This document shows positions 1 through 64,000 of a DNA stretch of 64,000 bases, piece by piece (position 1 is the stretch's first letter; every line of letters begins with the position of its first letter). The translations under genes were made by a program, and so were the position numbers. Source of the DNA: Moheibacter lacus (lineage in GTDB: Bacteria; Bacteroidota; Bacteroidia; Flavobacteriales; Weeksellaceae); assembly GCF_014042165.1 (NCBI RefSeq), contig NZ_JACDZE010000001.1:766595-830594 (forward strand), given 5' to 3'. Below the pieces are notes generated by a model. That model did no database searches, had not been told where the DNA came from, and saw nothing but the letters and a program-made list of their open reading frames with translations.

Positions 1-27
1 AAATAATTGGCGCATAGGATTTATCAT
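1..27 (-). CDS. Probable start of ATP synthase subunit a (partial)
   Basis: An ATG at 27-25 on the minus strand opens a frame that reads MINPMRQLF before leaving the window, with a purine-rich AAAGAGG stretch just upstream as a possible ribosome binding site. The two genes before it are an AtpZ/AtpI-like protein and a small membrane protein, and in Bacteroidota the next gene in that order is normally atpB. The nine residues themselves do not identify the family, so the name rests on context. Confidence 0.35.
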
Positions 28-69
28 TAACCTCTTTTTTGTGGCGCAAACTTAAGATAAGTTTCCCAA

Positions 70-468
70 TTAACGAAACCTATTTTTCTGCTTTTCGTCA
101 TCTTTTTCTTTTAATAATTTTTTTGCGACAAACCACGTAATTAAAATTAAACTAATAAGATACAAAACTAAGAAAGAAAATTTAAACTCGTTTTCCCTCC
201 AATTCACAAAGCTATTCATGAATAATTTAGCCGAAAACAACTTTAAAACCACAATTATCAAAAATATATATCCTAAAAATTCTCTGTATTTTTTTTCCAA
301 TAACTCAATGACCGTCATGGTAATCATCAATACCAGAAAGGTGAATACATAAATAGAAATGAAATAGGGCTTATGAATTTTAAATACCCATTCCATCAAT
401 AGGTAATGGGACAAAATACAAACCAGTAAAATGATCATGGCAGTAAAAGCATTCTTTGTCAACCTCAT
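70..468 (-). CDS. Small four-helix membrane protein of the ATP synthase operon
   Basis: This 132-residue protein starts at MRLTKNAFTA, whose ATG overlaps the TGA of the preceding gene in an ATGA junction, so translation is probably coupled. A longer reading from 579 is possible but would run through the upstream gene. It is almost entirely hydrophobic with about four membrane segments and a charged, lysine-rich C-terminal tail (KKLLKEKDDEKQKNR) likely in the cytoplasm. Flavobacterial F-type ATPase operons commonly carry such a short uncharacterised membrane protein between the AtpZ/AtpI-like gene and atpB. A role in assembly of the Fo ring is inference from position only. Confidence 0.7.
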   Translation of the reverse strand: MRLTKNAFTAMIILLVCILSHYLLMEWVFKIHKPYFISIYVFTFLVLMITMTVIELLEKKYREFLGYIFLIIVVLKLFSAKLFMNSFVNWRENEFKFSFLVLYLISLILITWFVAKKLLKEKDDEKQKNRFR

Positions 469-683
469 TTTACTTGCTTTAATTGTTTTAACACCAAATA
501 AAGAGAAGCGCCCAATCCAATTAAGCTTCCGAGTGCAGTGAAATAGCTTTTCTCGGTTTCGAAATGCCCATCTGCCCATTTACCGATCCAGACAAACACA
601 AAAATCACTGCCATCATCTGAAAACCTAAACTCGTCAGGTGCACGTATTTATTAACAGATTTGTTTTTAGGTTCTTCTGCCAT
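465..683 (-). CDS. AtpZ/AtpI-like F0F1-ATPase accessory protein
   Basis: A 72-residue protein with two membrane helices (about residues 18-36 and 46-64) joined by a short polar loop GKWADGHFETEKS, the size and arrangement of the AtpZ/AtpI family found at the head of ATP synthase operons. Family members assist assembly of the Fo c-ring or, in some bacteria, Mg/Ca transport; which applies here cannot be read from sequence. The ATG at 683 is separated by only 29 bp from the divergent dus gene, so the two share a compact promoter region. The stop overlaps the next gene's start (ATGA). Confidence 0.75.
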   Translation of the reverse strand: MAEEPKNKSVNKYVHLTSLGFQMMAVIFVFVWIGKWADGHFETEKSYFTALGSLIGLGASLYLVLKQLKQVK

Positions 684-691
684 AGGATTTG

Positions 692-699
692 TAACTTTG
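692..699 (+). promoter_or_regulatory. Bacteroidota -7 promoter element for dus
   Basis: TAACTTTG fits the TAnnTTTG -7 consensus. It lies only 13 nt before the TTG start of the dihydrouridine synthase, so the mRNA leader would be very short. A TTTG at 660-663 could serve as -33 element, though the spacing is a little long. Confidence 0.6.
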
Positions 700-712
700 C
701 AAAAAATTAGAT

Positions 713-1702
713 TTGGTAAAGATAGGAAACATAAGCTTACCGGAATTCCCTTTGTTGCTTGCGCCGATGGAAGATGTGAGCGATCCGCCGTTTCGCCGAT
801 TGTGCAAAATGCATGGTGCAGATTTGATGTATTCGGAATTCATTTCGTCCGAAGGACTGATCAGAGATGCAATCAAAAGCCGGATGAAATTGGATATTTT
901 TGATTATGAACGTCCTGTTGGGATTCAAATTTTCGGTGGCGATGAGGAAGCTATGGCGATGTCTGCCAAAATCGTGGAAACCGTTCAACCTGATTTGGTA
1001 GATATTAATTTTGGATGTCCTGTAAAAAAAGTCGTTTGTAAAGGTGCGGGAGCTGGCGTTTTAAAAGACATCGATTTGATGGTCAGATTGACCAAAGCCG
1101 TTATCGAAAGCACACATCTCCCGGTTACCGTAAAAACCCGATTGGGCTGGGATACAGATTCCATCAATATCCAAGAAGTGGCGGAAAGACTGCAAGAAGT
1201 CGGGATCAAAGCTTTATCGATTCATGGTCGCACGCGTTCTCAAATGTACAAAGGCGAAGCCGACTGGACAGAAATCGCCAAAGTAAAAGCCAATCCGAAC
1301 ATCGAAATTCCGATTTTCGGGAATGGCGACATCGATTCTCCTGAAAAAGCAGTTGCTTACAAAGCTGAATATGGCGTGGATGGCGTGATGATCGGTCGTG
1401 CTGCAATCGGGAATCCATGGATCTTTAACCAAATCAAACATTATGTAAAAACTGGAGAGCATCTACCAGAACCGACTTTGGCCGAACGTGCTGAAGCCGC
1501 AAAAAGTCATTTGACTTGGGCTTGCGAATGGAAAGGTGAGCGCACCGGAATCCTGGAGACGCGCATGCATTATTCCAATTATTTTAGAGGAATTCCGCAT
1601 TTTAAACCGTATCGTCAACGATTGGTGACTTCAGATGATTTACAGGAGTTGTTTGGAATTTTGGAGGAAGTTTCTTCACAAGTTTTGAGTTTAGAGTCTT
1701 AA
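713..1702 (+). CDS. dusB: tRNA-dihydrouridine synthase, DusB type
   Basis: This 329-residue flavoenzyme reduces specific uridines in tRNA to dihydrouridine using FMN and NADPH. The DusB-type N-terminus PEFPLLLAPMEDVSDPPFR is present, followed by the catalytic cysteine motif INFGCPVKK (Cys about 101), the SIHGRTRSQMYKG substrate/FMN loop and the FMN-phosphate site GNGDIDSPE/GVMIGRAAIGNPW in a TIM barrel. A C-terminal helical tRNA-binding part includes HYSNYFRGIPHFK. The start is TTG; it gives the usual N-terminus MVKIGNISLP of this family and follows a -7 element closely. Cytoplasmic. Next gene follows after 21 bp and probably shares the transcript. Confidence 0.93.
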   Translation: MVKIGNISLPEFPLLLAPMEDVSDPPFRRLCKMHGADLMYSEFISSEGLIRDAIKSRMKLDIFDYERPVGIQIFGGDEEAMAMSAKIVETVQPDLVDINFGCPVKKVVCKGAGAGVLKDIDLMVRLTKAVIESTHLPVTVKTRLGWDTDSINIQEVAERLQEVGIKALSIHGRTRSQMYKGEADWTEIAKVKANPNIEIPIFGNGDIDSPEKAVAYKAEYGVDGVMIGRAAIGNPWIFNQIKHYVKTGEHLPEPTLAERAEAAKSHLTWACEWKGERTGILETRMHYSNYFRGIPHFKPYRQRLVTSDDLQELFGILEEVSSQVLSLES

Positions 1703-1723
1703 GTTTTGCGTTAAATTAATCAA

Positions 1724-2107
1724 ATGCTTATCCACGAAAAAGAAATCCTCATCACAGAAGAATTCATCGATCAAAATAACCATGTGAACAATGTTCAATT
1801 TGTCCATTGGGTAGAAATGATGGCGGCTGAGCATTGGGATTTATGGAAACACAAAAGCCAATATGCCGAAAATGTTTGGTTTCTGGTCGATCATCATATC
1901 CAATACAAACAACAGGTTTATTTGGGTGAAAACCTTTTAGTCAGAACTTATCCTGAGAATCCGGAAGGAATTCGTCAACCACGGAAAGTTGAATTTTACA
2001 AAGACGGAAAATTGGTGGTCGATTCCAGAACGCAATGGATCATGATCCATCCTGAAAATGAAAAAATTGTGCGGATTGAGTCTGATTGGTTGGAAAGTTT
2101 GAAATAA
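1724..2107 (+). CDS. Acyl-CoA thioesterase, 4HBT hotdog family
   Basis: A 127-residue single hotdog-fold protein of the 4-hydroxybenzoyl-CoA thioesterase type, expected to hydrolyse an acyl-CoA or acyl-ACP thioester. The N-terminal EFIDQNNHVNNVQFVHWVE segment carries the typical D-x-x-x-H-V-N-x-x-x-Y/F-x-x-W/Y pattern in which the aspartate/asparagine and histidine region forms the active site and the long hotdog helix follows. The rest gives the expected beta strands with VRTYPENPEG and WIMIHPENEK. The true acyl substrate is not deducible. It lies 21 bp after dusB on the same strand. Confidence 0.8.
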   Translation: MLIHEKEILITEEFIDQNNHVNNVQFVHWVEMMAAEHWDLWKHKSQYAENVWFLVDHHIQYKQQVYLGENLLVRTYPENPEGIRQPRKVEFYKDGKLVVDSRTQWIMIHPENEKIVRIESDWLESLK

Positions 2108-2155
2108 TGAATGCCTTGGAGAAAAATTCTTATTTTTAGATAAATATCTCTACTT

Positions 2156-2797
2156 ATGAAAATCCAATTATTGGTTGTCTTCGTTTCATTTCTCCTATTT
2201 CAGGCTTGTAAAAGTAAAAACTCACAAAGTCAAAATATAGAAACAGAGCGAAATGAAAATTTGTCTGAAGAACAGCAAAAAATATCTGATGCGGCAATTT
2301 CAATCGTTGACCCTACCATTGTATATGATCCTTCTTATTTTGTGATTCCTTATCCAAACGGTGAAATCCCTGAAGGAAAGGGCGTTTGTACGGATGTTGT
2401 CGTTAGAACTTATCGCGCACTAGGAATAGATTTGCAAAAAGAAGTGCATGAAGATATGGCGGCAAATTTTTCAACTTATCCGAAAATTTGGGGACTCACA
2501 AAACCCGATACAAATATTGACCATCGTCGGGTTCCGAATCTAATGGTATTTTTCTCCAGGTTTGGGACGGAAAAACCGATGACCAAAGATGCTGAGGATT
2601 ACCTTCCGGGTGATATAGTCTGTTGGCGACTCCAAAATGGAATGACACACATAGGTGTGGTCGTGGATAAATTGTCAAAAGACAAAAATCATTATCAGAT
2701 TGTTCACAATATTGGTTCGGGACAAGTATTGGAAGATGTTTTATTTGATTATGAAATCATCGGCCATTATTTTTATGCGCCCAATTCTCTTAAGTAA
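2156..2797 (+). CDS. DUF1287 family lipoprotein
   Basis: A 213-residue exported protein. The N-terminus is a lipoprotein signal with lipobox LLFQAC (Cys 18), followed by a Ser/Asn/Glu-rich linker. The remainder is the DUF1287 fold: GKGVCTDVVVRTYRALGID, a DTNIDHRRVPNL segment and the late DYLPGDIVCWRL plus THIGVVVD, which together resemble the Cys-His arrangement of NlpC/P60-like (CHAP-like) cysteine hydrolases with Cys in GVCTD and His in THIG. A cell wall amidase-like role is therefore an inference. Its last 8 bp overlap the end of the convergent porin gene. Confidence 0.8.
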   Translation: MKIQLLVVFVSFLLFQACKSKNSQSQNIETERNENLSEEQQKISDAAISIVDPTIVYDPSYFVIPYPNGEIPEGKGVCTDVVVRTYRALGIDLQKEVHEDMAANFSTYPKIWGLTKPDTNIDHRRVPNLMVFFSRFGTEKPMTKDAEDYLPGDIVCWRLQNGMTHIGVVVDKLSKDKNHYQIVHNIGSGQVLEDVLFDYEIIGHYFYAPNSLK

Positions 2798-4763
2798 ACA
2801 AATACCATTTCACCCCAAACTGGATTTTAAAATCGCGAAACGGTGTATAAGGCGCACTGTAATATTTGTTTTCGCCCCAAAATGTATTGAAATGGTCGGC
2901 TCTGAGATAGATCCGCATCCGGTCTACTTTGATGTTTAGAAAGAAATCTAGCATGGGAAATCCACCAATTTTCTGGATTCCGAAGGTGTCATTTGTACGT
3001 TGGAGCATGAATTCGTTGATGACTGGAAAGAATTCTCTAGACTCAAATTCCGTAAAATAATTTCCATTGAATCCGATTTGAACTTCTGCCCTGTCGTTGA
3101 ACATCATGCCTTGCCAATAAATCGAGGCGCGTGCAATCAAGTCCGGTAATGGGAGGAAATCGGCATTTTGGGTTACTTTTTGGTATTGAAACGTTGTTCT
3201 CAAGTTGAATTTCCGCCAAGTCAAAAGGTTGTTGGCTTTGATTTGAAAGAGTGAAATGCTTCCATTCAATTGTCGTGGACGAAAATCAGTACCGACGTAA
3301 ACATAGTTCTCTATGTTGTAAACCGTTCCTTCTACATCGGTTTTGAGTTTTTCTAAGTTCAATTTCCCAAATAATTTCTGCGTATTGACATTATCAAAAC
3401 TATAATTGAAATAATTGAAATCTTTGTAGAAACTTTGGTTGTAAAATAAATTCAAGGAAGGGAAAGCTGACTCAGCTAGAACTCCTCCGACGATATGGTA
3501 TCCGTCGATAGGTTGAATGTCCAATTCTGCATTGATATGGTATTGACTTTTGAAGATTTCGCCCGATTTGAATTCGGCATCCGAAGTCAATTTGATTTTT
3601 TCATTCCAATCGAAATACAATTTGGCGATACCACCAATTAATTGGTCATCAACAACCTCAGGAATAAGGATCAAACCTTCTGATAATGGGTCAGACGAAT
3701 AAAATTTCAGGTTTTCATAGCGAACTCCGGCTTCGAGTAAAAGTCGGTCTCCCCATTTGAATTCGACGGATGAAGTATTTTGAAGGGTTTCGAAATTTTT
3801 TCTATTTCTACGTTCAAATCCTGAAAGCACAGGGCTTTCATAATAGTCTTCTACAGCAGTTTCTTCGTAAAAGTATTTTTGTTTTTCGTAGGTAAAAACA
3901 TTTTTCAAAAGAATAGGCGCTCGAAGTTCAGTAGAATCTGACTTTGCTTTTCCAAATAGTCCATAGCTCGCACCGAGATGAAATCTTCTGGAATCAAATT
4001 GGGTATTGGCTGACTCAAGATTTACCGCAATATTTTGACGGTTGGTTGTTCTTAAACTATCGTCATAAACGAATTGATTCAAATCTTCAATCCCGGCATT
4101 TTCTTCATTGTCCAAATTTTGCGAAGCAAAATGCGTCCAAAGTTTAAATCTTTCATTTTTTGATTTATAACTGATCGTGGTTATGAATGCATTATTGGCC
4201 GCCAAATTATTGTCATAACGTCCTACTGAGCGAAGTCCGCGGTAACGAACCGAATAATTCAGTTGTGGAGTCAAATTATGGGTAAAAGTAGTGGAAAGGT
4301 ATTGGCCTTCTTTTACTCCATTTTCGAAGACGAATTCGGTCATCGGTGTTTTTACATCATAATAGCGAATGTCTTCCGGAAACAAATAATTATAGGATTT
4401 TCCGGTAGGAAGGAGATGAATTCGGTTTCGGTTTTCTTCGTATTCGAGTGAATTAAAGGTTTGACCGAAGTTCGGAAAGTACATTTTCCCGAAATTATCT
4501 TTTTGTCTAAAGTTTTGGTTATAAAAACTTTCAATCGTTAAAACAGTATCTAAAATTGTAGGTTTCAGATCACCTTGTCTCCAATAGGTATAATCCGAAA
4601 TAGTGGGAGTATGAACTTTCAAACTATCATTTGCCACTTCTCGTTTCCCAAAATCCTGCAAGGAATCTCGGATGGCGTTTGGATCGTCATAATTTTGATT
4701 GATTTGGGCTTTTGTATTCTGAAAAAAGAACGCAATTAGCAAAACGCAAAACAAGTACTTCAC
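2790..4763 (-). CDS. Putative outer-membrane porin (Porin_10-like beta-barrel)
   Basis: A 657-residue outer-membrane protein with a signal peptide ending near NTKAQ (residue 19) and a mature part made of alternating aromatic/hydrophobic strands from about residue 60 to the terminal phenylalanine-rich strand FGVKWYLFT. The pattern LGASYGLFGK, NYSVRYRGLRSVGRYDN and HFASQNLDNEENAGIE is typical of the Bacteroidota putative porin family (Pfam Porin_10). No plug domain or TonB box is seen, so it is not a TonB-dependent receptor. Substrate unknown. It ends 8 bp inside the convergent DUF1287 gene and stands alone downstream of the SusCD terminator with its own -7 element at 4924-4931. Confidence 0.8.
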   Translation of the reverse strand: MKYLFCVLLIAFFFQNTKAQINQNYDDPNAIRDSLQDFGKREVANDSLKVHTPTISDYTYWRQGDLKPTILDTVLTIESFYNQNFRQKDNFGKMYFPNFGQTFNSLEYEENRNRIHLLPTGKSYNYLFPEDIRYYDVKTPMTEFVFENGVKEGQYLSTTFTHNLTPQLNYSVRYRGLRSVGRYDNNLAANNAFITTISYKSKNERFKLWTHFASQNLDNEENAGIEDLNQFVYDDSLRTTNRQNIAVNLESANTQFDSRRFHLGASYGLFGKAKSDSTELRAPILLKNVFTYEKQKYFYEETAVEDYYESPVLSGFERRNRKNFETLQNTSSVEFKWGDRLLLEAGVRYENLKFYSSDPLSEGLILIPEVVDDQLIGGIAKLYFDWNEKIKLTSDAEFKSGEIFKSQYHINAELDIQPIDGYHIVGGVLAESAFPSLNLFYNQSFYKDFNYFNYSFDNVNTQKLFGKLNLEKLKTDVEGTVYNIENYVYVGTDFRPRQLNGSISLFQIKANNLLTWRKFNLRTTFQYQKVTQNADFLPLPDLIARASIYWQGMMFNDRAEVQIGFNGNYFTEFESREFFPVINEFMLQRTNDTFGIQKIGGFPMLDFFLNIKVDRMRIYLRADHFNTFWGENKYYSAPYTPFRDFKIQFGVKWYLFT

Positions 4764-4923
4764 ACGTTAAAATTTTAAGCAATTAATAGTACAAAATTTA
4801 TTTATAATAAATTAGAACGTCTGTAACTACTGCGTTCTCGTCTATAAAATTTTAATAAATTCAAATTAAAAAGAATTTTCAAAATTTATAAACACTAGTT
4901 TCATACCAATCAATTGAACCGGA

Positions 4924-4931
4924 CAAAGGTA
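4924..4931 (-). promoter_or_regulatory. Bacteroidota -7 element upstream of porin gene
   Basis: On the minus strand the sequence is TACCTTTG, a match to TAnnTTTG. It lies between the SusCD terminator (4953-4977) and the porin start at 4763, which would give a leader of about 150 nt. No clear TTTG -33 element is seen at the right distance. Confidence 0.4.
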
Positions 4932-4952
4932 AATGAATTTTTGAAGAATTAA

Positions 4953-4977
4953 AAAACCCACTCGATGAGTGGGTTTT
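4953..4977 (-). terminator. Intrinsic terminator of the susCD operon
   Basis: An 11-bp perfect stem (AAAACCCACTC and its complement) with a 3-nt loop and T-rich flanks, 20 bp after the SusD stop on the minus strand. Confidence 0.8.
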
Positions 4978-4997
4978 AAATATATTACAACTATTAG

Positions 4998-6482
4998 TTA
5001 TTGCTCATAACCAGGAGTTTGCGTCATATTTGGATTGTAAATCAAAATACTTTGCGTCAAAGGCCATTGCCATTCTCTAGCATCTGAAGTCAAAACTTGA
5101 GAAGGAGAAGGGTTTCCTGTTCCATCTGCAAAATGTCCATTTCCTGAACGCACGATACCTTGAGCATATTGAGAAGGAATACCAGGTACACCCATCAATC
5201 TTTTCAATGTAAAGAAACGATCACCTTCAAAAGCCAATTCTTTTCTTCTTTCATTGATGATAGCATTGAACAAAGCATCTCCAGATTCTCCACCCGCATA
5301 AGATGTATAACGCTCATCTCTTAAAATATTCAAAGTAGTAAGTGCTCCACCTTGGTTACCAGACAAATACTGAGCTTCAGCAAGGTTTAAGATTACCTCT
5401 TCTACTCTCAAATATCTACCATAGTGCAAGTTAACTGTACCTAAATTACTTTGCATGTACTTTCTAACCGCATAAATATTTTTAGAAGCTATGAATTGAA
5501 TAGAGGCATTTAAACGATCACCTTCTGTTGGTAAGAAAGTATCATAAAAAGCTTTATCAGCATTGTATTCTGAAAGAGTATTTGGTCCAGTACCTTGACT
5601 ATAATTGATACCGATTGCTGGATCAGAAGCATCTACAAGGGTTTGAAACAATACCCCATCGCTATGCACACTTCTCCAAAAGCTTAAAAGGTCATCACCA
5701 GCACATGGATCATTAACAGCTACAACTGGAGTAGCATACTCAATTACTTTGTCATATCTACCCATGTACAAATAGAATCTAGACATGATACCAGCCAAAG
5801 ATGTTTTATTCAGTCTGAACAAGTTTGCTGAAGTAGCAGGAATATCTACATAAGCAGCTTCAAAATCCTCAGCGATTCTGTTGTAAACATCAGCAACTGT
5901 GGCCAAACGACCTGGAGTTGCATAAGGATCAAATGTATCTACATAAGCGATACCGGCAAAAGAGTTGGCATCTGCAGATTGGGTAGGAATTTTTGTATAG
6001 ACTTTTGCTATTTCAAAATGCCCAATAGCTCGTAAAGCTCTTGCTTCTGCCATTAATTGTTGCTTTTTAAGAAGGTCTGCAGGAGTCAATAAAGAGTCGA
6101 TTAAATTCGCTTCATTATCTAAAATAGCATTCGCTCTGGAAGCCATTTGGTAACCAGTTCCATAAATTCCAGAAGCACCTCCTGTACCTGAATTATACGT
6201 CCAGTTATGGCCAATGGTCATCGTTCCTCTTCCTAGTGGATCTTGGATGACATTGTCAGAAAGTACGTCTCCAACTTTGATGATCCCATTTTCGTCCGAA
6301 TATAAACCACTACCAAAAAAACTATTGTAAGCACCATTTACGGCAGCTTCAAATTCTGGTAATGAAGTATAATAACCTTCATAAACAGCAGATCCCGGAG
6401 ATTGATTTTGAATATCTTCATCTTCACAGCTTAAAAAGAAAGCCATTGAGGATAAAAATGCATATTTAATATATTTTTTCAT
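4998..6482 (-). CDS. SusD/RagB family nutrient-binding lipoprotein
   Basis: A 494-residue outer-membrane lipoprotein with lipobox FFLSC (Cys 19) and the SusD-like all-helical TPR fold. Characteristic elements are the N-terminal FEAAVNGAYNSFFG, QLMAEARALRAIGHFEIAK (the TPR-bearing segment), a C-terminal RVEEVILNLAEAQYLSGNQ, NIINERRKELAFEGDRFFTLKR split as INERRKELAFEGDRF, and the terminal WPLTQSILIYNPNMTQTPGY. SusD proteins lid the SusC channel and bind glycans or peptides at the cell surface. It lies 10 bp after the SusC gene. No glycoside hydrolase, sulfatase or peptidase is adjacent, so its ligand cannot be guessed. Confidence 0.9.
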   Translation of the reverse strand: MKKYIKYAFLSSMAFFLSCEDEDIQNQSPGSAVYEGYYTSLPEFEAAVNGAYNSFFGSGLYSDENGIIKVGDVLSDNVIQDPLGRGTMTIGHNWTYNSGTGGASGIYGTGYQMASRANAILDNEANLIDSLLTPADLLKKQQLMAEARALRAIGHFEIAKVYTKIPTQSADANSFAGIAYVDTFDPYATPGRLATVADVYNRIAEDFEAAYVDIPATSANLFRLNKTSLAGIMSRFYLYMGRYDKVIEYATPVVAVNDPCAGDDLLSFWRSVHSDGVLFQTLVDASDPAIGINYSQGTGPNTLSEYNADKAFYDTFLPTEGDRLNASIQFIASKNIYAVRKYMQSNLGTVNLHYGRYLRVEEVILNLAEAQYLSGNQGGALTTLNILRDERYTSYAGGESGDALFNAIINERRKELAFEGDRFFTLKRLMGVPGIPSQYAQGIVRSGNGHFADGTGNPSPSQVLTSDAREWQWPLTQSILIYNPNMTQTPGYEQ

Positions 6483-6492
6483 CTTCGTTTAA

Positions 6493-9400
6493 TTAAAATG
6501 TTAAGTTAATACCCAATGAATAGGCTCTAGTCAAAGGATAAGAATACAAACTGAATGCACCAGATACGTAGCCTTCATTTTGTACGTTACTTGATTCACT
6601 TGCACCTGTACCTTGAATAGGGTTTCCATGGTAATCCGTCCACAATGCTAAGTTTTGGATTTGTCCATAAACTCTCATACCTCTAACTGGTAAGTTTTTA
6701 AATAAATCTTCTTTAAAAGTATACCCCAATTCCAAAGTTCTGAATAAGATGTAATCACCTTTTTCTAAGAATTGATCAGAATATTCAAATCCATTTACAC
6801 TTGGTTTTTGGAAAACACCTGTATCACCCGGATTTTGCCAGTAGTTTGCAGCATCCACAAAATAGTTGTATCCATCATTGTCCGGATTCAATTCAGTTCC
6901 TAATTCATAGGTGTTGTTGTACAAATAGTTTCCTCCTTGGTAGTTAAAGTCTGCTCTTAAGTTAAATCCTTTGTATTCAGCAGTTAAACCAAATCCACCA
7001 TAATATTTAGGGAATGGAGATTTACCATCTAAAGTAACGGCATCTGTTGCATCATACTTTTCCGTAATGTTTCCATCGATATCGTAGTACTGCGCATTAC
7101 CGTTGTCAGGATTTACACCTGCATAACGTACCATAAAGAACGTAAATGGCTCTTGTCCTACTTCATGGACCATAGATTCAAATGCTCCTGAAGGGAAAAT
7201 TTGGTTCAAACCATCAGTCAATTCTTTTACTTCATATCCGATGTTGGTAAAGTTTCCATAAACGCTTAAGTTCAAACCATCTTTAATTCTTAAGATATCA
7301 TAGTTCAATTCAATTTCAAAACCATTGGTTTGCAATTCACCAGCATTTACACTTACAGAATATCCTCCAGCTTCAGCAGCTAAAGCTTGATCAAATAAGA
7401 AATCTCTTCTGTTGTCTTGGAACCAAGCAAATGTACCAGTCAATCTTCTGTTGAACATACCGAAGTCAAAACCTAAGTTCAATTTAGCATTGGTTTCCCA
7501 TGTTACGTCATCGTTTGCGATTCCGTCAGGATATGAAATTGGCGTTGCTGACCCAGTGTGAGTAGCTTGCGCAATTGCTGATAAATTAGAATAAACTTCT
7601 AATCCACTATCGTCACCAACTTCACCATAAGATGCTCTTAAGATCAAGTTGTTCAACCATCTTTGAGAATCAAAGAAAGACTCTTTTGCTACGTCCCATC
7701 CTAAGGAAGCTCCCCAGAAAGTACCGTATTGGTTATCAAATCCTGCCAATGAAGTTCCGTCTCTACGTACATATCCATTCACAAAATATTTTCCACCGAA
7801 ATCATAAGCTACTGACCCTAAATAACCAAATCTAGTAATCAACCATCTGTTTGTATATGTATCTCCAGGAACAACTGTAGCCAAAACTTGTACGTTTTGG
7901 AAGTTATTTGGGAATCCTCTTGAGTTGATCAAAGAGTAATAATTGTTCTCGTTGATGTACTCAGTTGCAGCCGTAACACTCAAGTTATGTCTTCCCCAGC
8001 TATTTCCATAAGTTACCTCATTTCTCCAGTTGTAATCCAAACGGTCACTACTGCTGTCAGACTTGTAACCATTGTATCCTAACAAATTTGATAAGTGAGA
8101 TCTTGGTTGACCGAAACTTTCAACTTGTGTTCTATCATAAGTAGCACCAAAAGTTGTTCTAGCTGTAACATTTTTAAATACTTCCAAAGCCAAATATCCA
8201 GATCCAAATAATCTGAAGTTTCTTTGACTTCTATACGTATATTTCATTTCATCCAAAGCATTGTAAGAGTTTGCACTAACTGCTTGATTGAAAACAGGGT
8301 CTCCATATTGATCCAATACTGGATTCCCATCTTCATCCATTTGGTAAACAGTTGAATAAGGTGTGTTTCTCAAGATGTTAAAGAATGGATTTTGACCATT
8401 GTAACGGTCTCTTGGATTGTCTCTTTCAGTGTAACTTCCTGAAACATTAACACCATAGCTGAAACGATCATTTACTTGTACAACATTATTAAAGGAAGAA
8501 GTAATTCTTTCAAATCCTTTATAATAAATGATGTTACCTGTGTTTTGGTCATAACCGACTGAGAAGTTTGAGCTAGAACGATCACCAGCATTAGCAATGG
8601 ACAAATAATGAGAAGTCAAGAAACCTCCTTTCGTATATTCATCATTCCAATCTGTATTAATTTGGCTCAAAGCTTCAATTTCCTCTGGTGTACGAGCAAT
8701 ACCAACACCTGTCGGCATACCTTCGTCATCCACACTTGAACTCAATTGATTTTGGAATTCAAGCAATTGTCTTGATCCCATTACTTCTACATTATTCAAA
8801 TCCATCAATTCAGAATAACCGAAGCTAGTTCTATAGTTAATGATAGATTGACCTTTTTTAGCGGATTTTGTTTTGATGATCACCACACCATTTGCACCAC
8901 GTGAACCATAAACGGCCAATTGAGACGCTTCTTTCAATACGTCAATTGACTCGATGTCATTTGGGTTAATAGAGTTCACATCATCTTCGTTCAAATATGC
9001 ACCATTCACGATGTACAATGGACTTTTCACCCCACCGTTCAATCCTACAGCACCACGAATCACAACGTTACCCACACTACCTGGTGAACCACCTTGTTGT
9101 CCAACTGAGTTCAAACCAGAAATTTTACCTGCCAACATTTGGTCAACTGACAATGAAGGCGTTTGAGTTTCAATTACTTGCGCATCAACCCTGGTAACCC
9201 CGGCATTTGATACCGCTCCCGGGTCAAAAATTGATTTCGTAATGGTCACTACATCTAGCTCTACATCAGCTCCAAACGTCAAAGTTCCCATGTTTAATTT
9301 GTTAACAGTGAAATCCTTTGACGTACCCATAGCATCTGTAACTACCAATACATTTCCTACTTGTGCATCAATCGAAAACGAACCATTTTCATCCGTAATC

Positions 9401-9546
9401 GCTGAAGCATCTCCTCCTCTCACAGTCACTTCTGCGTCTACCACAGGACCATAATCATCCTGTACAGTACCAGTAACCTGAGCAAAAACTACCTGCCCTA
9501 TAAAAAGCAGGAAAAGTGCACTAATAAATGCAAATTTTGTCCTCAT
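6493..9546 (-). CDS. SusC/RagA family TonB-linked outer-membrane receptor
   Basis: A 1017-residue TonB-dependent transporter. It has a signal peptide cleaved near VVFAQ (residue 23), a CarboxypepD_reg-like beta domain (about 24-95), a plug domain (about 115-235) with the signature GRGANGVV-like YGSRGANGVVIIKTKSAKKG, and a C-terminal 22-strand barrel ending in YSLGINLTF. PLYIVNGAYL with the NPNDIESIDVLKEAS motif is typical SusC. It acts with the SusD protein immediately downstream to import a bound oligomer into the periplasm. The gene pair is flanked by terminators on both sides and forms its own operon. A -7 match upstream is imperfect, so its promoter was not called. Confidence 0.92.
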   Translation of the reverse strand: MRTKFAFISALFLLFIGQVVFAQVTGTVQDDYGPVVDAEVTVRGGDASAITDENGSFSIDAQVGNVLVVTDAMGTSKDFTVNKLNMGTLTFGADVELDVVTITKSIFDPGAVSNAGVTRVDAQVIETQTPSLSVDQMLAGKISGLNSVGQQGGSPGSVGNVVIRGAVGLNGGVKSPLYIVNGAYLNEDDVNSINPNDIESIDVLKEASQLAVYGSRGANGVVIIKTKSAKKGQSIINYRTSFGYSELMDLNNVEVMGSRQLLEFQNQLSSSVDDEGMPTGVGIARTPEEIEALSQINTDWNDEYTKGGFLTSHYLSIANAGDRSSSNFSVGYDQNTGNIIYYKGFERITSSFNNVVQVNDRFSYGVNVSGSYTERDNPRDRYNGQNPFFNILRNTPYSTVYQMDEDGNPVLDQYGDPVFNQAVSANSYNALDEMKYTYRSQRNFRLFGSGYLALEVFKNVTARTTFGATYDRTQVESFGQPRSHLSNLLGYNGYKSDSSSDRLDYNWRNEVTYGNSWGRHNLSVTAATEYINENNYYSLINSRGFPNNFQNVQVLATVVPGDTYTNRWLITRFGYLGSVAYDFGGKYFVNGYVRRDGTSLAGFDNQYGTFWGASLGWDVAKESFFDSQRWLNNLILRASYGEVGDDSGLEVYSNLSAIAQATHTGSATPISYPDGIANDDVTWETNAKLNLGFDFGMFNRRLTGTFAWFQDNRRDFLFDQALAAEAGGYSVSVNAGELQTNGFEIELNYDILRIKDGLNLSVYGNFTNIGYEVKELTDGLNQIFPSGAFESMVHEVGQEPFTFFMVRYAGVNPDNGNAQYYDIDGNITEKYDATDAVTLDGKSPFPKYYGGFGLTAEYKGFNLRADFNYQGGNYLYNNTYELGTELNPDNDGYNYFVDAANYWQNPGDTGVFQKPSVNGFEYSDQFLEKGDYILFRTLELGYTFKEDLFKNLPVRGMRVYGQIQNLALWTDYHGNPIQGTGASESSNVQNEGYVSGAFSLYSYPLTRAYSLGINLTF

Positions 9547-9673
9547 ACTTATTTTTTTATAACATTATCGTCGCAAAATTGTAACATTTTATTAAGAAAT
9601 CCAAATTTATTTGAACTTTAACAATGGGCTTTTTCCGCTGAAAACACTTATGGCAAAGATTTTTAACAAAAAA

Positions 9674-9696
9674 ACCGCTTGAATATCTCAAGCGGT
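9674..9696 (-). terminator. Intrinsic terminator after infB
   Basis: A 9-bp perfect stem (ACCGCTTGA with its complement, 5-nt loop) is followed on the minus strand by a run of T, 27 bp after the infB stop and before the susC promoter region. Confidence 0.8.
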
Positions 9697-9722
9697 CTTA
9701 TCTTATAAAATTGTTAATAAAT

Positions 9723-12518
9723 TTATTTCAATTTCTTTTTTACTTCTACGGTTTCATAAGCTTCGATGATGTCGCCCACTTGAATATCGTTGTAGTTTTT
9801 AACATTTAGACCACATTCATAACCTTTGGTTACTTCTTTTACGTCGTCTTTGAATCGTTTCAAACTCGCCAATTCTCCATCGTGGATGACCACACCATCT
9901 CGAATCAATCGGATTTTCGAATTTCTGGTTACTTTTCCGTCCAAAACCATACATCCTGCAATCGTTCCGACTTTAGAAACTTTAAAGGTTTCACGGATTT
10001 CGATGTTACCCATCACCTGCTCTTTCAATTCCGGTGACAACATTCCTTCCATCGCTTCTTTCACATCATTGATGGCGTCATATATAATGGAATAATTTCG
10101 GATTTCAATTTCTTCACGCTCCGCAATTTCTTTTGCTGAAGCTCCTGGACGCACGTTAAATCCAATTACAATTGCATCTGACGCACTGGCCAACAACACA
10201 TCAGATTCTGTGATCTGTCCTACGCCTTTGTGAAGGATGTTGATGTGGATTTCGTCTGTGGATAATTTTTGCAAGGAATCTGTCAATGCTTCTACTGAAC
10301 CATCTACGTCTCCTTTTAAGATGATGTTCAATTCCTTGAAATCTCCTAAAGCAATTCGACGACCGATTTCGTCTAAGGTAATGTGTTTCTGCGTACGGAT
10401 GGTTTGTTCTCTTTGAAGCTGTTCACGTTTGGTGGCAACTTGTTTCGCATCGCGTTCATCTTCAAACACTCGGAATTTATCACCAGCTGTCGGCGCTCCG
10501 TCTAGTCCAAGGATTGTAACCGGAGTTGACGGCCCGGCTTCTTTTACCGGTTTTCCGCGTTCATCTAGCATCGCTCGTACTTTACCATGGTTGCTACCCG
10601 CTACCAAATAATCTCCTACTCTTAAAGTTCCGGTTTGAACCAAAATTGTAGAAACATAACCTCTTCCTTTATCTAATGAAGCTTCAACCACTGTTCCTGT
10701 TGCCAAACGATTTGGATTGGCTTTCAATTCCAGTATCTCCGCTTCTAATAATACCTTTTCAAGCAACTCTTCTACATTCAAACCCTGTTTGGCTGAAATA
10801 TCTTGAGACTGGATAGAACCACCCCACTCTTCTACCAATAAATTCATATTGGCCAATTGCTCTTTTACCTTTTCAGGGTTGGCAGTTGGTTTGTCAATTT
10901 TATTGATGGCAAATATAATTGGTACTTCAGCAGCTTGTGCGTGGCTAATTGCTTCGCGGGTTTGTGGCATGATTTGATCATCAGCCGCAATTACAATAAT
11001 GGCAATATCCGTCACTTGAGCTCCCCTTGCACGCATCGCGGTAAAAGCTTCGTGACCCGGAGTATCTAAGAATGTAATTTGCTGACCACTCTCCAATTTT
11101 ACGTTATATGCACCAATATGCTGGGTAATCCCTCCCGATTCTCCTGCAATTACATTGGCTTTCCTGATGTAGTCCAACAATGAGGTTTTACCATGGTCTA
11201 CGTGACCCATCACGGTAACGATAGGCGCACGCCCAACTAAATCTTCAGGTGAATCTACTGTTTCATCTTCAATTTCCAGATCTTCCTCTACATTACTAAA
11301 CTGAACATCATATCCAAAATCATCAGCTACCAACTGAATCGTATCTGCTTCAAGTCTTTGGTTCATGGTCACCATGATACCTAGTGACATACATGCTGAA
11401 ATAACTTCTGTAACTGCAACATCCATCAAACTCGCCAATTCATTTACGGTTACAAACTCGGTAACATGAAGTGTTTTGTCTTTTTCCATGGCTTCCATTT
11501 CCATGGCTTCCATTTCACGGCGTTCCTTTCGTTTGTCTCTTCTGTGTTTGGACGCTTTGGATTTCACACCTTTATTGGTCAATTTCTCTAGCGTTTCTTT
11601 GATTTGTTTTGAAACCTCCTCGTCAGTCAATTCAGCTTGAGGTCTTCTTGGTGGACGATTGTGATGATTTCCACCGCCGCCTTTATGAGGTCGGTTGTTA
11701 TTTTGATTGTTATTCCCTCCGGAATTTCCAGATGGTTTTACATCATCTAATTTTACGTCTTTGCGAATTCTCTTTCTCTTCTTCTTGTTTTCTTTTTCCT
11801 GCTTCTGCTTTTCTTTTCGCTCTTCCGCTAATTTTTTGTCTTTGTCAAATTCAGAAAGATCCAGTTTTTTACCGGTAAAATTAGGTCCATCCAATTTTTG
11901 GTATTTGGTTTCGATTTTAACAGGTTCGTCTGAGTCTACCACCGGTTTTTCTTCCGGCTTGACTTCTTCTTTCTTTTCCGGTTTCACTTCAGCATTTCTC
12001 GGCTCTTCTTTGGCCTTTTCCTCTTCTTTTGGTTTTTCAGCCTCAACCGGTTTGGGTGCCTCGACGATTTCTTCTTTCACCTCTACCTTTTCCTCCACTT
12101 TCTCCTCAACCTTTTCTTCTATGATTTCAGGTTTTTCTTCTTCTTTTGATTTTTCAACCTCAGGAGATTTTGGTTTAGATGGATTGAGATTATCCAAATC
12201 AATTTTACCGATGGTTTTTGGCCCTTCCAACTCAACTTTGGTCGTTGTAATCACCTCAGGATCTTTAATAGGCTCAGGCTGTTTGACAGGCTCAGGCTTT
12301 CTTTCCGGTATTTTATTGATCACAACTTCTTCAGATGCTGCTTTTTGTTTGGCATCAGATTGAAATTCTTTTACCAAAACCGAATACGTATCTTGGTCGA
12401 TTTTCGTATTGGGCGTACGCTCTACCTGAATTCCTTTCTCGCTCAAAAAGTCAACCGCTCGGTCGATTGAGATGTTCAATTCTTTTAATACTTTATTTAA
12501 TCTTATCGTTTCCGACAT
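9723..12518 (-). CDS. infB: Translation initiation factor IF-2
   Basis: IF-2 is the GTPase that places fMet-tRNA on the 30S subunit and promotes subunit joining. The start is placed at [15 protein letters not shown], 931 residues; a TTG nine codons upstream overlaps the -7 box TACATTTG and would not be in the mRNA. An N-terminal IF2_N helical domain is followed by a long, acidic/lysine-rich low-complexity linker with VEEK repeats (about 100-310), then the G domain: [16 protein letters not shown] (G1), DTPGHEAF (G3), NKIDKP (G4), and the domains II-IV ending VKKKLK. Length is normal for Bacteroidota IF-2. It is the third gene of rimP-nusA-infB but also has an internal promoter. Confidence 0.97.
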
Positions 12519-12542
12519 ATATTGATTTGGATTTTCAGTTTG

Positions 12543-12550
12543 CAAATGTA
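12543..12550 (-). promoter_or_regulatory. Internal -7 promoter element for infB
   Basis: TACATTTG on the minus strand, 24 nt before the infB ATG and after the nusA stop. It is overlapped by a 7-bp inverted repeat (GTACTAA/TTAGTAC, 12548-12569) lying where an operator in the promoter spacer would be. Confidence 0.55.
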
Positions 12551-12590
12551 CTAATTCTAAATTTAGTACGTTTTATTTAATTGTTCTGAA

Positions 12591-13826
12591 TTAGTCTTCT
12601 AATTCTTCACGCAAGATTCTTATGACATCATGGATGGTTTCTTCTTCCAAATCTGTTCGGGACACCAAGTCGTTTACATCTTGTTCCAAAATGCTTCTCG
12701 CAGTATCCAATCCTATTTTTTGGAAAGCTTCAATTACCCAAGCGTCAATTTCATCAGCAAATTCAGCTAATTCAACATCTTCATCTTGTGGTATATCTCT
12801 AAACACATCGATCTCCATCCCCAAAAGCTTCCCGGCCAATCTAACATTGTGACCGCTTTTACCGATGGCTTTGGAAACTTCTTCCGGCTTGACATAAACC
12901 CTTACTTTGCTATCGGCTTCATCGATTTCCATACGGGAAATACGAGCCGGACTTAGTGCACGGGAAACATAAAGCTGTAAATTATTGGTAAAATTGATTA
13001 CGTCTATATTTTCATTTTTCAATTCGCGGACGATGGTATGGATCCTTGACCCTTTCATCCCCACACAGGCTCCAACCGGATCAATTCGATCGTCATAAGA
13101 CTCAACTGCCACTTTTGCTTTTTCACCCGGAATTCTTACTACTCCTTTGATCGTGATGATTCCATCAAAAATTTCAGGAATTTCAGTTTCAAATAATTTC
13201 TCTAAAAATTTAGGGGAAGTTCTAGACAAAATGATTTGAGGCTTGATTCCTTTTAATTTCACTTCATCTACCACCGCTCTTACAGATTCTCCTTTTCTGA
13301 AGAAATCAGATGGTATTTGGTTTTCTCTCGGTAAAATCATTTCATTTTGCTCGTCATCCATCACAATAATGTGTTTCTGACGGATGTGGTGAACTTCACC
13401 TGAAACAATTTCTCCTTCTATATCTTTAAAACGCTCATAAAGATTGGCGTTGTCATGCTCCATTACTTTGGCAACCAAATTCTGACGCAAAGCCAAAATC
13501 GCTCTTCTTCCCAAATCTTTTAAAGCAATTTCCTCAGAAACCTCTTCTCCTACTTCAAAATCCGGCTCTATTTTTCTAGCTTCTGACAATTCGATTTCCG
13601 CACTATCATCTTCAGACATTCCATCCTCCACTACAATTCTATTGTGCCAAATCTCCAAGTCTCCTTTGTCAGGGTTCACGATGATATCAAAATTATCGTC
13701 TGACCCAAATTTCTTGCGCAAAACGCTTTGAAGCGATTCTTCTAAAATCGCCATCAGCGTTATACGATCTATATTTTTTTCATCTTTGAAATCACCAAAT
13801 GATTCGATCAATGCAATATTGTCCAT
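12591..13826 (-). CDS. nusA: Transcription termination/antitermination factor NusA
   Basis: A 411-residue RNA-binding factor that binds RNA polymerase and modulates pausing, termination and antitermination. The N-terminal polymerase-binding domain (MDNIALIESFGDFKDEKNID onward, about 1-125) is followed by an S1 domain (EIVSGEVHHIRQKHIIV...), then two KH domains with VGACVGMKGSRIHTIVREL and KAIGKSGHNVRLAGKL. The C-terminus ends after a short helix-hairpin segment without the acidic repeats of E. coli NusA, which is usual in this phylum. It begins 11 bp after rimP in the same operon. Confidence 0.96.
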   Translation of the reverse strand: MDNIALIESFGDFKDEKNIDRITLMAILEESLQSVLRKKFGSDDNFDIIVNPDKGDLEIWHNRIVVEDGMSEDDSAEIELSEARKIEPDFEVGEEVSEEIALKDLGRRAILALRQNLVAKVMEHDNANLYERFKDIEGEIVSGEVHHIRQKHIIVMDDEQNEMILPRENQIPSDFFRKGESVRAVVDEVKLKGIKPQIILSRTSPKFLEKLFETEIPEIFDGIITIKGVVRIPGEKAKVAVESYDDRIDPVGACVGMKGSRIHTIVRELKNENIDVINFTNNLQLYVSRALSPARISRMEIDEADSKVRVYVKPEEVSKAIGKSGHNVRLAGKLLGMEIDVFRDIPQDEDVELAEFADEIDAWVIEAFQKIGLDTARSILEQDVNDLVSRTDLEEETIHDVIRILREELED

Positions 13827-13837
13827 TTTGTAAAATT

Positions 13838-14305
13838 TTAAAAACTGATTTTTACTATTGCTTTTTTTATATCTGTGTACTTTATCTTCTCTGTTTTCTC
13901 CACGGTATGTTTCCCTTTCCCTACAGGTTTAGGCTCTCGTGTTGTCCATTTTAGTTCAATACCTTCTTCATCTGCAGCAACCAATTCGCCTTCCATGTCC
14001 TTTCCACCATCTGATCTGGTGATTTTCAATGTTCTGCCGATGTTTTTCTTAAACTGCCTTGGCAAAACCAATGGATTTCCTACGCCTGCCGATGAAACAT
14101 TCAAAGAAAAATCATCTTCTTCTCTATCTAAATTATGCTCTACATGACGGCTGATCCTTACGATTTCCTCTATGGAAAGCCCTTCATCTCCATCTACCAA
14201 TACTTCAATTGCATTATCAACCGAAATACTCCAATCTACCAAAAACAACGAAGGATTTTCTTCCACCGCTTCGTCGATTAACTTTTTTACTAATTCTTGA
14301 TTCAT
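13838..14305 (-). CDS. rimP: Ribosome maturation factor RimP
   Basis: A 155-residue protein needed for 30S subunit maturation. It has the RimP N-terminal domain with LFLVDWSISVDNAIEVLVDGDEG (split by the beta strands), the EIVRISRHVEHNLD helix and NVSSAGVGNPLVLPRQFKKNIGR, the family's SSPGxxRPL-like signature with Gly-Val-Gly in place of Pro-Gly-Leu. The start is the ATG of MNQELVKKL at 14305; a TTG three codons upstream lies in the T-run of the leader hairpin and is unlikely. First gene of rimP-nusA-infB; unusual leader described separately. Confidence 0.93.
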   Translation of the reverse strand: MNQELVKKLIDEAVEENPSLFLVDWSISVDNAIEVLVDGDEGLSIEEIVRISRHVEHNLDREEDDFSLNVSSAGVGNPLVLPRQFKKNIGRTLKITRSDGGKDMEGELVAADEEGIELKWTTREPKPVGKGKHTVEKTEKIKYTDIKKAIVKISF

Positions 14306-14342
14306 AGCGAACAAAAAAGAGAGCTAATTGGCCCTCTTTCAT
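14217..14342 (-). CDS. Possible upstream leader ORF overlapping rimP start
   Basis: A 41-codon frame starting MKEGQLALFFVRYES begins at 14342, seven bases after a strong Shine-Dalgarno-like AAGGAG (14350-14355), which is rare in this genome where starts generally lack such a site. Its early codons run through the leader hairpin and it overlaps the rimP start in another frame. It may be a regulatory leader peptide, or the whole arrangement may be chance. No homology is recognised. Confidence 0.25.
   Translation of the reverse strand: MKEGQLALFFVRYESRISKKVNRRSGGRKSFVVFGRLEYFG
14313..14339 (-). terminator. Terminator-like hairpin in rimP leader (possible attenuator)
   Basis: Minus-strand stem AAAGAGGGC pairs with GCTCTCTTT (one G-U pair), 6-nt loop CAATTA, followed by TTTTTT. 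It lies between the -7 box at 14366-14373 and the rimP ATG at 14305, so it would act on the operon's own transcript. Confidence 0.55.
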
Positions 14343-14365
14343 AGATTTTCTCCTTAAATTCGATG

Positions 14366-14373
14366 CAAATATA
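14366..14373 (-). promoter_or_regulatory. -7 promoter element of the rimP-nusA-infB operon
   Basis: TATATTTG on the minus strand fits TAnnTTTG and precedes rimP by about 60 nt. The divergent ogt gene starts only 19 bp away at 14392. Confidence 0.5.
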
Positions 14374-14391
14374 TAACAATTATTTGAAATA

Positions 14392-14868
14392 GTGAATTTT
14401 ATATCTAAATATCTCTCAGAAATCGGTTGGATAGAAATCAAAGGAAATGACGCAGAAATACACGCTATCCTCTTCACTAGCGAGGAACCGACCATTTCCG
14501 CGCATCAGCCAAAAATTGTCGAAAATTTAACACAACAACTCAACGATTATTTTCTAAACGGCAATTGGAATTTCGATGTGCAACTTTCACCTCAAGGAAC
14601 TGATTTCCAATTAAAAGTTTGGAAAGAACTACAGGAAATCCCCTTTGGAAAAACAATTTCCTATCTCGATTTGGCCAAAAAATTGGGTGATGAAAAAACG
14701 ATTCGCGCTGCTGCTTCTGCCAACGGTAAAAACCCGATCTCCATCTTGATTCCATGTCACCGTGTCGTTGGAAAAGACGGTAGTCTGACCGGATATGCCG
14801 GAGGATTGCATCGTAAAAAATATTTGCTGGAATTGGAAAAAGGAATCCGATCGCCTAGACTTTTTTGA
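14392..14868 (+). CDS. ogt: Methylated-DNA-protein-cysteine methyltransferase
   Basis: A 158-residue suicide repair enzyme that removes methyl groups from O6-methylguanine onto its own cysteine. The active-site motif PCHRVVG is present at about residues 120-126, preceded by TIRAAASANGKNPISILI and the earlier GTDFQLKVWKELQEIPFGKT DNA-binding helix segment. Start is GTG (MNFISKYLSEIGWIEI), which matches the usual N-terminus of this family. The 3' end overlaps the convergent 2OG oxygenase gene by 14 bp. Another alkylation- or oxidation-related enzyme is the opposite gene, but no common regulation is visible. Confidence 0.92.
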   Translation: MNFISKYLSEIGWIEIKGNDAEIHAILFTSEEPTISAHQPKIVENLTQQLNDYFLNGNWNFDVQLSPQGTDFQLKVWKELQEIPFGKTISYLDLAKKLGDEKTIRAAASANGKNPISILIPCHRVVGKDGSLTGYAGGLHRKKYLLELEKGIRSPRLF

Positions 14869-15475
14869 GCCAGCCTGCGATGCTCATCCTTTTGCGATGA
14901 GCCAGCTGAACTTCGTGCTTGACTTGATCCGAAGCAAAAAAACAAACCGTTCCACCTTCCGGTAGGATTTGAATTTCTGACCCTTCAAGATGCGCCACAA
15001 ATTGTCCACCATCTTTCACGTCCCAATTTTCGTTTAAATACATCACAAAAGAATATTTCCTACCCGAATCCGATTTGAATTGATCGATATGCGGTTTATA
15101 AAAACTCCCAACGTCATAAAGTGCATAATGAAATTCGAAATCATTAATTCCTGTATAACAAGTTCGATTCAAATAGTCAATAAACTCTTTTACGATAGCT
15201 ATAAACCTTTGTTCTACTGCTAATTGAGAATCATTTTCAATCCATTTGATCACATCTCCACGCACCTCGGCATTTTTTTGATGTACAAATTTATTTCCGA
15301 TTCCGGCAGGATGCATTTTACCGTTTTCGAAATTTTTTTGAAGTTGATCACGCAATTCTTTTACCAATTCTTCTGAAACAAATTGGGTTTGGTATCCTAC
15401 CTGATTGGAAAGCAGGCCTTCAATCAGTCCTTCAAACAGAAGATCCTGAGAAGTGGTCAAATTTTTATTTTTCAA
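14855..15475 (-). CDS. 2OG-Fe(II) oxygenase, prolyl-4-hydroxylase-like
   Basis: A 206-residue protein with the iron-binding facial triad of non-haem 2-oxoglutarate oxygenases: H-x-D in KPHIDQF (about 124-128), the distal His in VKHEVQLAHRKR and the following Arg that holds 2-oxoglutarate. The jelly-roll strands YSFVMYLNENWDVKDGGQF and LPEGGTVCFF lie between them. It resembles bacterial SM-20/prolyl-4-hydroxylase-like enzymes; its substrate is unknown. It overlaps ogt by 14 bp at the 3' ends. Confidence 0.85.
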   Translation of the reverse strand: MKNKNLTTSQDLLFEGLIEGLLSNQVGYQTQFVSEELVKELRDQLQKNFENGKMHPAGIGNKFVHQKNAEVRGDVIKWIENDSQLAVEQRFIAIVKEFIDYLNRTCYTGINDFEFHYALYDVGSFYKPHIDQFKSDSGRKYSFVMYLNENWDVKDGGQFVAHLEGSEIQILPEGGTVCFFASDQVKHEVQLAHRKRMSIAGWLKKV

Positions 15476-15549
15476 GTAATTTCAATTCCCAAATGTCTAA
15501 CTATTTCATCTAGCAGACAATAGGGTAAATCATAAAATTTAAAAAATTT

Positions 15550-16041
15550 TCAAACTATATCTGTAGCAATGAACACAACCAACATGGACAAACAAAGGAT
15601 AATTCCATAACCGCTGGTCAAAAAGTAGCCGATGATAGATCCCGTAGCGGCTTTTAGGGCTCTTTTATGATTTTGACGGTCATAGATCAATTCGCCGATC
15701 AATGCACCTAAAAAGGGAGCGATGATGATGCTTACAAATCCAAAAGGCGAAAAAATAATTCCAACAACCAACCCAATGATCAAACCTACAACTCCATAGC
15801 GGGTTCCACCCATTTTTTTTGTGGTTGCGATAGGAATCGTATAATCCAAAACAATACCGATAAGCGTGAAAAAACCGAAAACCCCCACTAACCACCAGCT
15901 GATTTCTGAAAAATTCAGAATTTTCGCCAATAATAACGACCCAAATGCCAGTGGCGCTCCCGGTAAAACAGGTAGAATCGTTCCGGCTGTACCGAGTAAA
16001 ATACCAACTCCAAAAATTAGTTTGATAATATGGTCTTCCAT
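15550..16041 (-). CDS. DUF456 family membrane protein
   Basis: A 163-residue integral membrane protein with about four to five glycine-rich helices. The segment GTILPVLPGAPLAFGSLLLA near the N-terminus and the central GVVGLIIGLVVGIIFSPFG / PFLGALIGELIYDR are the conserved core of DUF456. Function is unknown. It is transcribed alone; about 75 bp without features separate it from the 2OG oxygenase, and 58 bp from the divergent MscS channel gene. Confidence 0.82.
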   Translation of the reverse strand: MEDHIIKLIFGVGILLGTAGTILPVLPGAPLAFGSLLLAKILNFSEISWWLVGVFGFFTLIGIVLDYTIPIATTKKMGGTRYGVVGLIIGLVVGIIFSPFGFVSIIIAPFLGALIGELIYDRQNHKRALKAATGSIIGYFLTSGYGIILCLSMLVVFIATDIV

Positions 16042-16099
16042 CCCAACAAAATTACAATCTTTTTACCATTATGTTAACGGTTAGATTTTGAATAGGTGT

Positions 16100-16107
16100 T
16101 ACCTTTG
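16100..16107 (+). promoter_or_regulatory. -7 promoter element of mscS-like gene
   Basis: TACCTTTG matches TAnnTTTG with TTTTG about 12-18 bp upstream. It sits inside the longest possible reading frame of the channel gene and so argues for a downstream start codon at 16124. Confidence 0.6.
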
Positions 16108-16123
16108 CAAGAAATTTGAAAAA

Positions 16124-17398
16124 TTGTTTGAAGCTACTACTCAACTGTATTCCAATAAATACATTGCCGACTTCGCCAAATTCATCCGAAAACAGATAAA
16201 GGATATTTTTGGAGATGTTTTGGGAAATGCTTTTCTTCCATTTATTGAAGTTGGATTTTGGGTATTGATCCTATTTCTCATCGATTTAATTCTCCAAAAA
16301 ACATTTGGAAGTTTAATCGGTCTTTTGGCTAAATATTCCAAAATCAATTGGATCAAAAAGTTTTATTCGCATAAAGTATTTCGCACTTTATTTCACTTCG
16401 TTACGGTTTGGATATTGACTGAAATCAATCCTTATGTTTTTCAGAAGTACCATATCATCGATAAAGTTGCAGATAAACTCATCGGTTTATTGGTCATCAT
16501 CATTATCATCAGTTTTATCTTCCGCGTTGTTGATGCCATCATTGACATCAAAGATGAAGAAGAAAGCCATACAACGGTAGGGATCAGGACTTTTGGGCAG
16601 ATGTTCAAGATGTTTGTCGCCTTTTTTGGTGCCTTGACGTTTGTAGCTACTTTGATCGACACCGAAATATCGCAAATATTAACGGTACTTGGAGCCTTGA
16701 CCGCTGTGGTTTTATTGATTTTCAGAGATTCTATTTTGGGTTTTGTCTCCGGATTGCAGATTGCGACTTCCAAAAGTATCAAAGTGGGCGACTGGATTTC
16801 GGTTTCCAAATATGATGTAGAAGGAATCGTAAAAGAAATCAATTTGGCAGTGACCAAAATTGAAAAGTTTGACAAAACGGTTTCGACTGTTCCGACTTAT
16901 GATTTGATTTCGTCTGAAGTAACCAACCACTCTTGGATGGCTGCTACAAACACCAGAAGGATCAAACGACCGATTTATTTTAATGTGAATTCTTTTCAAT
17001 TTTGCGATCAGGAGATGTTGAAGAAATTTGGTAAAATCGATTTGATCAAAGACTATATCGAAACAAAACTGGAAGAAATTCGCGTGAGCAATAAAATGGT
17101 GATGAACAAACAATACATCATCAATGGCCGACAATTGACCAACATAGGTGTTTTCAGAAAATATGTAGAAAATTATTTGGCCAGTCGAAATGACATTTCC
17201 AAATCGGACACCATCATGGTCAAACAACTAGAACTAAGCCCCCAAGGGATGCCGCTAGAGATTTATTGTTTTGCCAATACTTCTGAATTCATTGACTTTG
17301 AACGTGTTCAGTCTGATGTCTTTGATCATTTGATCAGTGCCAGCAAAGAATTTGAATTGGAAATTTCACAACCTTTTATTTATCCGAATCATGACTAA
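16124..17398 (+). CDS. Mechanosensitive ion channel, MscS family
   Basis: A membrane channel of about 424 residues. The start is placed at TTG 16124 (MFEATTQLYSN) because the longer frame from TTG 16088 runs across a -7 promoter box. Four to five helices precede the pore helix and the MscS core: IISFIFRVVDAIIDI, TFVATLIDTEISQILTVLGA, then AVVLLIFRDSILGFVSGLQI, SKSIKVGDWISVSKYDVEGIV and DKTVSTVPTYDLISSEVTNH, which form the pore-lining helix and the beta domain. It releases small solutes upon hypo-osmotic shock. The stop region overlaps the pdxJ start by 8 bp. Confidence 0.87.
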   Translation: MFEATTQLYSNKYIADFAKFIRKQIKDIFGDVLGNAFLPFIEVGFWVLILFLIDLILQKTFGSLIGLLAKYSKINWIKKFYSHKVFRTLFHFVTVWILTEINPYVFQKYHIIDKVADKLIGLLVIIIIISFIFRVVDAIIDIKDEEESHTTVGIRTFGQMFKMFVAFFGALTFVATLIDTEISQILTVLGALTAVVLLIFRDSILGFVSGLQIATSKSIKVGDWISVSKYDVEGIVKEINLAVTKIEKFDKTVSTVPTYDLISSEVTNHSWMAATNTRRIKRPIYFNVNSFQFCDQEMLKKFGKIDLIKDYIETKLEEIRVSNKMVMNKQYIINGRQLTNIGVFRKYVENYLASRNDISKSDTIMVKQLELSPQGMPLEIYCFANTSEFIDFERVQSDVFDHLISASKEFELEISQPFIYPNHD

Positions 17399-18128
17399 AT
17401 TAAGTGTAAACATCAATAAAATAGCCACACTCCGAAATGCCCGAGGCGGTGACACACCCAACGTGGTAGAAGCAGCTGTAAAAGCAGAAGAATTTGGCGC
17501 ACAAGGCATTACGGTTCATCCGCGACCGGACGAACGACACATCCGCTATCAGGATGTTTATGATTTAAAAAAAGTGGTCAAAACGGAATTCAACATCGAG
17601 GGAAAACCCATCGATAGCTTTATGAAAATGGTTTTGGAGGTAAAACCGGCGCAAGTTACTTTGGTGCCGGATGCAGAAGATGCAATCACTTCAAACGCTG
17701 GTTGGGACACGGTAAAACACCAATCTTATTTAACCGAAATCATTTCGGAATTCAAAAAAAACGGAATACGGACTTCTATTTTTCTCGATCCCAATCCGAA
17801 GCTAGTGGAAGCAGCTGCCAAAACAGGTGCAGATAGAATCGAACTCTATACAGAAAGTTTTGCGGTAGAATTTTCAAAAGGGAATTTAGAAGGAATTCAA
17901 CCTTATCGTGAAACGGCTGAAGAAGCCATTAAAAATGGCCTAACACTCAATGCCGGACATGATTTGAGTTTAGATAATTTACAGTATTTCATCGAGCAAA
18001 TTCCTGAAATCGCAGAAGTTTCGATCGGGCATGCTTTGATTTCTGAAGCGTTATATTTGGGAATGGAAAATACGATTCAGGCTTATTTAAAACGAATTGA
18101 ATTGGCCTATAGAAAACATAATTTATGA
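17391..18128 (+). CDS. pdxJ: Pyridoxine 5'-phosphate synthase
   Basis: A 245-residue TIM-barrel enzyme that condenses 1-deoxyxylulose 5-phosphate with 3-amino-2-oxopropyl phosphate to pyridoxine 5'-phosphate, the last ring-forming step of the DXP-dependent vitamin B6 route. Diagnostic segments are LSVNINKIATLRNARGG, ITVHPRPDERHIRYQDV, VTLVPDAEDAITSNAGWD, and LTLNAGHDLSLDNL followed by EVSIGHALISEALY. The ATG is at 17391 inside the end of the MscS gene; a GTG upstream would add 18 residues not typical of the family. The TGA overlaps the ATG of the next gene (ATGA). Confidence 0.95.
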   Translation: MTKLSVNINKIATLRNARGGDTPNVVEAAVKAEEFGAQGITVHPRPDERHIRYQDVYDLKKVVKTEFNIEGKPIDSFMKMVLEVKPAQVTLVPDAEDAITSNAGWDTVKHQSYLTEIISEFKKNGIRTSIFLDPNPKLVEAAAKTGADRIELYTESFAVEFSKGNLEGIQPYRETAEEAIKNGLTLNAGHDLSLDNLQYFIEQIPEIAEVSIGHALISEALYLGMENTIQAYLKRIELAYRKHNL

Positions 18129-18904
18129 ATCAAATTCTCCACAGTAAAATAGTTGGTGATAAACCCAAACATTTATTGATTTTTCATGGATTGTTTGGGC
18201 AGTCTGACAATTTTGCGACCCTTGCCAAACAGTTCGCTGAATTTTATACGGTTCATGCAATTGACCTTAGAAATCACGGACGAAGTTTTCATTCTGACGA
18301 TATGAGTTTTGAAGCCATGTCTGAGGATATTTTAAATTATTTGAATCACCATCAAATCGAAACTTGTTATTTGCTTGGACATTCCTTAGGTGGACGTTCT
18401 GTAATTGAGTTCGCATACAAATATCCTGAAAAAACAGAAAAACTCATCGTCGCGGATATGGCGCCAAAGGCTTATCCGCCGCATCATCAAGGCATCATCA
18501 AAGCTTTGAATTCGGTAGATTTTGAAAAGGTGGAAAAACGATCGGATGTAGAAGAAACGTTGAAACAATACATTCCGGACATGGGCACGCGGCAATTTTT
18601 ATTGAAAAATGTTTACCATGCGGAAAGCGGTAAATATGCTTTTCGGTTTAATTTGAAAGCATTGACTGAAAGCTATGAGAAAATGGTAGGAAATGATTTA
18701 ACCGATGGTGTTTTTGATGGACCTACTTTGTTTTTACGCGGCGCAAAATCCGATTATATTTTAGATACTGATTTTGAATTGATTCGAAATCATTTTCCAA
18801 AAGCTGAAATCAAAACGATTCCCAATTCAGGTCATTGGGTGCATGCTGAAAACCCGAAAGCCTTTTTTGAGGATGTCGTTGGGTTTTTGAACGATTCGCT
18901 CTAA
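18125..18904 (+). CDS. Alpha/beta-hydrolase, YbfF-like esterase
   Basis: A 259-residue cytoplasmic hydrolase. Nucleophile elbow GHSLGG (Ser about 88), oxyanion motif IFHGLFGQSDNFATLA, and a late SGHWVHAENP with the catalytic His; the acid is in the segment before it (RGAKSDYI). DLRNHGRS and VADMAPKAYPPHHQGI are typical of the YbfF/RutD-like acyl-CoA or carboxylesterase subgroup. Its ATGA overlap with pdxJ indicates translational coupling, although a role in vitamin B6 metabolism cannot be claimed. Confidence 0.85.
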   Translation: MNQILHSKIVGDKPKHLLIFHGLFGQSDNFATLAKQFAEFYTVHAIDLRNHGRSFHSDDMSFEAMSEDILNYLNHHQIETCYLLGHSLGGRSVIEFAYKYPEKTEKLIVADMAPKAYPPHHQGIIKALNSVDFEKVEKRSDVEETLKQYIPDMGTRQFLLKNVYHAESGKYAFRFNLKALTESYEKMVGNDLTDGVFDGPTLFLRGAKSDYILDTDFELIRNHFPKAEIKTIPNSGHWVHAENPKAFFEDVVGFLNDSL

Positions 18905-18977
18905 ATTACTAGAAATGAAACTGTTTGAGAATTAGATATATTTTATATCTTTACTATTCACACAGATAGAATTTCGC

Positions 18978-19412
18978 ATGAAAAACGCTCATTTGTTTTC
19001 ATCAGGCACATCAACTTCTTATGTAGACATCACCAGTTTGATATTAAGGATCTTTGGCGGTGGATTTATGCTGTACGGTCATGGACTGGGGAAATTCCAA
19101 AATTTCTTTTCCGACCAAGCCATAGCGTTTATAGATCCGTTTGGGATCAGTGCTACAGCGACTTTAGGTTTGGTGGTTTTCGCTGAATTTATTTGTGCGG
19201 CTTTGGTAATGCTTGGTTTGATGACCAGATATGCTTTGGTTCCTTTGGTATTGACGATGCTTTACGCAGCGTTTATCGCGCATGGAGGAGATCCATTTGG
19301 AAAGAAAGAAATGGCGTTATTGTATCTTGTTATTTTCATGGCTTTATTATTACTCGGGCCGGGGAAATATTCTTTGGATCGCATGATCAGAAAAAGAAGG
19401 GCAACAGTTTAA
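18978..19412 (+). CDS. DoxX family membrane protein
   Basis: A 144-residue protein with four helices and the DoxX signature: LILRIFGGGFMLYGHGLGKF in helix 1, LGLVVFAEFICAALVMLGL in helix 2, PLVLTMLYAAFIAHG and a KKEMALLYLVIFMALLLLG segment. DoxX relatives are linked to quinone-dependent sulfur oxidation or thioredoxin-like oxidoreduction, but most are uncharacterised. Transcribed alone, 73 bp after the esterase. Confidence 0.85.
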   Translation: MKNAHLFSSGTSTSYVDITSLILRIFGGGFMLYGHGLGKFQNFFSDQAIAFIDPFGISATATLGLVVFAEFICAALVMLGLMTRYALVPLVLTMLYAAFIAHGGDPFGKKEMALLYLVIFMALLLLGPGKYSLDRMIRKRRATV

Positions 19413-19629
19413 GAAGTTATCATTTAAACCGTAATGTATTTTAAATTAGGATTTTGTCATGATTTTTAATTGTTTCACATCAAAAATACATGCCAAAATG
19501 TTTAATTTTCATAATTGTCAAATTCTACCAATATTTAACTCCTATGGAGTTTATCTTCATTTAAAAGGTTAATATTGAATAAGTTTGCCTGTTATTCCAT
19601 AGTGCATTACCGGATAATTTAGAATAAAA

Positions 19630-19656
19630 AATCCCGACTACATTGCAGTCGGGATT
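19630..19656 (-). terminator. Intrinsic terminator of T9SS protein gene
   Basis: A perfect 10-bp stem (AATCCCGACT and complement) with a 7-nt loop, then a T-rich run on the minus strand, 22 bp after the stop. The rest of 19413-19678 holds no recognisable gene. Confidence 0.85.
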
Positions 19657-19678
19657 AGTATTTTAATCTGATCAGAAA

Positions 19679-20455
19679 TTATTTCTTCACGATTTTTTGT
19701 GTAGTTGTAGCGTAACCATTTGTTACTTTAACGACATAAATACCTTTTGTCATAGCAGAAGTATCTACACTTCCACCATTGTCAACACGGTTTGAAGAAA
19801 CCAATCTTCCTTCCATCGTGTAGATGTTTACGGTAGCACGTTGTGGCAATTGAAGTGTCAATTTGTTGGTCACAACTGTGTTCATTTTTACTTGGTCAGC
19901 AAAATTGTTCAAATCAGCAACAGACATGGTAGATTTATCATAAACCATGATGTTGTCCATCAATACAACTCCACCACCTACGTTATCGTTATGATAAGTT
20001 CTTAAACCCGCTCTGATAACATCTGCTCCTGCATTAGGCATTCCTTCCGCAGTAAAGAAAACCCATTCTGGAGAGTCTTCTGAGTATCCTTCCATTTGAA
20101 GTGGATTAGGCCCTGTATCTCCGTCTGCATTACGGAATTGTGCCCAATATCTAAATCTAGCGTCAGGTGCATTATCTAAATACCATCCTGAAAACACATA
20201 AGTAACACCTTGTTCTACCGCAATATCATTAAGCGGGCTGATTTGTGTATTTCCTGAATCTGGTGCAGTAATGCTTGTGGAAGAACTTCCATCTTGCGCT
20301 TCAGAAGACTGAGCAATGATAGCTGAGTTCGGCACATACCAATCTACAGGTTTTCCGTCTGCCCAATTTTCAAAACTATGATTTGGGACTAAATTTGTTT
20401 GTGCAGATAAAGTGATTGCTGCCAAAACTGTTAAAAATGTAAAGATTTTCTTCAT
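19679..20455 (-). CDS. Secreted protein with T9SS type A sorting domain
   Basis: A 258-residue protein with a signal peptide (cleaved near TLSAQ, residue 19), an N-terminal carbohydrate-binding-module-like jelly roll beginning NLVPNHSFENWADGKPVDWY (about 20-170), and a C-terminal type IX secretion sorting domain (about 190-258) with VNIYTMEGRLVSS and GIYVVKVTNG ending in KIVKK. It is exported by the gliding/T9SS machinery and released or anchored to the surface. Binding specificity is unknown. It follows the TonB-dependent receptor gene on the same strand but has a terminator between, so it may be transcribed independently. Confidence 0.85.
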   Translation of the reverse strand: MKKIFTFLTVLAAITLSAQTNLVPNHSFENWADGKPVDWYVPNSAIIAQSSEAQDGSSSTSITAPDSGNTQISPLNDIAVEQGVTYVFSGWYLDNAPDARFRYWAQFRNADGDTGPNPLQMEGYSEDSPEWVFFTAEGMPNAGADVIRAGLRTYHNDNVGGGVVLMDNIMVYDKSTMSVADLNNFADQVKMNTVVTNKLTLQLPQRATVNIYTMEGRLVSSNRVDNGGSVDTSAMTKGIYVVKVTNGYATTTQKIVKK

Positions 20456-20548
20456 TTCTTATAATTTTATTTGGTTTTTAAGGACTGCAAATTTAAGTAT
20501 TCTATTTGATTTACAGACTAATAAATCGTTAATTAATTGTAAATTGAG

Positions 20549-20582
20549 AAAACCCTTTCAAATTAAAGATCGAAAGGGTTTT
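20549..20582 (-). terminator. Intrinsic terminator after TonB-dependent receptor gene
   Basis: An 11-bp stem (AAAACCCTTTC and complement) with a 12-nt loop, 20 bp after the receptor stop. Confidence 0.75.
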
Positions 20583-20601
20583 GGTTGTATGATAATGTCA
20601 T

Positions 20602-23478
20602 TTAAAAATCATAACTGAAACCTAAAGAAAATGTTCTTCCGATTCTTTTACTTTCAAAAATCTCAGAAGGCGCATTATAGGATTCAAATAAATCTTCCAC
20701 TTTGTCATCTAAAATATTTGAAACCTGTAGGGAAATTTTGGTTCTTTTTTCTTTCCCAAATTTTTGGTTCAATGTAAAGTTCAGGCTGTTAAACGGCTGA
20801 GCATACACATCTGGAAACAAACCTGTACCTACAACTGAAAGCGATTTTCCTCTAACGTTATAAAAAAGACCGGTTTGTAATCCCATTTCCGGATTTAAAT
20901 ATTCTATCCCTGCGTTGATAACATAAGGTGCTTGGCCTGCCATATCACGAGTGTTTTCAATATTTTCTCCCTCTCTTTCAAAATCTTTACGGCTGTTAAA
21001 TTCTTCTTCCGTCATTTCAATTTCAGATTTCACGATCGTTACATTTGAGCTGATGGATAAATCACGGAGACTCTCTGAAATAAAGCCTAAATGTTTTTTG
21101 AATTCAAATTCAGCTCCATAAACTGTACCATCACCGACGTTTCTAGGTTGGTATTCGTTACCGGTATTGGCTGTGATAATTCTGACCAATTCGATGGGGT
21201 TTTTAAACGTTTTATAAAATCCACTGATGGAAAAAATCTGGTCTCCAGAAGGGAAGAATTCTAACCTGATATCAAAATTATCAATGTTGGTTTCCTGAAG
21301 GTTTCCATCCCAAGAGCCAAATGCCCAAAGCCCTCCGTTAAAGGTACGATTGGAAATTGGGTCGATGATTTGTGCATACGACATTTCTTTAAATGAAGGT
21401 CTTGCGATCGTTCTGGCATAACCCCCGCGTAGATTGATGTCGTTTGAGATTTCATAAATCAAATTGGCTGTAGGAAAGAAATTGGTTGAGTTCATTTCTT
21501 CACTGTTGTCAAAATAATCTCCACTTTGGGTATAACCCGAATAATACAAACGGAAGTTTTCAACGCGTACACCTACTATCGTTTTTAATCTATCAAAGAA
21601 TTTATATTCGTTTGACACATAACCTGCGATGACAGAAGAGTTCGAGTTAAAGTCATTTGGATTTGTTTCAGGATTTGCACTATTGAACCAAATATTATTG
21701 ATAAGGATGTTTTCCTCACTTAGGACGTCATTTGGGTCATAAGAATCCCAGTTTTGACCTCCCAAAAATCGCATATTATATTGGCGAATTAAGAAATCTC
21801 TTTCTTTATAAGTATAAGCCGCACCGGCTTTAATTAATCCATTATTATAAACTTGGCTGATATCAATTTTCCCAACTCCGGAAAACTCTTCCAAGTTTCT
21901 CCAAATCCTGGTTGGCGCTCCTCCGGCACCGTTATAAAATGCAGTATCTACAGACTCATATGTAAACGCCGTTTTACGGATATCCGGATCTTCATTTTTA
22001 GTAAAAGTTGGGGACAATTTCCATTCCAACTCAAAATCACCTGATTTTGATTTATGCGTTCCTTGCAGAATCAAATTGGTCAGTGATCTTTGGTTGAACA
22101 TAAGATCATCCTCTCCAGCTCGGTACCCGGAGTGACCTGTTGCTGCTCCATTATCATTTACATATAATTTTGCTGCTGTACTTTCTCCATTCTGTATATG
22201 CATAGCATTTAAGCTATATCTGGATTTTTTGGTTTTATAAGACAAGCCTCCCATTGCACCCAATAGAACGGAATTTACTCCTTTTTCACCTTCTTTGGTT
22301 TGGGCAAACACCATTTCATATTGTGAAGGGTCTGAGGCGAGTCTTTGGTAATCGCCGTATTTATAATCGTCAAAATACTTGGTTTCATTTTTATAATTCA
22401 ACCCAAATATAACGGCGAGTTTATTGTCATTTTTTAAATTGAATTGGTCTCCATAAGAAATAGAGAAATCTTGATTCATATAAGCCGGTTTTCTGGAACC
22501 GCCTAGCGTTTTGTCAAATTGGTTGACAAAATCACGTACTTCTTGAGGGCTTGAATTGATAGGAGTAGGATAATCACTATTTTCAGCCATAGAAGGAAGG
22601 TCTCTTGTTCCATTATCAAATCCTAAAAAGTCTGTATCTCCTCCTTTGTAATAAAGATAATCACTATTAAAGGTCATGCCCGGCGTGATTCCTAAACCGT
22701 ACGAAATATTTAAAATTCTCTTTGTAGGAAAGGCTTTGGTTTCGATGTTCACCAAACCTCCTGTGAATTCGGCTGACAAATCGGCCGTAAAGTTTTTACT
22801 CACTACGATATTATCCATTAAATTGGATGGGAAAATATCCATTTGCAAAGTATTTCTATCAGGGTCTAATCCAGGTACATCAACTCCGTTAAGAGTTGTT
22901 TTTGAATAACGATCTCCCAACCCTCTTACATAAACATATTTCCCTCCTTCAATAGAAACCCCCGTTACACGTTTTGCTGCTTCAACCGCTGTTCCGTCTC
23001 CGGCCAATTCCATTTTTGCAGATGAAACACCATCCAAAATTACGGAAGAATTCTTCTTCATTCGGACCAAAGCTTTTTCGCTGTTTCTATTTACACTGGC
23101 GGTAACAACTACGGTGGCTAAGTTGACTGAAGAATTCTGAAGAGAATCCCCCTCTTCACCTATTAACAAACTCGTCAAAAAAGCATCATCCAGCACAGTT
23201 ACTTCTCTTGCTTTTACTTGAACATTTTCAAAAGTAAAAGTCTCGTAATCAAAATCTTCAAAAGTAATAGCATAAACACCTGGCTCCAACTCCAATGAAT
23301 ATGCCCCATCTAGATCTGTCATGGCGATTTGCTCATCATTGACATAGATGCTTACACCCATTATGTTTTGACCGGTAGACTCATTAAATACAGTTCCTCT
23401 CACAGTTCCAAGTTCGGTTTGTGCAAGTGAGAAAATTCCAATTAAAGCAAGAGTTAAACTCAGTAACTTTTTCATCAT
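20602..23478 (-). CDS. TonB-dependent outer-membrane receptor with carboxypeptidase-regulatory-like domain
   Basis: A 958-residue receptor: signal peptide cleaved near IFSLAQ (residue 20), CarboxypepD_reg-like domain (about 25-105; GTVFNESTGQNIMGVSIYVN), plug (about 125-245; SSVILDGVSSAKMELAGDGT, GLGDRYSKTTLNGVDVPGLD) and a 22-strand barrel ending RTFSLGFSYDF. It is not of the SusC type (no SusC plug signature) and has no SusD partner. The plug resembles receptors that the databases often list simply as TonB-dependent receptor. With the beta-helix lipoprotein upstream and the T9SS protein downstream, it may form a surface uptake or scavenging set next to a PhoBR-like pair. Confidence 0.9.
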   Translation of the reverse strand: MMKKLLSLTLALIGIFSLAQTELGTVRGTVFNESTGQNIMGVSIYVNDEQIAMTDLDGAYSLELEPGVYAITFEDFDYETFTFENVQVKAREVTVLDDAFLTSLLIGEEGDSLQNSSVNLATVVVTASVNRNSEKALVRMKKNSSVILDGVSSAKMELAGDGTAVEAAKRVTGVSIEGGKYVYVRGLGDRYSKTTLNGVDVPGLDPDRNTLQMDIFPSNLMDNIVVSKNFTADLSAEFTGGLVNIETKAFPTKRILNISYGLGITPGMTFNSDYLYYKGGDTDFLGFDNGTRDLPSMAENSDYPTPINSSPQEVRDFVNQFDKTLGGSRKPAYMNQDFSISYGDQFNLKNDNKLAVIFGLNYKNETKYFDDYKYGDYQRLASDPSQYEMVFAQTKEGEKGVNSVLLGAMGGLSYKTKKSRYSLNAMHIQNGESTAAKLYVNDNGAATGHSGYRAGEDDLMFNQRSLTNLILQGTHKSKSGDFELEWKLSPTFTKNEDPDIRKTAFTYESVDTAFYNGAGGAPTRIWRNLEEFSGVGKIDISQVYNNGLIKAGAAYTYKERDFLIRQYNMRFLGGQNWDSYDPNDVLSEENILINNIWFNSANPETNPNDFNSNSSVIAGYVSNEYKFFDRLKTIVGVRVENFRLYYSGYTQSGDYFDNSEEMNSTNFFPTANLIYEISNDINLRGGYARTIARPSFKEMSYAQIIDPISNRTFNGGLWAFGSWDGNLQETNIDNFDIRLEFFPSGDQIFSISGFYKTFKNPIELVRIITANTGNEYQPRNVGDGTVYGAEFEFKKHLGFISESLRDLSISSNVTIVKSEIEMTEEEFNSRKDFEREGENIENTRDMAGQAPYVINAGIEYLNPEMGLQTGLFYNVRGKSLSVVGTGLFPDVYAQPFNSLNFTLNQKFGKEKRTKISLQVSNILDDKVEDLFESYNAPSEIFESKRIGRTFSLGFSYDF

Positions 23479-23500
23479 TATTAATTTAAATTATTGCAAA

Positions 23501-23535
23501 AAAACAGACTTGTACTTTTATACAAGCCTGCTTTT
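23501..23535 (-). terminator. Terminator between beta-helix lipoprotein and TonB receptor genes
   Basis: Stem CAGACTTGTA/TACAAGCCTG with one mismatch, 6-nt loop, and a T-run on the minus strand. It separates the upstream lipoprotein gene from the TonB receptor. Confidence 0.65.
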
Positions 23536-23556
23536 TATGATTTGTAATTTTTATCA

Positions 23557-24753
23557 TTAAAATTGGTTAGCCTGAGCTGCCCATGTCCAATTTAAACTTG
23601 AACCGTTAAATGTATAGGTTGTTCCTGCATGTAACCAAGACGGAACAGATGAACCTTCTGGGATTCTGTTAATCAAATCATCTGCTGTAGTGTTCAAATA
23701 AATATTGTTAAAAGACACATTTGCAGCATCGATTCTGTTGATAATTTGTCCTTCAACTAAATCTGTGAAATATAAATTTGACAAGTTTACATTTGAATTT
23801 TCGTCAGTATTGATGATATCTTGAGTCGTGAAATCAGAAGTAGACATTTTGATGAATCCGTTTTGGATCGTATGTGGTCCGTAATCTGAAGAACCTTCTG
23901 GCCCATCCAATTCAAAAGCATGACCTTGAGCTCCTATAACTGCGAAGTTATTCAAAGTTCCTGACCAAGATTGATCTGTATCGATCCCATCATCACCACA
24001 GTTCCAAACCACTACGTTTGTAACATTTACTTTTCCACCAAACCACTCGATTCCGTCATCAGCACTTCCAACAATCTCGATGTTCTCCACCACAGTTCCT
24101 GAACCTACTCCACCCAAAGTTAAACCTTGGATTTCATTTCCCTCTCCGATATCAGTACCTGAATAACGGATAGAGATGTATCTTAATGTACCTGAACTTT
24201 CAGTGTCATTTGTACCTCCGTACAATCCGTTTGGATCAGAGGCCGGGATACCTTCTATACCAACTGTTTCAGCTGACGCAGAAATCCTAGCATTACCCAA
24301 CACGATTAAACCACCCCACAAACCACTTGTTGTAGAGGATAAATTTGGACTTGAAAAATCTCCTGAAGCCACTTGCTCTGGTGTAATTTCATCACCCACT
24401 GAAGTGAAAATAATCGGCAAATTAGGTTCTCCTTCTGCATCAATTGTTGCTCCACGAGCGATAATCAAAGCCGAAGCATCTGCTCCTTCTCCCATTTCTC
24501 CTTTAACAACTACTCCCGGTTGGATTTCCAAATGTGCCCCACTTACAACTGCAATTCTCCCCGCTAAAACGTACGTTTTTCCCGTTTCCCAAATTGCATC
24601 TTGTGTGATATTTTCAGATACGACAATTGTGTTCTCATCTCCACCATCATCATCTGAACTTCCTCCTCCATTATCGTCATCCCCTGAACAAGAAACAAAC
24701 ATTGTGGACATTGCCATTAAAGACAAAACAGCTAATGAGCTTAATTTTTTCAT
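23557..24753 (-). CDS. Surface lipoprotein with predicted parallel beta-helix
   Basis: A 398-residue lipoprotein with lipobox MFVSC (Cys 22) followed by an Asp/Gly-rich linker (DDDNGGGSSDDDGG). The rest is a repetitive Gly/Asn/Asp-rich right-handed parallel beta-helix pattern, with turns like SGAHLEIQPGVVVKG, GTLRYISIRYSG, VVENIEIVGSADDGIEW and NVVVWNCGDDGID. The acidic linker of this type can mark surface-exposed lipoproteins in Bacteroidota. No catalytic residues are recognisable. It starts the divergent unit opposite the response regulator, so its expression probably depends on the shared 24754-25041 region. Confidence 0.8.
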   Translation of the reverse strand: MKKLSSLAVLSLMAMSTMFVSCSGDDDNGGGSSDDDGGDENTIVVSENITQDAIWETGKTYVLAGRIAVVSGAHLEIQPGVVVKGEMGEGADASALIIARGATIDAEGEPNLPIIFTSVGDEITPEQVASGDFSSPNLSSTTSGLWGGLIVLGNARISASAETVGIEGIPASDPNGLYGGTNDTESSGTLRYISIRYSGTDIGEGNEIQGLTLGGVGSGTVVENIEIVGSADDGIEWFGGKVNVTNVVVWNCGDDGIDTDQSWSGTLNNFAVIGAQGHAFELDGPEGSSDYGPHTIQNGFIKMSTSDFTTQDIINTDENSNVNLSNLYFTDLVEGQIINRIDAANVSFNNIYLNTTADDLINRIPEGSSVPSWLHAGTTYTFNGSSLNWTWAAQANQF

Positions 24754-24830
24754 GATTTTTTCTCTTTAAAAATTTTATTGCAAAGAACCGCTGCTTTGGA
24801 AAAAAAGAATTTTCGTCAATTTTAAATTTT

Positions 24831-24879
24831 GTTTAACTAAATGTTACGCGGTTAACTTAACTTTAAATCTTCGTTAAAC
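24831..24879. promoter_or_regulatory. Cluster of TTAAC-type repeats, candidate regulator-binding site
   Basis: Elements GTTTAAC (24831), GTTACGC (24842), GTTAAC (24851), TTAACTT (24857) and GTTAAAC (24873) recur with several spacings near 11 bp between the divergent lipoprotein and response-regulator genes. PhoB/PhoP-family proteins bind direct repeats about one helical turn apart, so this is a plausible operator, but the region is AT-rich and the match is not exact. Confidence 0.35.
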
Positions 24880-24913
24880 AAAAGGTCAAAGGAAATCGAT
24901 GGAAAATTTACCT

Positions 24914-24921
24914 TAACTTTG
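24914..24921 (+). promoter_or_regulatory. -7 promoter element for the two-component operon
   Basis: TAACTTTG fits TAnnTTTG. It would give a leader of about 120 nt before the response-regulator ATG at 25042. Confidence 0.55.
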
Positions 24922-25041
24922 CACACCGGATTTACACGCCTAATTATATTTGAATTACCTATTAATCAAACAATTACAACACCATTAAAAAAGGTATAAA
25001 TCCCGAACATGGGAATTTAAAATTTCAACAAACGAATACGA

Positions 25042-25716
25042 ATGAAAAAAATTAAGATTTTACTAGTTGATGATGAACCGGATATCTTGGAATTCCTTTC
25101 TTATAACTTAATCAAAGAAGGTTATGAAGTTTCCACTGCCTCAAATGGCGCTGAAGGAATCAAGAAAGCAAAAACAGAAAAACCCGATTTGATTTTATTG
25201 GACATCATGATGCCCGAAATGGATGGCATCGAGGCCTGTGCAGAAATCAAAAAAATAGATTCCTTAAAGAAAACACTCATCGTATTTCTAACCGCCAGAA
25301 CGGAAGAATTCTCTCAATTGGCGGGTTATGAAGCAGGTGCTGATGATTACATCACCAAACCGGTAAAACCAAAAGTTTTGATGAGTAAAATCAAAGCGCT
25401 TTTACGATTAAAATCAACGGATGAACAACAACAATTCATAGAATTAGAAGAATTCATCATCGATCGTGAAACCTATAAAGTCACTTTTAACGGCGAAGAA
25501 TTCATGCTTCCCCGCAAAGAGTTTGAATTGATCGCACTACTTGCTTCCAATCCCAAACGCGTATTCAAACGCGACGAAATCCTTGAAAAAGTTTGGGGAA
25601 ATGAAGTCGTGGTTGGTGGTAGAACCATCGACGTTCATGTCAGAAAACTAAGAGAGAAATTTGGAAATGACCGACTTTCCACCATCAAAGGAGTTGGCTA
25701 CAAACTAAACGCGTAA
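25042..25716 (+). CDS. OmpR/PhoB-family response regulator
   Basis: A 224-residue DNA-binding response regulator. Receiver domain (1-118) with acidic pocket DDEPD, phospho-acceptor Asp in LILLDIMMPEMDG, switch Thr in FLTARTEE and Lys in DYITKPVKP. A winged-helix DNA-binding domain follows (about 130-222) with LPRKEFELIALLASNPKRVF, the recognition segment GGRTIDVHVRKLREKFG, and IKGVGYKLNA. Closest in layout to PhoB, including its partner kinase 1 bp after the stop. Whether it senses phosphate is an inference from architecture. Confidence 0.93.
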   Translation: MKKIKILLVDDEPDILEFLSYNLIKEGYEVSTASNGAEGIKKAKTEKPDLILLDIMMPEMDGIEACAEIKKIDSLKKTLIVFLTARTEEFSQLAGYEAGADDYITKPVKPKVLMSKIKALLRLKSTDEQQQFIELEEFIIDRETYKVTFNGEEFMLPRKEFELIALLASNPKRVFKRDEILEKVWGNEVVVGGRTIDVHVRKLREKFGNDRLSTIKGVGYKLNA

Positions 25717-25717
25717 A

Positions 25718-26767
25718 ATGGCTGCGCCTACCCGTTGGTTCAATTCTTTTTTCTATGCGCTGATCGGCGCACTGCTCATATGGCTACTCAGTTGGCTCAC
25801 TACCACTATTTTACTGGAAAGGTCATTTGAGTTCTGGATCAAACCTGATTTTATTTGGAAAGGTATTTTGATCACATTTTTCATTCCTTTTTTGGTCATT
25901 TTCTCACTTTTAGGCATTGCTTTTAATTCCTTTTCCAAACTTAATATTTCACAACTCTATGATTTGGTCCCTGACCTAAACCCTCAAAATGCAGCCAAAG
26001 ATTTTGAAAGTCTTTCGGAGCAAATTTCTTCTTTAACTGATGTGAAATCAAAAGAAATCGATTTGCTGACCGAAAGAGAAAATTACCGTCGCGAATTTCT
26101 AGGAAACGTTTCCCACGAACTCAAAACGCCACTTTTTTCTATCCAAGGTTATTTACTCACTTTAATAGAAGGAGGCGTGGAGGACGAATCTATCCGCGAT
26201 AAATATTTGAACCGAATCAACAAATCAGTAGAACGATTGACCTATATCGTAAAAGATTTGGATATGATTACCGAACTGGAATCGGGCAATTTAAAATTGG
26301 AACAAAGGCCTTTTAATATTTTAGCACTGACCAGAGAAGTTTTTGATCTTCTTGAAATCAAAGCCCAAAATAACCTAGTAACCCTGAAAATAGAAAATCC
26401 GATAGATGTCCCTATCCGAGTAGCGGGTGATATAGAAAGAATAGAACAAGTCCTCACCAACTTAATCGTAAATGCTGTTAACCATTCGGCAAAAGATAAT
26501 GCCATTGTCTCTGTTTCCTTTCAAACCGTTAACGGAAAAATCAAAACGACAATCAAAGACAATGGGGTCGGCATAAAACCGGAGCATTTAGAAAGAATAT
26601 TTGAACGATTTTATAGAATCGATAAAAGCCGTAGCCGTACGCATGGTGGATCCGGGCTAGGACTATCCATCGTCAAACATATCCTTGAAGCACATGGTGA
26701 AAAAATTCAGGTTTCCAGTACCTTTGGAGAAGGTACCGAATTTTCATTCCTACTCAACAAAGCCTAA
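25718..26767 (+). CDS. PhoR-like sensor histidine kinase
   Basis: A 349-residue membrane kinase. Two N-terminal helices (about 10-32 and 45-68) with a very short periplasmic loop, no PAS domain obvious, then HisKA with FLGNVSHELKTPLFSIQGYL (His about 132) and a HATPase domain: NLIVNAVNHSAKD (N box), DNGVGIKPEH (G1), FERFYRIDKSRSRTHGG (F box), and GSGLGLSIVKHILEAHGE (G2). The short loop suggests sensing through a membrane or transport partner, as for PhoR with the Pst system. It directly follows the response regulator in one operon. Confidence 0.92.
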   Translation: MAAPTRWFNSFFYALIGALLIWLLSWLTTTILLERSFEFWIKPDFIWKGILITFFIPFLVIFSLLGIAFNSFSKLNISQLYDLVPDLNPQNAAKDFESLSEQISSLTDVKSKEIDLLTERENYRREFLGNVSHELKTPLFSIQGYLLTLIEGGVEDESIRDKYLNRINKSVERLTYIVKDLDMITELESGNLKLEQRPFNILALTREVFDLLEIKAQNNLVTLKIENPIDVPIRVAGDIERIEQVLTNLIVNAVNHSAKDNAIVSVSFQTVNGKIKTTIKDNGVGIKPEHLERIFERFYRIDKSRSRTHGGSGLGLSIVKHILEAHGEKIQVSSTFGEGTEFSFLLNKA

Positions 26768-26780
26768 TATCTAAAAATCC

Positions 26781-27080
26781 ATTTAATTTTATTGAGCGGA
26801 CTCTGAGGAACCCGCAACATTCAGTCTACCAATTGAGCCACAAATAAAAAAATCCTATCATTTCTGAAAGGATTTTTGGAGCGGGAGACGGCCCCGATGC
26901 GTCGGGGGAACCCGCAACATTCAGCCTACCAATTGAGCCACAAATAAAAAAATCCTATCATTTCTGAAAGGATTTTTGGAGCGGGAGACGGCCCCGATGC
27001 GTCGGGGGAACCCGCAACATTCAGCCTACCAATTAAGCCACAAATAAAAAAATCCTATCATTTCTGAAAGGATTTTTGGA
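26781..27080 (-). repeat. Three 100-bp tandem units: tRNA-Gly-derived pseudo-tRNA plus terminator
   Basis: Units at 26781-26880, 26881-26980 and 26981-27080. The last two differ by one base (26935 G versus 27035 A); the first has diverged over its first 30 bases. Read on the minus strand, each unit is a decayed copy of the adjacent tRNA-Gly(TCC): the 5' acceptor strand is missing, the D-arm CTCAATTGGTAG is kept, 16 bases including the anticodon are deleted, GCTGAATGTTGCGGGTTC is kept, the T-loop GAGTC is replaced by a 16-bp palindrome CCCCGACGCATCGGGG (in units 2 and 3), and the 3' strand CCGTCTCCCGC with TCCA is intact. Each unit then contains the same terminator hairpin. Confidence 0.9.
27047..27076 (-). 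terminator. Intrinsic terminator after tRNA-Gly
   Basis: Stem AATCCT/AGGATT with A/T extension, then a run of T on the minus strand, directly after the encoded CCA of the tRNA. The same hairpin recurs in the two upstream tandem units (about 26847-26876 and 26947-26976). Confidence 0.7.
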
Positions 27081-27152
27081 GCGGGAGACGGGACTCGAAC
27101 CCGCAACATTCAGCTTGGAAGGCTGAAGCTCTACCAATTGAGCTACTCCCGC
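27077..27152 (-). tRNA. tRNA-Gly, anticodon TCC, CCA encoded
   Basis: The minus-strand sequence folds as a cloverleaf: acceptor stem GCGGGAG/CTCCCGC, D-arm with AGCTCAATTGGTAGAGC, anticodon stem TCAGC/GCTGA around loop CTTCCAA (anticodon TCC), and T-arm with GGTTCGAGTCC. Discriminator T and CCA are encoded (27077-27080). It lies convergent to the kinase gene. The tandem pseudo-tRNA units lie directly downstream of it. Confidence 0.97.
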
Positions 27153-27298
27153 ATTTCTGAGTACAAATTAAATTCGAATAATTGAAACAGCCAATAAAAA
27201 TTGAAAAAAAATTAATTTGATCTTAAAAATATGGTCAAAATAATTTCTCTTCAATACTCGAATTTTCGTTATACCTTTAATAATCAAACCATTAAATT

Positions 27299-27857
27299 AT
27301 TAAAAATTTTATTTTACGTGTTATTTGCAGTTTGGGTTTTTGCTTCCTTAATGCCCAAACTCCTGAAGAAATGAAAGCTTGGGAGAATTCGATGACACCA
27401 GGAGCCGAACACAAATGGATGGAACCTTATGCCGGCGAATGGTCTGCTGTGACCACCATTTGGATGGATCCTACCCAACCTCCCATCAGTTCAAATGGAA
27501 GTTGTGTCAATTCGATGTCCATAGGTCGCTATTTGGAATATAGTTTTAACGGAAATTTCATGGGAATGCGATTTGAAGGAAAAGGTGTGATGGCTTTTGA
27601 TAACTTGGAGAAAAAATATAAATCGACATGACGAGACAGTATGAGCACTGGAATCATGTAAACAGTCGGAACCTATGATGCAAAAACGCAAACCATGACT
27701 TCGACCGGAACGTCTGTAGACCCAATGTCCAAACAAGAAATGACCACCAAAGAAATTACAAAATTTGTTTCCAAAGACAAATACATCATGGAAATGTACG
27801 CTGTGATAGATGGTAAAGAAACCAAAATGATAGAAGTAGTTTATACAAGAAAATAAT
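27299..27857 (+). pseudogene. DUF1579 family gene, inactivated by several lesions
   Basis: The frame encodes a DUF1579 protein (ENSMTPGAEHKWMEPYAGEW, then TYDAKTQTMTSTGTSVDP). A signal-peptide-like stretch KNFILRVICSLGFCFLNAQ is readable upstream but begins at ATT (27299) where an ATG is expected. Two in-frame stops follow: TGA at 27629, where the family has Trp (ST-W), and TAA at 27659, where Tyr is expected. Near the end a T-run (27839-27844) shifts the frame away from the expected VVYTRK ending with TAA at 27857; the unshifted frame ends at 27871. The rest of the frame is well preserved, so inactivation is recent. TACCTTTA at 27272 is a near promoter match. Confidence 0.75.
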
Positions 27858-27959
27858 TTACTCAAATTGAACCTTATCGAAAGCCTATTCCATCCAATAG
27901 GCTTTTGTTTTAACATAAAATTAGCGCAAGGATTTCCCTATTTTCACCGGCTTAATCCC

Positions 27960-27967
27960 TACTTTTG
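27960..27967 (+). promoter_or_regulatory. -7 promoter element for HMG-CoA reductase gene
   Basis: TACTTTTG fits TAnnTTTG, 21 nt before the ATG at 27988. Confidence 0.55.
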
Positions 27968-27987
27968 TATTTCTTAATATTTCAAGC

Positions 27988-29340
27988 ATGAATCATACTC
28001 CGGTTGAAGGTTTTTCAAAAATGTCAAAAGAAGGGAAAATCGAATGGCTAGTCAACGAATATCTAGATGGGTCTGAAAATGCTCTTCAAACCCTGAAACA
28101 ATATTGGAATGACGATGTAGAACTTCAAAGGCTTCACGATGAATTCTCCGAAAACACCCTTTCCAATTTCTATATGCCTTTTGGTTTTGCTCCGAATTTT
28201 TTAATCGATGACGAATTGCATTGTTTACCGATGGCCATCGAGGAAAGTTCAGTAGTAGCTGCAGCTTCAAAAGCAGCAAAATTCTGGATTTCGCGTGGCG
28301 GATTTAAAACCCAAGTGATTTCCAAAACCAAATTGGGACAAGTCCATTTCATGTTCAAAGGTGACAAAGAAAAATTGGAACATTTTTTCATCGAAACCGT
28401 TTTGGCTAAATTGTTCATCGATACTGAAGCCATTACCAAAAACATGCAAGCGCGTGGTGGTGGGATTTTGAATCTGAAATTGGTTGATAAAACAGCCGAA
28501 ATGGACCATTATTTTCAAATTCATGCCGAATTTGACACCGTAGATTCCATGGGCGCCAATTTTATCAATTCCTGTTTGGAACAATTTGCCCAAACCCTGA
28601 AAAGAGAATTATTTGCCTCTGATTCATTTACCTCTGAAGAAAAAGAATCTTTACAAATCGTGATGTGTATTTTGTCGAACTATACGCCGGAATGCATCGT
28701 CAGAGCAGAAGTGAGCTGTCCGGTTGAAGATTTGGAAGAAGGAAATGTTACTTCAGCAGAATTTGTGGAGAAATTTACCAGAGCCGTACGCATCGCCGAA
28801 ATCGAACCTTATCGCGCCGCAACGCATAACAAAGGCATCATGAACGGTGTCGATGCAGTAGTGATTGCAACAGGAAATGATTTCCGTGCCGTAGAAGCTT
28901 GTGCGCATGCCTATGCTTCGCGAAACGGAAAGTACAGCAGTTTGACACACGTCGAAGTAAAAGATGGCGTTTTCAGATTTTGGTTGGATTTACCGATTGC
29001 GCTCGGAACCGTTGGCGGACTGACTTCTTTGCATCCGCTTGTCAAATTGGCTTTGCAAGTGCTCGGATGTCCCAATGCTGAAAAACTGATGGGGATCGTT
29101 GCGGTAGGTGGATTGGCGCAAAATTTTGCAGCGCTTCGTTCTTTGGTTACGACCGGAATCCAACAAGGGCACATGAAAATGCATTTGATGAATATTTTAA
29201 ATCAACTGGAAGCGACAGAAGCAGAAAGAAACTATTTTGTGAATTTCTTTAAAGACAAAACCGTTTCGCATCATGCTGTGATTGCAGAGTTCTGCAAAAT
29301 CCGTGGCGTGAAAAGCGTGGAGGAATTGAAGAAGGGTTGA
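27988..29340 (+). CDS. mvaA: Hydroxymethylglutaryl-CoA reductase, class II
   Basis: A 450-residue enzyme of the class II (bacterial) type that reduces HMG-CoA to mevalonate. Motifs: AIEESSVVAAASKAAKFW with the catalytic Glu, VDSMGANFINSCLEQ (substrate-binding), the catalytic Lys in NKGIMNGVDAVVIATGNDFR, GTVGGLTSLHPLVKLALQVL and GGLAQNFAALRSLVT, and a C-terminal His in VSHHAVIAEFCKIR. In Bacteroidota this enzyme supplies isoprenoids through the mevalonate pathway. Cytoplasmic. No other mevalonate gene is adjacent. Confidence 0.95.
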   Translation: MNHTPVEGFSKMSKEGKIEWLVNEYLDGSENALQTLKQYWNDDVELQRLHDEFSENTLSNFYMPFGFAPNFLIDDELHCLPMAIEESSVVAAASKAAKFWISRGGFKTQVISKTKLGQVHFMFKGDKEKLEHFFIETVLAKLFIDTEAITKNMQARGGGILNLKLVDKTAEMDHYFQIHAEFDTVDSMGANFINSCLEQFAQTLKRELFASDSFTSEEKESLQIVMCILSNYTPECIVRAEVSCPVEDLEEGNVTSAEFVEKFTRAVRIAEIEPYRAATHNKGIMNGVDAVVIATGNDFRAVEACAHAYASRNGKYSSLTHVEVKDGVFRFWLDLPIALGTVGGLTSLHPLVKLALQVLGCPNAEKLMGIVAVGGLAQNFAALRSLVTTGIQQGHMKMHLMNILNQLEATEAERNYFVNFFKDKTVSHHAVIAEFCKIRGVKSVEELKKG

Positions 29341-29354
29341 TTTGATGATTTGAC

Positions 29355-29368
29355 CCCGATGTTTCGGG
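29355..29368. repeat. Short CCCGA-n4-TCGGG palindrome
   Basis: CCCGATGTTTCGGG in the gap between mvaA and the next gene. It has the same form as the palindrome inserted in the tRNA-derived units (CCCCGATGCGTCGGGG), suggesting a REP-like family in this genome. Confidence 0.45.
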
Positions 29369-29448
29369 ATGAAAATTTAATCTTTTGGTTTTGAAATAAT
29401 TTTAAACTCAACACTCATCCACTCTTAACTCACCATTCGTAACTTAAA

Positions 29449-29880
29449 ATGCGTCTCTGGTCACTTCATCCAAAATACTTAGACACCAAAGGTTTGGTTG
29501 CGCTTTGGCGCGAAACTTTATTGGCCAAAAACGTACTGGAAGGCAATACAAAAGGCTATAAAAACCATCCGCAATTGAACCGATTCAAAGAAGTCGAACG
29601 TCCGGTAGAGGCGATTAATCAATATTTAGCAGAAATCTGGGACGAGGCAAATTTCCGTGGCTATAAATTTGATAAAACGAAAATCAATTGGAAATTTAAC
29701 ATTCAAAAAATGACGGTCACGGATGGTCAAATCCAATTTGAATTTGAGCATTTGCTCCGCAAATTGGAAATCCGTGATGAAGTGAAATTTCAACAATTGG
29801 AAAATCTTGTTGAGTTGGACACCTTCCATTTATTTAAAACCATCCAAGGCGAAATCGAAAAATGGGAAATAATTTCATAG
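29449..29880 (+). CDS. Pyrimidine-dimer DNA glycosylase/endonuclease V family protein
   Basis: A 143-residue protein. The N-terminal part MRLWSLHPKYLDTKGLVALW followed by RETLLAKNVLEG and GYKNHPQLNRFKE matches the Pyr_excise family (T4 endonuclease V relatives), which cleave at ultraviolet-induced pyrimidine dimers. The C-terminal half (residues 80-143) is a beta/helix segment found in the flavobacterial group. Activity on DNA is inferred from the family and not from mapped catalytic residues. The last 19 bp overlap the following gene. Confidence 0.75.
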   Translation: MRLWSLHPKYLDTKGLVALWRETLLAKNVLEGNTKGYKNHPQLNRFKEVERPVEAINQYLAEIWDEANFRGYKFDKTKINWKFNIQKMTVTDGQIQFEFEHLLRKLEIRDEVKFQQLENLVELDTFHLFKTIQGEIEKWEIIS

Positions 29881-30356
29881 AAGAATACCATCAAAAAGCT
29901 TCGCAAAAACAAACTGAACACAAAAAGTTTTTGGGAAAACTGAAGCAAAAACCTCCAAAAGATTTGGATCGGAAAATGCTCGAAATTCATGAAGAGGTTT
30001 TTGAACGGATTGATTGCCTGAGCTGTGCGAATTGTTGCAAAACCACCGGTCCGCTTTTTACCCAAAAAGACATCGAACGGCTTTCGGGTTTATTTCGCTT
30101 GAAACCTTCTCAATTCATCGAAAAATATTTAAGAATCGACGAAGAAAACGATTATGTTTTACAGTCCGTTCCTTGTCCATTTCTGGGAGCCGATAATTAT
30201 TGTTCGGTCTATGAACACCGACCGAAAGCTTGTCGGGAATATCCGCACACCGACCGAAAAAAATTCTACCAAATCAATCATTTGACCCTAAAAAATATTC
30301 TGATTTGTCCGGCGACATATGAAGTGGTGGAAGAAATGATGCGGAAATTGAAATAA
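29862..30356 (+). CDS. YkgJ family cysteine-cluster protein
   Basis: A 164-residue protein with eight or so clustered cysteines typical of the YkgJ/UPF0153 (CxxCxxCC) family: CLSCANCCKTTGP in the N-half and CPFLGADNYCSVYEHRPKAC later, ending in NILICPATYEVVEEM. Such clusters are predicted to bind Zn or an Fe-S cluster. A basic N-terminal helix (KQTEHKKFLGKLKQKPPKDL) precedes. Function unknown. It overlaps the upstream glycosylase gene by 19 bp in another frame, so the two are probably one transcript. Confidence 0.83.
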   Translation: MGNNFIEEYHQKASQKQTEHKKFLGKLKQKPPKDLDRKMLEIHEEVFERIDCLSCANCCKTTGPLFTQKDIERLSGLFRLKPSQFIEKYLRIDEENDYVLQSVPCPFLGADNYCSVYEHRPKACREYPHTDRKKFYQINHLTLKNILICPATYEVVEEMMRKLK

Positions 30357-30412
30357 AAAACCATTCGGTCGCTGATTCTGAAATCTAGGAATCGAAGCGA
30401 CAAAATGGTTTT
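30357..30412. terminator. Long imperfect hairpin between convergent genes
   Basis: AAAACCATT at the left pairs with AATGGTTTT at the right, with inner TCGCT/AGCGA and ATTC/GAAT pairs. It separates the YkgJ gene from the convergent beta-barrel gene and could terminate both. Confidence 0.65.
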
Positions 30413-30441
30413 CATTTGATAATGAATATGAGGAAAATTAT

Positions 30442-31494
30442 CTAAAAACCCATATTCAAACCGAACTGTAACATCTGACGGTTGTCGAAATTTCCTTTGT
30501 TAAAAAATGGACTGAAATCCTGTCTTACAAAGAAATTCCAGTTGAAAATACTCAAGGTCAATTGTCCACCATAAGCGAAATTATTCAACTCATAATTGGT
30601 TTTTTTATCCCGATAATCCACATCTACACCCTCAACGATATGGTTGGTCGAAATCCTAAAACCACCATAAACATTGGCTGCAATACCGATTCCTTTGTCA
30701 GGATTTCGATAGGTTTCTTCATTTTTGGTTTTCAATCCGGTGATACTGTATTTCACACCAAGCGGAATCATGATGTAAGTGGATCTCAATTTACTTTTGT
30801 CCAAATTATGCGCATATTGTGTCAAATCTAAATTTCCTTCCGGACTTCTGGTCACGAAATAATTATCATCAAACCTGACCGTTCTCCAAGACAAATAAGA
30901 TCCTGTCATGAACACAAATGGACTGGTTTTGGTCAATTGCCGATGGTACAAAAACCCGAAATCAATTCCACTGGAATACCCCAAATGATCATTCAATTTG
31001 GTATAATCATCATCAGGCAAAACGATCATTCCATACGCCAAATAGCCTGTCATTTCATTTTTAGGTTTATAATGCCACTCTTTCGTCTTTTCTTCTTGTT
31101 CCTTTTTCAATTGTTCGACGTCTGTATTCATGATCGAATATTGAACTTGTTGTTTGACCACTTCATCCAGATCAAATTTCAAATTTTCAATGCCCGAATT
31201 GATTCTTTCAGAGAAACGCAAAGCGATGTCTGCTTTTAAATTGCTTGCAAGCGAATCTGAAATAACGCCCGTTTCCAAATCTGCATCCACCTTTGAAACT
31301 TCAGTTTCCATCGCCAATTTTTCCTGAATTACAATTTCACGGATTTCGATGGCATATTTTTCTACTTTCTCTCTAACCACTGGACTTACACGCTCATCAA
31401 TTGGGGTATTTTCGTTGAAATCCCATTTAATAGTTTGGGCTTGTGAACTCATGCCGATCAGGCATAGCATTCCTGAGACGATCAATTTTTTCAT
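30442..31494 (-). CDS. Outer-membrane beta-barrel protein with N-terminal helical region
   Basis: A 350-residue exported protein (signal peptide ends near GMSSQAQ, residue 20). Residues about 30-150 are charged and helical (EKVEKYAIEIREIVIQEKL, VEQLKKEQEEKTKEW), followed from about 155 by amphipathic beta strands ending MLQFGLNMGF, the aromatic C-terminus of an outer-membrane barrel. The combination suggests a small barrel with a periplasmic helical domain. It is the third gene of a sigma/anti-sigma operon, and such cell-envelope proteins are sometimes the regulated target. Function unknown. Confidence 0.75.
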   Translation of the reverse strand: MKKLIVSGMLCLIGMSSQAQTIKWDFNENTPIDERVSPVVREKVEKYAIEIREIVIQEKLAMETEVSKVDADLETGVISDSLASNLKADIALRFSERINSGIENLKFDLDEVVKQQVQYSIMNTDVEQLKKEQEEKTKEWHYKPKNEMTGYLAYGMIVLPDDDYTKLNDHLGYSSGIDFGFLYHRQLTKTSPFVFMTGSYLSWRTVRFDDNYFVTRSPEGNLDLTQYAHNLDKSKLRSTYIMIPLGVKYSITGLKTKNEETYRNPDKGIGIAANVYGGFRISTNHIVEGVDVDYRDKKTNYELNNFAYGGQLTLSIFNWNFFVRQDFSPFFNKGNFDNRQMLQFGLNMGF

Positions 31495-31524
31495 CTTATT
31501 TTAATTTTAAAAGCTGTTAATAAA

Positions 31525-32196
31525 TTACTTATTGAAATCGATGATGACCAATTTCGACCCTTTGTTTTTTTCCTGAACGGCTTGGTTATTCTCGATCGAA
31601 TACAAAAGCATTTCAGGATCCACATAATTGGGTTTGGATTTGGGTTTTGAAATCGAATCGGTGTTTAGCGCCAACACCATTTCGGGTTTCAGTTCCAATT
31701 TTGGTTCATCTTTAATAATTTTTTCTTCGAATTCAAGTTCGGATTCAACGTGAAGATCATTTGATTTTACCTTTTCTGTTTTGACCAAAACCGCTTCAGA
31801 TTTGGGTTGGTTATCAGAATTTGAAATTGCTTTATCGCTTTCTGAATTTTTATTTTCTGCTAATTCTATTTGAACTTTTGTTTCAATTGGATTGGATTCA
31901 ATATTCGCCTGTTTCATTTCTATTTCCGGTAATTTCCTTTCCGTTCCAACCCAATTTTGGTCATTTGGTATTTCAGTATTCAACGCATTCCAACCCATCA
32001 CAATTCCGATCAAAATCGCTACCGAAGCTGCAAGCCCCACCCAAACCCTTTGCTTTCTGGTTGATTTTGGTGATTTCTTTCCACCATTTTCTTCCAGCAT
32101 CGCCTCCAATCGCTCCCAAGCATTTTCCGAAACCGGAACTTCTCGAGACTCCAATTGGGATTTGATTTGATTTTCTATGTTATGTTTAGTTTTCAT
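31525..32196 (-). CDS. Putative anti-sigma factor, single-pass membrane protein
   Basis: A 223-residue protein with about 50 N-terminal cytoplasmic residues (SQLESREVPVSENAWERLEA is typical of Bacteroidota anti-sigma proteins), one helix near residues 50-68 (VWVGLAASVAILIGIVMGW) and a long, acidic/lysine-rich periplasmic tail. It begins 11 bp inside the 3' end of the ECF sigma gene. No zinc-finger residues are seen. It most likely sequesters the sigma factor at the membrane until a signal releases it; this is inferred from position and topology. Confidence 0.72.
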   Translation of the reverse strand: MKTKHNIENQIKSQLESREVPVSENAWERLEAMLEENGGKKSPKSTRKQRVWVGLAASVAILIGIVMGWNALNTEIPNDQNWVGTERKLPEIEMKQANIESNPIETKVQIELAENKNSESDKAISNSDNQPKSEAVLVKTEKVKSNDLHVESELEFEEKIIKDEPKLELKPEMVLALNTDSISKPKSKPNYVDPEMLLYSIENNQAVQEKNKGSKLVIIDFNK

Positions 32197-32746
32197 TTGC
32201 GATGTTTTTTTGATTCAGAATCAAATCTTTCAACTTATTTTTCGCTCTCGCCAATTGCGTTCTGGAAACCGCCTCACTTATGGAAAGCATTTCGGAAATT
32301 TCTCTGTGCGAATACTCCTCCAAAACAAAAAGATTAAAAACCGCTCTGTAATTTTCCGGAATTTGATCCAATAATTCTTGGACGTTTAGTCCTGAAATAT
32401 CTTCATCCAAATCTTCTAATTCCTCTCTGACTTCAACCTCATCTAGATAGACCATACTTTTGTTCAACTTGATGAAATCTAAACATTCATTCACCATAAT
32501 TCTTCTGATCCAACCTTCAAAACTTCCTTCAGATTTATAAGCGTCGATATTTTTAAAAACCTTCACAAATCCTCTGAGCATACAATCTTCCGCATAATGC
32601 AAATCTGAAATGTAACTTCTGCAAACACTGAGCATCTTACGGGAATTCCGGTCAAACAATTCTTTTTGCGCCAGACGATCCTGCTTTTTTAAAGTGGGAA
32701 CAAGTACTTCCAATTTTTGGTTTCTATGTATCGATATAATTTTCAT
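32186..32746 (-). CDS. ECF RNA polymerase sigma factor
   Basis: A 186-residue sigma-70 family protein of the extracytoplasmic-function class. Region 2 includes RSYISDLHYAEDCMLRGFVKVF and GSFEGWIRRIMVNECLDFIK; region 4 is LLDQIPENYRAVFNLFVLEEYSHREISEMLSI, split as IPENYRAVFNLFVLEEYSHR and the helix-turn-helix SHREISEMLSISEAVSRTQL. It directs polymerase to an envelope-related regulon. It is co-transcribed with the membrane protein that follows and a beta-barrel gene. Confidence 0.92.
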   Translation of the reverse strand: MKIISIHRNQKLEVLVPTLKKQDRLAQKELFDRNSRKMLSVCRSYISDLHYAEDCMLRGFVKVFKNIDAYKSEGSFEGWIRRIMVNECLDFIKLNKSMVYLDEVEVREELEDLDEDISGLNVQELLDQIPENYRAVFNLFVLEEYSHREISEMLSISEAVSRTQLARAKNKLKDLILNQKNIANEN

Positions 32747-32815
32747 CCGGTACCCAATTTATTATTTTGACCAAATGGAATGACGAATTTAAGTTTTCTG
32801 CTTTTTTTATGAACT

Positions 32816-32869
32816 ATTTTTATCGTCATTTCAAAATGATTGGCTTCTGTTTGTATAGACGATAAAAAT
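32816..32869. repeat. Perfect 12-bp inverted repeat upstream of the sigma factor gene
   Basis: ATTTTTATCGTC at 32816-32827 and its complement GACGATAAAAAT at 32858-32869, 30 bp apart. They lie 70-123 bp before the sigma gene start and may be a protein-binding site or hairpin. Between 32747 and 32948 no gene is seen. Confidence 0.5.
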
Positions 32870-32908
32870 TTAAAAAAAGTGACAAATGAATTGAAAAATA
32901 AATAAAAA

Positions 32909-32925
32909 ACCCGCCATAAGCGGGT
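32909..32925 (-). terminator. Intrinsic terminator of LEA-like gene
   Basis: ACCCGC/GCGGGT stem with a 5-nt loop followed by T-run on the minus strand, 24 bp after the coiled-coil gene's stop. Confidence 0.85.
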
Positions 32926-32948
32926 GAATTCACATGATTATCAATGAA

Positions 32949-33479
32949 TTAATCATTCAAATCCTCTTCTATATTTTTAAAATTCTCTTTGGCTTTTTGC
33001 GTGACTTCGTCGACTTCTTCATCCAGTTTTGCGATGTTTTCAGAAACATTTTCTTTTACTTCTGCTGCTTTTTCCTCAGCTGTTTCCACCAGTTCTTCCG
33101 ATTTTTTATTCAAATCTTTTGCCACTTCTTCTGCTTTGGTTTCAGTCTTTTCAGCCGTACCAGAAACCGTTTCTTTTGCTTCATCAAAAGTTTCTTTGGC
33201 TTTTTCTTTCAAACTTTCAGCAGCCTCTTTGGTTTCTTCCCAAACTTCATCGGCCTTTTCTTTTACATTTTCCCAAGTTTCTTCTGCTCTTTCTTTTGCA
33301 GACTCTCTTGCTTCTTTTGTTTCTTCCCAAACTTCAGTTGCTTTTTCCTTTAAATTTGAAGCGGCTACTTTTGCTTCTTCAGCCAATTTTTGACTTGCTT
33401 CTTTTACATCTTGTTGCATTTCAGAAGCCTTTTCTTGACCACTTCCAAATAAATTTTTAAAAAATGAACCTAATCCCAT
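32949..33479 (-). CDS. LEA-like / apolipoprotein-like amphipathic helical protein
   Basis: A 176-residue protein of Ala, Glu, Lys and Thr with almost no aromatic residues except Trp in the recurrent segment VWEETKEA (two copies) and the related ETWENVKEKAD. After a short N-terminal MGLGSFFKNLFGSGQ it is one continuous amphipathic helix of 11-residue repeats such as KEKATEVWEET, KEKADEVWEET, and KEKAKETFDEA. No signal peptide. This is the pattern of late-embryogenesis-abundant or apolipoprotein-like proteins that are disordered or coat surfaces and membranes under stress. Any stress role is inference. Confidence 0.7.
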   Translation of the reverse strand: MGLGSFFKNLFGSGQEKASEMQQDVKEASQKLAEEAKVAASNLKEKATEVWEETKEARESAKERAEETWENVKEKADEVWEETKEAAESLKEKAKETFDEAKETVSGTAEKTETKAEEVAKDLNKKSEELVETAEEKAAEVKENVSENIAKLDEEVDEVTQKAKENFKNIEEDLND

Positions 33480-33533
33480 AGTTTTGTTTTTAAAATTAAT
33501 AAGAACTAAAATAATCAGAATGAGTCAATTATA

Positions 33534-33541
33534 CAAACCTA
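33534..33541 (-). promoter_or_regulatory. -7 promoter element of LEA-like gene
   Basis: TAGGTTTG on the minus strand fits TAnnTTTG, about 55 nt before the ATG at 33479. Confidence 0.45.
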
Positions 33542-33574
33542 AATTTTAACCCAACAAAAATGGATTCATCTTTG

Positions 33575-33582
33575 TAGATTTG
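33575..33582 (+). promoter_or_regulatory. -7 promoter element of bshC
   Basis: TAGATTTG fits TAnnTTTG, 25 nt before the TTG start of BshC at 33607. Confidence 0.45.
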
Positions 33583-33606
33583 TGTTTTCAATTTTAAATC
33601 CAAATT

Positions 33607-35211
33607 TTGGAATTAGCAGATACAGTTTCTTGGGATGCCAAACAATATGGAAAATTCTCTATATTGATTCGAGACTATTTGAATCAAAATGAGAAAACCT
33701 CAGCTTTTTATTCCAAATTCCCTTCAAAAACTAATTTGGTAGCGCAAGCGCATGAAAAATTAGGTCAATACAAAAACCGAGACATCGTATATGCTGCATT
33801 AAAAAACCAATTATCGGGTCTCGATTTGTCTTCCAAACAAATGGAAAATCTGGAAAAACTCCAATTGTCCAATTCGGTTACGATCACCACCGGACATCAA
33901 TTGAATTTGCTCACCGGACCGCTTTATTTTTTCTATAAAATCATCGAAGTCCTGAAAGCTTGTGAGGAAATGAACCAAATCCATCGGGAAATCAACTTCA
34001 TTCCGGTTTTTTGGATGGCGACAGAGGACCATGATTTTGAAGAAATCAACCATTTCTATTTTAAAGACCAAAAGTTTGTTTGGAACAAAAATGCAAATGG
34101 CGCAGTTGGAAGGTTGGATTTAACTGGAATTGAAAGTTTATTTGAATCCTTTTTCCAGCAACTTCCTGATGCTCAAAATGCAAAATCCTTAAAATCCCTG
34201 ATTGAAAATTCCTATTTGAACTCAAAAAGTCTTACCGAAGCTACCCGAAAACTAGTGCAACAATTGTTTGGGGAACGCGGATTGCTGATGATAGACGGTG
34301 ACGATAAAGATTTGAAACAATTGATGATTCCGGCTTTTCAAGAGGATTTACTGAAGAATTCGGCATTTAAAATGGTAGAAAAAACCAATGAAAAATTGGC
34401 AGCGGAAAATTATTCCGTTCAAGTTAATCCACGGGAAATCAATTTGTTTTATTTGGGCGAGGGAAATATCCGCGAAAGAATCGTTTATGAAAATGACAGC
34501 TTTCAAGTTCTCAATTCTAAATTTCAATTTTCAAAAGAAGAAATTCTCGAAGAACTAAAAAGTCATCCTGAAAAATTCAGTCCCAATGTGATTTTACGAC
34601 CGCTTTATCAAGAAACCATTTTGCCCAATGTTTGCTATGTAGGCGGAAGTGGCGAGATCGCCTATTGGTTGCAATTGAAAGACTTTTTTGCTTCGCAAAA
34701 TATTTTATTTCCGATTCTTTCTGTCCGAAATTCATTGTTGATTTTGACCGAAAAACAAAAATCAAAATTGGAAAAATTGGGGATTTCATTTGAAGATTTG
34801 TTTCTACCGTTATTTGAATTGGTACAAAAAAATGTAAAGGAAAATTCTGGAACCGAAATCGATTTTGAATCTTATGAAAGTCAATTGAACCAAATGTTTG
34901 AAACATTGGAGTCAAAAGCTTCACAGACAGACATCAGTTTTTCCAAAATGGTACGAGCGCAAAAAACCAAACAAATCAAAGGTTTGGAAAACATGAAAAA
35001 AAGACTGAGAAAAGCTGAAAAAATCAAACATTCTGATCGAGTTGAACGCATCGAAATCCTCTATTCTGAGTTGTTTCCATTTGGGAATTTACAAGAGCGA
35101 ATTGAGAACTTTTCTGAATTTTGGTTGAATTATGGTACTGGATTTGTAAAGGAAATACACCATGAAATTCGACCTATTGATTTTCATTTCACGATAAAAA
35201 CTTTACCTTAA
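33607..35211 (+). CDS. bshC: Putative cysteine ligase BshC (bacillithiol biosynthesis)
   Basis: A 534-residue protein of the BshC family, which joins cysteine to glucosaminyl-malate as the last step of bacillithiol synthesis. The family core motif SVTITTGHQLNLLTGPLYFF (about 92-111) is present, followed by VFWMATEDHDFEEINHFY, PNVILRPLYQETILPNVCYV and GGSGEIAYWLQLKDFF, and a C-terminal coiled-coil part (about 415-510). The start is TTG because a stop lies just upstream and no ATG is available. The other bsh genes are not in this window. Many flavobacteria make bacillithiol as their low-molecular-weight thiol. Confidence 0.88.
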   Translation: MELADTVSWDAKQYGKFSILIRDYLNQNEKTSAFYSKFPSKTNLVAQAHEKLGQYKNRDIVYAALKNQLSGLDLSSKQMENLEKLQLSNSVTITTGHQLNLLTGPLYFFYKIIEVLKACEEMNQIHREINFIPVFWMATEDHDFEEINHFYFKDQKFVWNKNANGAVGRLDLTGIESLFESFFQQLPDAQNAKSLKSLIENSYLNSKSLTEATRKLVQQLFGERGLLMIDGDDKDLKQLMIPAFQEDLLKNSAFKMVEKTNEKLAAENYSVQVNPREINLFYLGEGNIRERIVYENDSFQVLNSKFQFSKEEILEELKSHPEKFSPNVILRPLYQETILPNVCYVGGSGEIAYWLQLKDFFASQNILFPILSVRNSLLILTEKQKSKLEKLGISFEDLFLPLFELVQKNVKENSGTEIDFESYESQLNQMFETLESKASQTDISFSKMVRAQKTKQIKGLENMKKRLRKAEKIKHSDRVERIEILYSELFPFGNLQERIENFSEFWLNYGTGFVKEIHHEIRPIDFHFTIKTLP

Positions 35212-35223
35212 CCTAAAGAATTG

Positions 35224-35231
35224 TATTTTTG
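35224..35231 (+). promoter_or_regulatory. -7 promoter element upstream of LysM protein
   Basis: TATTTTTG fits TAnnTTTG, 18 nt before the ATG at 35250. Confidence 0.45.
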
Positions 35232-35249
35232 TTTTTAAATTTTGAATAG

Positions 35250-37205
35250 ATGAGCAAAGCGTTTTGGGCATTTCTGTTTTTTTCATTGGCAATCTTAACG
35301 TTTGCACAAGAAAAAACACATCAAGTTGAAGCCAAAGAAACCATTTACGGCATTTCAAAAAAGTACAATGTTTCGCAAGAGGCATTGAAAAAAGCCAATC
35401 CGTTTCTGGCAGAAAGATCCTTACAGATTGGCGACACCCTCGTAATTCCCGGAAAATCAGATGGGTCCATCAAACCCGTGGTAACTGAAGTCAACAACCA
35501 AACCTCTACTGACCCGGGAGATACAACAGAAGTCATCATTCCGAAAGAGGATGAGAATTTTATTTATTATAAAGTAGCACCCAAACAAACGCTTTATTCG
35601 CTGACAAGAGAATTCAAGATTTCTGAAGATGCTTTAAAAAGTTTGAATCCGCAGTTGGAACAAGGATTAAAAGCCGGAGACATCATCCGAATCCCAAAGA
35701 AAAAATCGACCAATGGTCAAGAAGAAATCGTTCCGGAAGGCATGCATAAAGTGTCTCGAGGCGAAACCGTTTTCTCGCTTACCAAACAATTTGGCGTGAG
35801 TGAAGATGAATTTTACATCGCCAATCCTTCCGTCCAAACCGAAGGTTTGATCGTGGATTCTTACATCAAAATCCCGAAAAAAGGAAGTACAAATGCCGTG
35901 ATCCAAGACGGATTTATTGAGCACAAAGTCAAAGCCGGAGAAACGATTTATTCGATTACAAAATTATACAAAGTCAGTTTTGCCGATTTGATGAAACATA
36001 ATCCTGAATTAAGTGAAGGACTAAAAACCGGAATGACCTTAAAAATTCCTTTACAAGAAGGCGCAAACATCATCAAAGCCCCTGGGAAAATCAAAAGAAT
36101 TGACGACAATGAAATCAATATCGCGCTGATTCTACCTTTCCATTTGGAAAATGCAACGGGAAAAGAACAAGAAAAAACCATTTCGACCGATATTTTAATT
36201 GGTGGAAAAATGGCATTGGATTCATTGGCCAGAAAAGGAAAACAAATCCATTTAAAAGTTTTGGATTCTGAAAATCAAGCCGGATCGCTTGAAAGCATGC
36301 TTGCTTCAACAGATTTCTCCAAATTTGATGTGATCGTAGGTCCACTATTTGGTTCCAATTTTAAATCGATGGCCACGATGTTGAGCGGTTCCGGAATTGC
36401 ATTGGTTTCTCCTTTGAGCAATTCGGACGATTTAAAGGAATTGGAAAATGTAATCATAGCGACACCTTCTGACGAAGCGATCGCAGACGCTATCATCGAT
36501 GAAATCAAATCCAATTACAAAGGCCAACAAATCCAAATTTTGACCGACGACCGTCATGAAAATTTGGCCAATTATGTCTCTTCGAATTTGAATAAGAAAA
36601 TTTCAGGTGCCGATATTTTTATCACCAAAGACGCCAATAAATTATTCCAAAAATCAGAAACAGTAGATGAGAAACTGACCGATGGAACGATTGTGAAAAA
36701 AGAATATTTCACCCCAATCATTACGGTTTTGGTTTCGGATAACAATAGTTTGGGAGCGACTTATGTCAACAAAATCAAAACCATGGACGCTGAAAATCTT
36801 CAGGCGTATGGAGTGAAATTTGTGTCGGCTTATGACATCTACAACGACAAAAACAAAGAAAACATCGCTGCGCTGAAAAACATAGGATTTGCGTTTAGCA
36901 CCGTTCGATTAGTTAATGTTTACGGTGCGAGTGAGCGCAATACTTTAGAGAAATTCCTCGATATTTATTGTTTAACGCCAAACGAATACCAACAAGTTGG
37001 TTTTGATGTGTTTTATGATTTGGTTGACAGAATGAATTCCCGTGGAGATGTTTTGAATTCCCTGAATAGCGAACAAACCCGTCTGGCTACCAAATTCAAA
37101 TACGAAAAAGAGGGAAAAGCCTATGTGAACAAATCCGTACGGGTTGTCCGCCTTTTTGTAAAAGCCGATGAATCTCCGGATGATGTGGATGGCATTAAAG
37201 ATTAA
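35250..37205 (+). CDS. LysM-repeat protein fused to a periplasmic-binding-protein-like domain
   Basis: A 651-residue exported protein (signal peptide ends near LTFAQ, residue 20). Four LysM repeats lie at about residues 23-67, 106-150, 164-208 and 221-266, each with a YGISKKYNVS-like or YSITKLYKVS-like turn and an IPxK end. From about 285 onward it has an amino-acid-binding (LivJ/type I periplasmic binding protein) fold, with INIALILPFHLENATG, FDVIVGPLFGSNFKSMATML and ALVSPLSNSDDLKELEN. The LysM part binds peptidoglycan and anchors it in the periplasm; the second domain is a sensor-like or scaffold lobe of unknown ligand. Similar proteins are common in Bacteroidota. Confidence 0.85.
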   Translation: MSKAFWAFLFFSLAILTFAQEKTHQVEAKETIYGISKKYNVSQEALKKANPFLAERSLQIGDTLVIPGKSDGSIKPVVTEVNNQTSTDPGDTTEVIIPKEDENFIYYKVAPKQTLYSLTREFKISEDALKSLNPQLEQGLKAGDIIRIPKKKSTNGQEEIVPEGMHKVSRGETVFSLTKQFGVSEDEFYIANPSVQTEGLIVDSYIKIPKKGSTNAVIQDGFIEHKVKAGETIYSITKLYKVSFADLMKHNPELSEGLKTGMTLKIPLQEGANIIKAPGKIKRIDDNEINIALILPFHLENATGKEQEKTISTDILIGGKMALDSLARKGKQIHLKVLDSENQAGSLESMLASTDFSKFDVIVGPLFGSNFKSMATMLSGSGIALVSPLSNSDDLKELENVIIATPSDEAIADAIIDEIKSNYKGQQIQILTDDRHENLANYVSSNLNKKISGADIFITKDANKLFQKSETVDEKLTDGTIVKKEYFTPIITVLVSDNNSLGATYVNKIKTMDAENLQAYGVKFVSAYDIYNDKNKENIAALKNIGFAFSTVRLVNVYGASERNTLEKFLDIYCLTPNEYQQVGFDVFYDLVDRMNSRGDVLNSLNSEQTRLATKFKYEKEGKAYVNKSVRVVRLFVKADESPDDVDGIKD

Positions 37206-37208
37206 TAA

Positions 37209-37637
37209 ATGAAAGAAACTTTAAACCTTGTAGTTTTTATTCTTTTATTTTTTTTCTTCAAAGAAGTTACTTATTTAATAATCGAATTAAATTTAAATAA
37301 CAACGCATCCTTTCTGAAAGTTTTATCAGCATTTCATCTGCAATTATTAATTTTCATTTACACCATTATTTTATGTATAATTTTTTATATGCTGGTGCAT
37401 CTTTTAAATGATTTAAAGCTTTACTTAAGTTATCTATTTAGTTTTGTAATTGTCAGTTTAGGTCATGTTATAAGTATGTCAGCTGTCGGCTTTTTTTTTC
37501 TAAAAAATCTTATTTATCTGGGACTTATTGACTTCTATAAAATCTTTGGAATCTCATTTATATCACTGCTTTTAATATGCCTTCTATTTTATAAGCTTCT
37601 AAATAGAGTGCATTTAGATAAGATTAGGAGTCTATAA
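37209..37637 (+). CDS. Hypothetical four-to-five-helix membrane protein, very AT-rich
   Basis: A 142-residue protein with clusters of Phe, Ile, Leu (FILLFFFFKEVTYL, LLIFIYTIILCIIFYMLV) and few charges apart from the C-terminal RVHLDKIRSL. Its codon composition is clearly more AT-rich than its neighbours. The ATG is 4 bp after the LysM gene stop. No family is recognised. It may be an imported or lineage-restricted orphan, but high AT is also expected for an all-hydrophobic protein. Confidence 0.55.
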   Translation: MKETLNLVVFILLFFFFKEVTYLIIELNLNNNASFLKVLSAFHLQLLIFIYTIILCIIFYMLVHLLNDLKLYLSYLFSFVIVSLGHVISMSAVGFFFLKNLIYLGLIDFYKIFGISFISLLLICLLFYKLLNRVHLDKIRSL

Positions 37638-37651
37638 ATCAAAATTATTAT

Positions 37652-40600
37652 TTAAAACCTCGCCTGAATCTGCACACTTCCCGTATGGATGGTTTTATTT
37701 TCTTCCGTTTTCCGTCCGTCGTAGCTGATGTTCACGCTCAAATACGAATTCAACTGTCGCTGCACCATCAATTGCCACACAAAGTTATTTCCGGGTTTTA
37801 ATCCTTCCATCATTTGGTTTCCGACTACCGATTGCCCATTTCCGGTAAAATCGTTTTTGATATAATTAAAGGTCGCCAGAAGCGAAGATTTTGCGCCGTC
37901 ATTCCATTGGATTTCCGTTCCTAGATTGGATTGGTTCAGTTTTTCCAATCCCGTTCTATTCGTTTTATTTTGATAGGTATAATTGAGCGCAGCGCTAAAT
38001 TTACTTTCGATCTGATACGAAATCTGAGGTTTCAAACGCCAGGATTCGATGATAAATCGTCGGCTTTCAAACACATCTGATTTGCTTTGGGTGCGGACAT
38101 TTTCGCCTTCTGCCAGAAAAAAGAAATTCTCCCAAGGTTCATATTTCGCATTGAGCAAATGGCTTTTGGAATCACGGGATTCCGCTCCGGTAAAGATATA
38201 GCTTTGGGATTCCTGCTCCGAATACGTATAGCCCGACGACCATTTGTATTGGCCACCTTGATTAAAATTCACGCTGCTTCGCAAACTTTGGGATTTGCTC
38301 AATAAATTATCCGAACTCACAAAAGGATTCCATTCCAGCGTTTTTCCTTCTTTCAACAAGGAATTACTCGACAACAAGGAAGCCTGAACCATCCATCGTC
38401 CCAGAAATTTATTTTCCGAATTCAACAATTCTTTGGGTTTGAGTCGGAGGGAAAAATTGAAATTATTTTTATTGGTTTTCACATATTCGACCGTATTGGT
38501 ATAAACGCGAATATAATTTGCTTGATCCTGATATTCAGCTACTTCAAATTCGTCCAATTGCTCAATTCCATCTCCATTATAATCCGTCCATTTGTAAATT
38601 CCGGTTCCATCGGTCACTTTCACATACTCAAATTCGCGTTGCGGTTCTACGCCACTACCCAATTCGTAAAATGCATTGACCACCATTCCGCCACGGAAAA
38701 AACTACGGTACCAGCGTATATTTCCCGTCACATAATCCTCTTGTGCGATGTCTTCAAACACATAATCAACTGACCGATAATGTCCCGTAAATTCTAGTCG
38801 TTGGTCTTGTTTGCTGATCAATTTCGATTGTAAAATTAAACCGTTGGATTTGGTCAAACGCTCCATCACACCCAATCGTACCGAATCATCCCGACGGTTA
38901 TAATACGTCAATTGTGCATAGATTTTGGCTGTATCACCGATTCCAGCCATTCCTTGGATTTCATCCCAACGGAAAGAAAGATTGGACAAATTATTTCCTT
39001 CGGTCGCCGTCAGGTGATCCTCAATTTCGTTGTTTTCGCCGGCATATTGCGCCCCCACCCAAACCGTTTTCCAAATCTTGCGTTTCGCCAAAGCTTGGTA
39101 TCGTAAAAATTGAGATTTATCGGCTTCCAAATCGGGATTTAAAATATTTTGATTTTCCGCATTTAACAATGAAAAATTGGCTTCTGCAAAATTCTTTTCG
39201 GACTGATAATTTAGGTTCAAATCATTTTTGATTCCGTTGTATTGACCTTCATTTTGCAGATAATGCAAATTGTATTTCAATTGAAGCGAATCTTGATAAC
39301 TCGTCGTGAAACCCAGTCGGAGATAGGTTTGATTGGCTTCGGAAAGTTCATTTTGTAAATTAAAATCGCGTGTAAATTCGACAGTTCTTAAACGTTGAAT
39401 TGAATTGAAACTTTTCTGAATGTAGGAAAATTCACCCTGAGGCTGCAACTTCCAATTCCCAAATTCAAAATTCTGATTGCCATAAATTCGTCCCGCAAAT
39501 CCAACATTTTCGCCGTCATCTTTGTCCGAAAACAAATTCAAATCCTCATTGCTCATCGCCAAATCCACTCCTATCAAGCCTTTTTTTAATTTATACGATG
39601 AATTCAACGTATACAATTGCAAACGTTTGGGAGGAACCAATTGCCGAATCGGTTCATAATTTCCTTGCGGAATTCCGTTCAGAGGCGGAACATATTGAAA
39701 AATCTTTCCGTTCACTTCCAAATCCGATTGCACATAATTTCCGTTGTTATTCCCTGTGTACGTGAAAGTTACCTGATACAATTCTTCTTCAGGATCTTCC
39801 GAATATTCAAAAATTTCTACGCCATCCACCATTATTTTCCGATACAAATTCTTATCCGGATCGTATTCCGCCGGAACGGCTGTCGAATTGAACATTTCGT
39901 CCGGATTATTTCCGGCATCGGCGAGAATTTGTTTGTCGGCATCGCTCAAATTTTCATTGAGTGGATTGTTTTTGGAATCGCCATTCGAATAAAAATGTCC
40001 GGCGATACTGAATTTTTCCGATTCATGTTCAACTCCGGCATACATCAGAAACTGCGAATAACTGCGGTTGGCATAAAGATATTCCACTGTAATCCGTGAA
40101 TTATCCGTAATCAAACGATTGCTCGTAAAGGTCAATTCGCCGGTGTTATAATTGATGACATAATCTTGATTTTCGCCTCTTGTCAACAAAACCCCATCTA
40201 AATAAATTCGTTCACTTCCCGAAACGATGATGATGTAGAGTTCGTTGTTGTTTCCGGAAAGTCGGTATGGACCTTGGTTTCCGTTCTGTCCGGTAAATTT
40301 TTTCGTAGCAAATTCACCACGCGTTACACTTCCGGCGACACTGACTCTGGTTTTGGAATCATTTCCATGCGTAAGTTCGGTTCCGACTTGTAATCCGGTT
40401 ACCTTTTGGGTGAAATTTCCAAAAAAGTCTTTTTCCTGAATCAAATCGATATGACCCGCCCGAACTTTTGAATTTTTATTGAACAATTCGACATAGACTT
40501 TATCAAATTCCTGTAATTGTTGGGTATAACCATCGGCTTGAATCGGAACATTATTATCCGAAATCACCGCATTTATCCCGATTTCTTCGGTTAAATTTCC

Positions 40601-41101
40601 GGTCAACTGTAAATCCAATGAGGACTGAACTGATGCACTTTGGTTGTTCCCGAAACGGATTCCACGCACGAGTGAACCACGACTATTGAGCCCATCAAAC
40701 GGCTTTTTTTGTTCTTTGTATTCTTCGCTCAGTGCATAGTATTTATTTTCTTGTGTCGGTTCGATGATAAGCGCCGTATCTTTTGAAAAAACAGAAGCAG
40801 ACTGCAAATCGGGATGGATATAATAAGAAATGGCCAATTTTTTTCCGACCAAAGATTCATCAAAAATAATTTCGCCTGTAGTATAATCAATTTTGTAAAA
40901 TAGAGCAGAAATCGGTTTTCCTTCTTCGTCCGAAATCATCAATTTTTCAGGAAGAATTACGCGAGCATTGAGTTGGACCGTATCGGAAACCACGATGGAA
41001 TCCTGACGCAAATTATCATTTTGCCAAGCCGGAACTTGTGCAAAAATCGAAATTGAACCCAGTATCCAAAAAAGAAAAAATATGTAAAACTTAATCTGCA
41101 A
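37652..41101 (-). CDS. Very large outer-membrane protein of unknown function
   Basis: A 1149-residue protein with signal peptide (cleaved near GSISIFAQ, about 21), a beta-rich N-terminal segment, then a repeated-strand region and a beta-barrel-like C-terminus ending SVQIQARF. Notable conserved-looking segments are LVRGIRFGNNQSASVQSSLD, AVISDNNVPIQADGYTQQLQ and ENQDYVINYNTGELTFTS, followed by alternating hydrophobic/aromatic strands to the end. This pattern is common to a large Bacteroidota cell-surface family that has no assigned role; it is much shorter than SprA of the T9SS. It ends 15 bp after the convergent orphan gene. Confidence 0.65.
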   Translation of the reverse strand: MQIKFYIFFLFWILGSISIFAQVPAWQNDNLRQDSIVVSDTVQLNARVILPEKLMISDEEGKPISALFYKIDYTTGEIIFDESLVGKKLAISYYIHPDLQSASVFSKDTALIIEPTQENKYYALSEEYKEQKKPFDGLNSRGSLVRGIRFGNNQSASVQSSLDLQLTGNLTEEIGINAVISDNNVPIQADGYTQQLQEFDKVYVELFNKNSKVRAGHIDLIQEKDFFGNFTQKVTGLQVGTELTHGNDSKTRVSVAGSVTRGEFATKKFTGQNGNQGPYRLSGNNNELYIIIVSGSERIYLDGVLLTRGENQDYVINYNTGELTFTSNRLITDNSRITVEYLYANRSYSQFLMYAGVEHESEKFSIAGHFYSNGDSKNNPLNENLSDADKQILADAGNNPDEMFNSTAVPAEYDPDKNLYRKIMVDGVEIFEYSEDPEEELYQVTFTYTGNNNGNYVQSDLEVNGKIFQYVPPLNGIPQGNYEPIRQLVPPKRLQLYTLNSSYKLKKGLIGVDLAMSNEDLNLFSDKDDGENVGFAGRIYGNQNFEFGNWKLQPQGEFSYIQKSFNSIQRLRTVEFTRDFNLQNELSEANQTYLRLGFTTSYQDSLQLKYNLHYLQNEGQYNGIKNDLNLNYQSEKNFAEANFSLLNAENQNILNPDLEADKSQFLRYQALAKRKIWKTVWVGAQYAGENNEIEDHLTATEGNNLSNLSFRWDEIQGMAGIGDTAKIYAQLTYYNRRDDSVRLGVMERLTKSNGLILQSKLISKQDQRLEFTGHYRSVDYVFEDIAQEDYVTGNIRWYRSFFRGGMVVNAFYELGSGVEPQREFEYVKVTDGTGIYKWTDYNGDGIEQLDEFEVAEYQDQANYIRVYTNTVEYVKTNKNNFNFSLRLKPKELLNSENKFLGRWMVQASLLSSNSLLKEGKTLEWNPFVSSDNLLSKSQSLRSSVNFNQGGQYKWSSGYTYSEQESQSYIFTGAESRDSKSHLLNAKYEPWENFFFLAEGENVRTQSKSDVFESRRFIIESWRLKPQISYQIESKFSAALNYTYQNKTNRTGLEKLNQSNLGTEIQWNDGAKSSLLATFNYIKNDFTGNGQSVVGNQMMEGLKPGNNFVWQLMVQRQLNSYLSVNISYDGRKTEENKTIHTGSVQIQARF

Positions 41102-41200
41102 GCGGTGGATTTATAGTACAAATAACGGAAAATAACGGCTTGTCGTACAACCAAGTTGTAACAAAATCTTATATTTTCAACCAATAGATAAATCGTTTAT

Positions 41201-41557
41201 ATGAAAACATTAATTCGGTTGGAAAATTTGGGATTGTTTCTGCTTTCTGTGTATTTGTTCACGCTATTGGATTTTAAATGGTGGACGTTTCCCGTTTTCC
41301 TTCTCGCTCCCGATTTGGGAATGATCGGCTATATTTTTGGAAATAAGGTAGGCGCAATCGTTTACAACTTTTTTCACCACCAATTATTGGCCGTAGTGCT
41401 GTATTTAATTGGAATTTATTTAGAAAACGAATGGGTCCAATTTGCCGGAATTATCATTTTAGCACATTCGGTTATGGATCGAATATTCGGCTATGGATTT
41501 AAATATTTCACCGGATTTCAAGACACCCATTTGGGAAAAATAGGAAAAGCAAATTGA
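41201..41557 (+). CDS. DUF4260 family membrane protein
   Basis: A 118-residue protein with three to four helices. The signature LENLGLFLLSVYLF at the start, LAPDLGMIGYIFGNKVGAIVYNF with FHHQLLAVVL, and the C-terminal HSVMDRIFGYGFKYFTGFQD are those of DUF4260. Function unknown. It is flanked on both sides by genes on the other strand. Confidence 0.85.
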   Translation: MKTLIRLENLGLFLLSVYLFTLLDFKWWTFPVFLLAPDLGMIGYIFGNKVGAIVYNFFHHQLLAVVLYLIGIYLENEWVQFAGIIILAHSVMDRIFGYGFKYFTGFQDTHLGKIGKAN

Positions 41558-41602
41558 TGGAATTAATGTAAATTCAGTCAGTCAGTTGACGGAATTAACA
41601 AA

Positions 41603-42874
41603 TCACCATTGAAACAACGGACGTTCTTCCATCATTTCCACAACTTTATCACCGACTGATTCGAGTACAGATTCATTGTCTTTGTTCATCAAAGCTTGAT
41701 CGATCAAATCAGCAATCGTTTCCATATCCGCTTCTTTTAAACCTCTCGTTGTAATTGCAGCCGTTCCCAAACGGATTCCGGAAGTGGTAAACGGTGACTT
41801 ATCGTCAAACGGAACCATGTTTTTGTTACAGGTAATATCGGCTTTGACCAAAGCATTTTCCGCTTCGCGACCATTGATGTTTTTATTTCGTAAATCAATC
41901 AACATCAGATGATTATCTGTCCCTCCCGATACGATATCGTACCCATTTCTGATCATCGCTTTGGATAGCGCTTGTGCGTTTTTGGTAACTTGAATGATGT
42001 AATCCATGTATCCGTCAGAAAGCGCTTCTTCAAAAGCAACAGCTTTTGCAGCGATGACATGTTCAAGTGGACCACCTTGTGTTCCCGGAAAAACCGCCAT
42101 ATTTAAGAGTTGGGACATCATTTTGACTTCACCTTTTGGCGTTGTTTCGCCCCAAGGATTTTCAAAATCTTTCCCCATCATGATGACACCGCCTCTTGGT
42201 CCGCGTAAGGTTTTATGCGTAGTGGAAGTAACGAAATGACAATGCGGCATAGGATCGTTAAGAATTCCTCTGGCGATTAATCCCGCAGGATGCGCAATAT
42301 CTGCCAATAACAAAGCACCAACCTCGTCAGCAACTTCACGGAATTTGGCAAAATCCATATCGCGCGAATAAGCCGAAGCACCGCAGATGATCATTTTGGG
42401 TTTTTCTGCCAAAGCCGTTTGGCGCATGGCTTCGTAATCAATCGTTCCGGTTTCTTTATCAACGCCATAGAAACAAGTCTGATAAAGCATTCCCGAAGAA
42501 CTCACCGGCGAACCATGTGTCAAATGTCCACCATGTGACAAATCCAAACCCATGATTTTATCGCCCGGTTTCAAACAAGCCAAATAAACCGATGCGTTGG
42601 CTTGAGAACCGCTGTGTGGCTGAACATTTGCATATTCGGCATTGAATAAATGTTTCAATCTTTCGATGGCAAGGGTTTCGATTTCGTCTACGACTTCACA
42701 ACCGCCATAGTATCGTTTTCCGGGATATCCTTCTGCATATTTGTTGGTGAGAATAGAACCCATCGCTTTCATCACGTTTTCACTCACGTAATTTTCAGAT
42801 GCAATCAACTCCAAACCTATGGTTTGTCTTTCTCTTTCGTCTTCGATCAAATCAAAAATAATATCCTTAGCCAT
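41603..42874 (-). CDS. glyA: Serine hydroxymethyltransferase
   Basis: A 423-residue PLP enzyme converting serine and tetrahydrofolate to glycine and 5,10-methylene-THF. Motifs are [66 protein letters not shown], and [15 protein letters not shown] with the PLP lysine. C-terminal [18 protein letters not shown] and [15 protein letters not shown] are standard. Full length. It supplies one-carbon units and glycine; folC lies a few genes downstream on the other strand but they are not an operon. Confidence 0.97.
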
Positions 42875-42893
42875 TGTCCAAATTTTAGATGCC

Positions 42894-42901
42894 CAAAAAT
42901 A
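42894..42901 (-). promoter_or_regulatory. -7 promoter element of glyA
   Basis: TATTTTTG on the minus strand fits TAnnTTTG, 20 nt before the ATG at 42874. The divergent anmK starts 22 bp away. Confidence 0.5.
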
Positions 42902-42922
42902 GGGATTTTATCTTACATTTAG

Positions 42923-43981
42923 ATGATGAAAACCTTTTTTGCAATAGGATTAATGTCAGGTACTTCGCTAGACGGATTGGATATTTGTTATGTGAAATTT
43001 CCTTTTCCTGATGTAGAAAAATTTGAAATTCTCAAAGCAGAAACAATTCCTTATGATGAGAATTGGAGACTTAAATTGAAAAACGCCATTCATTTATCGG
43101 CTGAAGAATTGACCCAATTGGATTTTGATTACGGGATTTATTTAGGTCAAATCACCAATGAATTCATTCAAAATCATCAAATTCAAAGCCTTGACTTTAT
43201 TGCTTCTCATGGCCATACGGTTTTTCACAACCCAAATGAAAATTACACGTTGCAAATCGGGAAAGGGCAAGGGATTTTTGCAGAAACGGGAGTTAAAACG
43301 ATTTTTGACTTTCGTTCCCAAGATGTTTTGTTGGGTGGTCAAGGCGCTCCTTTGGTGCCGATCGGGGATCGATTTCTTTTCAAAGAATTTGACGCTTGTT
43401 TAAACCTCGGCGGATTTTCCAATATTTCCTTTGAGCGAAATTCAATTCGGATTGCATTTGATATTTGTCCGGTGAATATCGTTTTAAATCAATTGGCAGA
43501 ACAAATTGGAAAACCTTATGATAAAAATGGTGAAATAGCACGTTCAGGAAAAATTGATTTGAATTTGTTAGAGGAATTAAATCAATTGGAGTATTATCAA
43601 AAACCAGCTCCAAAGTCATTGGGAATCGAATGGTGCAATGAGAAGATTTATCCAATAATTGGAAAACATCCACTAAAAACGGAGAATATCATTTCCACAT
43701 TTACGGAACATATTGCCGAACAAATTGCTGTAGTTTTGAATCAAAATTCGATTCGAAATGTATTCATTACGGGTGGAGGCGCATACCATGTTTTTTTAAT
43801 GGAAAGACTTCAAACCAAAACGGATTGCCAAATCATTTTACCCGAAAAACAAATCATCGACTACAAAGAAGCCTTGATATTTGCTTTTATGGGGTTATTG
43901 CGACTGGAAAATAAAATAAATGTATTGGCTTCGGTTACAGGAGCAAGAAAAGACCATATTTCCGGAATGGTCATTTCTTAA
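42923..43981 (+). CDS. anmK: 1,6-Anhydro-N-acetylmuramic acid kinase
   Basis: A 352-residue sugar kinase of the ASKHA fold that cleaves and phosphorylates 1,6-anhydro-MurNAc, recycling peptidoglycan turnover products. Motifs GLMSGTSLDGLDICYV (N-terminal phosphate loop), ASHGHTVFHNPNENYTLQIG, DFRSQDVLLGGQGAPLVPIG and the second-lobe CLNLGGFSNIS, plus FITGGGAYHVFLMERL. Two ATGs in tandem (42923 and 42926) are possible starts. Length is that of the shorter Bacteroidota enzymes. Confidence 0.93.
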   Translation: MMKTFFAIGLMSGTSLDGLDICYVKFPFPDVEKFEILKAETIPYDENWRLKLKNAIHLSAEELTQLDFDYGIYLGQITNEFIQNHQIQSLDFIASHGHTVFHNPNENYTLQIGKGQGIFAETGVKTIFDFRSQDVLLGGQGAPLVPIGDRFLFKEFDACLNLGGFSNISFERNSIRIAFDICPVNIVLNQLAEQIGKPYDKNGEIARSGKIDLNLLEELNQLEYYQKPAPKSLGIEWCNEKIYPIIGKHPLKTENIISTFTEHIAEQIAVVLNQNSIRNVFITGGGAYHVFLMERLQTKTDCQIILPEKQIIDYKEALIFAFMGLLRLENKINVLASVTGARKDHISGMVIS

Positions 43982-44001
43982 ATTTTTGTTATTTTTATCA
44001 G

Positions 44002-44652
44002 ATGAACAAACGAATTGTCCTGGTTGACGACAATCATTTTCTGACCAAAGTTATCGCTGAGAAATTGTCTTTTTTTGAAGAATTAAAGCTCAAATTCACG
44101 GCGCATGACGGCATGGATTTATTGGACAAACTGGAAGAGGATTCGGTTGTAGATTTGATTTTGATGGACATCGAAATGCCCCAAATGAACGGAATCGAAG
44201 CTACGGCAGAAGTCAAAAAAAGGTATCCGCAGATAAAAATCGTCATGCTGACGGTTTTTGATAACGATGAAAATATTTTCAATTCCATAAAAGCCGGAGC
44301 TGACGGATATTTATTAAAAGAAGTTGACCCAAAAACCTTGTATAACGGCATCATCGAAACCCTAAACGGTGGCGCAGCCATGACACCTTCCATCGCTTTA
44401 AAAACTTTAAAGCTTTTAAGGAATCCGGTTGAATTTAAAAGTCCGGAAAAAGAAGAAGAAATCAAACTTTCTTCAAGAGAAATAGATGTTTTGGAACAAT
44501 TGAGCAAAGGACTGAGTTATACAGTCATTGCTGAAAATCTATTTTTATCGCCCAGCACTGTCCGCAAACACATCGAAAACATCTACAAAAAGCTACAGGT
44601 TCATAACAAACTCGAAGCCATCCAAAAAGCCGAACGAAATAAGTTGATTTAA
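44002..44652 (+). CDS. NarL/LuxR-family response regulator
   Basis: A 216-residue two-component regulator. Receiver: VDDNHF, phospho-Asp in LILMDIEMPQMNG, VMLTVFDNDENIF with the switch Thr, and GADGYLLKEVDPKT. C-terminal LuxR HTH: LSSREIDVLEQLSKGLSYTV, IAENLFLSPSTVRKHIENIY. Its likely partner is the TPR-HisKA_3 kinase 830 bp downstream, since kinases of that class pair with NarL regulators. A lipoprotein gene lies between the two. Confidence 0.9.
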   Translation: MNKRIVLVDDNHFLTKVIAEKLSFFEELKLKFTAHDGMDLLDKLEEDSVVDLILMDIEMPQMNGIEATAEVKKRYPQIKIVMLTVFDNDENIFNSIKAGADGYLLKEVDPKTLYNGIIETLNGGAAMTPSIALKTLKLLRNPVEFKSPEKEEEIKLSSREIDVLEQLSKGLSYTVIAENLFLSPSTVRKHIENIYKKLQVHNKLEAIQKAERNKLI

Positions 44653-44708
44653 ATAATGGATGCTATATGTTGGGTATGAAAGTTCAGATTTCGTAATTCG
44701 TAGTTCAA

Positions 44709-44728
44709 AATAGGGCAATTGCCTTATT
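44709..44728. promoter_or_regulatory. Near-perfect 20-bp palindrome, candidate operator
   Basis: AATAGGGCAATTGCCTTATT reads nearly the same on both strands (one mismatched pair). It stands in the 137-bp gap between the response-regulator gene and the lipoprotein gene and might bind a dimeric NarL-type regulator. Confidence 0.4.
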
Positions 44729-44789
44729 GAATAGCATGGGGCATCCTTCTACTTTTGTCCTCAACAATCAACTCAAAAAAATTATTGAT

Positions 44790-45317
44790 ATGAAAACAAT
44801 GAAACAATCTTACCTATTTATTCTTACGCTTTTTGTAGCGTCCGTATTTACCTTTTCATGTAAAAGTGATGACGATGGCGGCGGAGGTGGAAGTGCTGCT
44901 GAAGGAACTATATCTGCCAAAATAGATGGCGATGGATTTACATCTGTAGAAATGGCAACTTTTGCTACAATTAGTGGTGGTTCCATTCAGATTCAAGGAA
45001 ATACAGGTGGAACTTCAAGTAAAGCAATTATCATGACCATTACCAGTTATGATGGTGTAGGAACTTATCCAATTGGAGGTGGGGCCAATATTTTTAATGT
45101 CGCTTCTTATGTCGAAACAGAAGTAGATTTATCTGACCCTACTAATCCAAATGTAGTTACTTGGGCTGCACCCTATGATGACACCCAAGTAGGGGAAATC
45201 AATATCTCTGAAGTTACCGACACACATATTAAGGGAACTTTCTCTTTTAAAGCAAAAAACGAAGCACAAAACATCAAAAATATCACAGAGGGTTCTTTTA
45301 ATATCGCCCTCAACTAA
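44790..45317 (+). CDS. Small lipoprotein, DUF6252-like
   Basis: A 175-residue lipoprotein with lipobox VFTFSC (Cys 24) followed by an acidic/glycine linker (KSDDDGGGGGS) as in surface-exposed lipoproteins. The rest is a beta-rich domain with KIDGDGFTS, SIQIQGNTG, IIMTITSYDGVGTYPIGGG and INISEVTDTHIKGTFSFKA, which fits the DUF6252 pattern. The ATG at 44790 is chosen because the signal peptide begins there; a start at 44727 would add 21 polar residues. It lies between a response regulator and its probable kinase, which suggests it is regulated by or linked to them. Confidence 0.75.
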   Translation: MKTMKQSYLFILTLFVASVFTFSCKSDDDGGGGGSAAEGTISAKIDGDGFTSVEMATFATISGGSIQIQGNTGGTSSKAIIMTITSYDGVGTYPIGGGANIFNVASYVETEVDLSDPTNPNVVTWAAPYDDTQVGEINISEVTDTHIKGTFSFKAKNEAQNIKNITEGSFNIALN

Positions 45318-45418
45318 ACCTATTTTTCCAACGGGAGCCTCTCTACATCTACTTTATCTTAACCTCCCAAATGCTATGAAACAATTAGAGGGACTCAAAA
45401 TGGTAGCAATTATGAAGT

Positions 45419-45449
45419 CCAAATTTAATCGGATTTTGATTAAATTTGG
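45419..45449 (+). terminator. Hairpin after the lipoprotein gene
   Basis: A perfect 12-bp stem (CCAAATTTAATC with its complement) with a 7-nt loop, 100 bp after the lipoprotein stop and before the kinase gene. The T-run after it is weak, so termination is uncertain. Confidence 0.5.
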
Positions 45450-45485
45450 GTTTCGGCTGCCGTTTCACAAAAATTTTACCTCTCT

Positions 45486-47273
45486 ATGAAAGCATTTCAG
45501 TTCTATACGGTCTTTTTCTTCTTCCTTTCTGCTTTTTTAATGGCACAGGATGAAAATTTGATTCGAAAAATCGATTCATTAAATTTGGATGTGCCTTATG
45601 ATCAACGAATTGAAACCTCCGCTTTCAACCTCAACAAATATCTTCAAAATGCCAAATCAGCCGAATCCATTCACTATCAAAAAGGAATCGCGGATTCGTA
45701 TAACAACATTTCCCTAATTTATTATTACCAAAGCAAATACGACATCAGTACCCGGTATTTCTTTAAAGCCATCAAACTTTATGAAGCCTTAAAGTTGGAC
45801 GGTGAAGCCGGAAATCTATATTCGCTTTACGGTTATCGGTTACGCCATAAAGACATCGAGAAATCGATGGAGTATATGCAAAAAGGAATCTTTCTGGCTA
45901 AAAAAGCCAATGCCCAATTTGAATTGATGGGCATGTATGACAATTATGGTTTGGTGAAAGAAGCCAATAATGAACCGGACAGCGCCGAATTCTTTTTCAA
46001 AAAATCGCTCGCCATGAAAAAAGCAGCCAATGACCAAGCCGGAATTCCCTATAGTTTAAACAAACTGGGGACACTGTATTCGGGATTGGGTGATTTTAAA
46101 AAGGCAAAACCCTATTTTGATGAGGCCTATGCCTTACGATTAAAATTAAAAGACAAAGTAGGAATCGCCGAAAACCTTAGTTTTTACGGGACTTTTTATG
46201 AAATGCAAGGTGAAACTTCCCAAGCCATTTCCTATTTTAAACAAGCGCTGGAAGCAAGCAAAGATGCCGGATACAGATGGTTGACATACCGTATCTATGA
46301 AGCCCTTTCCACTAACTACGAACAATCCAATCAATTTGCAGAAGCGCTGGATTATCATAAACAATTCACGGCCTATAAAGACAGTATTTACAATTTGGAA
46401 ACGACAACCAATCAAAAAGAAATCGAAATCCAATTTGAAACGGAAAAAAAAGAAAAACAAATTCTGATTCAACGGGCTGAATTGGCCGAAAACAAATTGA
46501 GTTTGGAGCGAAAAAACACCTGGATGATTTTGATCATCGGATTAGCGCTTTTGATCGGATTGATCGGTTATTTTGTCTACCGAAACCAAAAGTTAAAAAA
46601 TGAACAACTCCGCAAAGAAAACCAATTGAAAGATGCCTTGATCCGCATCGAAGCCCAAAACAAAGTACAGGAAGAAAGACTGCGTATTTCGCGGGATTTA
46701 CACGATAACATAGGCTCCCAATTGACCTTTATCATTTCGTCGCTCGATAATTTAAAATTCCAATTGGGCAAAGAAAATCCGGAAGCCGGAAAACGCATCG
46801 AAAACATCAACGAATTCACCCGAAATACCATTACCGAATTGCGGGACACGATTTGGGCGATGAACAAAGAAAATATTCTTTTTTCCGATTTAAAAGTACG
46901 CATCAGCAACTTTTTGGAAAATGCAAAATCCCATGTTGAACATACCGATTTTGAAATAGAAATGAATGAATCCATAGATGAAAATCATTCTTTCTCAGCA
47001 TTTGAGGGAATAAATTTATACCGAGTCATTCAGGAAGCGGTCAACAACGCCATCAAACATGCGGAAGCTTCGCACATCAAAGTTTCTTTTGAAAAAATAG
47101 AAAATCATTTCGAAGTTAAGGTTTCGGATAACGGAAAAGGAATAAGTGACTTATCAAAAGAATCAGGAAATGGTTTAAATAATATGTACAAACGGATTGC
47201 AGATTTGGGCGGAGAATTGATTGTAAAATCAGAACCGGGAAAAGGGACGGTTTTGAGAGTTGTTTTCTCATAA
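45486..47273 (+). CDS. TPR-containing sensor histidine kinase
   Basis: A 595-residue kinase: signal/anchor N-terminus (to about 20), six or so TPR repeats in the periplasm or exported part (about 40-290; SLAMKKAANDQAGIPYSLNK, GTLYSGLGDFKKAKPYFDEA), a coiled stretch, one helix (WMILIIGLALLIGLIGYFVY, near 340-360) and a HisKA_3 dimerisation domain with RISRDLHDNIGSQLTFIIS (phospho-acceptor His). The HATPase domain follows with VIQEAVNNAIKHAEASH and DNGKGISDLSKESGNGLNNM. It likely phosphorylates the NarL-type regulator upstream. TPR sensor domains of this class bind peptides or envelope proteins. Confidence 0.9.
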   Translation: MKAFQFYTVFFFFLSAFLMAQDENLIRKIDSLNLDVPYDQRIETSAFNLNKYLQNAKSAESIHYQKGIADSYNNISLIYYYQSKYDISTRYFFKAIKLYEALKLDGEAGNLYSLYGYRLRHKDIEKSMEYMQKGIFLAKKANAQFELMGMYDNYGLVKEANNEPDSAEFFFKKSLAMKKAANDQAGIPYSLNKLGTLYSGLGDFKKAKPYFDEAYALRLKLKDKVGIAENLSFYGTFYEMQGETSQAISYFKQALEASKDAGYRWLTYRIYEALSTNYEQSNQFAEALDYHKQFTAYKDSIYNLETTTNQKEIEIQFETEKKEKQILIQRAELAENKLSLERKNTWMILIIGLALLIGLIGYFVYRNQKLKNEQLRKENQLKDALIRIEAQNKVQEERLRISRDLHDNIGSQLTFIISSLDNLKFQLGKENPEAGKRIENINEFTRNTITELRDTIWAMNKENILFSDLKVRISNFLENAKSHVEHTDFEIEMNESIDENHSFSAFEGINLYRVIQEAVNNAIKHAEASHIKVSFEKIENHFEVKVSDNGKGISDLSKESGNGLNNMYKRIADLGGELIVKSEPGKGTVLRVVFS

Positions 47274-47289
47274 AATTGGAAGTATTTTC

Positions 47290-47297
47290 TACATTTG
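47290..47297 (+). promoter_or_regulatory. -7 promoter element of folC
   Basis: TACATTTG fits TAnnTTTG, 24 nt before the ATG at 47321. Confidence 0.5.
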
Positions 47298-47320
47298 GGT
47301 TTGTATAATTTTATGTTCAG

Positions 47321-48535
47321 ATGAATTACAACCAAACCGTTTCCTGGCTTTATCAAAAACTTCCCATGTTTCAACGAACAGGTGTTTCCGCTTATAAAAA
47401 AGATTTGGGAAACATAAGGGCTTTGATGGAACATTTGGGTAATCCGCATGAAAAATTCAAATCGATTCATGTTGCCGGAACCAATGGAAAAGGGAGTACT
47501 ACGCATATGTTGGCTTCTATTTTTCAAGAATCAGGTTATAAAACCGGATTGACAACTTCTCCTCATTTAAAGGATTTCAGGGAAAGAATTCGCCTGAACG
47601 GCAAAGTTTGTTCGGAAGAATTCGTAATTGATTTCGTAGAAAAAAATGCAGCATTTATCGAATCTTTACAAGCTTCTTTTTTTGAAGTTTCCATCGCGAT
47701 GGCGTTTACTTATTATGCCCAAGAAAAAGTAGATATCGCGATCGTCGAAACCGGATTGGGCGGGAGATTGGATTCGACCAATATTATTAGGCCGGAATTG
47801 TCCATCATCACCAATATAGGACTAGACCACACCGGAATTCTCGGTGAAACACTATCAGAAATCGCATCTGAAAAAGCCGGAATCATTAAACCGAACGTTC
47901 CGGTCATAATTGGAGAGTCTTCAACTGAAATTCAAGCCGTATACATACAAAAAGCAGTAGAAACTAATTCAAAAATTCATTTTGCAGAAGAATTTATCTT
48001 CCCAAATTATGATTCTGATTTAAAAGGAATTTACCAAGAAAAAAACAAAAGAACGGTTTTGACCGCTATTGAAATGCTCAATAAACAAGGATTTGAAATT
48101 TCGCAAAATGCAATCCAATCGGGTTTGAAAAATGTCATTTCCAATACCGGTTTACGCGGCCGCTGGGAAATTTTGCAAGAAAATCCGACCATCATTGCAG
48201 ACACCGCTCATAATCCGCATGGTTTGGCTGAAATCCAAAAACAATTGTCCCAAACAAATTATGAAAACCTTCATTTGGTTTTGGGATTTGTAAACGACAA
48301 AGATGTCCTTTCCATTTTGGAATTTTTCCCAAAAGATGCGCAGTATTATTTTTGTCAGCCTGATGTTCCGAGAAAATTAGAATTGGTTGAATTGAAAAAA
48401 ATGATTCCCCAAAATTTGAAGGCAGAATTTATCCCCGATGTCAGACAAGCATTGGAAAAAGCAAAATCAAAAGCCGGAAAATCCGATTTGATTTATGTCG
48501 GCGGAAGCACTTTTGTGGTGGCCGAAATTATCTAA
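47321..48535 (+). CDS. folC: Dihydrofolate synthase / folylpolyglutamate synthase
   Basis: A 404-residue Mur-ligase-family enzyme that adds glutamate to dihydropteroate and/or folates. P-loop VAGTNGKGSTTHMLASIF, TSPHLKDFRERIRLNG (substrate loop), IVETGLGGRLDSTNII, NIGLDHTGILGETLSEIASE with KAGIIKPNVPVIIG (catalytic His/Lys region), and the C-terminal domain with ADTAHNPHG. It begins 47 bp after the kinase gene. Confidence 0.94.
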   Translation: MNYNQTVSWLYQKLPMFQRTGVSAYKKDLGNIRALMEHLGNPHEKFKSIHVAGTNGKGSTTHMLASIFQESGYKTGLTTSPHLKDFRERIRLNGKVCSEEFVIDFVEKNAAFIESLQASFFEVSIAMAFTYYAQEKVDIAIVETGLGGRLDSTNIIRPELSIITNIGLDHTGILGETLSEIASEKAGIIKPNVPVIIGESSTEIQAVYIQKAVETNSKIHFAEEFIFPNYDSDLKGIYQEKNKRTVLTAIEMLNKQGFEISQNAIQSGLKNVISNTGLRGRWEILQENPTIIADTAHNPHGLAEIQKQLSQTNYENLHLVLGFVNDKDVLSILEFFPKDAQYYFCQPDVPRKLELVELKKMIPQNLKAEFIPDVRQALEKAKSKAGKSDLIYVGGSTFVVAEII

Positions 48536-48546
48536 ATTGTTGAAGA

Positions 48547-50925
48547 TTATTTCTTCAATAAATTTTTAGGCAAGAAACGTTTCCATCCGCTTGGGTTTTT
48601 GGAAGCATAACCATAGCCGTAACCGTAGCCATATCCGTAACCATAACCTTTTCCGGCTCCCACATCATTGAGGATGAGCGCCATATTGGGCAATCGTTTG
48701 TCACGGTACAAATCCTGAGGCATTTCCAGCATGCGTTTGTCTAGATAATTGGCACGAATGACATATAGAAATAAATCCGCAAAATCCGCAATAACCTGAG
48801 TATCAGTAACCAAACTCGTCGGAGCTGTATCGACTACGATGTAATCGTATTTATCTTTTACTTGATCCAACATTTCTTTGAAACGACCATTCATCAACAA
48901 TTCAGAAGGATTGGGAGCCAAAGCGCCTGCATGGATGATATCAAATGGAAGTGAAGTTTCACTTATCAAAACGTCTTCAATCGGCATTTCATAATCACTT
49001 AAAAACTGCGTGATCCCTTTTCTATTATTGAATTGGGCAAGGTCCAACATTTCCAAAATCCTTGGATTTCGGATGTCAGCACCGACCAACAATACATTGT
49101 GCTTTTTTGAAGCCGATAATATCGTTGCCAAATTGACGGCGATAAAAGTTTTTCCCTCTCCACTTACAGTTGAAGTGATGAAAACGGTTTTGGCCAAATT
49201 ATTTTTACCGGATAAGTAGAAACCTATATTGGTTCGCAACATACGAAAAGCTTCTGCCAGAATACTTCTGTCGTTTTCTTGAATGATCAAATCGGATTTG
49301 GTTGAAGGAATATCACCGATGATAGAAATCCCCAATTTATCGATGTCCCTACGTGATTGCACTTTATTGTTCATCATGAATATCAGGTACAAAACGGCAA
49401 AAGGAACGATCAATCCGGCAGCAGTTGCCATTAGGTAAATGTTGTTCCTGTTAGGCGAAATCGCCGCATTATTGCTATAAGCATAGTCCACAACTTTTAT
49501 GGAAGAAGGTGTGGCAGCATTGGTGATTTCGTTTTCTTCTCTTTTCTGAAGCAAAAACAAATAAAGCGCTTCGACGATTTGTTGTTGGCGGGAAATGTTT
49601 TTAAATTCTTTTTCTTGCGTTGGGAATCGGTTGATTTTAGATGCGATACGACCGCTTTCTCCTTGTATGCTTCCCAAAGCGATTTGGGTCGTTTTTTTAT
49701 AATTGTTTAAACTTTGGCTCAAATTGTCACGGATTTCATCAATTTGGTTGTTCAGATTTTGAACGATCTGGCTGGATTCTGTCGAGTGTTTCAACATGTC
49801 CATACGCGCCAGAATCAATTGGTTGTATTTTGCAGCATTGGCATTTACAGCTCCATCTGAAAGTCCTATGTTTTCCGGAATCAAATCATTTTGGTTATTG
49901 CGCAAATAATCCTGCATGGAATTCACCAAACTCAATTGCGTAGATTGTTCTAAAACCTGAGCATGATTGGCAGAAGCTTCCGACAAACTGATTCCACCTT
50001 CCGCTTCCAGATTGATGACTTGATTGTCTTTTTTAAATACTTCTACATTCTGATCTTTGTTTTGAAGATCTTCAGAAACTTTGGCCAGCCTTTCTTCGAT
50101 GAATTGCGTGGTTCTTTCACCGATGAGTTCCTTATCACTCAGCGCATCTTCGTTGTATTGGTTGATCAGATCATCAATCACCGTTTTGGCTCTTTCCGGT
50201 AAATTGTCGACCATAGAAACGCTAAGTACAGAACCGTCATTGATCGGCGCTATCGTCAACCTTCCTTTGACCATACCGATCCCTGAAGAAACCGGATAAA
50301 TCACCACATGGATGGTTCTTCCTACAGCATTGCCAATTGGTAGAACGGTAAATTCATTTTCACCCAATTTTATGGGTTTACCAAATGAAGATTTGATCGT
50401 TCTTTCGTTATGGGTGATTTCTATTTCTGATTTGGATTTTACGAAAACTTCAAAATTGAGATAAGAAACATCTTTGGAGAGCACACTTACTTTAATGGGA
50501 GATTGGTTGCCAAAGAATTCTTGTTTTTTTACGCGGGCATCTGAAAAATACCGAATGTTTAACTGTAAATTATCGACTACTTTTCCTATCAATCGTCGCG
50601 AACGCATGATTTCGATTTGATCGGAAATATTGGGTTTGGTATTTCCTCTTCCCAAACCTCCTCCGGTCAAAGCACTTAATTCAGAAGCTTGAGAGGAAAG
50701 GTCTTCTTTCAATAAGATTTTGGCTTCTGCGCTATAAAGGTTTTGGGTATATCTCAAATAAATCGCGGCGCAACTCCAAGCAACAAACAATCCCAATACA
50801 AACCATACCCAGTGTCTGCGCAACTGCTCCCAAATTTCAATCATAGAAAAAGAACTCGTCTCGGGTTTTGGTTCCATGACCGTTTGGGTGGTGTTGGTTA
50901 TACTATTTAGTTCGCGGTAGGACAT
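48547..50925 (-). CDS. Polysaccharide tyrosine autokinase, Wzc-like
   Basis: A 792-residue inner-membrane protein controlling export of surface polysaccharide. N-terminal Wzz domain between two helices (FVLGLFVAWSCAAIYLRYT near 36-54 and NNIYLMATAAGLIVPFAVLY near 482-501), a central coiled-coil and GNVR-like motif (RFPTQEKEFKNISRQQQIVE), then a BY-kinase domain: Walker A STVSGEGKTFIAVNLA, Walker A' VLLVGADIRNPR, Walker B YDYIVVDTAPTS. The C-terminal tail has seven consecutive Gly-Tyr pairs, the cluster that is autophosphorylated. Last gene of the wza-wzc unit; 3 bp separate it from wza. Confidence 0.92.
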   Translation of the reverse strand: MSYRELNSITNTTQTVMEPKPETSSFSMIEIWEQLRRHWVWFVLGLFVAWSCAAIYLRYTQNLYSAEAKILLKEDLSSQASELSALTGGGLGRGNTKPNISDQIEIMRSRRLIGKVVDNLQLNIRYFSDARVKKQEFFGNQSPIKVSVLSKDVSYLNFEVFVKSKSEIEITHNERTIKSSFGKPIKLGENEFTVLPIGNAVGRTIHVVIYPVSSGIGMVKGRLTIAPINDGSVLSVSMVDNLPERAKTVIDDLINQYNEDALSDKELIGERTTQFIEERLAKVSEDLQNKDQNVEVFKKDNQVINLEAEGGISLSEASANHAQVLEQSTQLSLVNSMQDYLRNNQNDLIPENIGLSDGAVNANAAKYNQLILARMDMLKHSTESSQIVQNLNNQIDEIRDNLSQSLNNYKKTTQIALGSIQGESGRIASKINRFPTQEKEFKNISRQQQIVEALYLFLLQKREENEITNAATPSSIKVVDYAYSNNAAISPNRNNIYLMATAAGLIVPFAVLYLIFMMNNKVQSRRDIDKLGISIIGDIPSTKSDLIIQENDRSILAEAFRMLRTNIGFYLSGKNNLAKTVFITSTVSGEGKTFIAVNLATILSASKKHNVLLVGADIRNPRILEMLDLAQFNNRKGITQFLSDYEMPIEDVLISETSLPFDIIHAGALAPNPSELLMNGRFKEMLDQVKDKYDYIVVDTAPTSLVTDTQVIADFADLFLYVIRANYLDKRMLEMPQDLYRDKRLPNMALILNDVGAGKGYGYGYGYGYGYGYASKNPSGWKRFLPKNLLKK

Positions 50926-50928
50926 GGT

Positions 50929-51705
50929 TTATTTTGTAATTAATAAAATGATGGTCAACAAGAAACTGGAAATCGACATCGCAAATGAGATGTCACGGAA
51001 GATCGTCGCATTTCTGGACGAATTGATCTTATTTTGGTTGGGCTCTACATAGACCACATCGTTTTGTGCCAAATAATAAACCGGCGAATTGAAAACTTCT
51101 TCGGTCAATAAATTGACCCGATAAAAATTTCTTTTCCCGTTTTCTTCTCTCACCACCAAAACATTGTCTCTCAGTCCATTGATCGTCAGATCTCCCGCCA
51201 TGCCTAGCGCTTCTAAAATCGTTACTTTTTCATTTTCTAGTGGATAAGTCCCCGGACTTCCTACTTCACCCAAAACGGTAATTCTATAATTGGTAATCGC
51301 AATGGAAACACCTGGATCTATGATTTCGTTACTGAGCATTCCTTTCATGTATTGAATGGCTTCATTTCTGGTCAATCCTGCCAATTTGATTTTGCCTAAA
51401 ACCGGAAATTCGATATTTCCTTCTTCATCTACCAAATAGGTTTTCTGATTACCCATTCCACCCATTCCTACATTACTTTCCTGATTAAAGATACGTGTAG
51501 CCTCTTCATTTCTTCCAAAAACGGTTATGGACAGCAAATCGTCCGGTTGAATGGTGGCCGAATATTGCTCCGCCAATTGGTCAATGGATTCTAAATCACC
51601 TTGAAAATAAACGATTTTTTCCCGAGGAACACATGAGGTAAGGAATAAGCCGATGATCATTAAAACGAAATATTTCAATACGAATTGATGGCGGTTTATT
51701 TTCAT
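50929..51705 (-). CDS. Polysaccharide export outer-membrane lipoprotein, Wza-like
   Basis: A 258-residue lipoprotein with lipobox FLTSC (Cys 25), a Poly_export domain (SATIQPDDLLSITVFG, about 48-150) and SLBB domain (YRITVLGEVGSPGTYPLE, about 158-215), and a C-terminal helix (FRDISFAMSISSFLLTIILL) that in family members inserts in the outer or inner membrane. It forms the export channel together with the Wzc protein encoded 3 bp downstream. Confidence 0.93.
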   Translation of the reverse strand: MKINRHQFVLKYFVLMIIGLFLTSCVPREKIVYFQGDLESIDQLAEQYSATIQPDDLLSITVFGRNEEATRIFNQESNVGMGGMGNQKTYLVDEEGNIEFPVLGKIKLAGLTRNEAIQYMKGMLSNEIIDPGVSIAITNYRITVLGEVGSPGTYPLENEKVTILEALGMAGDLTINGLRDNVLVVREENGKRNFYRVNLLTEEVFNSPVYYLAQNDVVYVEPNQNKINSSRNATIFRDISFAMSISSFLLTIILLITK

Positions 51706-51727
51706 ATTTGGGCAATTGTTGCAGATG

Positions 51728-51735
51728 CAAATGTA
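51728..51735 (-). promoter_or_regulatory. -7 promoter element of wza-wzc
   Basis: TACATTTG on the minus strand, 22 nt before the wza ATG. The gap 51706-51828 separates this unit from pglF and has no clear terminator. Confidence 0.5.
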
Positions 51736-51828
51736 AAACTAATTAATCTATGCATAAAATTTCTGATTTTTAAGTCGAATTTTGGTTTTTACGGATAAAA
51801 TTTTTTGACTCAACTTTTTCACAAGGAA

Positions 51829-53778
51829 TTATTTCGGATTCTGAAAATCAAAAGAATTGGAAATAGAAGTATAAATCGAATTACTAGGTTGATACTCCGG
51901 TACGAGTTCCTTCATTTTTGAAACCAAAATAAGATTGGCTTCCATTGCATTTTCAGTTGGTTCCGTAAAGACCAAATCCATTACTTTCTGCTCAAATCCT
52001 TGAACGGATTGATATACTTTTGCGATCATGATTTTGGGATGATGGGTTTTGATCGCGGTCTCATTGTCTACCAATAATTCTTCGTAAATTTTTTCCCCCG
52101 GTCGCAAACCCGTGATTTTGATATCGATGTCTTCAGGATATTTTAATCCACTCAACTGGATGACTTTTTTGGCCAAATCAAAAATTTTGACTGACTCGCC
52201 CATATCAAACACAAATACTTCGCCTCCCTTTCCCATGGCTCCTGCTTCCAAAACCAATTGACAGGCTTCCGGAATCGTCATGAAATAGCGGTTGATGTCA
52301 GGATGGGTAACGGTCAGTGGACCTCCTTCTTCTATTTGGCGTTTAAAAGTTGGGATTACGGATCCATTTGAACCCAAAACATTTCCAAATCGCGTTACGA
52401 CAAATTTGGTATTGGATTTGGCGTTCAATTGGGTAACATATAATTCTGCCACGCGTTTGGTCGCACCCATGACATTGGTTGGATTTACCGCCTTATCTGT
52501 CGAAACCATCACAAATTTTTCCACACCATATTTCACGGCTAAATCCGCAATCGTTTTAGTACCCTTTACGTTGGTCATCACCGCTTCATAGGGATTGTCT
52601 TCCATGAGCGGAACGTGTTTGTAAGCCGCCGCATGAAATATAATATCCGGTTGATAATGGCGCATCATCACTTCGACGCGTTCGGGATTCCGTACATCTC
52701 CCATGACAAATTCACAACTATCATTATAAAATTTTCTTGTGGTTTGTTGCAAATTAAACAGGGCCGTTTCGGCCTGATCGACCATGATCAATTTTTTATG
52801 CGGATAGTTCATGATTTGTCTGGAAATCTCGCTTCCAATAGAACCTGCGGCCCCAGTCACCATGACTACTTTCCCACTGATTTCGTTTCGGATTTCTTCG
52901 TTGTCCAATTTGATGGGCTTGCGTCCGAGTAAATCTTCGATTTTGATGTCTTTGATTTGTTGGGCCGTCAAATCGCCTTTTAACCAATTGGATACAGCAG
53001 GGACGATTTTTAAAGTAACGGAATAGTCTGCAAATTGGTCCACAATTTCTCTCAATTGTGCTCCCGGCAAGTTTTGAATGGAAATGACTATCTCTGTGAT
53101 ATTGTGTTTTTCTATGAATTCTTTAGAAATTTTATTTGAATTATAAACAGGAATTCCATTGATTTTCTTTCCAACTTTTTTCTTGTTGTCATCCAAAAAA
53201 CCCATTACCGTTACCTTGCTCTTATCGTCTGCTGTAAGGGCTTTATAGGTAATCACACCCGAATCTCCGGCACCATAAATCATGACTTTGCGTTTGTAAC
53301 GGTTCCCCGTTACATAATAATTGTACAGATTTTTATACAGGATACGCAAAAATGAAAGGGCGATGGTGTTGAATAAAAAATGGACGACAATTACGGTTTT
53401 CCCAATCCGAAATGCCGGTTCGGTTTTAATTTCATAAATCATCCAAGAAAACAAACTGATCATGATGGTGTACAGAATAGTCGCCTTTAACACATTCATC
53501 ATGTCCTTAAAACCCGTATGACGAACGATTCCCTTAAATGAAGATGTTAAAATAAAAGAAATGAGCGCAAAGATTAAAACTTGCGGCAATTGATGGGTGA
53601 TGACTTTGCCGAAATCAGTTTCAGGTGCTATATTCATCCATCGGAGTACCCAAAAAGTCAATAAAAAAGTATTCAGCGTGATGTATAGATCTATAAGTAA
53701 GACCAACCACCTGGGCGTTTCTTTTTGTAAATGTTTCTTAAGCTGATAGCTTATAAAAGGGAAACTATAGGTTTTCAA
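51829..53778 (-). CDS. pglF: UDP-GlcNAc 4,6-dehydratase, membrane-bound (PglF/FlaA1-CapD family)
   Basis: A 649-residue protein with four N-terminal helices (to about 135), a CoA-binding-like domain (YGAGDSGVITYKAL, 165-280), and an extended SDR dehydratase domain: VMVTGAAGSIGSEISRQIMN (NAD site), DVRNPERVEVMM, AAAYKHVPLMEDNPYEAV, VMVSTDKAVNPTNVMGATKR (active-site Thr/Asp-Lys segment and Met/Lys), RFGNVLGSNGSVIP. It converts UDP-GlcNAc to the 4-keto-6-deoxy sugar, the first step to diacetylbacillosamine. Its ATG lies 14 bp inside pglE. Members vary in product, so the neighbouring pglE-pglD-pglC genes fix the assignment. Confidence 0.88.
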   Translation of the reverse strand: MKTYSFPFISYQLKKHLQKETPRWLVLLIDLYITLNTFLLTFWVLRWMNIAPETDFGKVITHQLPQVLIFALISFILTSSFKGIVRHTGFKDMMNVLKATILYTIMISLFSWMIYEIKTEPAFRIGKTVIVVHFLFNTIALSFLRILYKNLYNYYVTGNRYKRKVMIYGAGDSGVITYKALTADDKSKVTVMGFLDDNKKKVGKKINGIPVYNSNKISKEFIEKHNITEIVISIQNLPGAQLREIVDQFADYSVTLKIVPAVSNWLKGDLTAQQIKDIKIEDLLGRKPIKLDNEEIRNEISGKVVMVTGAAGSIGSEISRQIMNYPHKKLIMVDQAETALFNLQQTTRKFYNDSCEFVMGDVRNPERVEVMMRHYQPDIIFHAAAYKHVPLMEDNPYEAVMTNVKGTKTIADLAVKYGVEKFVMVSTDKAVNPTNVMGATKRVAELYVTQLNAKSNTKFVVTRFGNVLGSNGSVIPTFKRQIEEGGPLTVTHPDINRYFMTIPEACQLVLEAGAMGKGGEVFVFDMGESVKIFDLAKKVIQLSGLKYPEDIDIKITGLRPGEKIYEELLVDNETAIKTHHPKIMIAKVYQSVQGFEQKVMDLVFTEPTENAMEANLILVSKMKELVPEYQPSNSIYTSISNSFDFQNPK

Positions 53779-54874
53779 TGATTCTAATTAAATCTTGTTC
53801 TGTTAAATCCGATCCACTGGGCAAACAAAGACCCTTATCAAATAACTGCTCACTTGTGCCATTTACATATTTCGGGTATTTTTCAAATACCGGTTGTAAA
53901 TGCATCGGTTTCCACAAGGGCCGGCTTTCTATATTCTGTTTTGCTAATCGCAATCTTATTTCTTCTCTTTGTTCAAACGAATCAGTCAAAATACATGTTA
54001 ACCAACGATTGGACATAAAACCTTCAGGTTCATTTAGAAATCTTATACCCTCTTTTCCGGCCAATTGTTTTTGGTAAAATTCAAAATTGGCTCTTCTGGC
54101 TTCCACTCGATTGTCCAAAACTTCCATTTGTCCACGACCTATTCCGGCCACTACATTGGACATTCTATAATTGTATCCGATCTCTGAATGTTGGTAATGA
54201 GCCGCTGCATCTCTGGCTTGAGTCGCAAGAAAAATCGTTTTTTCTTTGGTTTCTTTCCTTTTGGAAATCAGTGCACCACCTCCTGAAGTCGTGATGATTT
54301 TATTGCCATTAAATGACAATACAGAGAAATCTCCAAGTGTTCCACATTTTTTTCCTTTATAAGTGCTCCCAAGCGCTTCCGCTGCATCTTCAATTACTGG
54401 AATTTCAAATTTCTCCGAAATCCTTTTGATTTCATCATGTTGATAGGGCATACCGTAAAGGTGAACGGCGATGATGGCTTTGGGTTTATGTTCCCTCGCC
54501 AATCGGTCTTCAATGGCTTTTTCCAACAAATCGGGATCCATGTTCCAAGTTTCGGTTTCGCTATCCACAAAAACAGGCGTCGCGCCCAGGTAGGCAATAG
54601 GATTGGCAGAAGCTGAAAAAGTCATGCTTTGACAGATCACCTCATCTCCGGCTTTCACTCCCGCTTGGATCAAGGCCAAATGCAATGCGCCAGTTCCTGA
54701 ACTCAAGGCTGCGACATGGGCTTCCGGTCCCAAATATTTTTCCAAATCCAATTCAAACCCTTCTACATTTGGTCCCAATGGTGCAACCCAATTGGTTTCA
54801 AATGCTTCATGTACATATTTTAATTCTCCTCCACCCATGTGTGGAGAGGATAGCCATATTTTTTTTTCGTTCAT
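53765..54874 (-). CDS. pglE: DegT/DnrJ/EryC1/StrS aminotransferase (PglE-like)
   Basis: A 369-residue PLP-dependent sugar aminotransferase. N-terminal MNEKKIWLSSPHMGGGELKY, ALSSGTGALHLALIQAGVKA (PLP phosphate region), VHLYGMPYQHDEIKRI, VIEDAAEALGS and the PLP lysine in VLSFNGNKIITTSGGG. It transfers an amino group to C4 of the 4-keto sugar made by PglF. It overlaps pglF by 14 bp and follows pglD by 36 bp. The set C-D-E-F is in the order pglC, pglD, pglE, pglF. Confidence 0.87.
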   Translation of the reverse strand: MNEKKIWLSSPHMGGGELKYVHEAFETNWVAPLGPNVEGFELDLEKYLGPEAHVAALSSGTGALHLALIQAGVKAGDEVICQSMTFSASANPIAYLGATPVFVDSETETWNMDPDLLEKAIEDRLAREHKPKAIIAVHLYGMPYQHDEIKRISEKFEIPVIEDAAEALGSTYKGKKCGTLGDFSVLSFNGNKIITTSGGGALISKRKETKEKTIFLATQARDAAAHYQHSEIGYNYRMSNVVAGIGRGQMEVLDNRVEARRANFEFYQKQLAGKEGIRFLNEPEGFMSNRWLTCILTDSFEQREEIRLRLAKQNIESRPLWKPMHLQPVFEKYPKYVNGTSEQLFDKGLCLPSGSDLTEQDLIRIIENL

Positions 54875-54910
54875 GACTGAATTAAATTTGGGGTGTAAAG
54901 ATACAACGAA

Positions 54911-55534
54911 TTAACGGTCTGTATTCGTATTTTCAACCGTTTTTATTTGCTTGGCCGGATTGCCAACCATCACAGCAAAATCAGGTACATCACGGATGAT
55001 AACAGCGCCCGCACCGATCACCGCCCATTTTCCTATTTTTACGCCTTGGATCACAGCTGCTCCTATGCCAATATGCGTGCCTTCCCCAACCGCTACATCT
55101 CCTGCCAATGCTGCGTTGGGTGAAATATGAACGAAATCTCCCAATTCACAATCGTGATCGATGGAAGAATTGGTGTTTAAAATGCAATGCTTCCCTACTT
55201 TTGCTTCCGAATTTACCGATACACCTGAAAGAATGACAGTTCCGTCACCAATTGCTGCCCGTTTGGAAACAAAAGAAAAAGCATGAATGATTTTGGGATA
55301 AACCAAATTTGGAAAACGATCCACTATTTTTTTTCTCACCTCATTTTTTCCGACCGAAATCACCATTTCTTTTGCTCCCAATGGAAGTTCTTTCAAAACT
55401 GGCAAATCCAATAGACTGGAAAGATTTGGGTTTTCATCTATAAAACCACTGACCTCCATTCCGGCTGTTTCAGCCGCCTCAGCTACTACTTTTCCATGAC
55501 CGCTTGCGCCAAATACATACATATTTTTATTCAT
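54911..55534 (-). CDS. pglD: Sugar-nucleotide N-acetyltransferase (PglD/NeuD family)
   Basis: A 207-residue enzyme with an N-terminal Rossmann-like NTP-sugar binding part (YVFGASGHGKVVAEAAET) and a left-handed beta-helix of hexapeptide repeats (about 90-195). The catalytic His is in SSIDHDCELGDF. It acetylates the 4-amino group to give UDP-diacetylbacillosamine. The ATG at 55534 overlaps the stop of an upstream pglC-like remnant (AATGAATAA); an ORF start at 55585 would translate the remnant in the wrong frame and is rejected. Confidence 0.87.
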   Translation of the reverse strand: MNKNMYVFGASGHGKVVAEAAETAGMEVSGFIDENPNLSSLLDLPVLKELPLGAKEMVISVGKNEVRKKIVDRFPNLVYPKIIHAFSFVSKRAAIGDGTVILSGVSVNSEAKVGKHCILNTNSSIDHDCELGDFVHISPNAALAGDVAVGEGTHIGIGAAVIQGVKIGKWAVIGAGAVIIRDVPDFAVMVGNPAKQIKTVENTNTDR

Positions 55535-55577
55535 TTCCTCTAAAAACTTCCATGGTCGCTTGTCCTTGTTGTGAAAG
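55527..55577 (-). pseudogene. Remnant of a second pglC 3' end
   Basis: In a frame overlapping the start of pglD the sequence encodes LSQQGQATMEVFRGNE followed by TAA, which matches the C-terminus of the pglC protein at 56352 (SQTGQATMEVFKGNE). DNA identity between the two is high over about 45 bp with point differences. Upstream of this the resemblance stops, so only the last 17 or so codons of a pglC copy remain. Confidence 0.8.
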
Positions 55578-55602
55578 CCTAACAAAGGGTGCTGTTTTAC
55601 TG

Positions 55603-56061
55603 TTATAATTCGTCATTTAATTTTAAAAATTCATGGATAACATTATCTGCAATTCTAAAATCTGTCATCACTATTTTATCAATCAAGGGTTTCACTTTAT
55701 TGATAACCGACATTTGTTTGGCTTTATGAATCACTCCGAGGGTTCCTGTGATTTTGAATTTAAGTTGCATTGCTAATTTACGTGCCTTTAAGTCATCAAG
55801 CAAAAGAAGCACATCGTCAAACTCCGAGGCTAAGGCTATAGCACTTGCCTCTCCTACATCAACTTGGGTTTCTAAAAACCATTGATATTTTTTATCAGAA
55901 ACAGCTTGAATTTTAATCCAATCCGGTAATTTTTCACCAAATTCTTCTGCAACCTCGGAAGTGGTAATTAATTCACTATATACTTTTTGTAAAAGACCTA
56001 TTTCATCAATCTTATCGAAAAGTATCAATGTACTGGTATCTGAAATAACGGTTTTAGGCAT
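55603..56061 (-). CDS. DUF3368 PIN-like nuclease, probable toxin
   Basis: A 152-residue PIN-domain-like protein of the DUF3368 family. Acidic residues in ISDTSTLILFDKI (Asp near 8), VGEASAIALASEF and LLLDDLKARKLA lie where PIN nucleases bind metal. DUF3368 proteins often pair with UPF0175 antitoxins and cleave RNA. It starts 8 bp inside the preceding UPF0175 gene. The pair sits between pglC and pglD. Confidence 0.8.
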   Translation of the reverse strand: MPKTVISDTSTLILFDKIDEIGLLQKVYSELITTSEVAEEFGEKLPDWIKIQAVSDKKYQWFLETQVDVGEASAIALASEFDDVLLLLDDLKARKLAMQLKFKITGTLGVIHKAKQMSVINKVKPLIDKIVMTDFRIADNVIHEFLKLNDEL

Positions 56062-56281
56062 TTTTTATATCTGAATGTAAGTCTGATGTTGATTTACTAA
56101 AAACAGAAATTCCGTATTTGCCCAGCATTTCTATGAATGCTCTTTTGGACAGGCCAACCATTTTGGCTGCCTGACCTGCTGAAAGTTTAGCGTCTTCATA
56201 GAGTTTGGCAGCTATAATCATCGAAAAATCATAATCTTTTAAATCTATATTTTCCGGTATATTTATTTGTATGGTTCTCAT
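56054..56281 (-). CDS. UPF0175 family antitoxin
   Basis: A 75-residue protein with N-terminal strand RTIQINIPENIDL and a helix-turn-helix-like region: MIIAAKLYEDAKLSAGQAAK, MVGLSKRAFIEMLGKYGISV. This is the UPF0175 architecture, a DNA-binding antitoxin of PIN/DUF3368 toxins. Has its own -7 element upstream at 56298-56305. Confidence 0.85.
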   Translation of the reverse strand: MRTIQINIPENIDLKDYDFSMIIAAKLYEDAKLSAGQAAKMVGLSKRAFIEMLGKYGISVFSKSTSDLHSDIKNA

Positions 56282-56297
56282 GATCTTTTGTTTTCAA

Positions 56298-56305
56298 CAA
56301 ATTTA
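56298..56305 (-). promoter_or_regulatory. -7 promoter element of the toxin-antitoxin pair
   Basis: TAAATTTG on the minus strand, 17 nt before the UPF0175 ATG at 56281. It lets the module be transcribed independently of the pgl genes. Confidence 0.5.
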
Positions 56306-56351
56306 CAAAATTTGACTGTACATTTAATCACCTTCGATTTTATGTTGGCGA

Positions 56352-56957
56352 TCATTCATTTCCTTTAAAAACTTCCATCGTGGCTTGTCCTGTTTGCGAA
56401 ATCCCTTCTCTGATCACTACTTTTTTGAGCGTTAAAAACAGGATTTTCACATCCAAACCAAATGTCAAATGGTCCACATACCAAACGTCCAAATCAAACT
56501 TTTGTTGCCATGAAATCGTATTTCTACCATTGATTTGCGCCCAACCTGTGATCCCCGGACGCACTTCATGTCTTCTTTTTTGGTTTTCATCGTACAGGGC
56601 TAAATACTGAACCAAAAGTGGTCGAGGTCCGATCAAACTCATATCGCCTTTGATGACGTTGAGCAATTGGGGGATTTCATCCAAAGAAGTTTTCCGTACA
56701 AATGCGCCGATTTTGGTCAGTCTCGCTGCGTCCGGAAGCAAATTGCCTTCTGCGTCTTTTTGATCGGTCATCGTTTTGAATTTGATAATTTGGAAAATCC
56801 TTTCGTTTTTACCCGGTCGTGGTTGGACAAAAAACGGTTTTCCACGATTGGCCAAACAAAGCCCTAGACAAACGATGAAAAACAATGGAAACAATAAAAG
56901 AAAGGCCGTCAATGACAACACAAAATCCAATGTTCTTTTTAAAAAAGCCCCATACAT
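56352..56957 (-). CDS. pglC: Initiating sugar-phosphate transferase (PglC-like)
   Basis: A 201-residue monotopic phosphoglycosyl transferase that moves diacetylbacillosamine-1-phosphate to undecaprenyl phosphate. One N-terminal helix (LDFVLSLTAFLLLFPLFFIV), then FVQPRPGKNERIFQIIKFKT, the catalytic Asp-Glu in KTSLDEIPQLLNVIKGDMS, LIGPRPLLVQYL and HEVRPGITGWAQINGRNTIS. Its TGA (56352) is preceded by an ATG at 56359 overlapping it in the pattern also seen at the pglD start, which suggests pglD once followed directly. Has its own -7 element. Confidence 0.9.
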   Translation of the reverse strand: MYGAFLKRTLDFVLSLTAFLLLFPLFFIVCLGLCLANRGKPFFVQPRPGKNERIFQIIKFKTMTDQKDAEGNLLPDAARLTKIGAFVRKTSLDEIPQLLNVIKGDMSLIGPRPLLVQYLALYDENQKRRHEVRPGITGWAQINGRNTISWQQKFDLDVWYVDHLTFGLDVKILFLTLKKVVIREGISQTGQATMEVFKGNE

Positions 56958-56964
56958 ACCTGCG

Positions 56965-56972
56965 CAAAATTA
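56965..56972 (-). promoter_or_regulatory. -7 promoter element of pglC
   Basis: TAATTTTG on the minus strand only 7 nt before the ATG at 56957, which implies a leaderless or nearly leaderless transcript. Confidence 0.5.
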
Positions 56973-57020
56973 CATCTTATTTGAAAATCCCGAAAAATGA
57001 AAATGCATATTCTTTTATTT

Positions 57021-58169
57021 CTATCCCAATAAATTCCGGTATTCTTCCAAAAGCTTTTCCCAAACCCGATTTTGTTCATAACGGTCTAGGATCATTTTTC
57101 GGGCATTTAGAGCAAATCTATTTCTTAAATCAGTTTCCTGAACCAATTTCAACATTGCTATGCTTAAGGCTCTTTCATCTTTTGTCGGAATGATCAAACC
57201 ATTTTCATTCTCTACGATGATTTCATTACAACCATTGATATCGCTCACGATAGAGGGCAAACCCATGGCGCCGGCTTGCATCACGACATTTGGGAAACCT
57301 TCTCGATAACTTGGAAAAACCAATGCGTCTGAGATCGCAAAATAAGGTCTGACATCTGCCTGAAAACCTACCGAAATGATGGCAGAATTTTCATTGATTT
57401 CCTGAATCGTTTCGGAAGATAATGGATCCAATTCCTGCTCAAATGGACCTACTAAAATGAGTTTTGAGTTTTGGGTTTTGAGTTGGGAAAAAGCCTTTAC
57501 CAATTCATTGATGCCCTTGTCCTTTACCATTCGACCCACAAAAACGAATACAAAATCATTTTTTTCAATTCCCCATTTATTTCTCAATTCAGATTTCGTT
57601 TCTTCTGAAACTTCATCAGGCGAAAAATAAGTCGTATCGATGCCGTTGGAAGAGCCTTGACCTATGATTTTCAGTTTGGATTTCGAAGTGAAATTTTCAT
57701 TTAGAATAAATTCATACAAACCTTTTGAGTTAGGATAAACATGAGTCGCAGACCGATAAGTCAATCGTTCTACGAAATTTAAAATCTTTCTTTTTATTCC
57801 CGTCGCTTCCATCAACGGCATGCCCGCAACGGTATGCATACGGATGGGAATCCCGGCCAACTTTGCGGCCATCATGCCCAATAATCCTGCTTTGGGCGTA
57901 TGGCTATGCACGATTTGGGGTTTTTCTTTTTTAAAGAATCGGTACAATCTCCACAATGCTACCAAATCCTGAATCGGTGTGATTTTTCGGGTCATTTCGA
58001 TGGTTTCCACCCGAATTCCTTCTCTGAGTTTTACTTTTTCAGATTCCTTACCTGAGGCTGAAACGCCAACTATTTCAAAGAATTGGTTCATAAATCCCAA
58101 TTGTCCTTTCAATAAAATATCCAAGGACAATGGAACGGTCGTGATGCGGATGATTTTGGGTTTGGACAC
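57021..58169 (-). CDS. Glycosyltransferase family 4 (PglA-like)
   Basis: A GT-B glycosyltransferase of about 382 residues from a GTG start (MSKPKIIRITTV); a TTG at 58187 lies inside the -7 box and is rejected. Motifs are VVALWRLYRFFKKEKPQIVH-like HSHTPKAGLLGMMAAKLAGI, GQGSSNGIDTTYFSPDEV, FVFVGRMVKDKGINELVKAF and REGFPNVVMQAGAMGLPS with the E-x7-E-like nucleotide-sugar site. Position next to PglC suggests addition of the second sugar to undecaprenyl-PP-diNAcBac, as PglA does. Confidence 0.85.
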   Translation of the reverse strand: MSKPKIIRITTVPLSLDILLKGQLGFMNQFFEIVGVSASGKESEKVKLREGIRVETIEMTRKITPIQDLVALWRLYRFFKKEKPQIVHSHTPKAGLLGMMAAKLAGIPIRMHTVAGMPLMEATGIKRKILNFVERLTYRSATHVYPNSKGLYEFILNENFTSKSKLKIIGQGSSNGIDTTYFSPDEVSEETKSELRNKWGIEKNDFVFVFVGRMVKDKGINELVKAFSQLKTQNSKLILVGPFEQELDPLSSETIQEINENSAIISVGFQADVRPYFAISDALVFPSYREGFPNVVMQAGAMGLPSIVSDINGCNEIIVENENGLIIPTKDERALSIAMLKLVQETDLRNRFALNARKMILDRYEQNRVWEKLLEEYRNLLG

Positions 58170-58184
58170 GGTTTCAATTTGGGA

Positions 58185-58192
58185 CAAAAATA
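58185..58192 (-). promoter_or_regulatory. -7 promoter element of PglA-like gene
   Basis: TATTTTTG on the minus strand. Its G is the first base pair of a TTG codon that would otherwise be read as the start, supporting the GTG at 58169. Confidence 0.5.
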
Positions 58193-58208
58193 AATTATTA
58201 TTTGAAAT

Positions 58209-58255
58209 GAGATTGCTTCGTTACGCTCGGAATGAGAATTTGGAATCGCAATGAC
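58209..58255. repeat. GAGATTGCTTCG-type palindromic repeat at gene end
   Basis: GAGATTGCTTCGTTACGCTC at 58209 onward and its partner near 58246-58255 (GCAATGAC) form an imperfect palindrome of the kind widely scattered in bacterial genomes. It spans the last codons and stop of the adjacent membrane protein gene. Confidence 0.5.
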
Positions 58256-59312
58256 AACGAAATTCTTGTAAAACCGAAATACCTAGCATTAAAATCACTG
58301 GAAACACCAGGGATTTGGACCGAATGATCAATCCGAAATTGGCATATCCATACACCAACATGGTGCCGTATAAAATCAATAGCAAAACAGCAAATAATTG
58401 AAATACTGAACATTTCAATTTTTTCCAATAACGAATTGTTCCATATAAAATTCCAATAAAAAACCCTAATAAAATCAAATTTTCAAGCCCAATCAATTGA
58501 TAAAGCATTCCCGGCCTTTCAAATAAAATGGGTCTGAAATAAAACGTAAACATTTTATACGGATAGATATATTCTTCCATCGGAACATAGGCTGCTGTTC
58601 CTTTCAGTTTAAAGTTATGGGCCGCATAAAGGTTCTCGATTTTTTGGATCAATGGGATTTGGGCATTGGTGATTTCGGCCAATAAAAAATACAATGCAAT
58701 ACTTAGAAGAATTCCGGATATACCCAATAAAAATTTGATTCGAATCGATGTTCTTCCCTTCCAAATAATCGCTATCAAATAAGCCAAAAAAACCACAAAG
58801 GCGAAATGTGGCCTGATCCAAGCTATCATAAAAAAGGAAATCCATACACTCCAAGTAAAAAACTCCTTTTTGTATAATTGACTGCAAATATGAACTACAG
58901 GCCAAAACAAAATGGCTTCTTTCCCGATGAGCGAAGTCCAAAAATGGGTGTTTGGAAGCAACAAAAAAAGCATGAAAAAAAATAAGAAATTGGATTTATG
59001 GAAAGATATTTCTTTTGCTAATTTCCAAAGTTTTAAAAATCCGATTCCGCTAAAAGCACTAAACAAAAGACAGCCTGCCCAACCGGGAAGATGAAGAAAT
59101 TTCACAAAAGGAAAGGTGATAAACTGAATGAATTCGGTTCCAGGTTTTAAAAAAGATATCCATTCTAAATTTTCCATGTTGCTGCCGACAAACCAATATT
59201 TCACCGCATCTCCGTTGTTTTGGTTGACATAATCATAGGCCACCCAAGCAAAACCCAAATGGTAAAGGAAGAGGAAATATGGGAAATATTTTACAATGAA
59301 TTTGGTTTTCAT
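58221..59312 (-). CDS. Polymerase-like membrane protein (copy 1)
   Basis: A 363-residue protein with about ten helices. It has motifs FLLLPNTHFWTSLIGKEAIL, AWIRPHFAFVVFLAYLIA, FYFRPILFERPGMLYQLIG followed by LENLILLGF, and YANFGLIIRSKSLVFPVILM that recur in the adjacent copy (59574), so the two are paralogues. They resemble flavobacterial O-antigen polymerase (Wzy-like) or EpsG-like proteins, which join sugar repeat units at the outer face of the inner membrane; the identification is from topology and context. The C-terminal RCHCDSKFSFRA comes from the palindromic repeat at 58209-58255. Confidence 0.65.
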   Translation of the reverse strand: MKTKFIVKYFPYFLFLYHLGFAWVAYDYVNQNNGDAVKYWFVGSNMENLEWISFLKPGTEFIQFITFPFVKFLHLPGWAGCLLFSAFSGIGFLKLWKLAKEISFHKSNFLFFFMLFLLLPNTHFWTSLIGKEAILFWPVVHICSQLYKKEFFTWSVWISFFMIAWIRPHFAFVVFLAYLIAIIWKGRTSIRIKFLLGISGILLSIALYFLLAEITNAQIPLIQKIENLYAAHNFKLKGTAAYVPMEEYIYPYKMFTFYFRPILFERPGMLYQLIGLENLILLGFFIGILYGTIRYWKKLKCSVFQLFAVLLLILYGTMLVYGYANFGLIIRSKSLVFPVILMLGISVLQEFRCHCDSKFSFRA

Positions 59313-59384
59313 GTGATTTTCTGGGTTGGGTATAAAATTAAGGGAATTTTGATTTAATCCATAGGAGGATTACTTCAATTTCCC

Positions 59385-59520
59385 GAACAGCTCCCAGCTG
59401 TTCTCCTTCTTAATCTCAAATCCCGACCCTAAAGGGTGGGCGTTTTAATTACTTTGAATAATCAAAATATGTATTGAAAAGAATAGTTCAAAACCCTCCC
59501 TTTAGGGCTGGGGTTAAGAT
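59385..59520. repeat. Non-coding segment with three REP-like palindromes
   Basis: Between the two polymerase-like genes (59313-59573, no gene seen) are GAACAGCTCCCAGCTGTTC (59385-59403, 8-bp stem), ACCCTAAAGGGT (59426-59437) and an AACCC/GGGTT stem enclosing CCCTTTAGGG (59492-59515). The CCCTTTAGGG core recurs inside the glycosyltransferase gene at 63821-63834. Likely REP-like elements or recombination scars. Confidence 0.6.
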
Positions 59521-59573
59521 TTTAAACTATTTCCTTTACGGTTGGGGCAAATAAATTGAAATTTATTTTAAAA

Positions 59574-60725
59574 TCACCCCTTCCCTCTGGTCTGATAATG
59601 GTAGGAAAACACCCACAAAATGAAGATCAACATCCCCGGTAAAAACATATTCCGCATCCGGATCATGATGCCCAGATTCCCCATAGATTGTGAAAAAGCG
59701 AGGCTTCCCACAATCAAAAAGATCACCATTCCTTTGATCACAAAAGGTGCAGCTTTAAAGGCGGTCAATGGTTTCAAACGCATCGCCATGATAAATAAAC
59801 TAACCAACACCAAATTTTCTATGGAAGCCAATAAACTATTGACATTGTGCGCATCAAAAAACAAAGGCCGGAACCAAAATGTAAGCACTTTTAGAGGCAA
59901 TGGATAGGAAGAAATATCAATCGCAGAACCTGAACTTGCACGACCTAAAACCGCCGATTTTTTATCAGCAAAATCATCAAAAGCCTCCACACTGGCTTCT
60001 TCAATTTTAGCAAATTCCATGACACTAGGCAATATTGCTATTCCGATGCCCAGCATGGCTACCGAAAAAATGATCCGCTGAAAACCGGAAACCTTTCCGC
60101 CAAATACATACGCCATTCCAAAGCCAACCATCATGAACAACAACATATGGGGCCTGACCGCCATGGTTAACAATACACTGATGACCAAAAGCGGAATCCG
60201 CTTCATCGGAGACATAATGCCATACACAAACATCCCGATGCATAAAAACAAAAGCGAATCTTTTCCTACCGCCACACTCCATATATGCAAATTGGGCATA
60301 AAAAATAACAGAGGAAATAAAGCATATCCATTGATGATTTTACTATAAGGAATGGTTTTGACCGCGACCATATAAAAAAAGGCCATACCTATAAAGCCAA
60401 AAAGTGAAAACAACAAGGTATTGGATAAATAGGACATTCCCAAAAGATTGGTAAATGGGAAATTTAAAGCATACATGAACATGGTTCCTTCCCCATTAAA
60501 AATATCTTCTGTAAAACGCTGAAACGAATAGTTTTTAGGTACGCGCCAATAGCCCACTGCATCTCCCGGAATAAAAAAACAATAGTACGCCCCGGCTACC
60601 AAATGAAAGAAAAACAGAAGTTGTAAAGTTTTAAAATTTTGAGGTGTTAATTCCTTTTTGAAAAGGTTTATAAAACCAATTCCCAGCATGATGATCAGAG
60701 GTATGTAAAGGACGTCCATTGCCAT
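59574..60725 (-). CDS. Polymerase-like membrane protein (copy 2)
   Basis: A 383-residue protein with about ten helices. It shares FFMPNLHIWSVAVGKDSLLF, MAVRPHMLLFMMVGFGMAYV, FWFRPLFFDAHNVNSLLASI followed by ENLVLVSLF, and SMGNLGIMIRMRNMFLPGML with copy 1. An extra loop of acidic residues (EEASVEAFDDFADKKSAV) is special to this copy. Start at 60725 or 60719 (two in-frame ATGs); the -7 box lies 5 nt before the first. Probably a Wzy/EpsG-like polymerase by context. Confidence 0.65.
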   Translation of the reverse strand: MAMDVLYIPLIIMLGIGFINLFKKELTPQNFKTLQLLFFFHLVAGAYYCFFIPGDAVGYWRVPKNYSFQRFTEDIFNGEGTMFMYALNFPFTNLLGMSYLSNTLLFSLFGFIGMAFFYMVAVKTIPYSKIINGYALFPLLFFMPNLHIWSVAVGKDSLLFLCIGMFVYGIMSPMKRIPLLVISVLLTMAVRPHMLLFMMVGFGMAYVFGGKVSGFQRIIFSVAMLGIGIAILPSVMEFAKIEEASVEAFDDFADKKSAVLGRASSGSAIDISSYPLPLKVLTFWFRPLFFDAHNVNSLLASIENLVLVSLFIMAMRLKPLTAFKAAPFVIKGMVIFLIVGSLAFSQSMGNLGIMIRMRNMFLPGMLIFILWVFSYHYQTRGKG

Positions 60726-60730
60726 TCGAG

Positions 60731-60738
60731 CAAATGTA
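60731..60738 (-). promoter_or_regulatory. -7 promoter element of polymerase-like gene copy 2
   Basis: TACATTTG on the minus strand, 5 nt before the ATG at 60725. Transcript would be leaderless, or translation starts at 60719. Confidence 0.5.
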
Positions 60739-60752
60739 AAGATTTGATTGAA

Positions 60753-61793
60753 TTATTTTTCAATAAACACAGGTTCAAATTTTAGTTTGATTTTATTTAA
60801 AACCTTTTTTTCAAATACTAAATAATAAAGATAACTAACAATGCAACAAACTATAACCACTAAAGTAAATTCTAATAAGATTAAATATTGTTGTTTAAGA
60901 TCCGGTAAAAGTTTCACCATGAAGCTTTGAATCGGGTTGTGCAATAAATACAATGAATAACTTGAATTTCCAATCAACATCGCTATGCTTCGATTTCCCA
61001 TCTTCACATTCCAATATTTTACAGCCAAATAAACAAACCATCCCATAGAAAAGGCAAATAATAAATTTGTTGAAAATCGGAACGTCTTTAATTCCAAAAT
61101 TTTTATCATTAAAAACACCAAAAAACTTAAACATGCAAATAATAGTGAATAATTCCTTTTGACGATAATTTGAGATTTCACAACATAAGCTACAAAAACG
61201 CCAAAAATAAACTCAAGGTTATACATATTGAAAACCAAATTGGCAAACGCTCCTTTTGCATCAACATCAAAAATATTAACTCCAATTATTGAACAAATCC
61301 AAAGCGTTAAAAACCCATACCAAAGTTTTTTAGAAAAAAAATTTAAACCATATACCAAATAAAAAAACATTTCAAAAACCAAGGTCCAAGCAACCGACAA
61401 CGCCGGATTTCCATTTGGAATTAATGTTAAAGAAGTAAGCAGGCTGATGGATCTATTTGAATCACTAAACCCAGGAATTATTGCATACAAAATCAACATC
61501 CCAATTGAAATGGGCAAATAAGGAATATAAATTCTGATGATTCTATTGAACGTATATTTCTTTAAAAAATTTGGATTATCTCTGAATCGAAATGTTGTAA
61601 ATGCAATGATAAATCCAGAAAGAACAAAGAAAAAATCAACGCCATATTTTCCAATGGATGCAATAAACTCTAATGGAGGAAAATTCAATCCTTTAAAATA
61701 TGAAAAAGACGTATAAGTATGATGTATCACGACAAGCAATGCAGCTATTCCCCTATAAACTTGAAGTAAATCAAAAAATTTTTTATCCGCCAT
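60753..61793 (-). CDS. Acyltransferase family 3 membrane protein (OafA/YrhL-like)
   Basis: A 346-residue ten-helix acyltransferase. DLLQVYRGIAALLVVIHHTY (catalytic His region), GKYGVDFFFVLSGFIIAFTT, FNRIIRIYIPYLPISIGMLI, SVAWTLVFEMFFYLVYGLNF and SLYLLHNPIQSFMVKLL are the family segments. It transfers acetyl or another acyl group to sugars of the surface glycan, using a donor from the cytoplasm. Its ATG is 11 bp inside the preceding glycosyltransferase gene. Confidence 0.88.
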   Translation of the reverse strand: MADKKFFDLLQVYRGIAALLVVIHHTYTSFSYFKGLNFPPLEFIASIGKYGVDFFFVLSGFIIAFTTFRFRDNPNFLKKYTFNRIIRIYIPYLPISIGMLILYAIIPGFSDSNRSISLLTSLTLIPNGNPALSVAWTLVFEMFFYLVYGLNFFSKKLWYGFLTLWICSIIGVNIFDVDAKGAFANLVFNMYNLEFIFGVFVAYVVKSQIIVKRNYSLLFACLSFLVFLMIKILELKTFRFSTNLLFAFSMGWFVYLAVKYWNVKMGNRSIAMLIGNSSYSLYLLHNPIQSFMVKLLPDLKQQYLILLEFTLVVIVCCIVSYLYYLVFEKKVLNKIKLKFEPVFIEK

Positions 61794-62853
61794 TTGTTTC
61801 CTTTAAAATTCGAACCCATTTCCCCGCTGTCACCTGAATACAATAATTCTCCTCCACCAGTTTTCTGGCATTTTCCCCTAATCGGATGCGCGCTTCTTTA
61901 TTATTTTTCAACTCGATGATTTTTTGTTTCCATTCTTCGGCTGAATCCACCAAATATCCGGTTTCATTTGGAATTGTTACTTCTTTGTTCATGCCCACAT
62001 CAGAAGCAATTCCCGGCACACCAGAAGCCGCATATTGGATCAATTTGTAAGCACATTTTCCTTTCTCCCAAAGGGAATTCTGCAAAGGCATGATGCCAAC
62101 ATCCATTTTTTGAATTTCAGCTACTTCGGTTTCTTCTGACCAAGGAATAAATTTTACATTTTTTCCCATTCCCATATCTGTCGGAATCCCCACTACATGA
62201 AATTTTATTTCCGGATGACTCATTTCCAACTCCCGAATCCAATTTTTACAAGGCGCCAAATGTTTTTCAAACGTACTGCGCGTACCGATCCAGCCTACGA
62301 TAAAATCCGAAGAACCCTGTGAATGTTTTTTTTGAGGATAACGATCCAAATCAATTACCGTTGGAATGATTTCAACTTTTTTCGCGCCGGCATTTTTTGC
62401 ATAATCTGCCAAATAAGCGTTTCCTGCCACTACAACAGACGCATTTTTCATCACAGTAGCAATTTTTCGGGATAAGAAATGGCGAATGATGGGATTTGAA
62501 CTTTGGTCATAATTATGAAAAATCGCATCGTCATAATCCACAATATATTTTACGCCAATCCATTTTAAAAACCATTCAAAACAAGCGGGTAAATAGGGAA
62601 ACAATTCTTTTTCGATGATGAGAACATCGTATTTTCCGACAGCAAACAAGGTCAAAAACCGTTGGATATACCCTTTGAGACTTTCCTTAAACGTCGATTT
62701 TCCGCTGTACAAATTCTCCAAGTATTTCTCAGAAAACAGCGACGAAACTTCCACTTTAAAACCCGCTTCTTCCAAATACGGTATATACTGAAAGCTTCTC
62801 AATCGGCTGCTTCCGGCATTTCGTGCATATTTGGTGAAATAAAGGGTTTTCAT
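61783..62853 (-). CDS. Glycosyltransferase family 4-like
   Basis: A 356-residue GT-B enzyme. N-terminal MKTLYFTKYARNAGSSRLRS, DVLIIEKELFPYLPACFEWF, VDYDDAIFHNYD (acceptor-side segment), SDFIVGWIGTRSTFEKHLAP, and the donor-binding end MPLQNSLWEKGKCAYKLIQY, AASGVPGIASDVGMNKEVTI. Its 3' end overlaps the acyltransferase start by 11 bp. Part of the surface polysaccharide assembly. Confidence 0.85.
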   Translation of the reverse strand: MKTLYFTKYARNAGSSRLRSFQYIPYLEEAGFKVEVSSLFSEKYLENLYSGKSTFKESLKGYIQRFLTLFAVGKYDVLIIEKELFPYLPACFEWFLKWIGVKYIVDYDDAIFHNYDQSSNPIIRHFLSRKIATVMKNASVVVAGNAYLADYAKNAGAKKVEIIPTVIDLDRYPQKKHSQGSSDFIVGWIGTRSTFEKHLAPCKNWIRELEMSHPEIKFHVVGIPTDMGMGKNVKFIPWSEETEVAEIQKMDVGIMPLQNSLWEKGKCAYKLIQYAASGVPGIASDVGMNKEVTIPNETGYLVDSAEEWKQKIIELKNNKEARIRLGENARKLVEENYCIQVTAGKWVRILKETNGG

Positions 62854-62884
62854 GTATTAATATTTATTTTTTTTTAATGGACAT

Positions 62885-62960
62885 ATTTCGACTACGCTCA
62901 ACACAGGCATGGAACACCCTATTGACATTCCGCTGTTTGATAAAACAATAATAATGGGTG
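62885..62960. repeat. Intergenic REP-like sequence
   Basis: Contains TTCGACTACGCTCAAC (a scattered-repeat type in flavobacteria) and an inverted pair AACACCC (62911 region) / GGGTGTT (62955 region). No gene is seen here. Identification as a genomic repeat is from memory of similar sequence types and is not proven. Confidence 0.35.
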
Positions 62961-62962
62961 TT

Positions 62963-64000
62963 TCATTCTTGAATCTTACTAATGGCTGAAATATACGATT
63001 CCGCAGCGGCTTCCAGTGAAAAATAAGTTGCTGCTTTCTCGCTGCTTTTGCTTTGGTCTGCAAAATTAGTCTTTTTAATGAACTCCATTATTTCGGAAAT
63101 ATTATCTCTTGATTCTTTTTTATGGTCATATAAATAACAATCTTTAAAGTTTTCCAAAATCGTTTCTGTATCCCCAATTCCTTTGCTCGCAATTACCGGA
63201 AGCCCGCACAGCAGATATTCTCCCAATTTGATCGGCGCAACGCCTTGCATGCTGAAAGTCGGCTTGCGCAACGCAAATCCGATCTGAGCCACGTTCAGAT
63301 AAGCCGGAACTTCCTCTGATTTTACTTTTTTCAGGAGGATGTCCGATTTCAAATGTTCCGGAATGTTTTGTTCTGCGAATTCTAGATTTCCGGTCAGGAT
63401 CAAAAATTTGGATTTGTTCGTTTTCTGATGGTTTTCAAAAATGGCCAACATTTCCGGGAAACAATATTGGGGACCGAGCGAACCTGCATACACAAATAGG
63501 AATTCGTCTTTTATGCTCAATTCCTTTCTGATTTTCTTTCCCATTTCCGGGTCAAATTTGAATCGACTGGCATCTCTTCCATTCAAGACCACTGAAAATT
63601 TATTCCTGAAATTTTCACCGATGGTTTTCAGGTGTACCTCAATTGCCTTTTGGGATCGTGTGATAACGGCATCTGCGTTTTGAAGCATTTGGGTTTCAGC
63701 GGATTTAAACAACTGATACTGGAAACTTCCTTTTTTCAATCCGGCGAAATCAACGCGTTCTTCGATCGGCAAACCATCGGCATCAAATATCAGTTTCCCC
63801 CTAAATCCTTTGCCCCTAAATCCCCTAAAGGGGAGTTTTTTTGTTTGAATCATTGAATTGACCATCATGGCCGGAAACGTACTTCGGGGCATGAGGATGT
63901 CGATTTGGTTTTCTTGGATGTATTTTTTGAGTTTACGACCCGATGTTTTGGCGGTGACCAAACTTCCGATGGAAGCGATGGGTTTGCGCAAAATGGGAAA
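62963..64000 (-). CDS. Glycosyltransferase family 4-like (5' end outside window)
   Basis: At least 345 residues of a GT-B enzyme run off the window edge; the TTG at 63991 is a possible but unproven start and the reading frame stays open to 64000. KLKKYIQENQIDILMPRSTF, then VNSMIQTKKLPFRGFRGKGF (partly repeat-derived), KLIFDADGLPIEERVDFAGL, EFLFVYAGSLGPQYCFPEML, FAEQNIPEHLKSDILLKKVK, and the donor-binding GVAPIKLGEYLLCGLPVIAS. The insertion of a REP-like sequence at 63797-63834 is in frame. Confidence 0.82.
   Translation of the reverse strand, partial: FPILRKPIASIGSLVTAKTSGRKLKKYIQENQIDILMPRSTFPAMMVNSMIQTKKLPFRGFRGKGFRGKLIFDADGLPIEERVDFAGLKKGSFQYQLFKSAETQMLQNADAVITRSQKAIEVHLKTIGENFRNKFSVVLNGRDASRFKFDPEMGKKIRKELSIKDEFLFVYAGSLGPQYCFPEMLAIFENHQKTNKSKFLILTGNLEFAEQNIPEHLKSDILLKKVKSEEVPAYLNVAQIGFALRKPTFSMQGVAPIKLGEYLLCGLPVIASKGIGDTETILENFKDCYLYDHKKESRDNISEIMEFIKKTNFADQSKSSEKAATYFSLEAAAESYISAISKIQE
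63797..63834 (-). repeat. In-frame palindromic insertion in the glycosyltransferase gene
   Basis: The segment contains a repeated CCCCTAAA motif and ends in the perfect palindrome TCCCCTAAAGGGGA (63821-63834). It is translated as LPFRGFRGKGFRGK, a basic and low-complexity stretch just before KLIFDADGLPIEE. The CCCTTTAGGG core also occurs in the gap at 59385-59520. Confidence 0.7.

Follow-up and report, generated by a model that had tools for sequence, protein, structure and literature searches.

Behind the intact tRNA-Gly(TCC) gene of the window, by which we mean the whole 64,000-nucleotide stretch of Moheibacter lacus DNA analysed here, lies a tandem array of displaced tRNA 3' ends in which a hairpin takes the place of part of the T loop. 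On balance we favour the reading that Flavobacteriales harbour a family of minimal, homing-like GIY-YIG elements anchored at tRNA genes, and that this array belongs to it as a member without nuclease, either non-autonomous or decayed. The form taken to be autonomous is about 370-380 bp long and comprises an intact tRNA, its terminator, a nuclease gene (~80-95 aa), a copy of the 3' part of the tRNA and a copy of the terminator, with one or two defined segments of the tRNA copy exchanged for a hairpin of 14-22 nt. The repeats thus seem to be part of a group of very small selfish elements in flavobacterial DNA that has not been described before.

The tRNA-Gly(TCC) array in the window

The features of the array and its surroundings are as follows.

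27077..27152, (-): intact tRNA-Gly(TCC), the anchor gene (ARAGORN; Rfam RF00005, 74.2 bits)
27041..27076, (-): intrinsic terminator of the tRNA-Gly gene, AAAAATCC...GGATTTTTTT (from the sequence)
26977..27040, (-): remnant unit 1, with D-arm part, 16-nt anticodon deletion, hairpin-bearing T-arm, and acceptor 3' strand plus CCA
26992..27007, (-): hairpin CCCCGACGCATCGGGG in unit 1, in place of tRNA-Gly nt 57-61 (GAGTC)
26941..26976, (-): terminator copy of unit 1
26877..26940, (-): remnant unit 2, one base apart from unit 1 across the shared part
26892..26907, (-): hairpin of unit 2, a 16-nt palindrome
26841..26876, (-): terminator copy of unit 2
26791..26840, (-): distal decayed remnant, hairpin absent and acceptor end degenerate
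25718..26767, (+): convergent histidine-kinase-like gene (named from its translation), whose end is the empty-site junction in congeners

A sequence-only reading of this DNA had described an intact tRNA-Gly(TCC) followed by three 100-bp units, each lacking the 5' acceptor strand of the tRNA and 16 nt including the anticodon, with a palindrome in two units and the CCA and terminator preserved. The intact gene was confirmed by ARAGORN, which found no other tRNA in the whole window, and by Rfam at the score given above; both deletions are present in each full unit, where tRNA-derived text starts at the D arm (TGGCTYAATTGGTAG), and the two palindrome-bearing units do differ by a single base, as had been stated (CAATTAAGCC vs CAATTGAGCC). 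TRF gives the array a period of 100, 2.8 copies and a 98% match. The number of units needs correction, in that two are complete and carry the palindrome, CCA and terminator as described, while the third, at 26791-26840, has GGTTCCTCAGAGTCCGCTC where the palindrome would be, and its 3' end and terminator are degenerate. This distal remnant is probably the oldest unit of the array. Terminator copies lie at 26846, 26946 and 27046 on the (+) strand. The array holds no ORF, hence no nuclease gene in the window copy, and the hairpin of unit 1 occupies the same tRNA position as in the Phe elements described below. RNA folding of one window unit gave a 6-bp stem with a 4-nt loop (z -2.35), compared with z -1.59 for the array with other borders and z +0.88 for another piece, cut such that the hairpin was incomplete.

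Searching the genome for further copies of the palindrome, as the sequence-only reading had proposed, gave 16 places in 2.77 Mb (Gly-type pattern, up to two mismatches), 15 of which, as assigned by reading the loci, are in remnants derived from RNA genes. Because the reversed control of the pattern had 0 places in the same 2.77 Mb, the presence of the palindrome in remnants is not due to chance. The insert had also been called REP-like, a name that applies only in so far as it is a short hairpin. A plain REP/BIME reading was rejected, since in this genome CCCCGA-N4-TCGGGG-like palindromes are nearly confined to RNA remnants (15/16 places). The sole such palindrome outside tRNA and 5S remnants (L051, 1501-1516; contig C9, position 2569) lies inside a longer sequence.

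The comparison of copy number across relatives, likewise proposed beforehand, showed the array to be absent from both congeners whose orthologous Gly locus was among the loci fetched (G001 and G004). In these, tRNA-Gly and one terminator stand directly before the histidine-kinase-like orthologue (loci L005 and L002), with nothing else between, and the array is therefore best seen as a gain in this lineage, loss in both congeners being less likely. An array at tRNA-fMet, described in the next section, is absent and its site empty in all five congeners (the contig of G002 begins inside the tRNA). The evidence from empty alleles thus covers the nuclease-less arrays, Gly and fMet.

Related remnants and nuclease genes in the same genome

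Elsewhere in the M. lacus genome (G000), nine units, most of them 116 or 118 bp in length, stand behind an intact tRNA-fMet at 518.2-519.3 kb of contig C1. The T-loop hairpin (CCCCGATGCGTCGGGG or CCCCGAAGTATCGGGG) is found in eight of the nine and is absent from one unit, which holds an N; four units have a second perfect hairpin (TCCGCCGCGGCGGA or TCCGCCGAGGCGGA) that replaces the 3' anticodon strand and variable loop, and the remaining units have a related imperfect sequence at that position. One remnant at tRNA-Arg(TCG) and remnants of the 3' part of 5S rRNA at three places, with three hairpins each, are also without a nuclease gene. On contig C9 (L052, 1458-2141), a tandem pair of intact 5S rRNA genes follows 23S and is itself followed by a 5S-derived three-hairpin piece.

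At the tRNA-Asp, -Phe and -Met loci of this genome, the intact tRNA and the hairpin-marked copy of its 3' end are set apart by a small GIY-YIG ORF (~80-95 aa). These ORFs are present in tandem, with four copies at Asp, two at Phe (one truncated) and two at Met (one apparently start-less). Differences per site among the four Asp copies are mostly synonymous (pS 0.11-0.18, pN 0.02-0.05), which argues that the Asp nuclease has been under selection.

The palindrome TCCGCCGNGGCGGA of the Met, fMet and 5S remnants also has seven exact-match dispersed sites outside remnants (G000, contig C1: 574106, 587776, 595348, 1234620, 1418335 and 1640244; contig C6: 218406). Five of the six sites read have no tRNA nearby (ARAGORN on 3-kb loci, eight loci scanned), and some are within other repeat-like text. 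Another locus (L083, contig C1, ~857.9-859.2 kb) contains a small GIY-YIG gene without a nearby tRNA and with many TCGACTACCGCTCGAAGTGACAGACC-like repeat copies on both sides, which suggests a second association between a nuclease and a repeat.

Distribution and tRNA linkage across genomes

The linkage between nuclease and tRNA was examined independently of the hairpin by scanning named genomes with the Phe-type protein alignment, with no selection on tRNA or hairpin. This yielded 75 loci, and at 62 of these a tRNA on the same strand precedes the nuclease by no more than 600 nt (55 Phe, 6 Leu and 1 Met). For the 103 ORFs in these loci, a same-strand tRNA is present within 700 nt upstream in 78 cases and downstream in 1, with 0 and 0 on the opposite strand; for all 167 distinct ORFs, including those of loci fetched by the hairpin pattern, the corresponding numbers are 112, 2, 0 and 0. 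The genomes are titled Flavobacterium, Maribacter, Psychroflexus, Christiangramia, Leeuwenhoekiella, Salinimicrobium, Aequorivita, Winogradskyella and others, and we take nearly all genera among the 75 loci to be Flavobacteriaceae; the exceptions are three MAGs titled Chitinophagaceae, Bacteroidia and Woesebacteria. On the Woesebacteria MAG contig (L199), a weakly similar GIY-YIG gene lies 145 nt behind tRNA-Met, with no evident hairpin-marked tRNA copy.

Searching with the Asp-type protein gave matches in 14 of 196 genomes at E 1e-12 and led to tRNA-Asp, -Ala(GGC), -Val(TAC) and -Arg(TCT); such a tRNA is present at 18 of the 25 loci examined, and hairpin-marked copies occur in most loci read. 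The GIY-YIG profile PF01541 was above its cut-off in all seven proteins scanned, five of them tRNA-linked. A search of nine genomes with this profile gave 30 loci, which include UvrC and further GIY-YIG proteins; nine of the 30 are preceded by a tRNA on the same strand, and one of those nine is a 600-aa frame. None of the loci examined has a nuclease linked to tRNA-Gly(TCC), and a Met-linked nuclease in the congener G004 (L227) has no hairpin remnant. NCBIfam gave nothing above cut-off, and Rfam reported only ordinary tRNA and rRNA above the gathering score on the stretches submitted. A search of phages and plasmids with one Phe-type protein gave no match, nor did a search of viral contigs with one Phe remnant pattern.

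The T-loop hairpin pattern was present in 7 of 393 genomes of the order and in 4 of 296 of the window's own family, three of the latter only with one mismatch; ARAGORN found no tRNA in the loci of these three, which were left out. A slightly different T-loop pattern occurred in 3 of 247 genomes across the phylum, all three in the order, and in 0 of 217 outside it, and the reversed control was 0 in the order, family and phylum searches. The hits within the order share the anatomy seen in M. lacus. Three genomes (G557, G537 and G430) have tRNA-Phe followed by nuclease and remnant, and G407 has seven Phe-like units of ~380 bp, the tRNA being outside the 4.7 kb fetched. Nuclease-less remnants were seen behind tRNA-Leu(TAG) in G457 (one), at a contig end in G541 (three Leu-like ones) and at tRNA-Val(GAC) of G430 (L111/L266, C9:229.5 kb), where the smallest units seen, of 35 bp, consist of acceptor strand, T-arm half and hairpin with no terminator. 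A T-loop-type nuclease element is carried by each of the four genomes in which T-loop remnants without a nuclease were seen (G000, G430, G457 and G541), this being a raw co-occurrence count.

In G407, the nuclease arrays of Phe-like (L127/L265) and Asn-like (L268) type have no intact tRNA in the fetched stretch. Both arrays end, by eye, at the same unrelated sequence inside a broken nuclease ORF, and an insertion or rearrangement has probably split them from their tRNA genes.

Position and covariation of the hairpin

The position of the hairpin was determined by a placement script for 85 first-ORF rows with a tRNA close upstream. Fifty-eight were placed (L189 and L192 being counted twice among them), 13 had no remnant according to the script, 11 had too short a contig, and 3 had a remnant without a perfect palindrome. 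Eight of the 13 are at Phe, and at least two of the 13 (L032 and L173) do have a remnant by eye; the last three comprise two palindromes imperfect by eye (L257 and L174) and one script miss (L249). At Phe, all 42 placed rows (40 loci) have the hairpin exactly in the position of nt 57-61, which are missing; nine further Phe rows went unplaced, short contigs apart. At Leu(TAA) it replaces three T-loop nucleotides (5/5). The anticodon arm is replaced exactly at Ala and Arg (2/2 placed each, the Arg pair coming from one genome) and either whole or minus its last base at Val (3/3 placed), and at Asp the 3' anticodon strand and variable loop are replaced (2/2 placed). A first palindrome regular expression had detected the hairpin in 40 of 75 loci; this is an underestimate, as among the 25 of 35 negatives that were printed many have a hairpin with a shifted or mutated start.

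Covariation was examined in 43 distinct Phe remnants with recognisable flanks, which were taken by a flank pattern that does not require pairing. Stem pair 1-16 is Watson-Crick in all 43 (27 CG and 16 TA; 22.7 in shuffled data), with no half-way state, pair 2-15 likewise in all 43 (39 CG and 4 TA; shuffled 35.8), and four further pairs are invariant, whereas the would-be pair 7-10 is paired in only 9 of 43 (shuffled 17.7). Given the covarying outer pairs and a seventh pair that is mostly unpaired, the Phe hairpin is a conserved 6-bp stem with a 4-nt loop. The outer pair has changed at least seven times on the nuclease tree. Three loci with decayed flanks (L172, L174 and L181), whose stems are broken by eye, are outside the 43-remnant set.

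Phylogeny and structure of the nuclease

The clades of the nuclease track the isotype of the tRNA. In a tree built from 105 proteins (one row per locus, quick method, 94 columns, 49 of 102 inner branches open), isotype changes 8 times for 8 labels (minimum 7) when rows without a tRNA are left out, and 21 times for 9 groups (least 8, shuffled mean 45) when they are kept as a group. The Leu(TAA) and Arg(TCT) nucleases are single clades, and one group (support 96) unites elements at Val, Arg and Ala tRNAs, with the arms of the copies changed accordingly. Eleven other small GIY-YIG proteins from the same genome set form a separate clade with no adjoining tRNA; linkage to tRNA genes is thus not general for small GIY-YIG proteins.

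The nuclease is a single-domain GIY-YIG protein of ~80-100 aa that resembles UPF0213. The PDB yields a single sequence match at E up to 1, the UPF0213 structure 1zg2 (E 2.2e-4), which is also the best match by fold (probability 1.00, E 4.8e-3). An AlphaFold model with pLDDT 94.4 matches UPF0213 BH0048, HIGLE, Slx1 and the I-TevI catalytic domain with high probabilities and E above 0.001.

Expression, copying and proposed mechanism

The nuclease ORF starts a median of 48 nt past the tRNA (75 distinct gaps, each no longer than 72 nt). A terminator-like hairpin is present in 47 of the 75 gaps (5.2 in shuffles), and from the longest T-run to the start codon the median distance is 15 nt (n=74). A promoter would hardly fit into so short a stretch, and the nuclease is therefore most likely expressed from transcripts that run through the tRNA terminator.

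Identity between terminator flanks is 92% within a locus vs 59% between loci, the own copy being the best match in 28 of 37 cases. The nucleases have 46-60% identity to the first sequence of their alignment, such that about half of the residues differ. Since the terminators match locally despite this divergence, the copied part appears to come from the resident target and to be young, or else to be subject to gene conversion; repeated breakage and recombinational repair at the tRNA gene would fit the pattern under both readings.

We propose that the nuclease breaks its cognate tRNA gene, the putative target, and that recombinational repair from an element-bearing copy would restore an intact tRNA gene, with the element and the displaced 3' end behind it. 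The hairpin would label the displaced copy as non-tRNA and probably render it uncleavable, and repeated breaks with repair between tRNA and remnant would allow tandem arrays to grow. Lacking a nuclease gene just as the fMet, Arg and 5S arrays do, the Gly array was probably moved or amplified in trans by the T-loop-type nucleases (Phe and Met) still encoded in the genome, or has lost a nuclease of its own. The anatomy, the linkage to tRNA genes, the agreement of clade and isotype, the covariation and the empty sites of congeners are observations, and cutting, homing, action in trans and the role of the hairpin are proposals. It is the displaced copy that is altered, the intact tRNA being full-length and unaltered, and because the intact tRNA keeps its full sequence a plain model of homing by site disruption leaves the self-protection of the carrier unexplained. 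The exact replacement of the anticodon arm at Ala and Arg hints at a structural role of the hairpin, which exceeds what destruction of a site needs.

A bolder version, which we regard as a long shot, is that the tRNA copy with its hairpin is no scar but serves the nuclease as a functional component. Its arms, which match the neighbouring tRNA in the loci read, would act as a guide (in a transcript) or as a landing structure (in single-stranded DNA) that aims a 90-aa GIY-YIG enzyme at the tRNA gene, and copying new arms would give a new target. The compensatory changes in the stem would agree with this, as would the nuclease group whose elements sit at Val, Arg and Ala tRNAs with correspondingly changed arms. 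Were this true, the elements would be a minimal, naturally retargetable nuclease system.

If the reading as a family of nuclease elements is right, structured RNA genes of flavobacteria host what are possibly very small autonomous selfish elements (one gene, ~370 bp), each clade being bound to one tRNA isotype and leaving the tRNA intact with its 3' end duplicated. This would provide a testable answer to how a parasite survives in an essential gene without an intron, offer dozens of natural nuclease-target pairs for studying the specificity of very small GIY-YIG enzymes, and account for pseudo-tRNA arrays that a tRNA finder misses (ARAGORN lists the intact tRNA alone). It would also pose the question of why a covarying hairpin, rather than any disruption, sits exactly where a tRNA segment was.

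Alternative explanations

The nuclease might instead act on RNA, for example on the cognate tRNA, with the hairpin-marked pieces serving as decoy or antitoxin RNAs, much as in type III toxin-antitoxin systems, in which the antitoxin is a repeated structured RNA. Such a module would be in keeping with tandem structured units that have terminators and adjoin the nuclease gene, with a stem conserved by covariation, with nuclease clades that track isotype, and with replacement of the whole anticodon arm at Ala and Arg and nearly or wholly at Val. We nevertheless think it unlikely, because the GIY-YIG proteins matched by sequence or fold are either UPF0213 or the DNA nucleases Slx1, I-TevI and UvrC, and because the terminator copies match the local tRNA terminator and not those of other loci, as duplication of a target predicts. 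Similarly doubtful is a neutral tandem duplication of the tRNA 3' end into which a dispersed palindrome was later inserted, with no role for a nuclease at the Gly locus. The window array indeed has no ORF, TCCGCCGNGGCGGA is dispersed at seven exact-match sites outside remnants, and the near-identical units, absent in congeners, look like recent duplications; however, neutral duplication would hardly put one kind of hairpin in place of nt 57-61 in all 42 placed Phe rows and also at Gly, fMet and Met, place 15 of 16 CCCCGA-N4-TCGGGG-like palindromes in RNA remnants, or leave the T-loop form in 0 of 217 phylum genomes outside the order.

Slippage, one of three ideas offered by the sequence-only reading, was rejected as a sufficient cause, as it leaves unexplained the same exact substitution in dozens of genomes and the nuclease gene of the autonomous versions. 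Nearest to our result among those ideas was an integration-site relic, in that displaced tRNA 3' ends do lie at a tRNA gene; its integrase-type form, in which an element used the tRNA T loop as attachment site and left attR-like 3' fragments, was rejected and appears very improbable. Integrase elements classically leave displaced 3' fragments behind an intact tRNA, and the footprint here matches, but in the units read the space between tRNA and remnant contains either a GIY-YIG ORF or no gene, never one of integrase size, the arrays reach nine units of 116-118 bp, and the autonomous form carries a GIY-YIG gene alone. Hardly credible at all, and likewise rejected, is an assembly artefact of short repeats: there are indeed single Ns within the fMet array and next to a 5S copy, yet the window array is free of N, its units can be told apart by distinguishing bases, and the same anatomy recurs in independent assemblies, some of them in one contig (G407, G537 and G557).

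Comparison with known systems

In the open literature searched we found no description of this anatomy, and papers outside that set may exist. By sequence (1zg2) and by fold, the nearest proteins are the single-domain GIY-YIG proteins of UPF0213 and Slx1, and the clade of 11 other small GIY-YIG proteins differs from the elements in having no adjoining tRNA. Integrase-type genetic elements integrated at tRNA genes are likewise associated with an intact tRNA and a displaced 3' fragment; unlike them, the flavobacterial units read have no integrase, a single small gene, a hairpin substitution and growth into arrays. REP/RAYT systems and Rickettsia palindromic elements are short hairpins tied to or inserted in genes, whereas here the hairpin replaces a fixed tRNA segment in displaced copies and its partner is a GIY-YIG protein.

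A homing-family nuclease gene beside a putative target tRNA gene, the arrangement expected of a free-standing homing endonuclease, is what was found here (PF01541 in 7/7 proteins; 78/103 ORFs). With intronless homing by such endonucleases the elements share a stand-alone nuclease beside its presumed target, a patchy distribution and, as far as the nuclease-less arrays go, empty alleles (PMC3984707). What sets the flavobacterial elements apart is that the target, putatively cleaved, stays whole while its 3' end is duplicated, and that a covarying hairpin is found in the displaced copy (PMC3984707). The closest precedent is SegB of phages T4 and T6, a free-standing GIY-YIG homing endonuclease encoded at tRNA genes, without which, as reported for phage T6, a tRNA segment is not amplified in tandem through recombination (PMC13096335). 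In both cases a GIY-YIG nuclease gene adjoins tRNA genes; SegB is phage-encoded and amplifies full-length tRNA together with segB, while hairpin-marked displaced 3' ends and one-isotype clades belong to the flavobacterial elements and do not appear in the SegB account consulted (PMC13096335).
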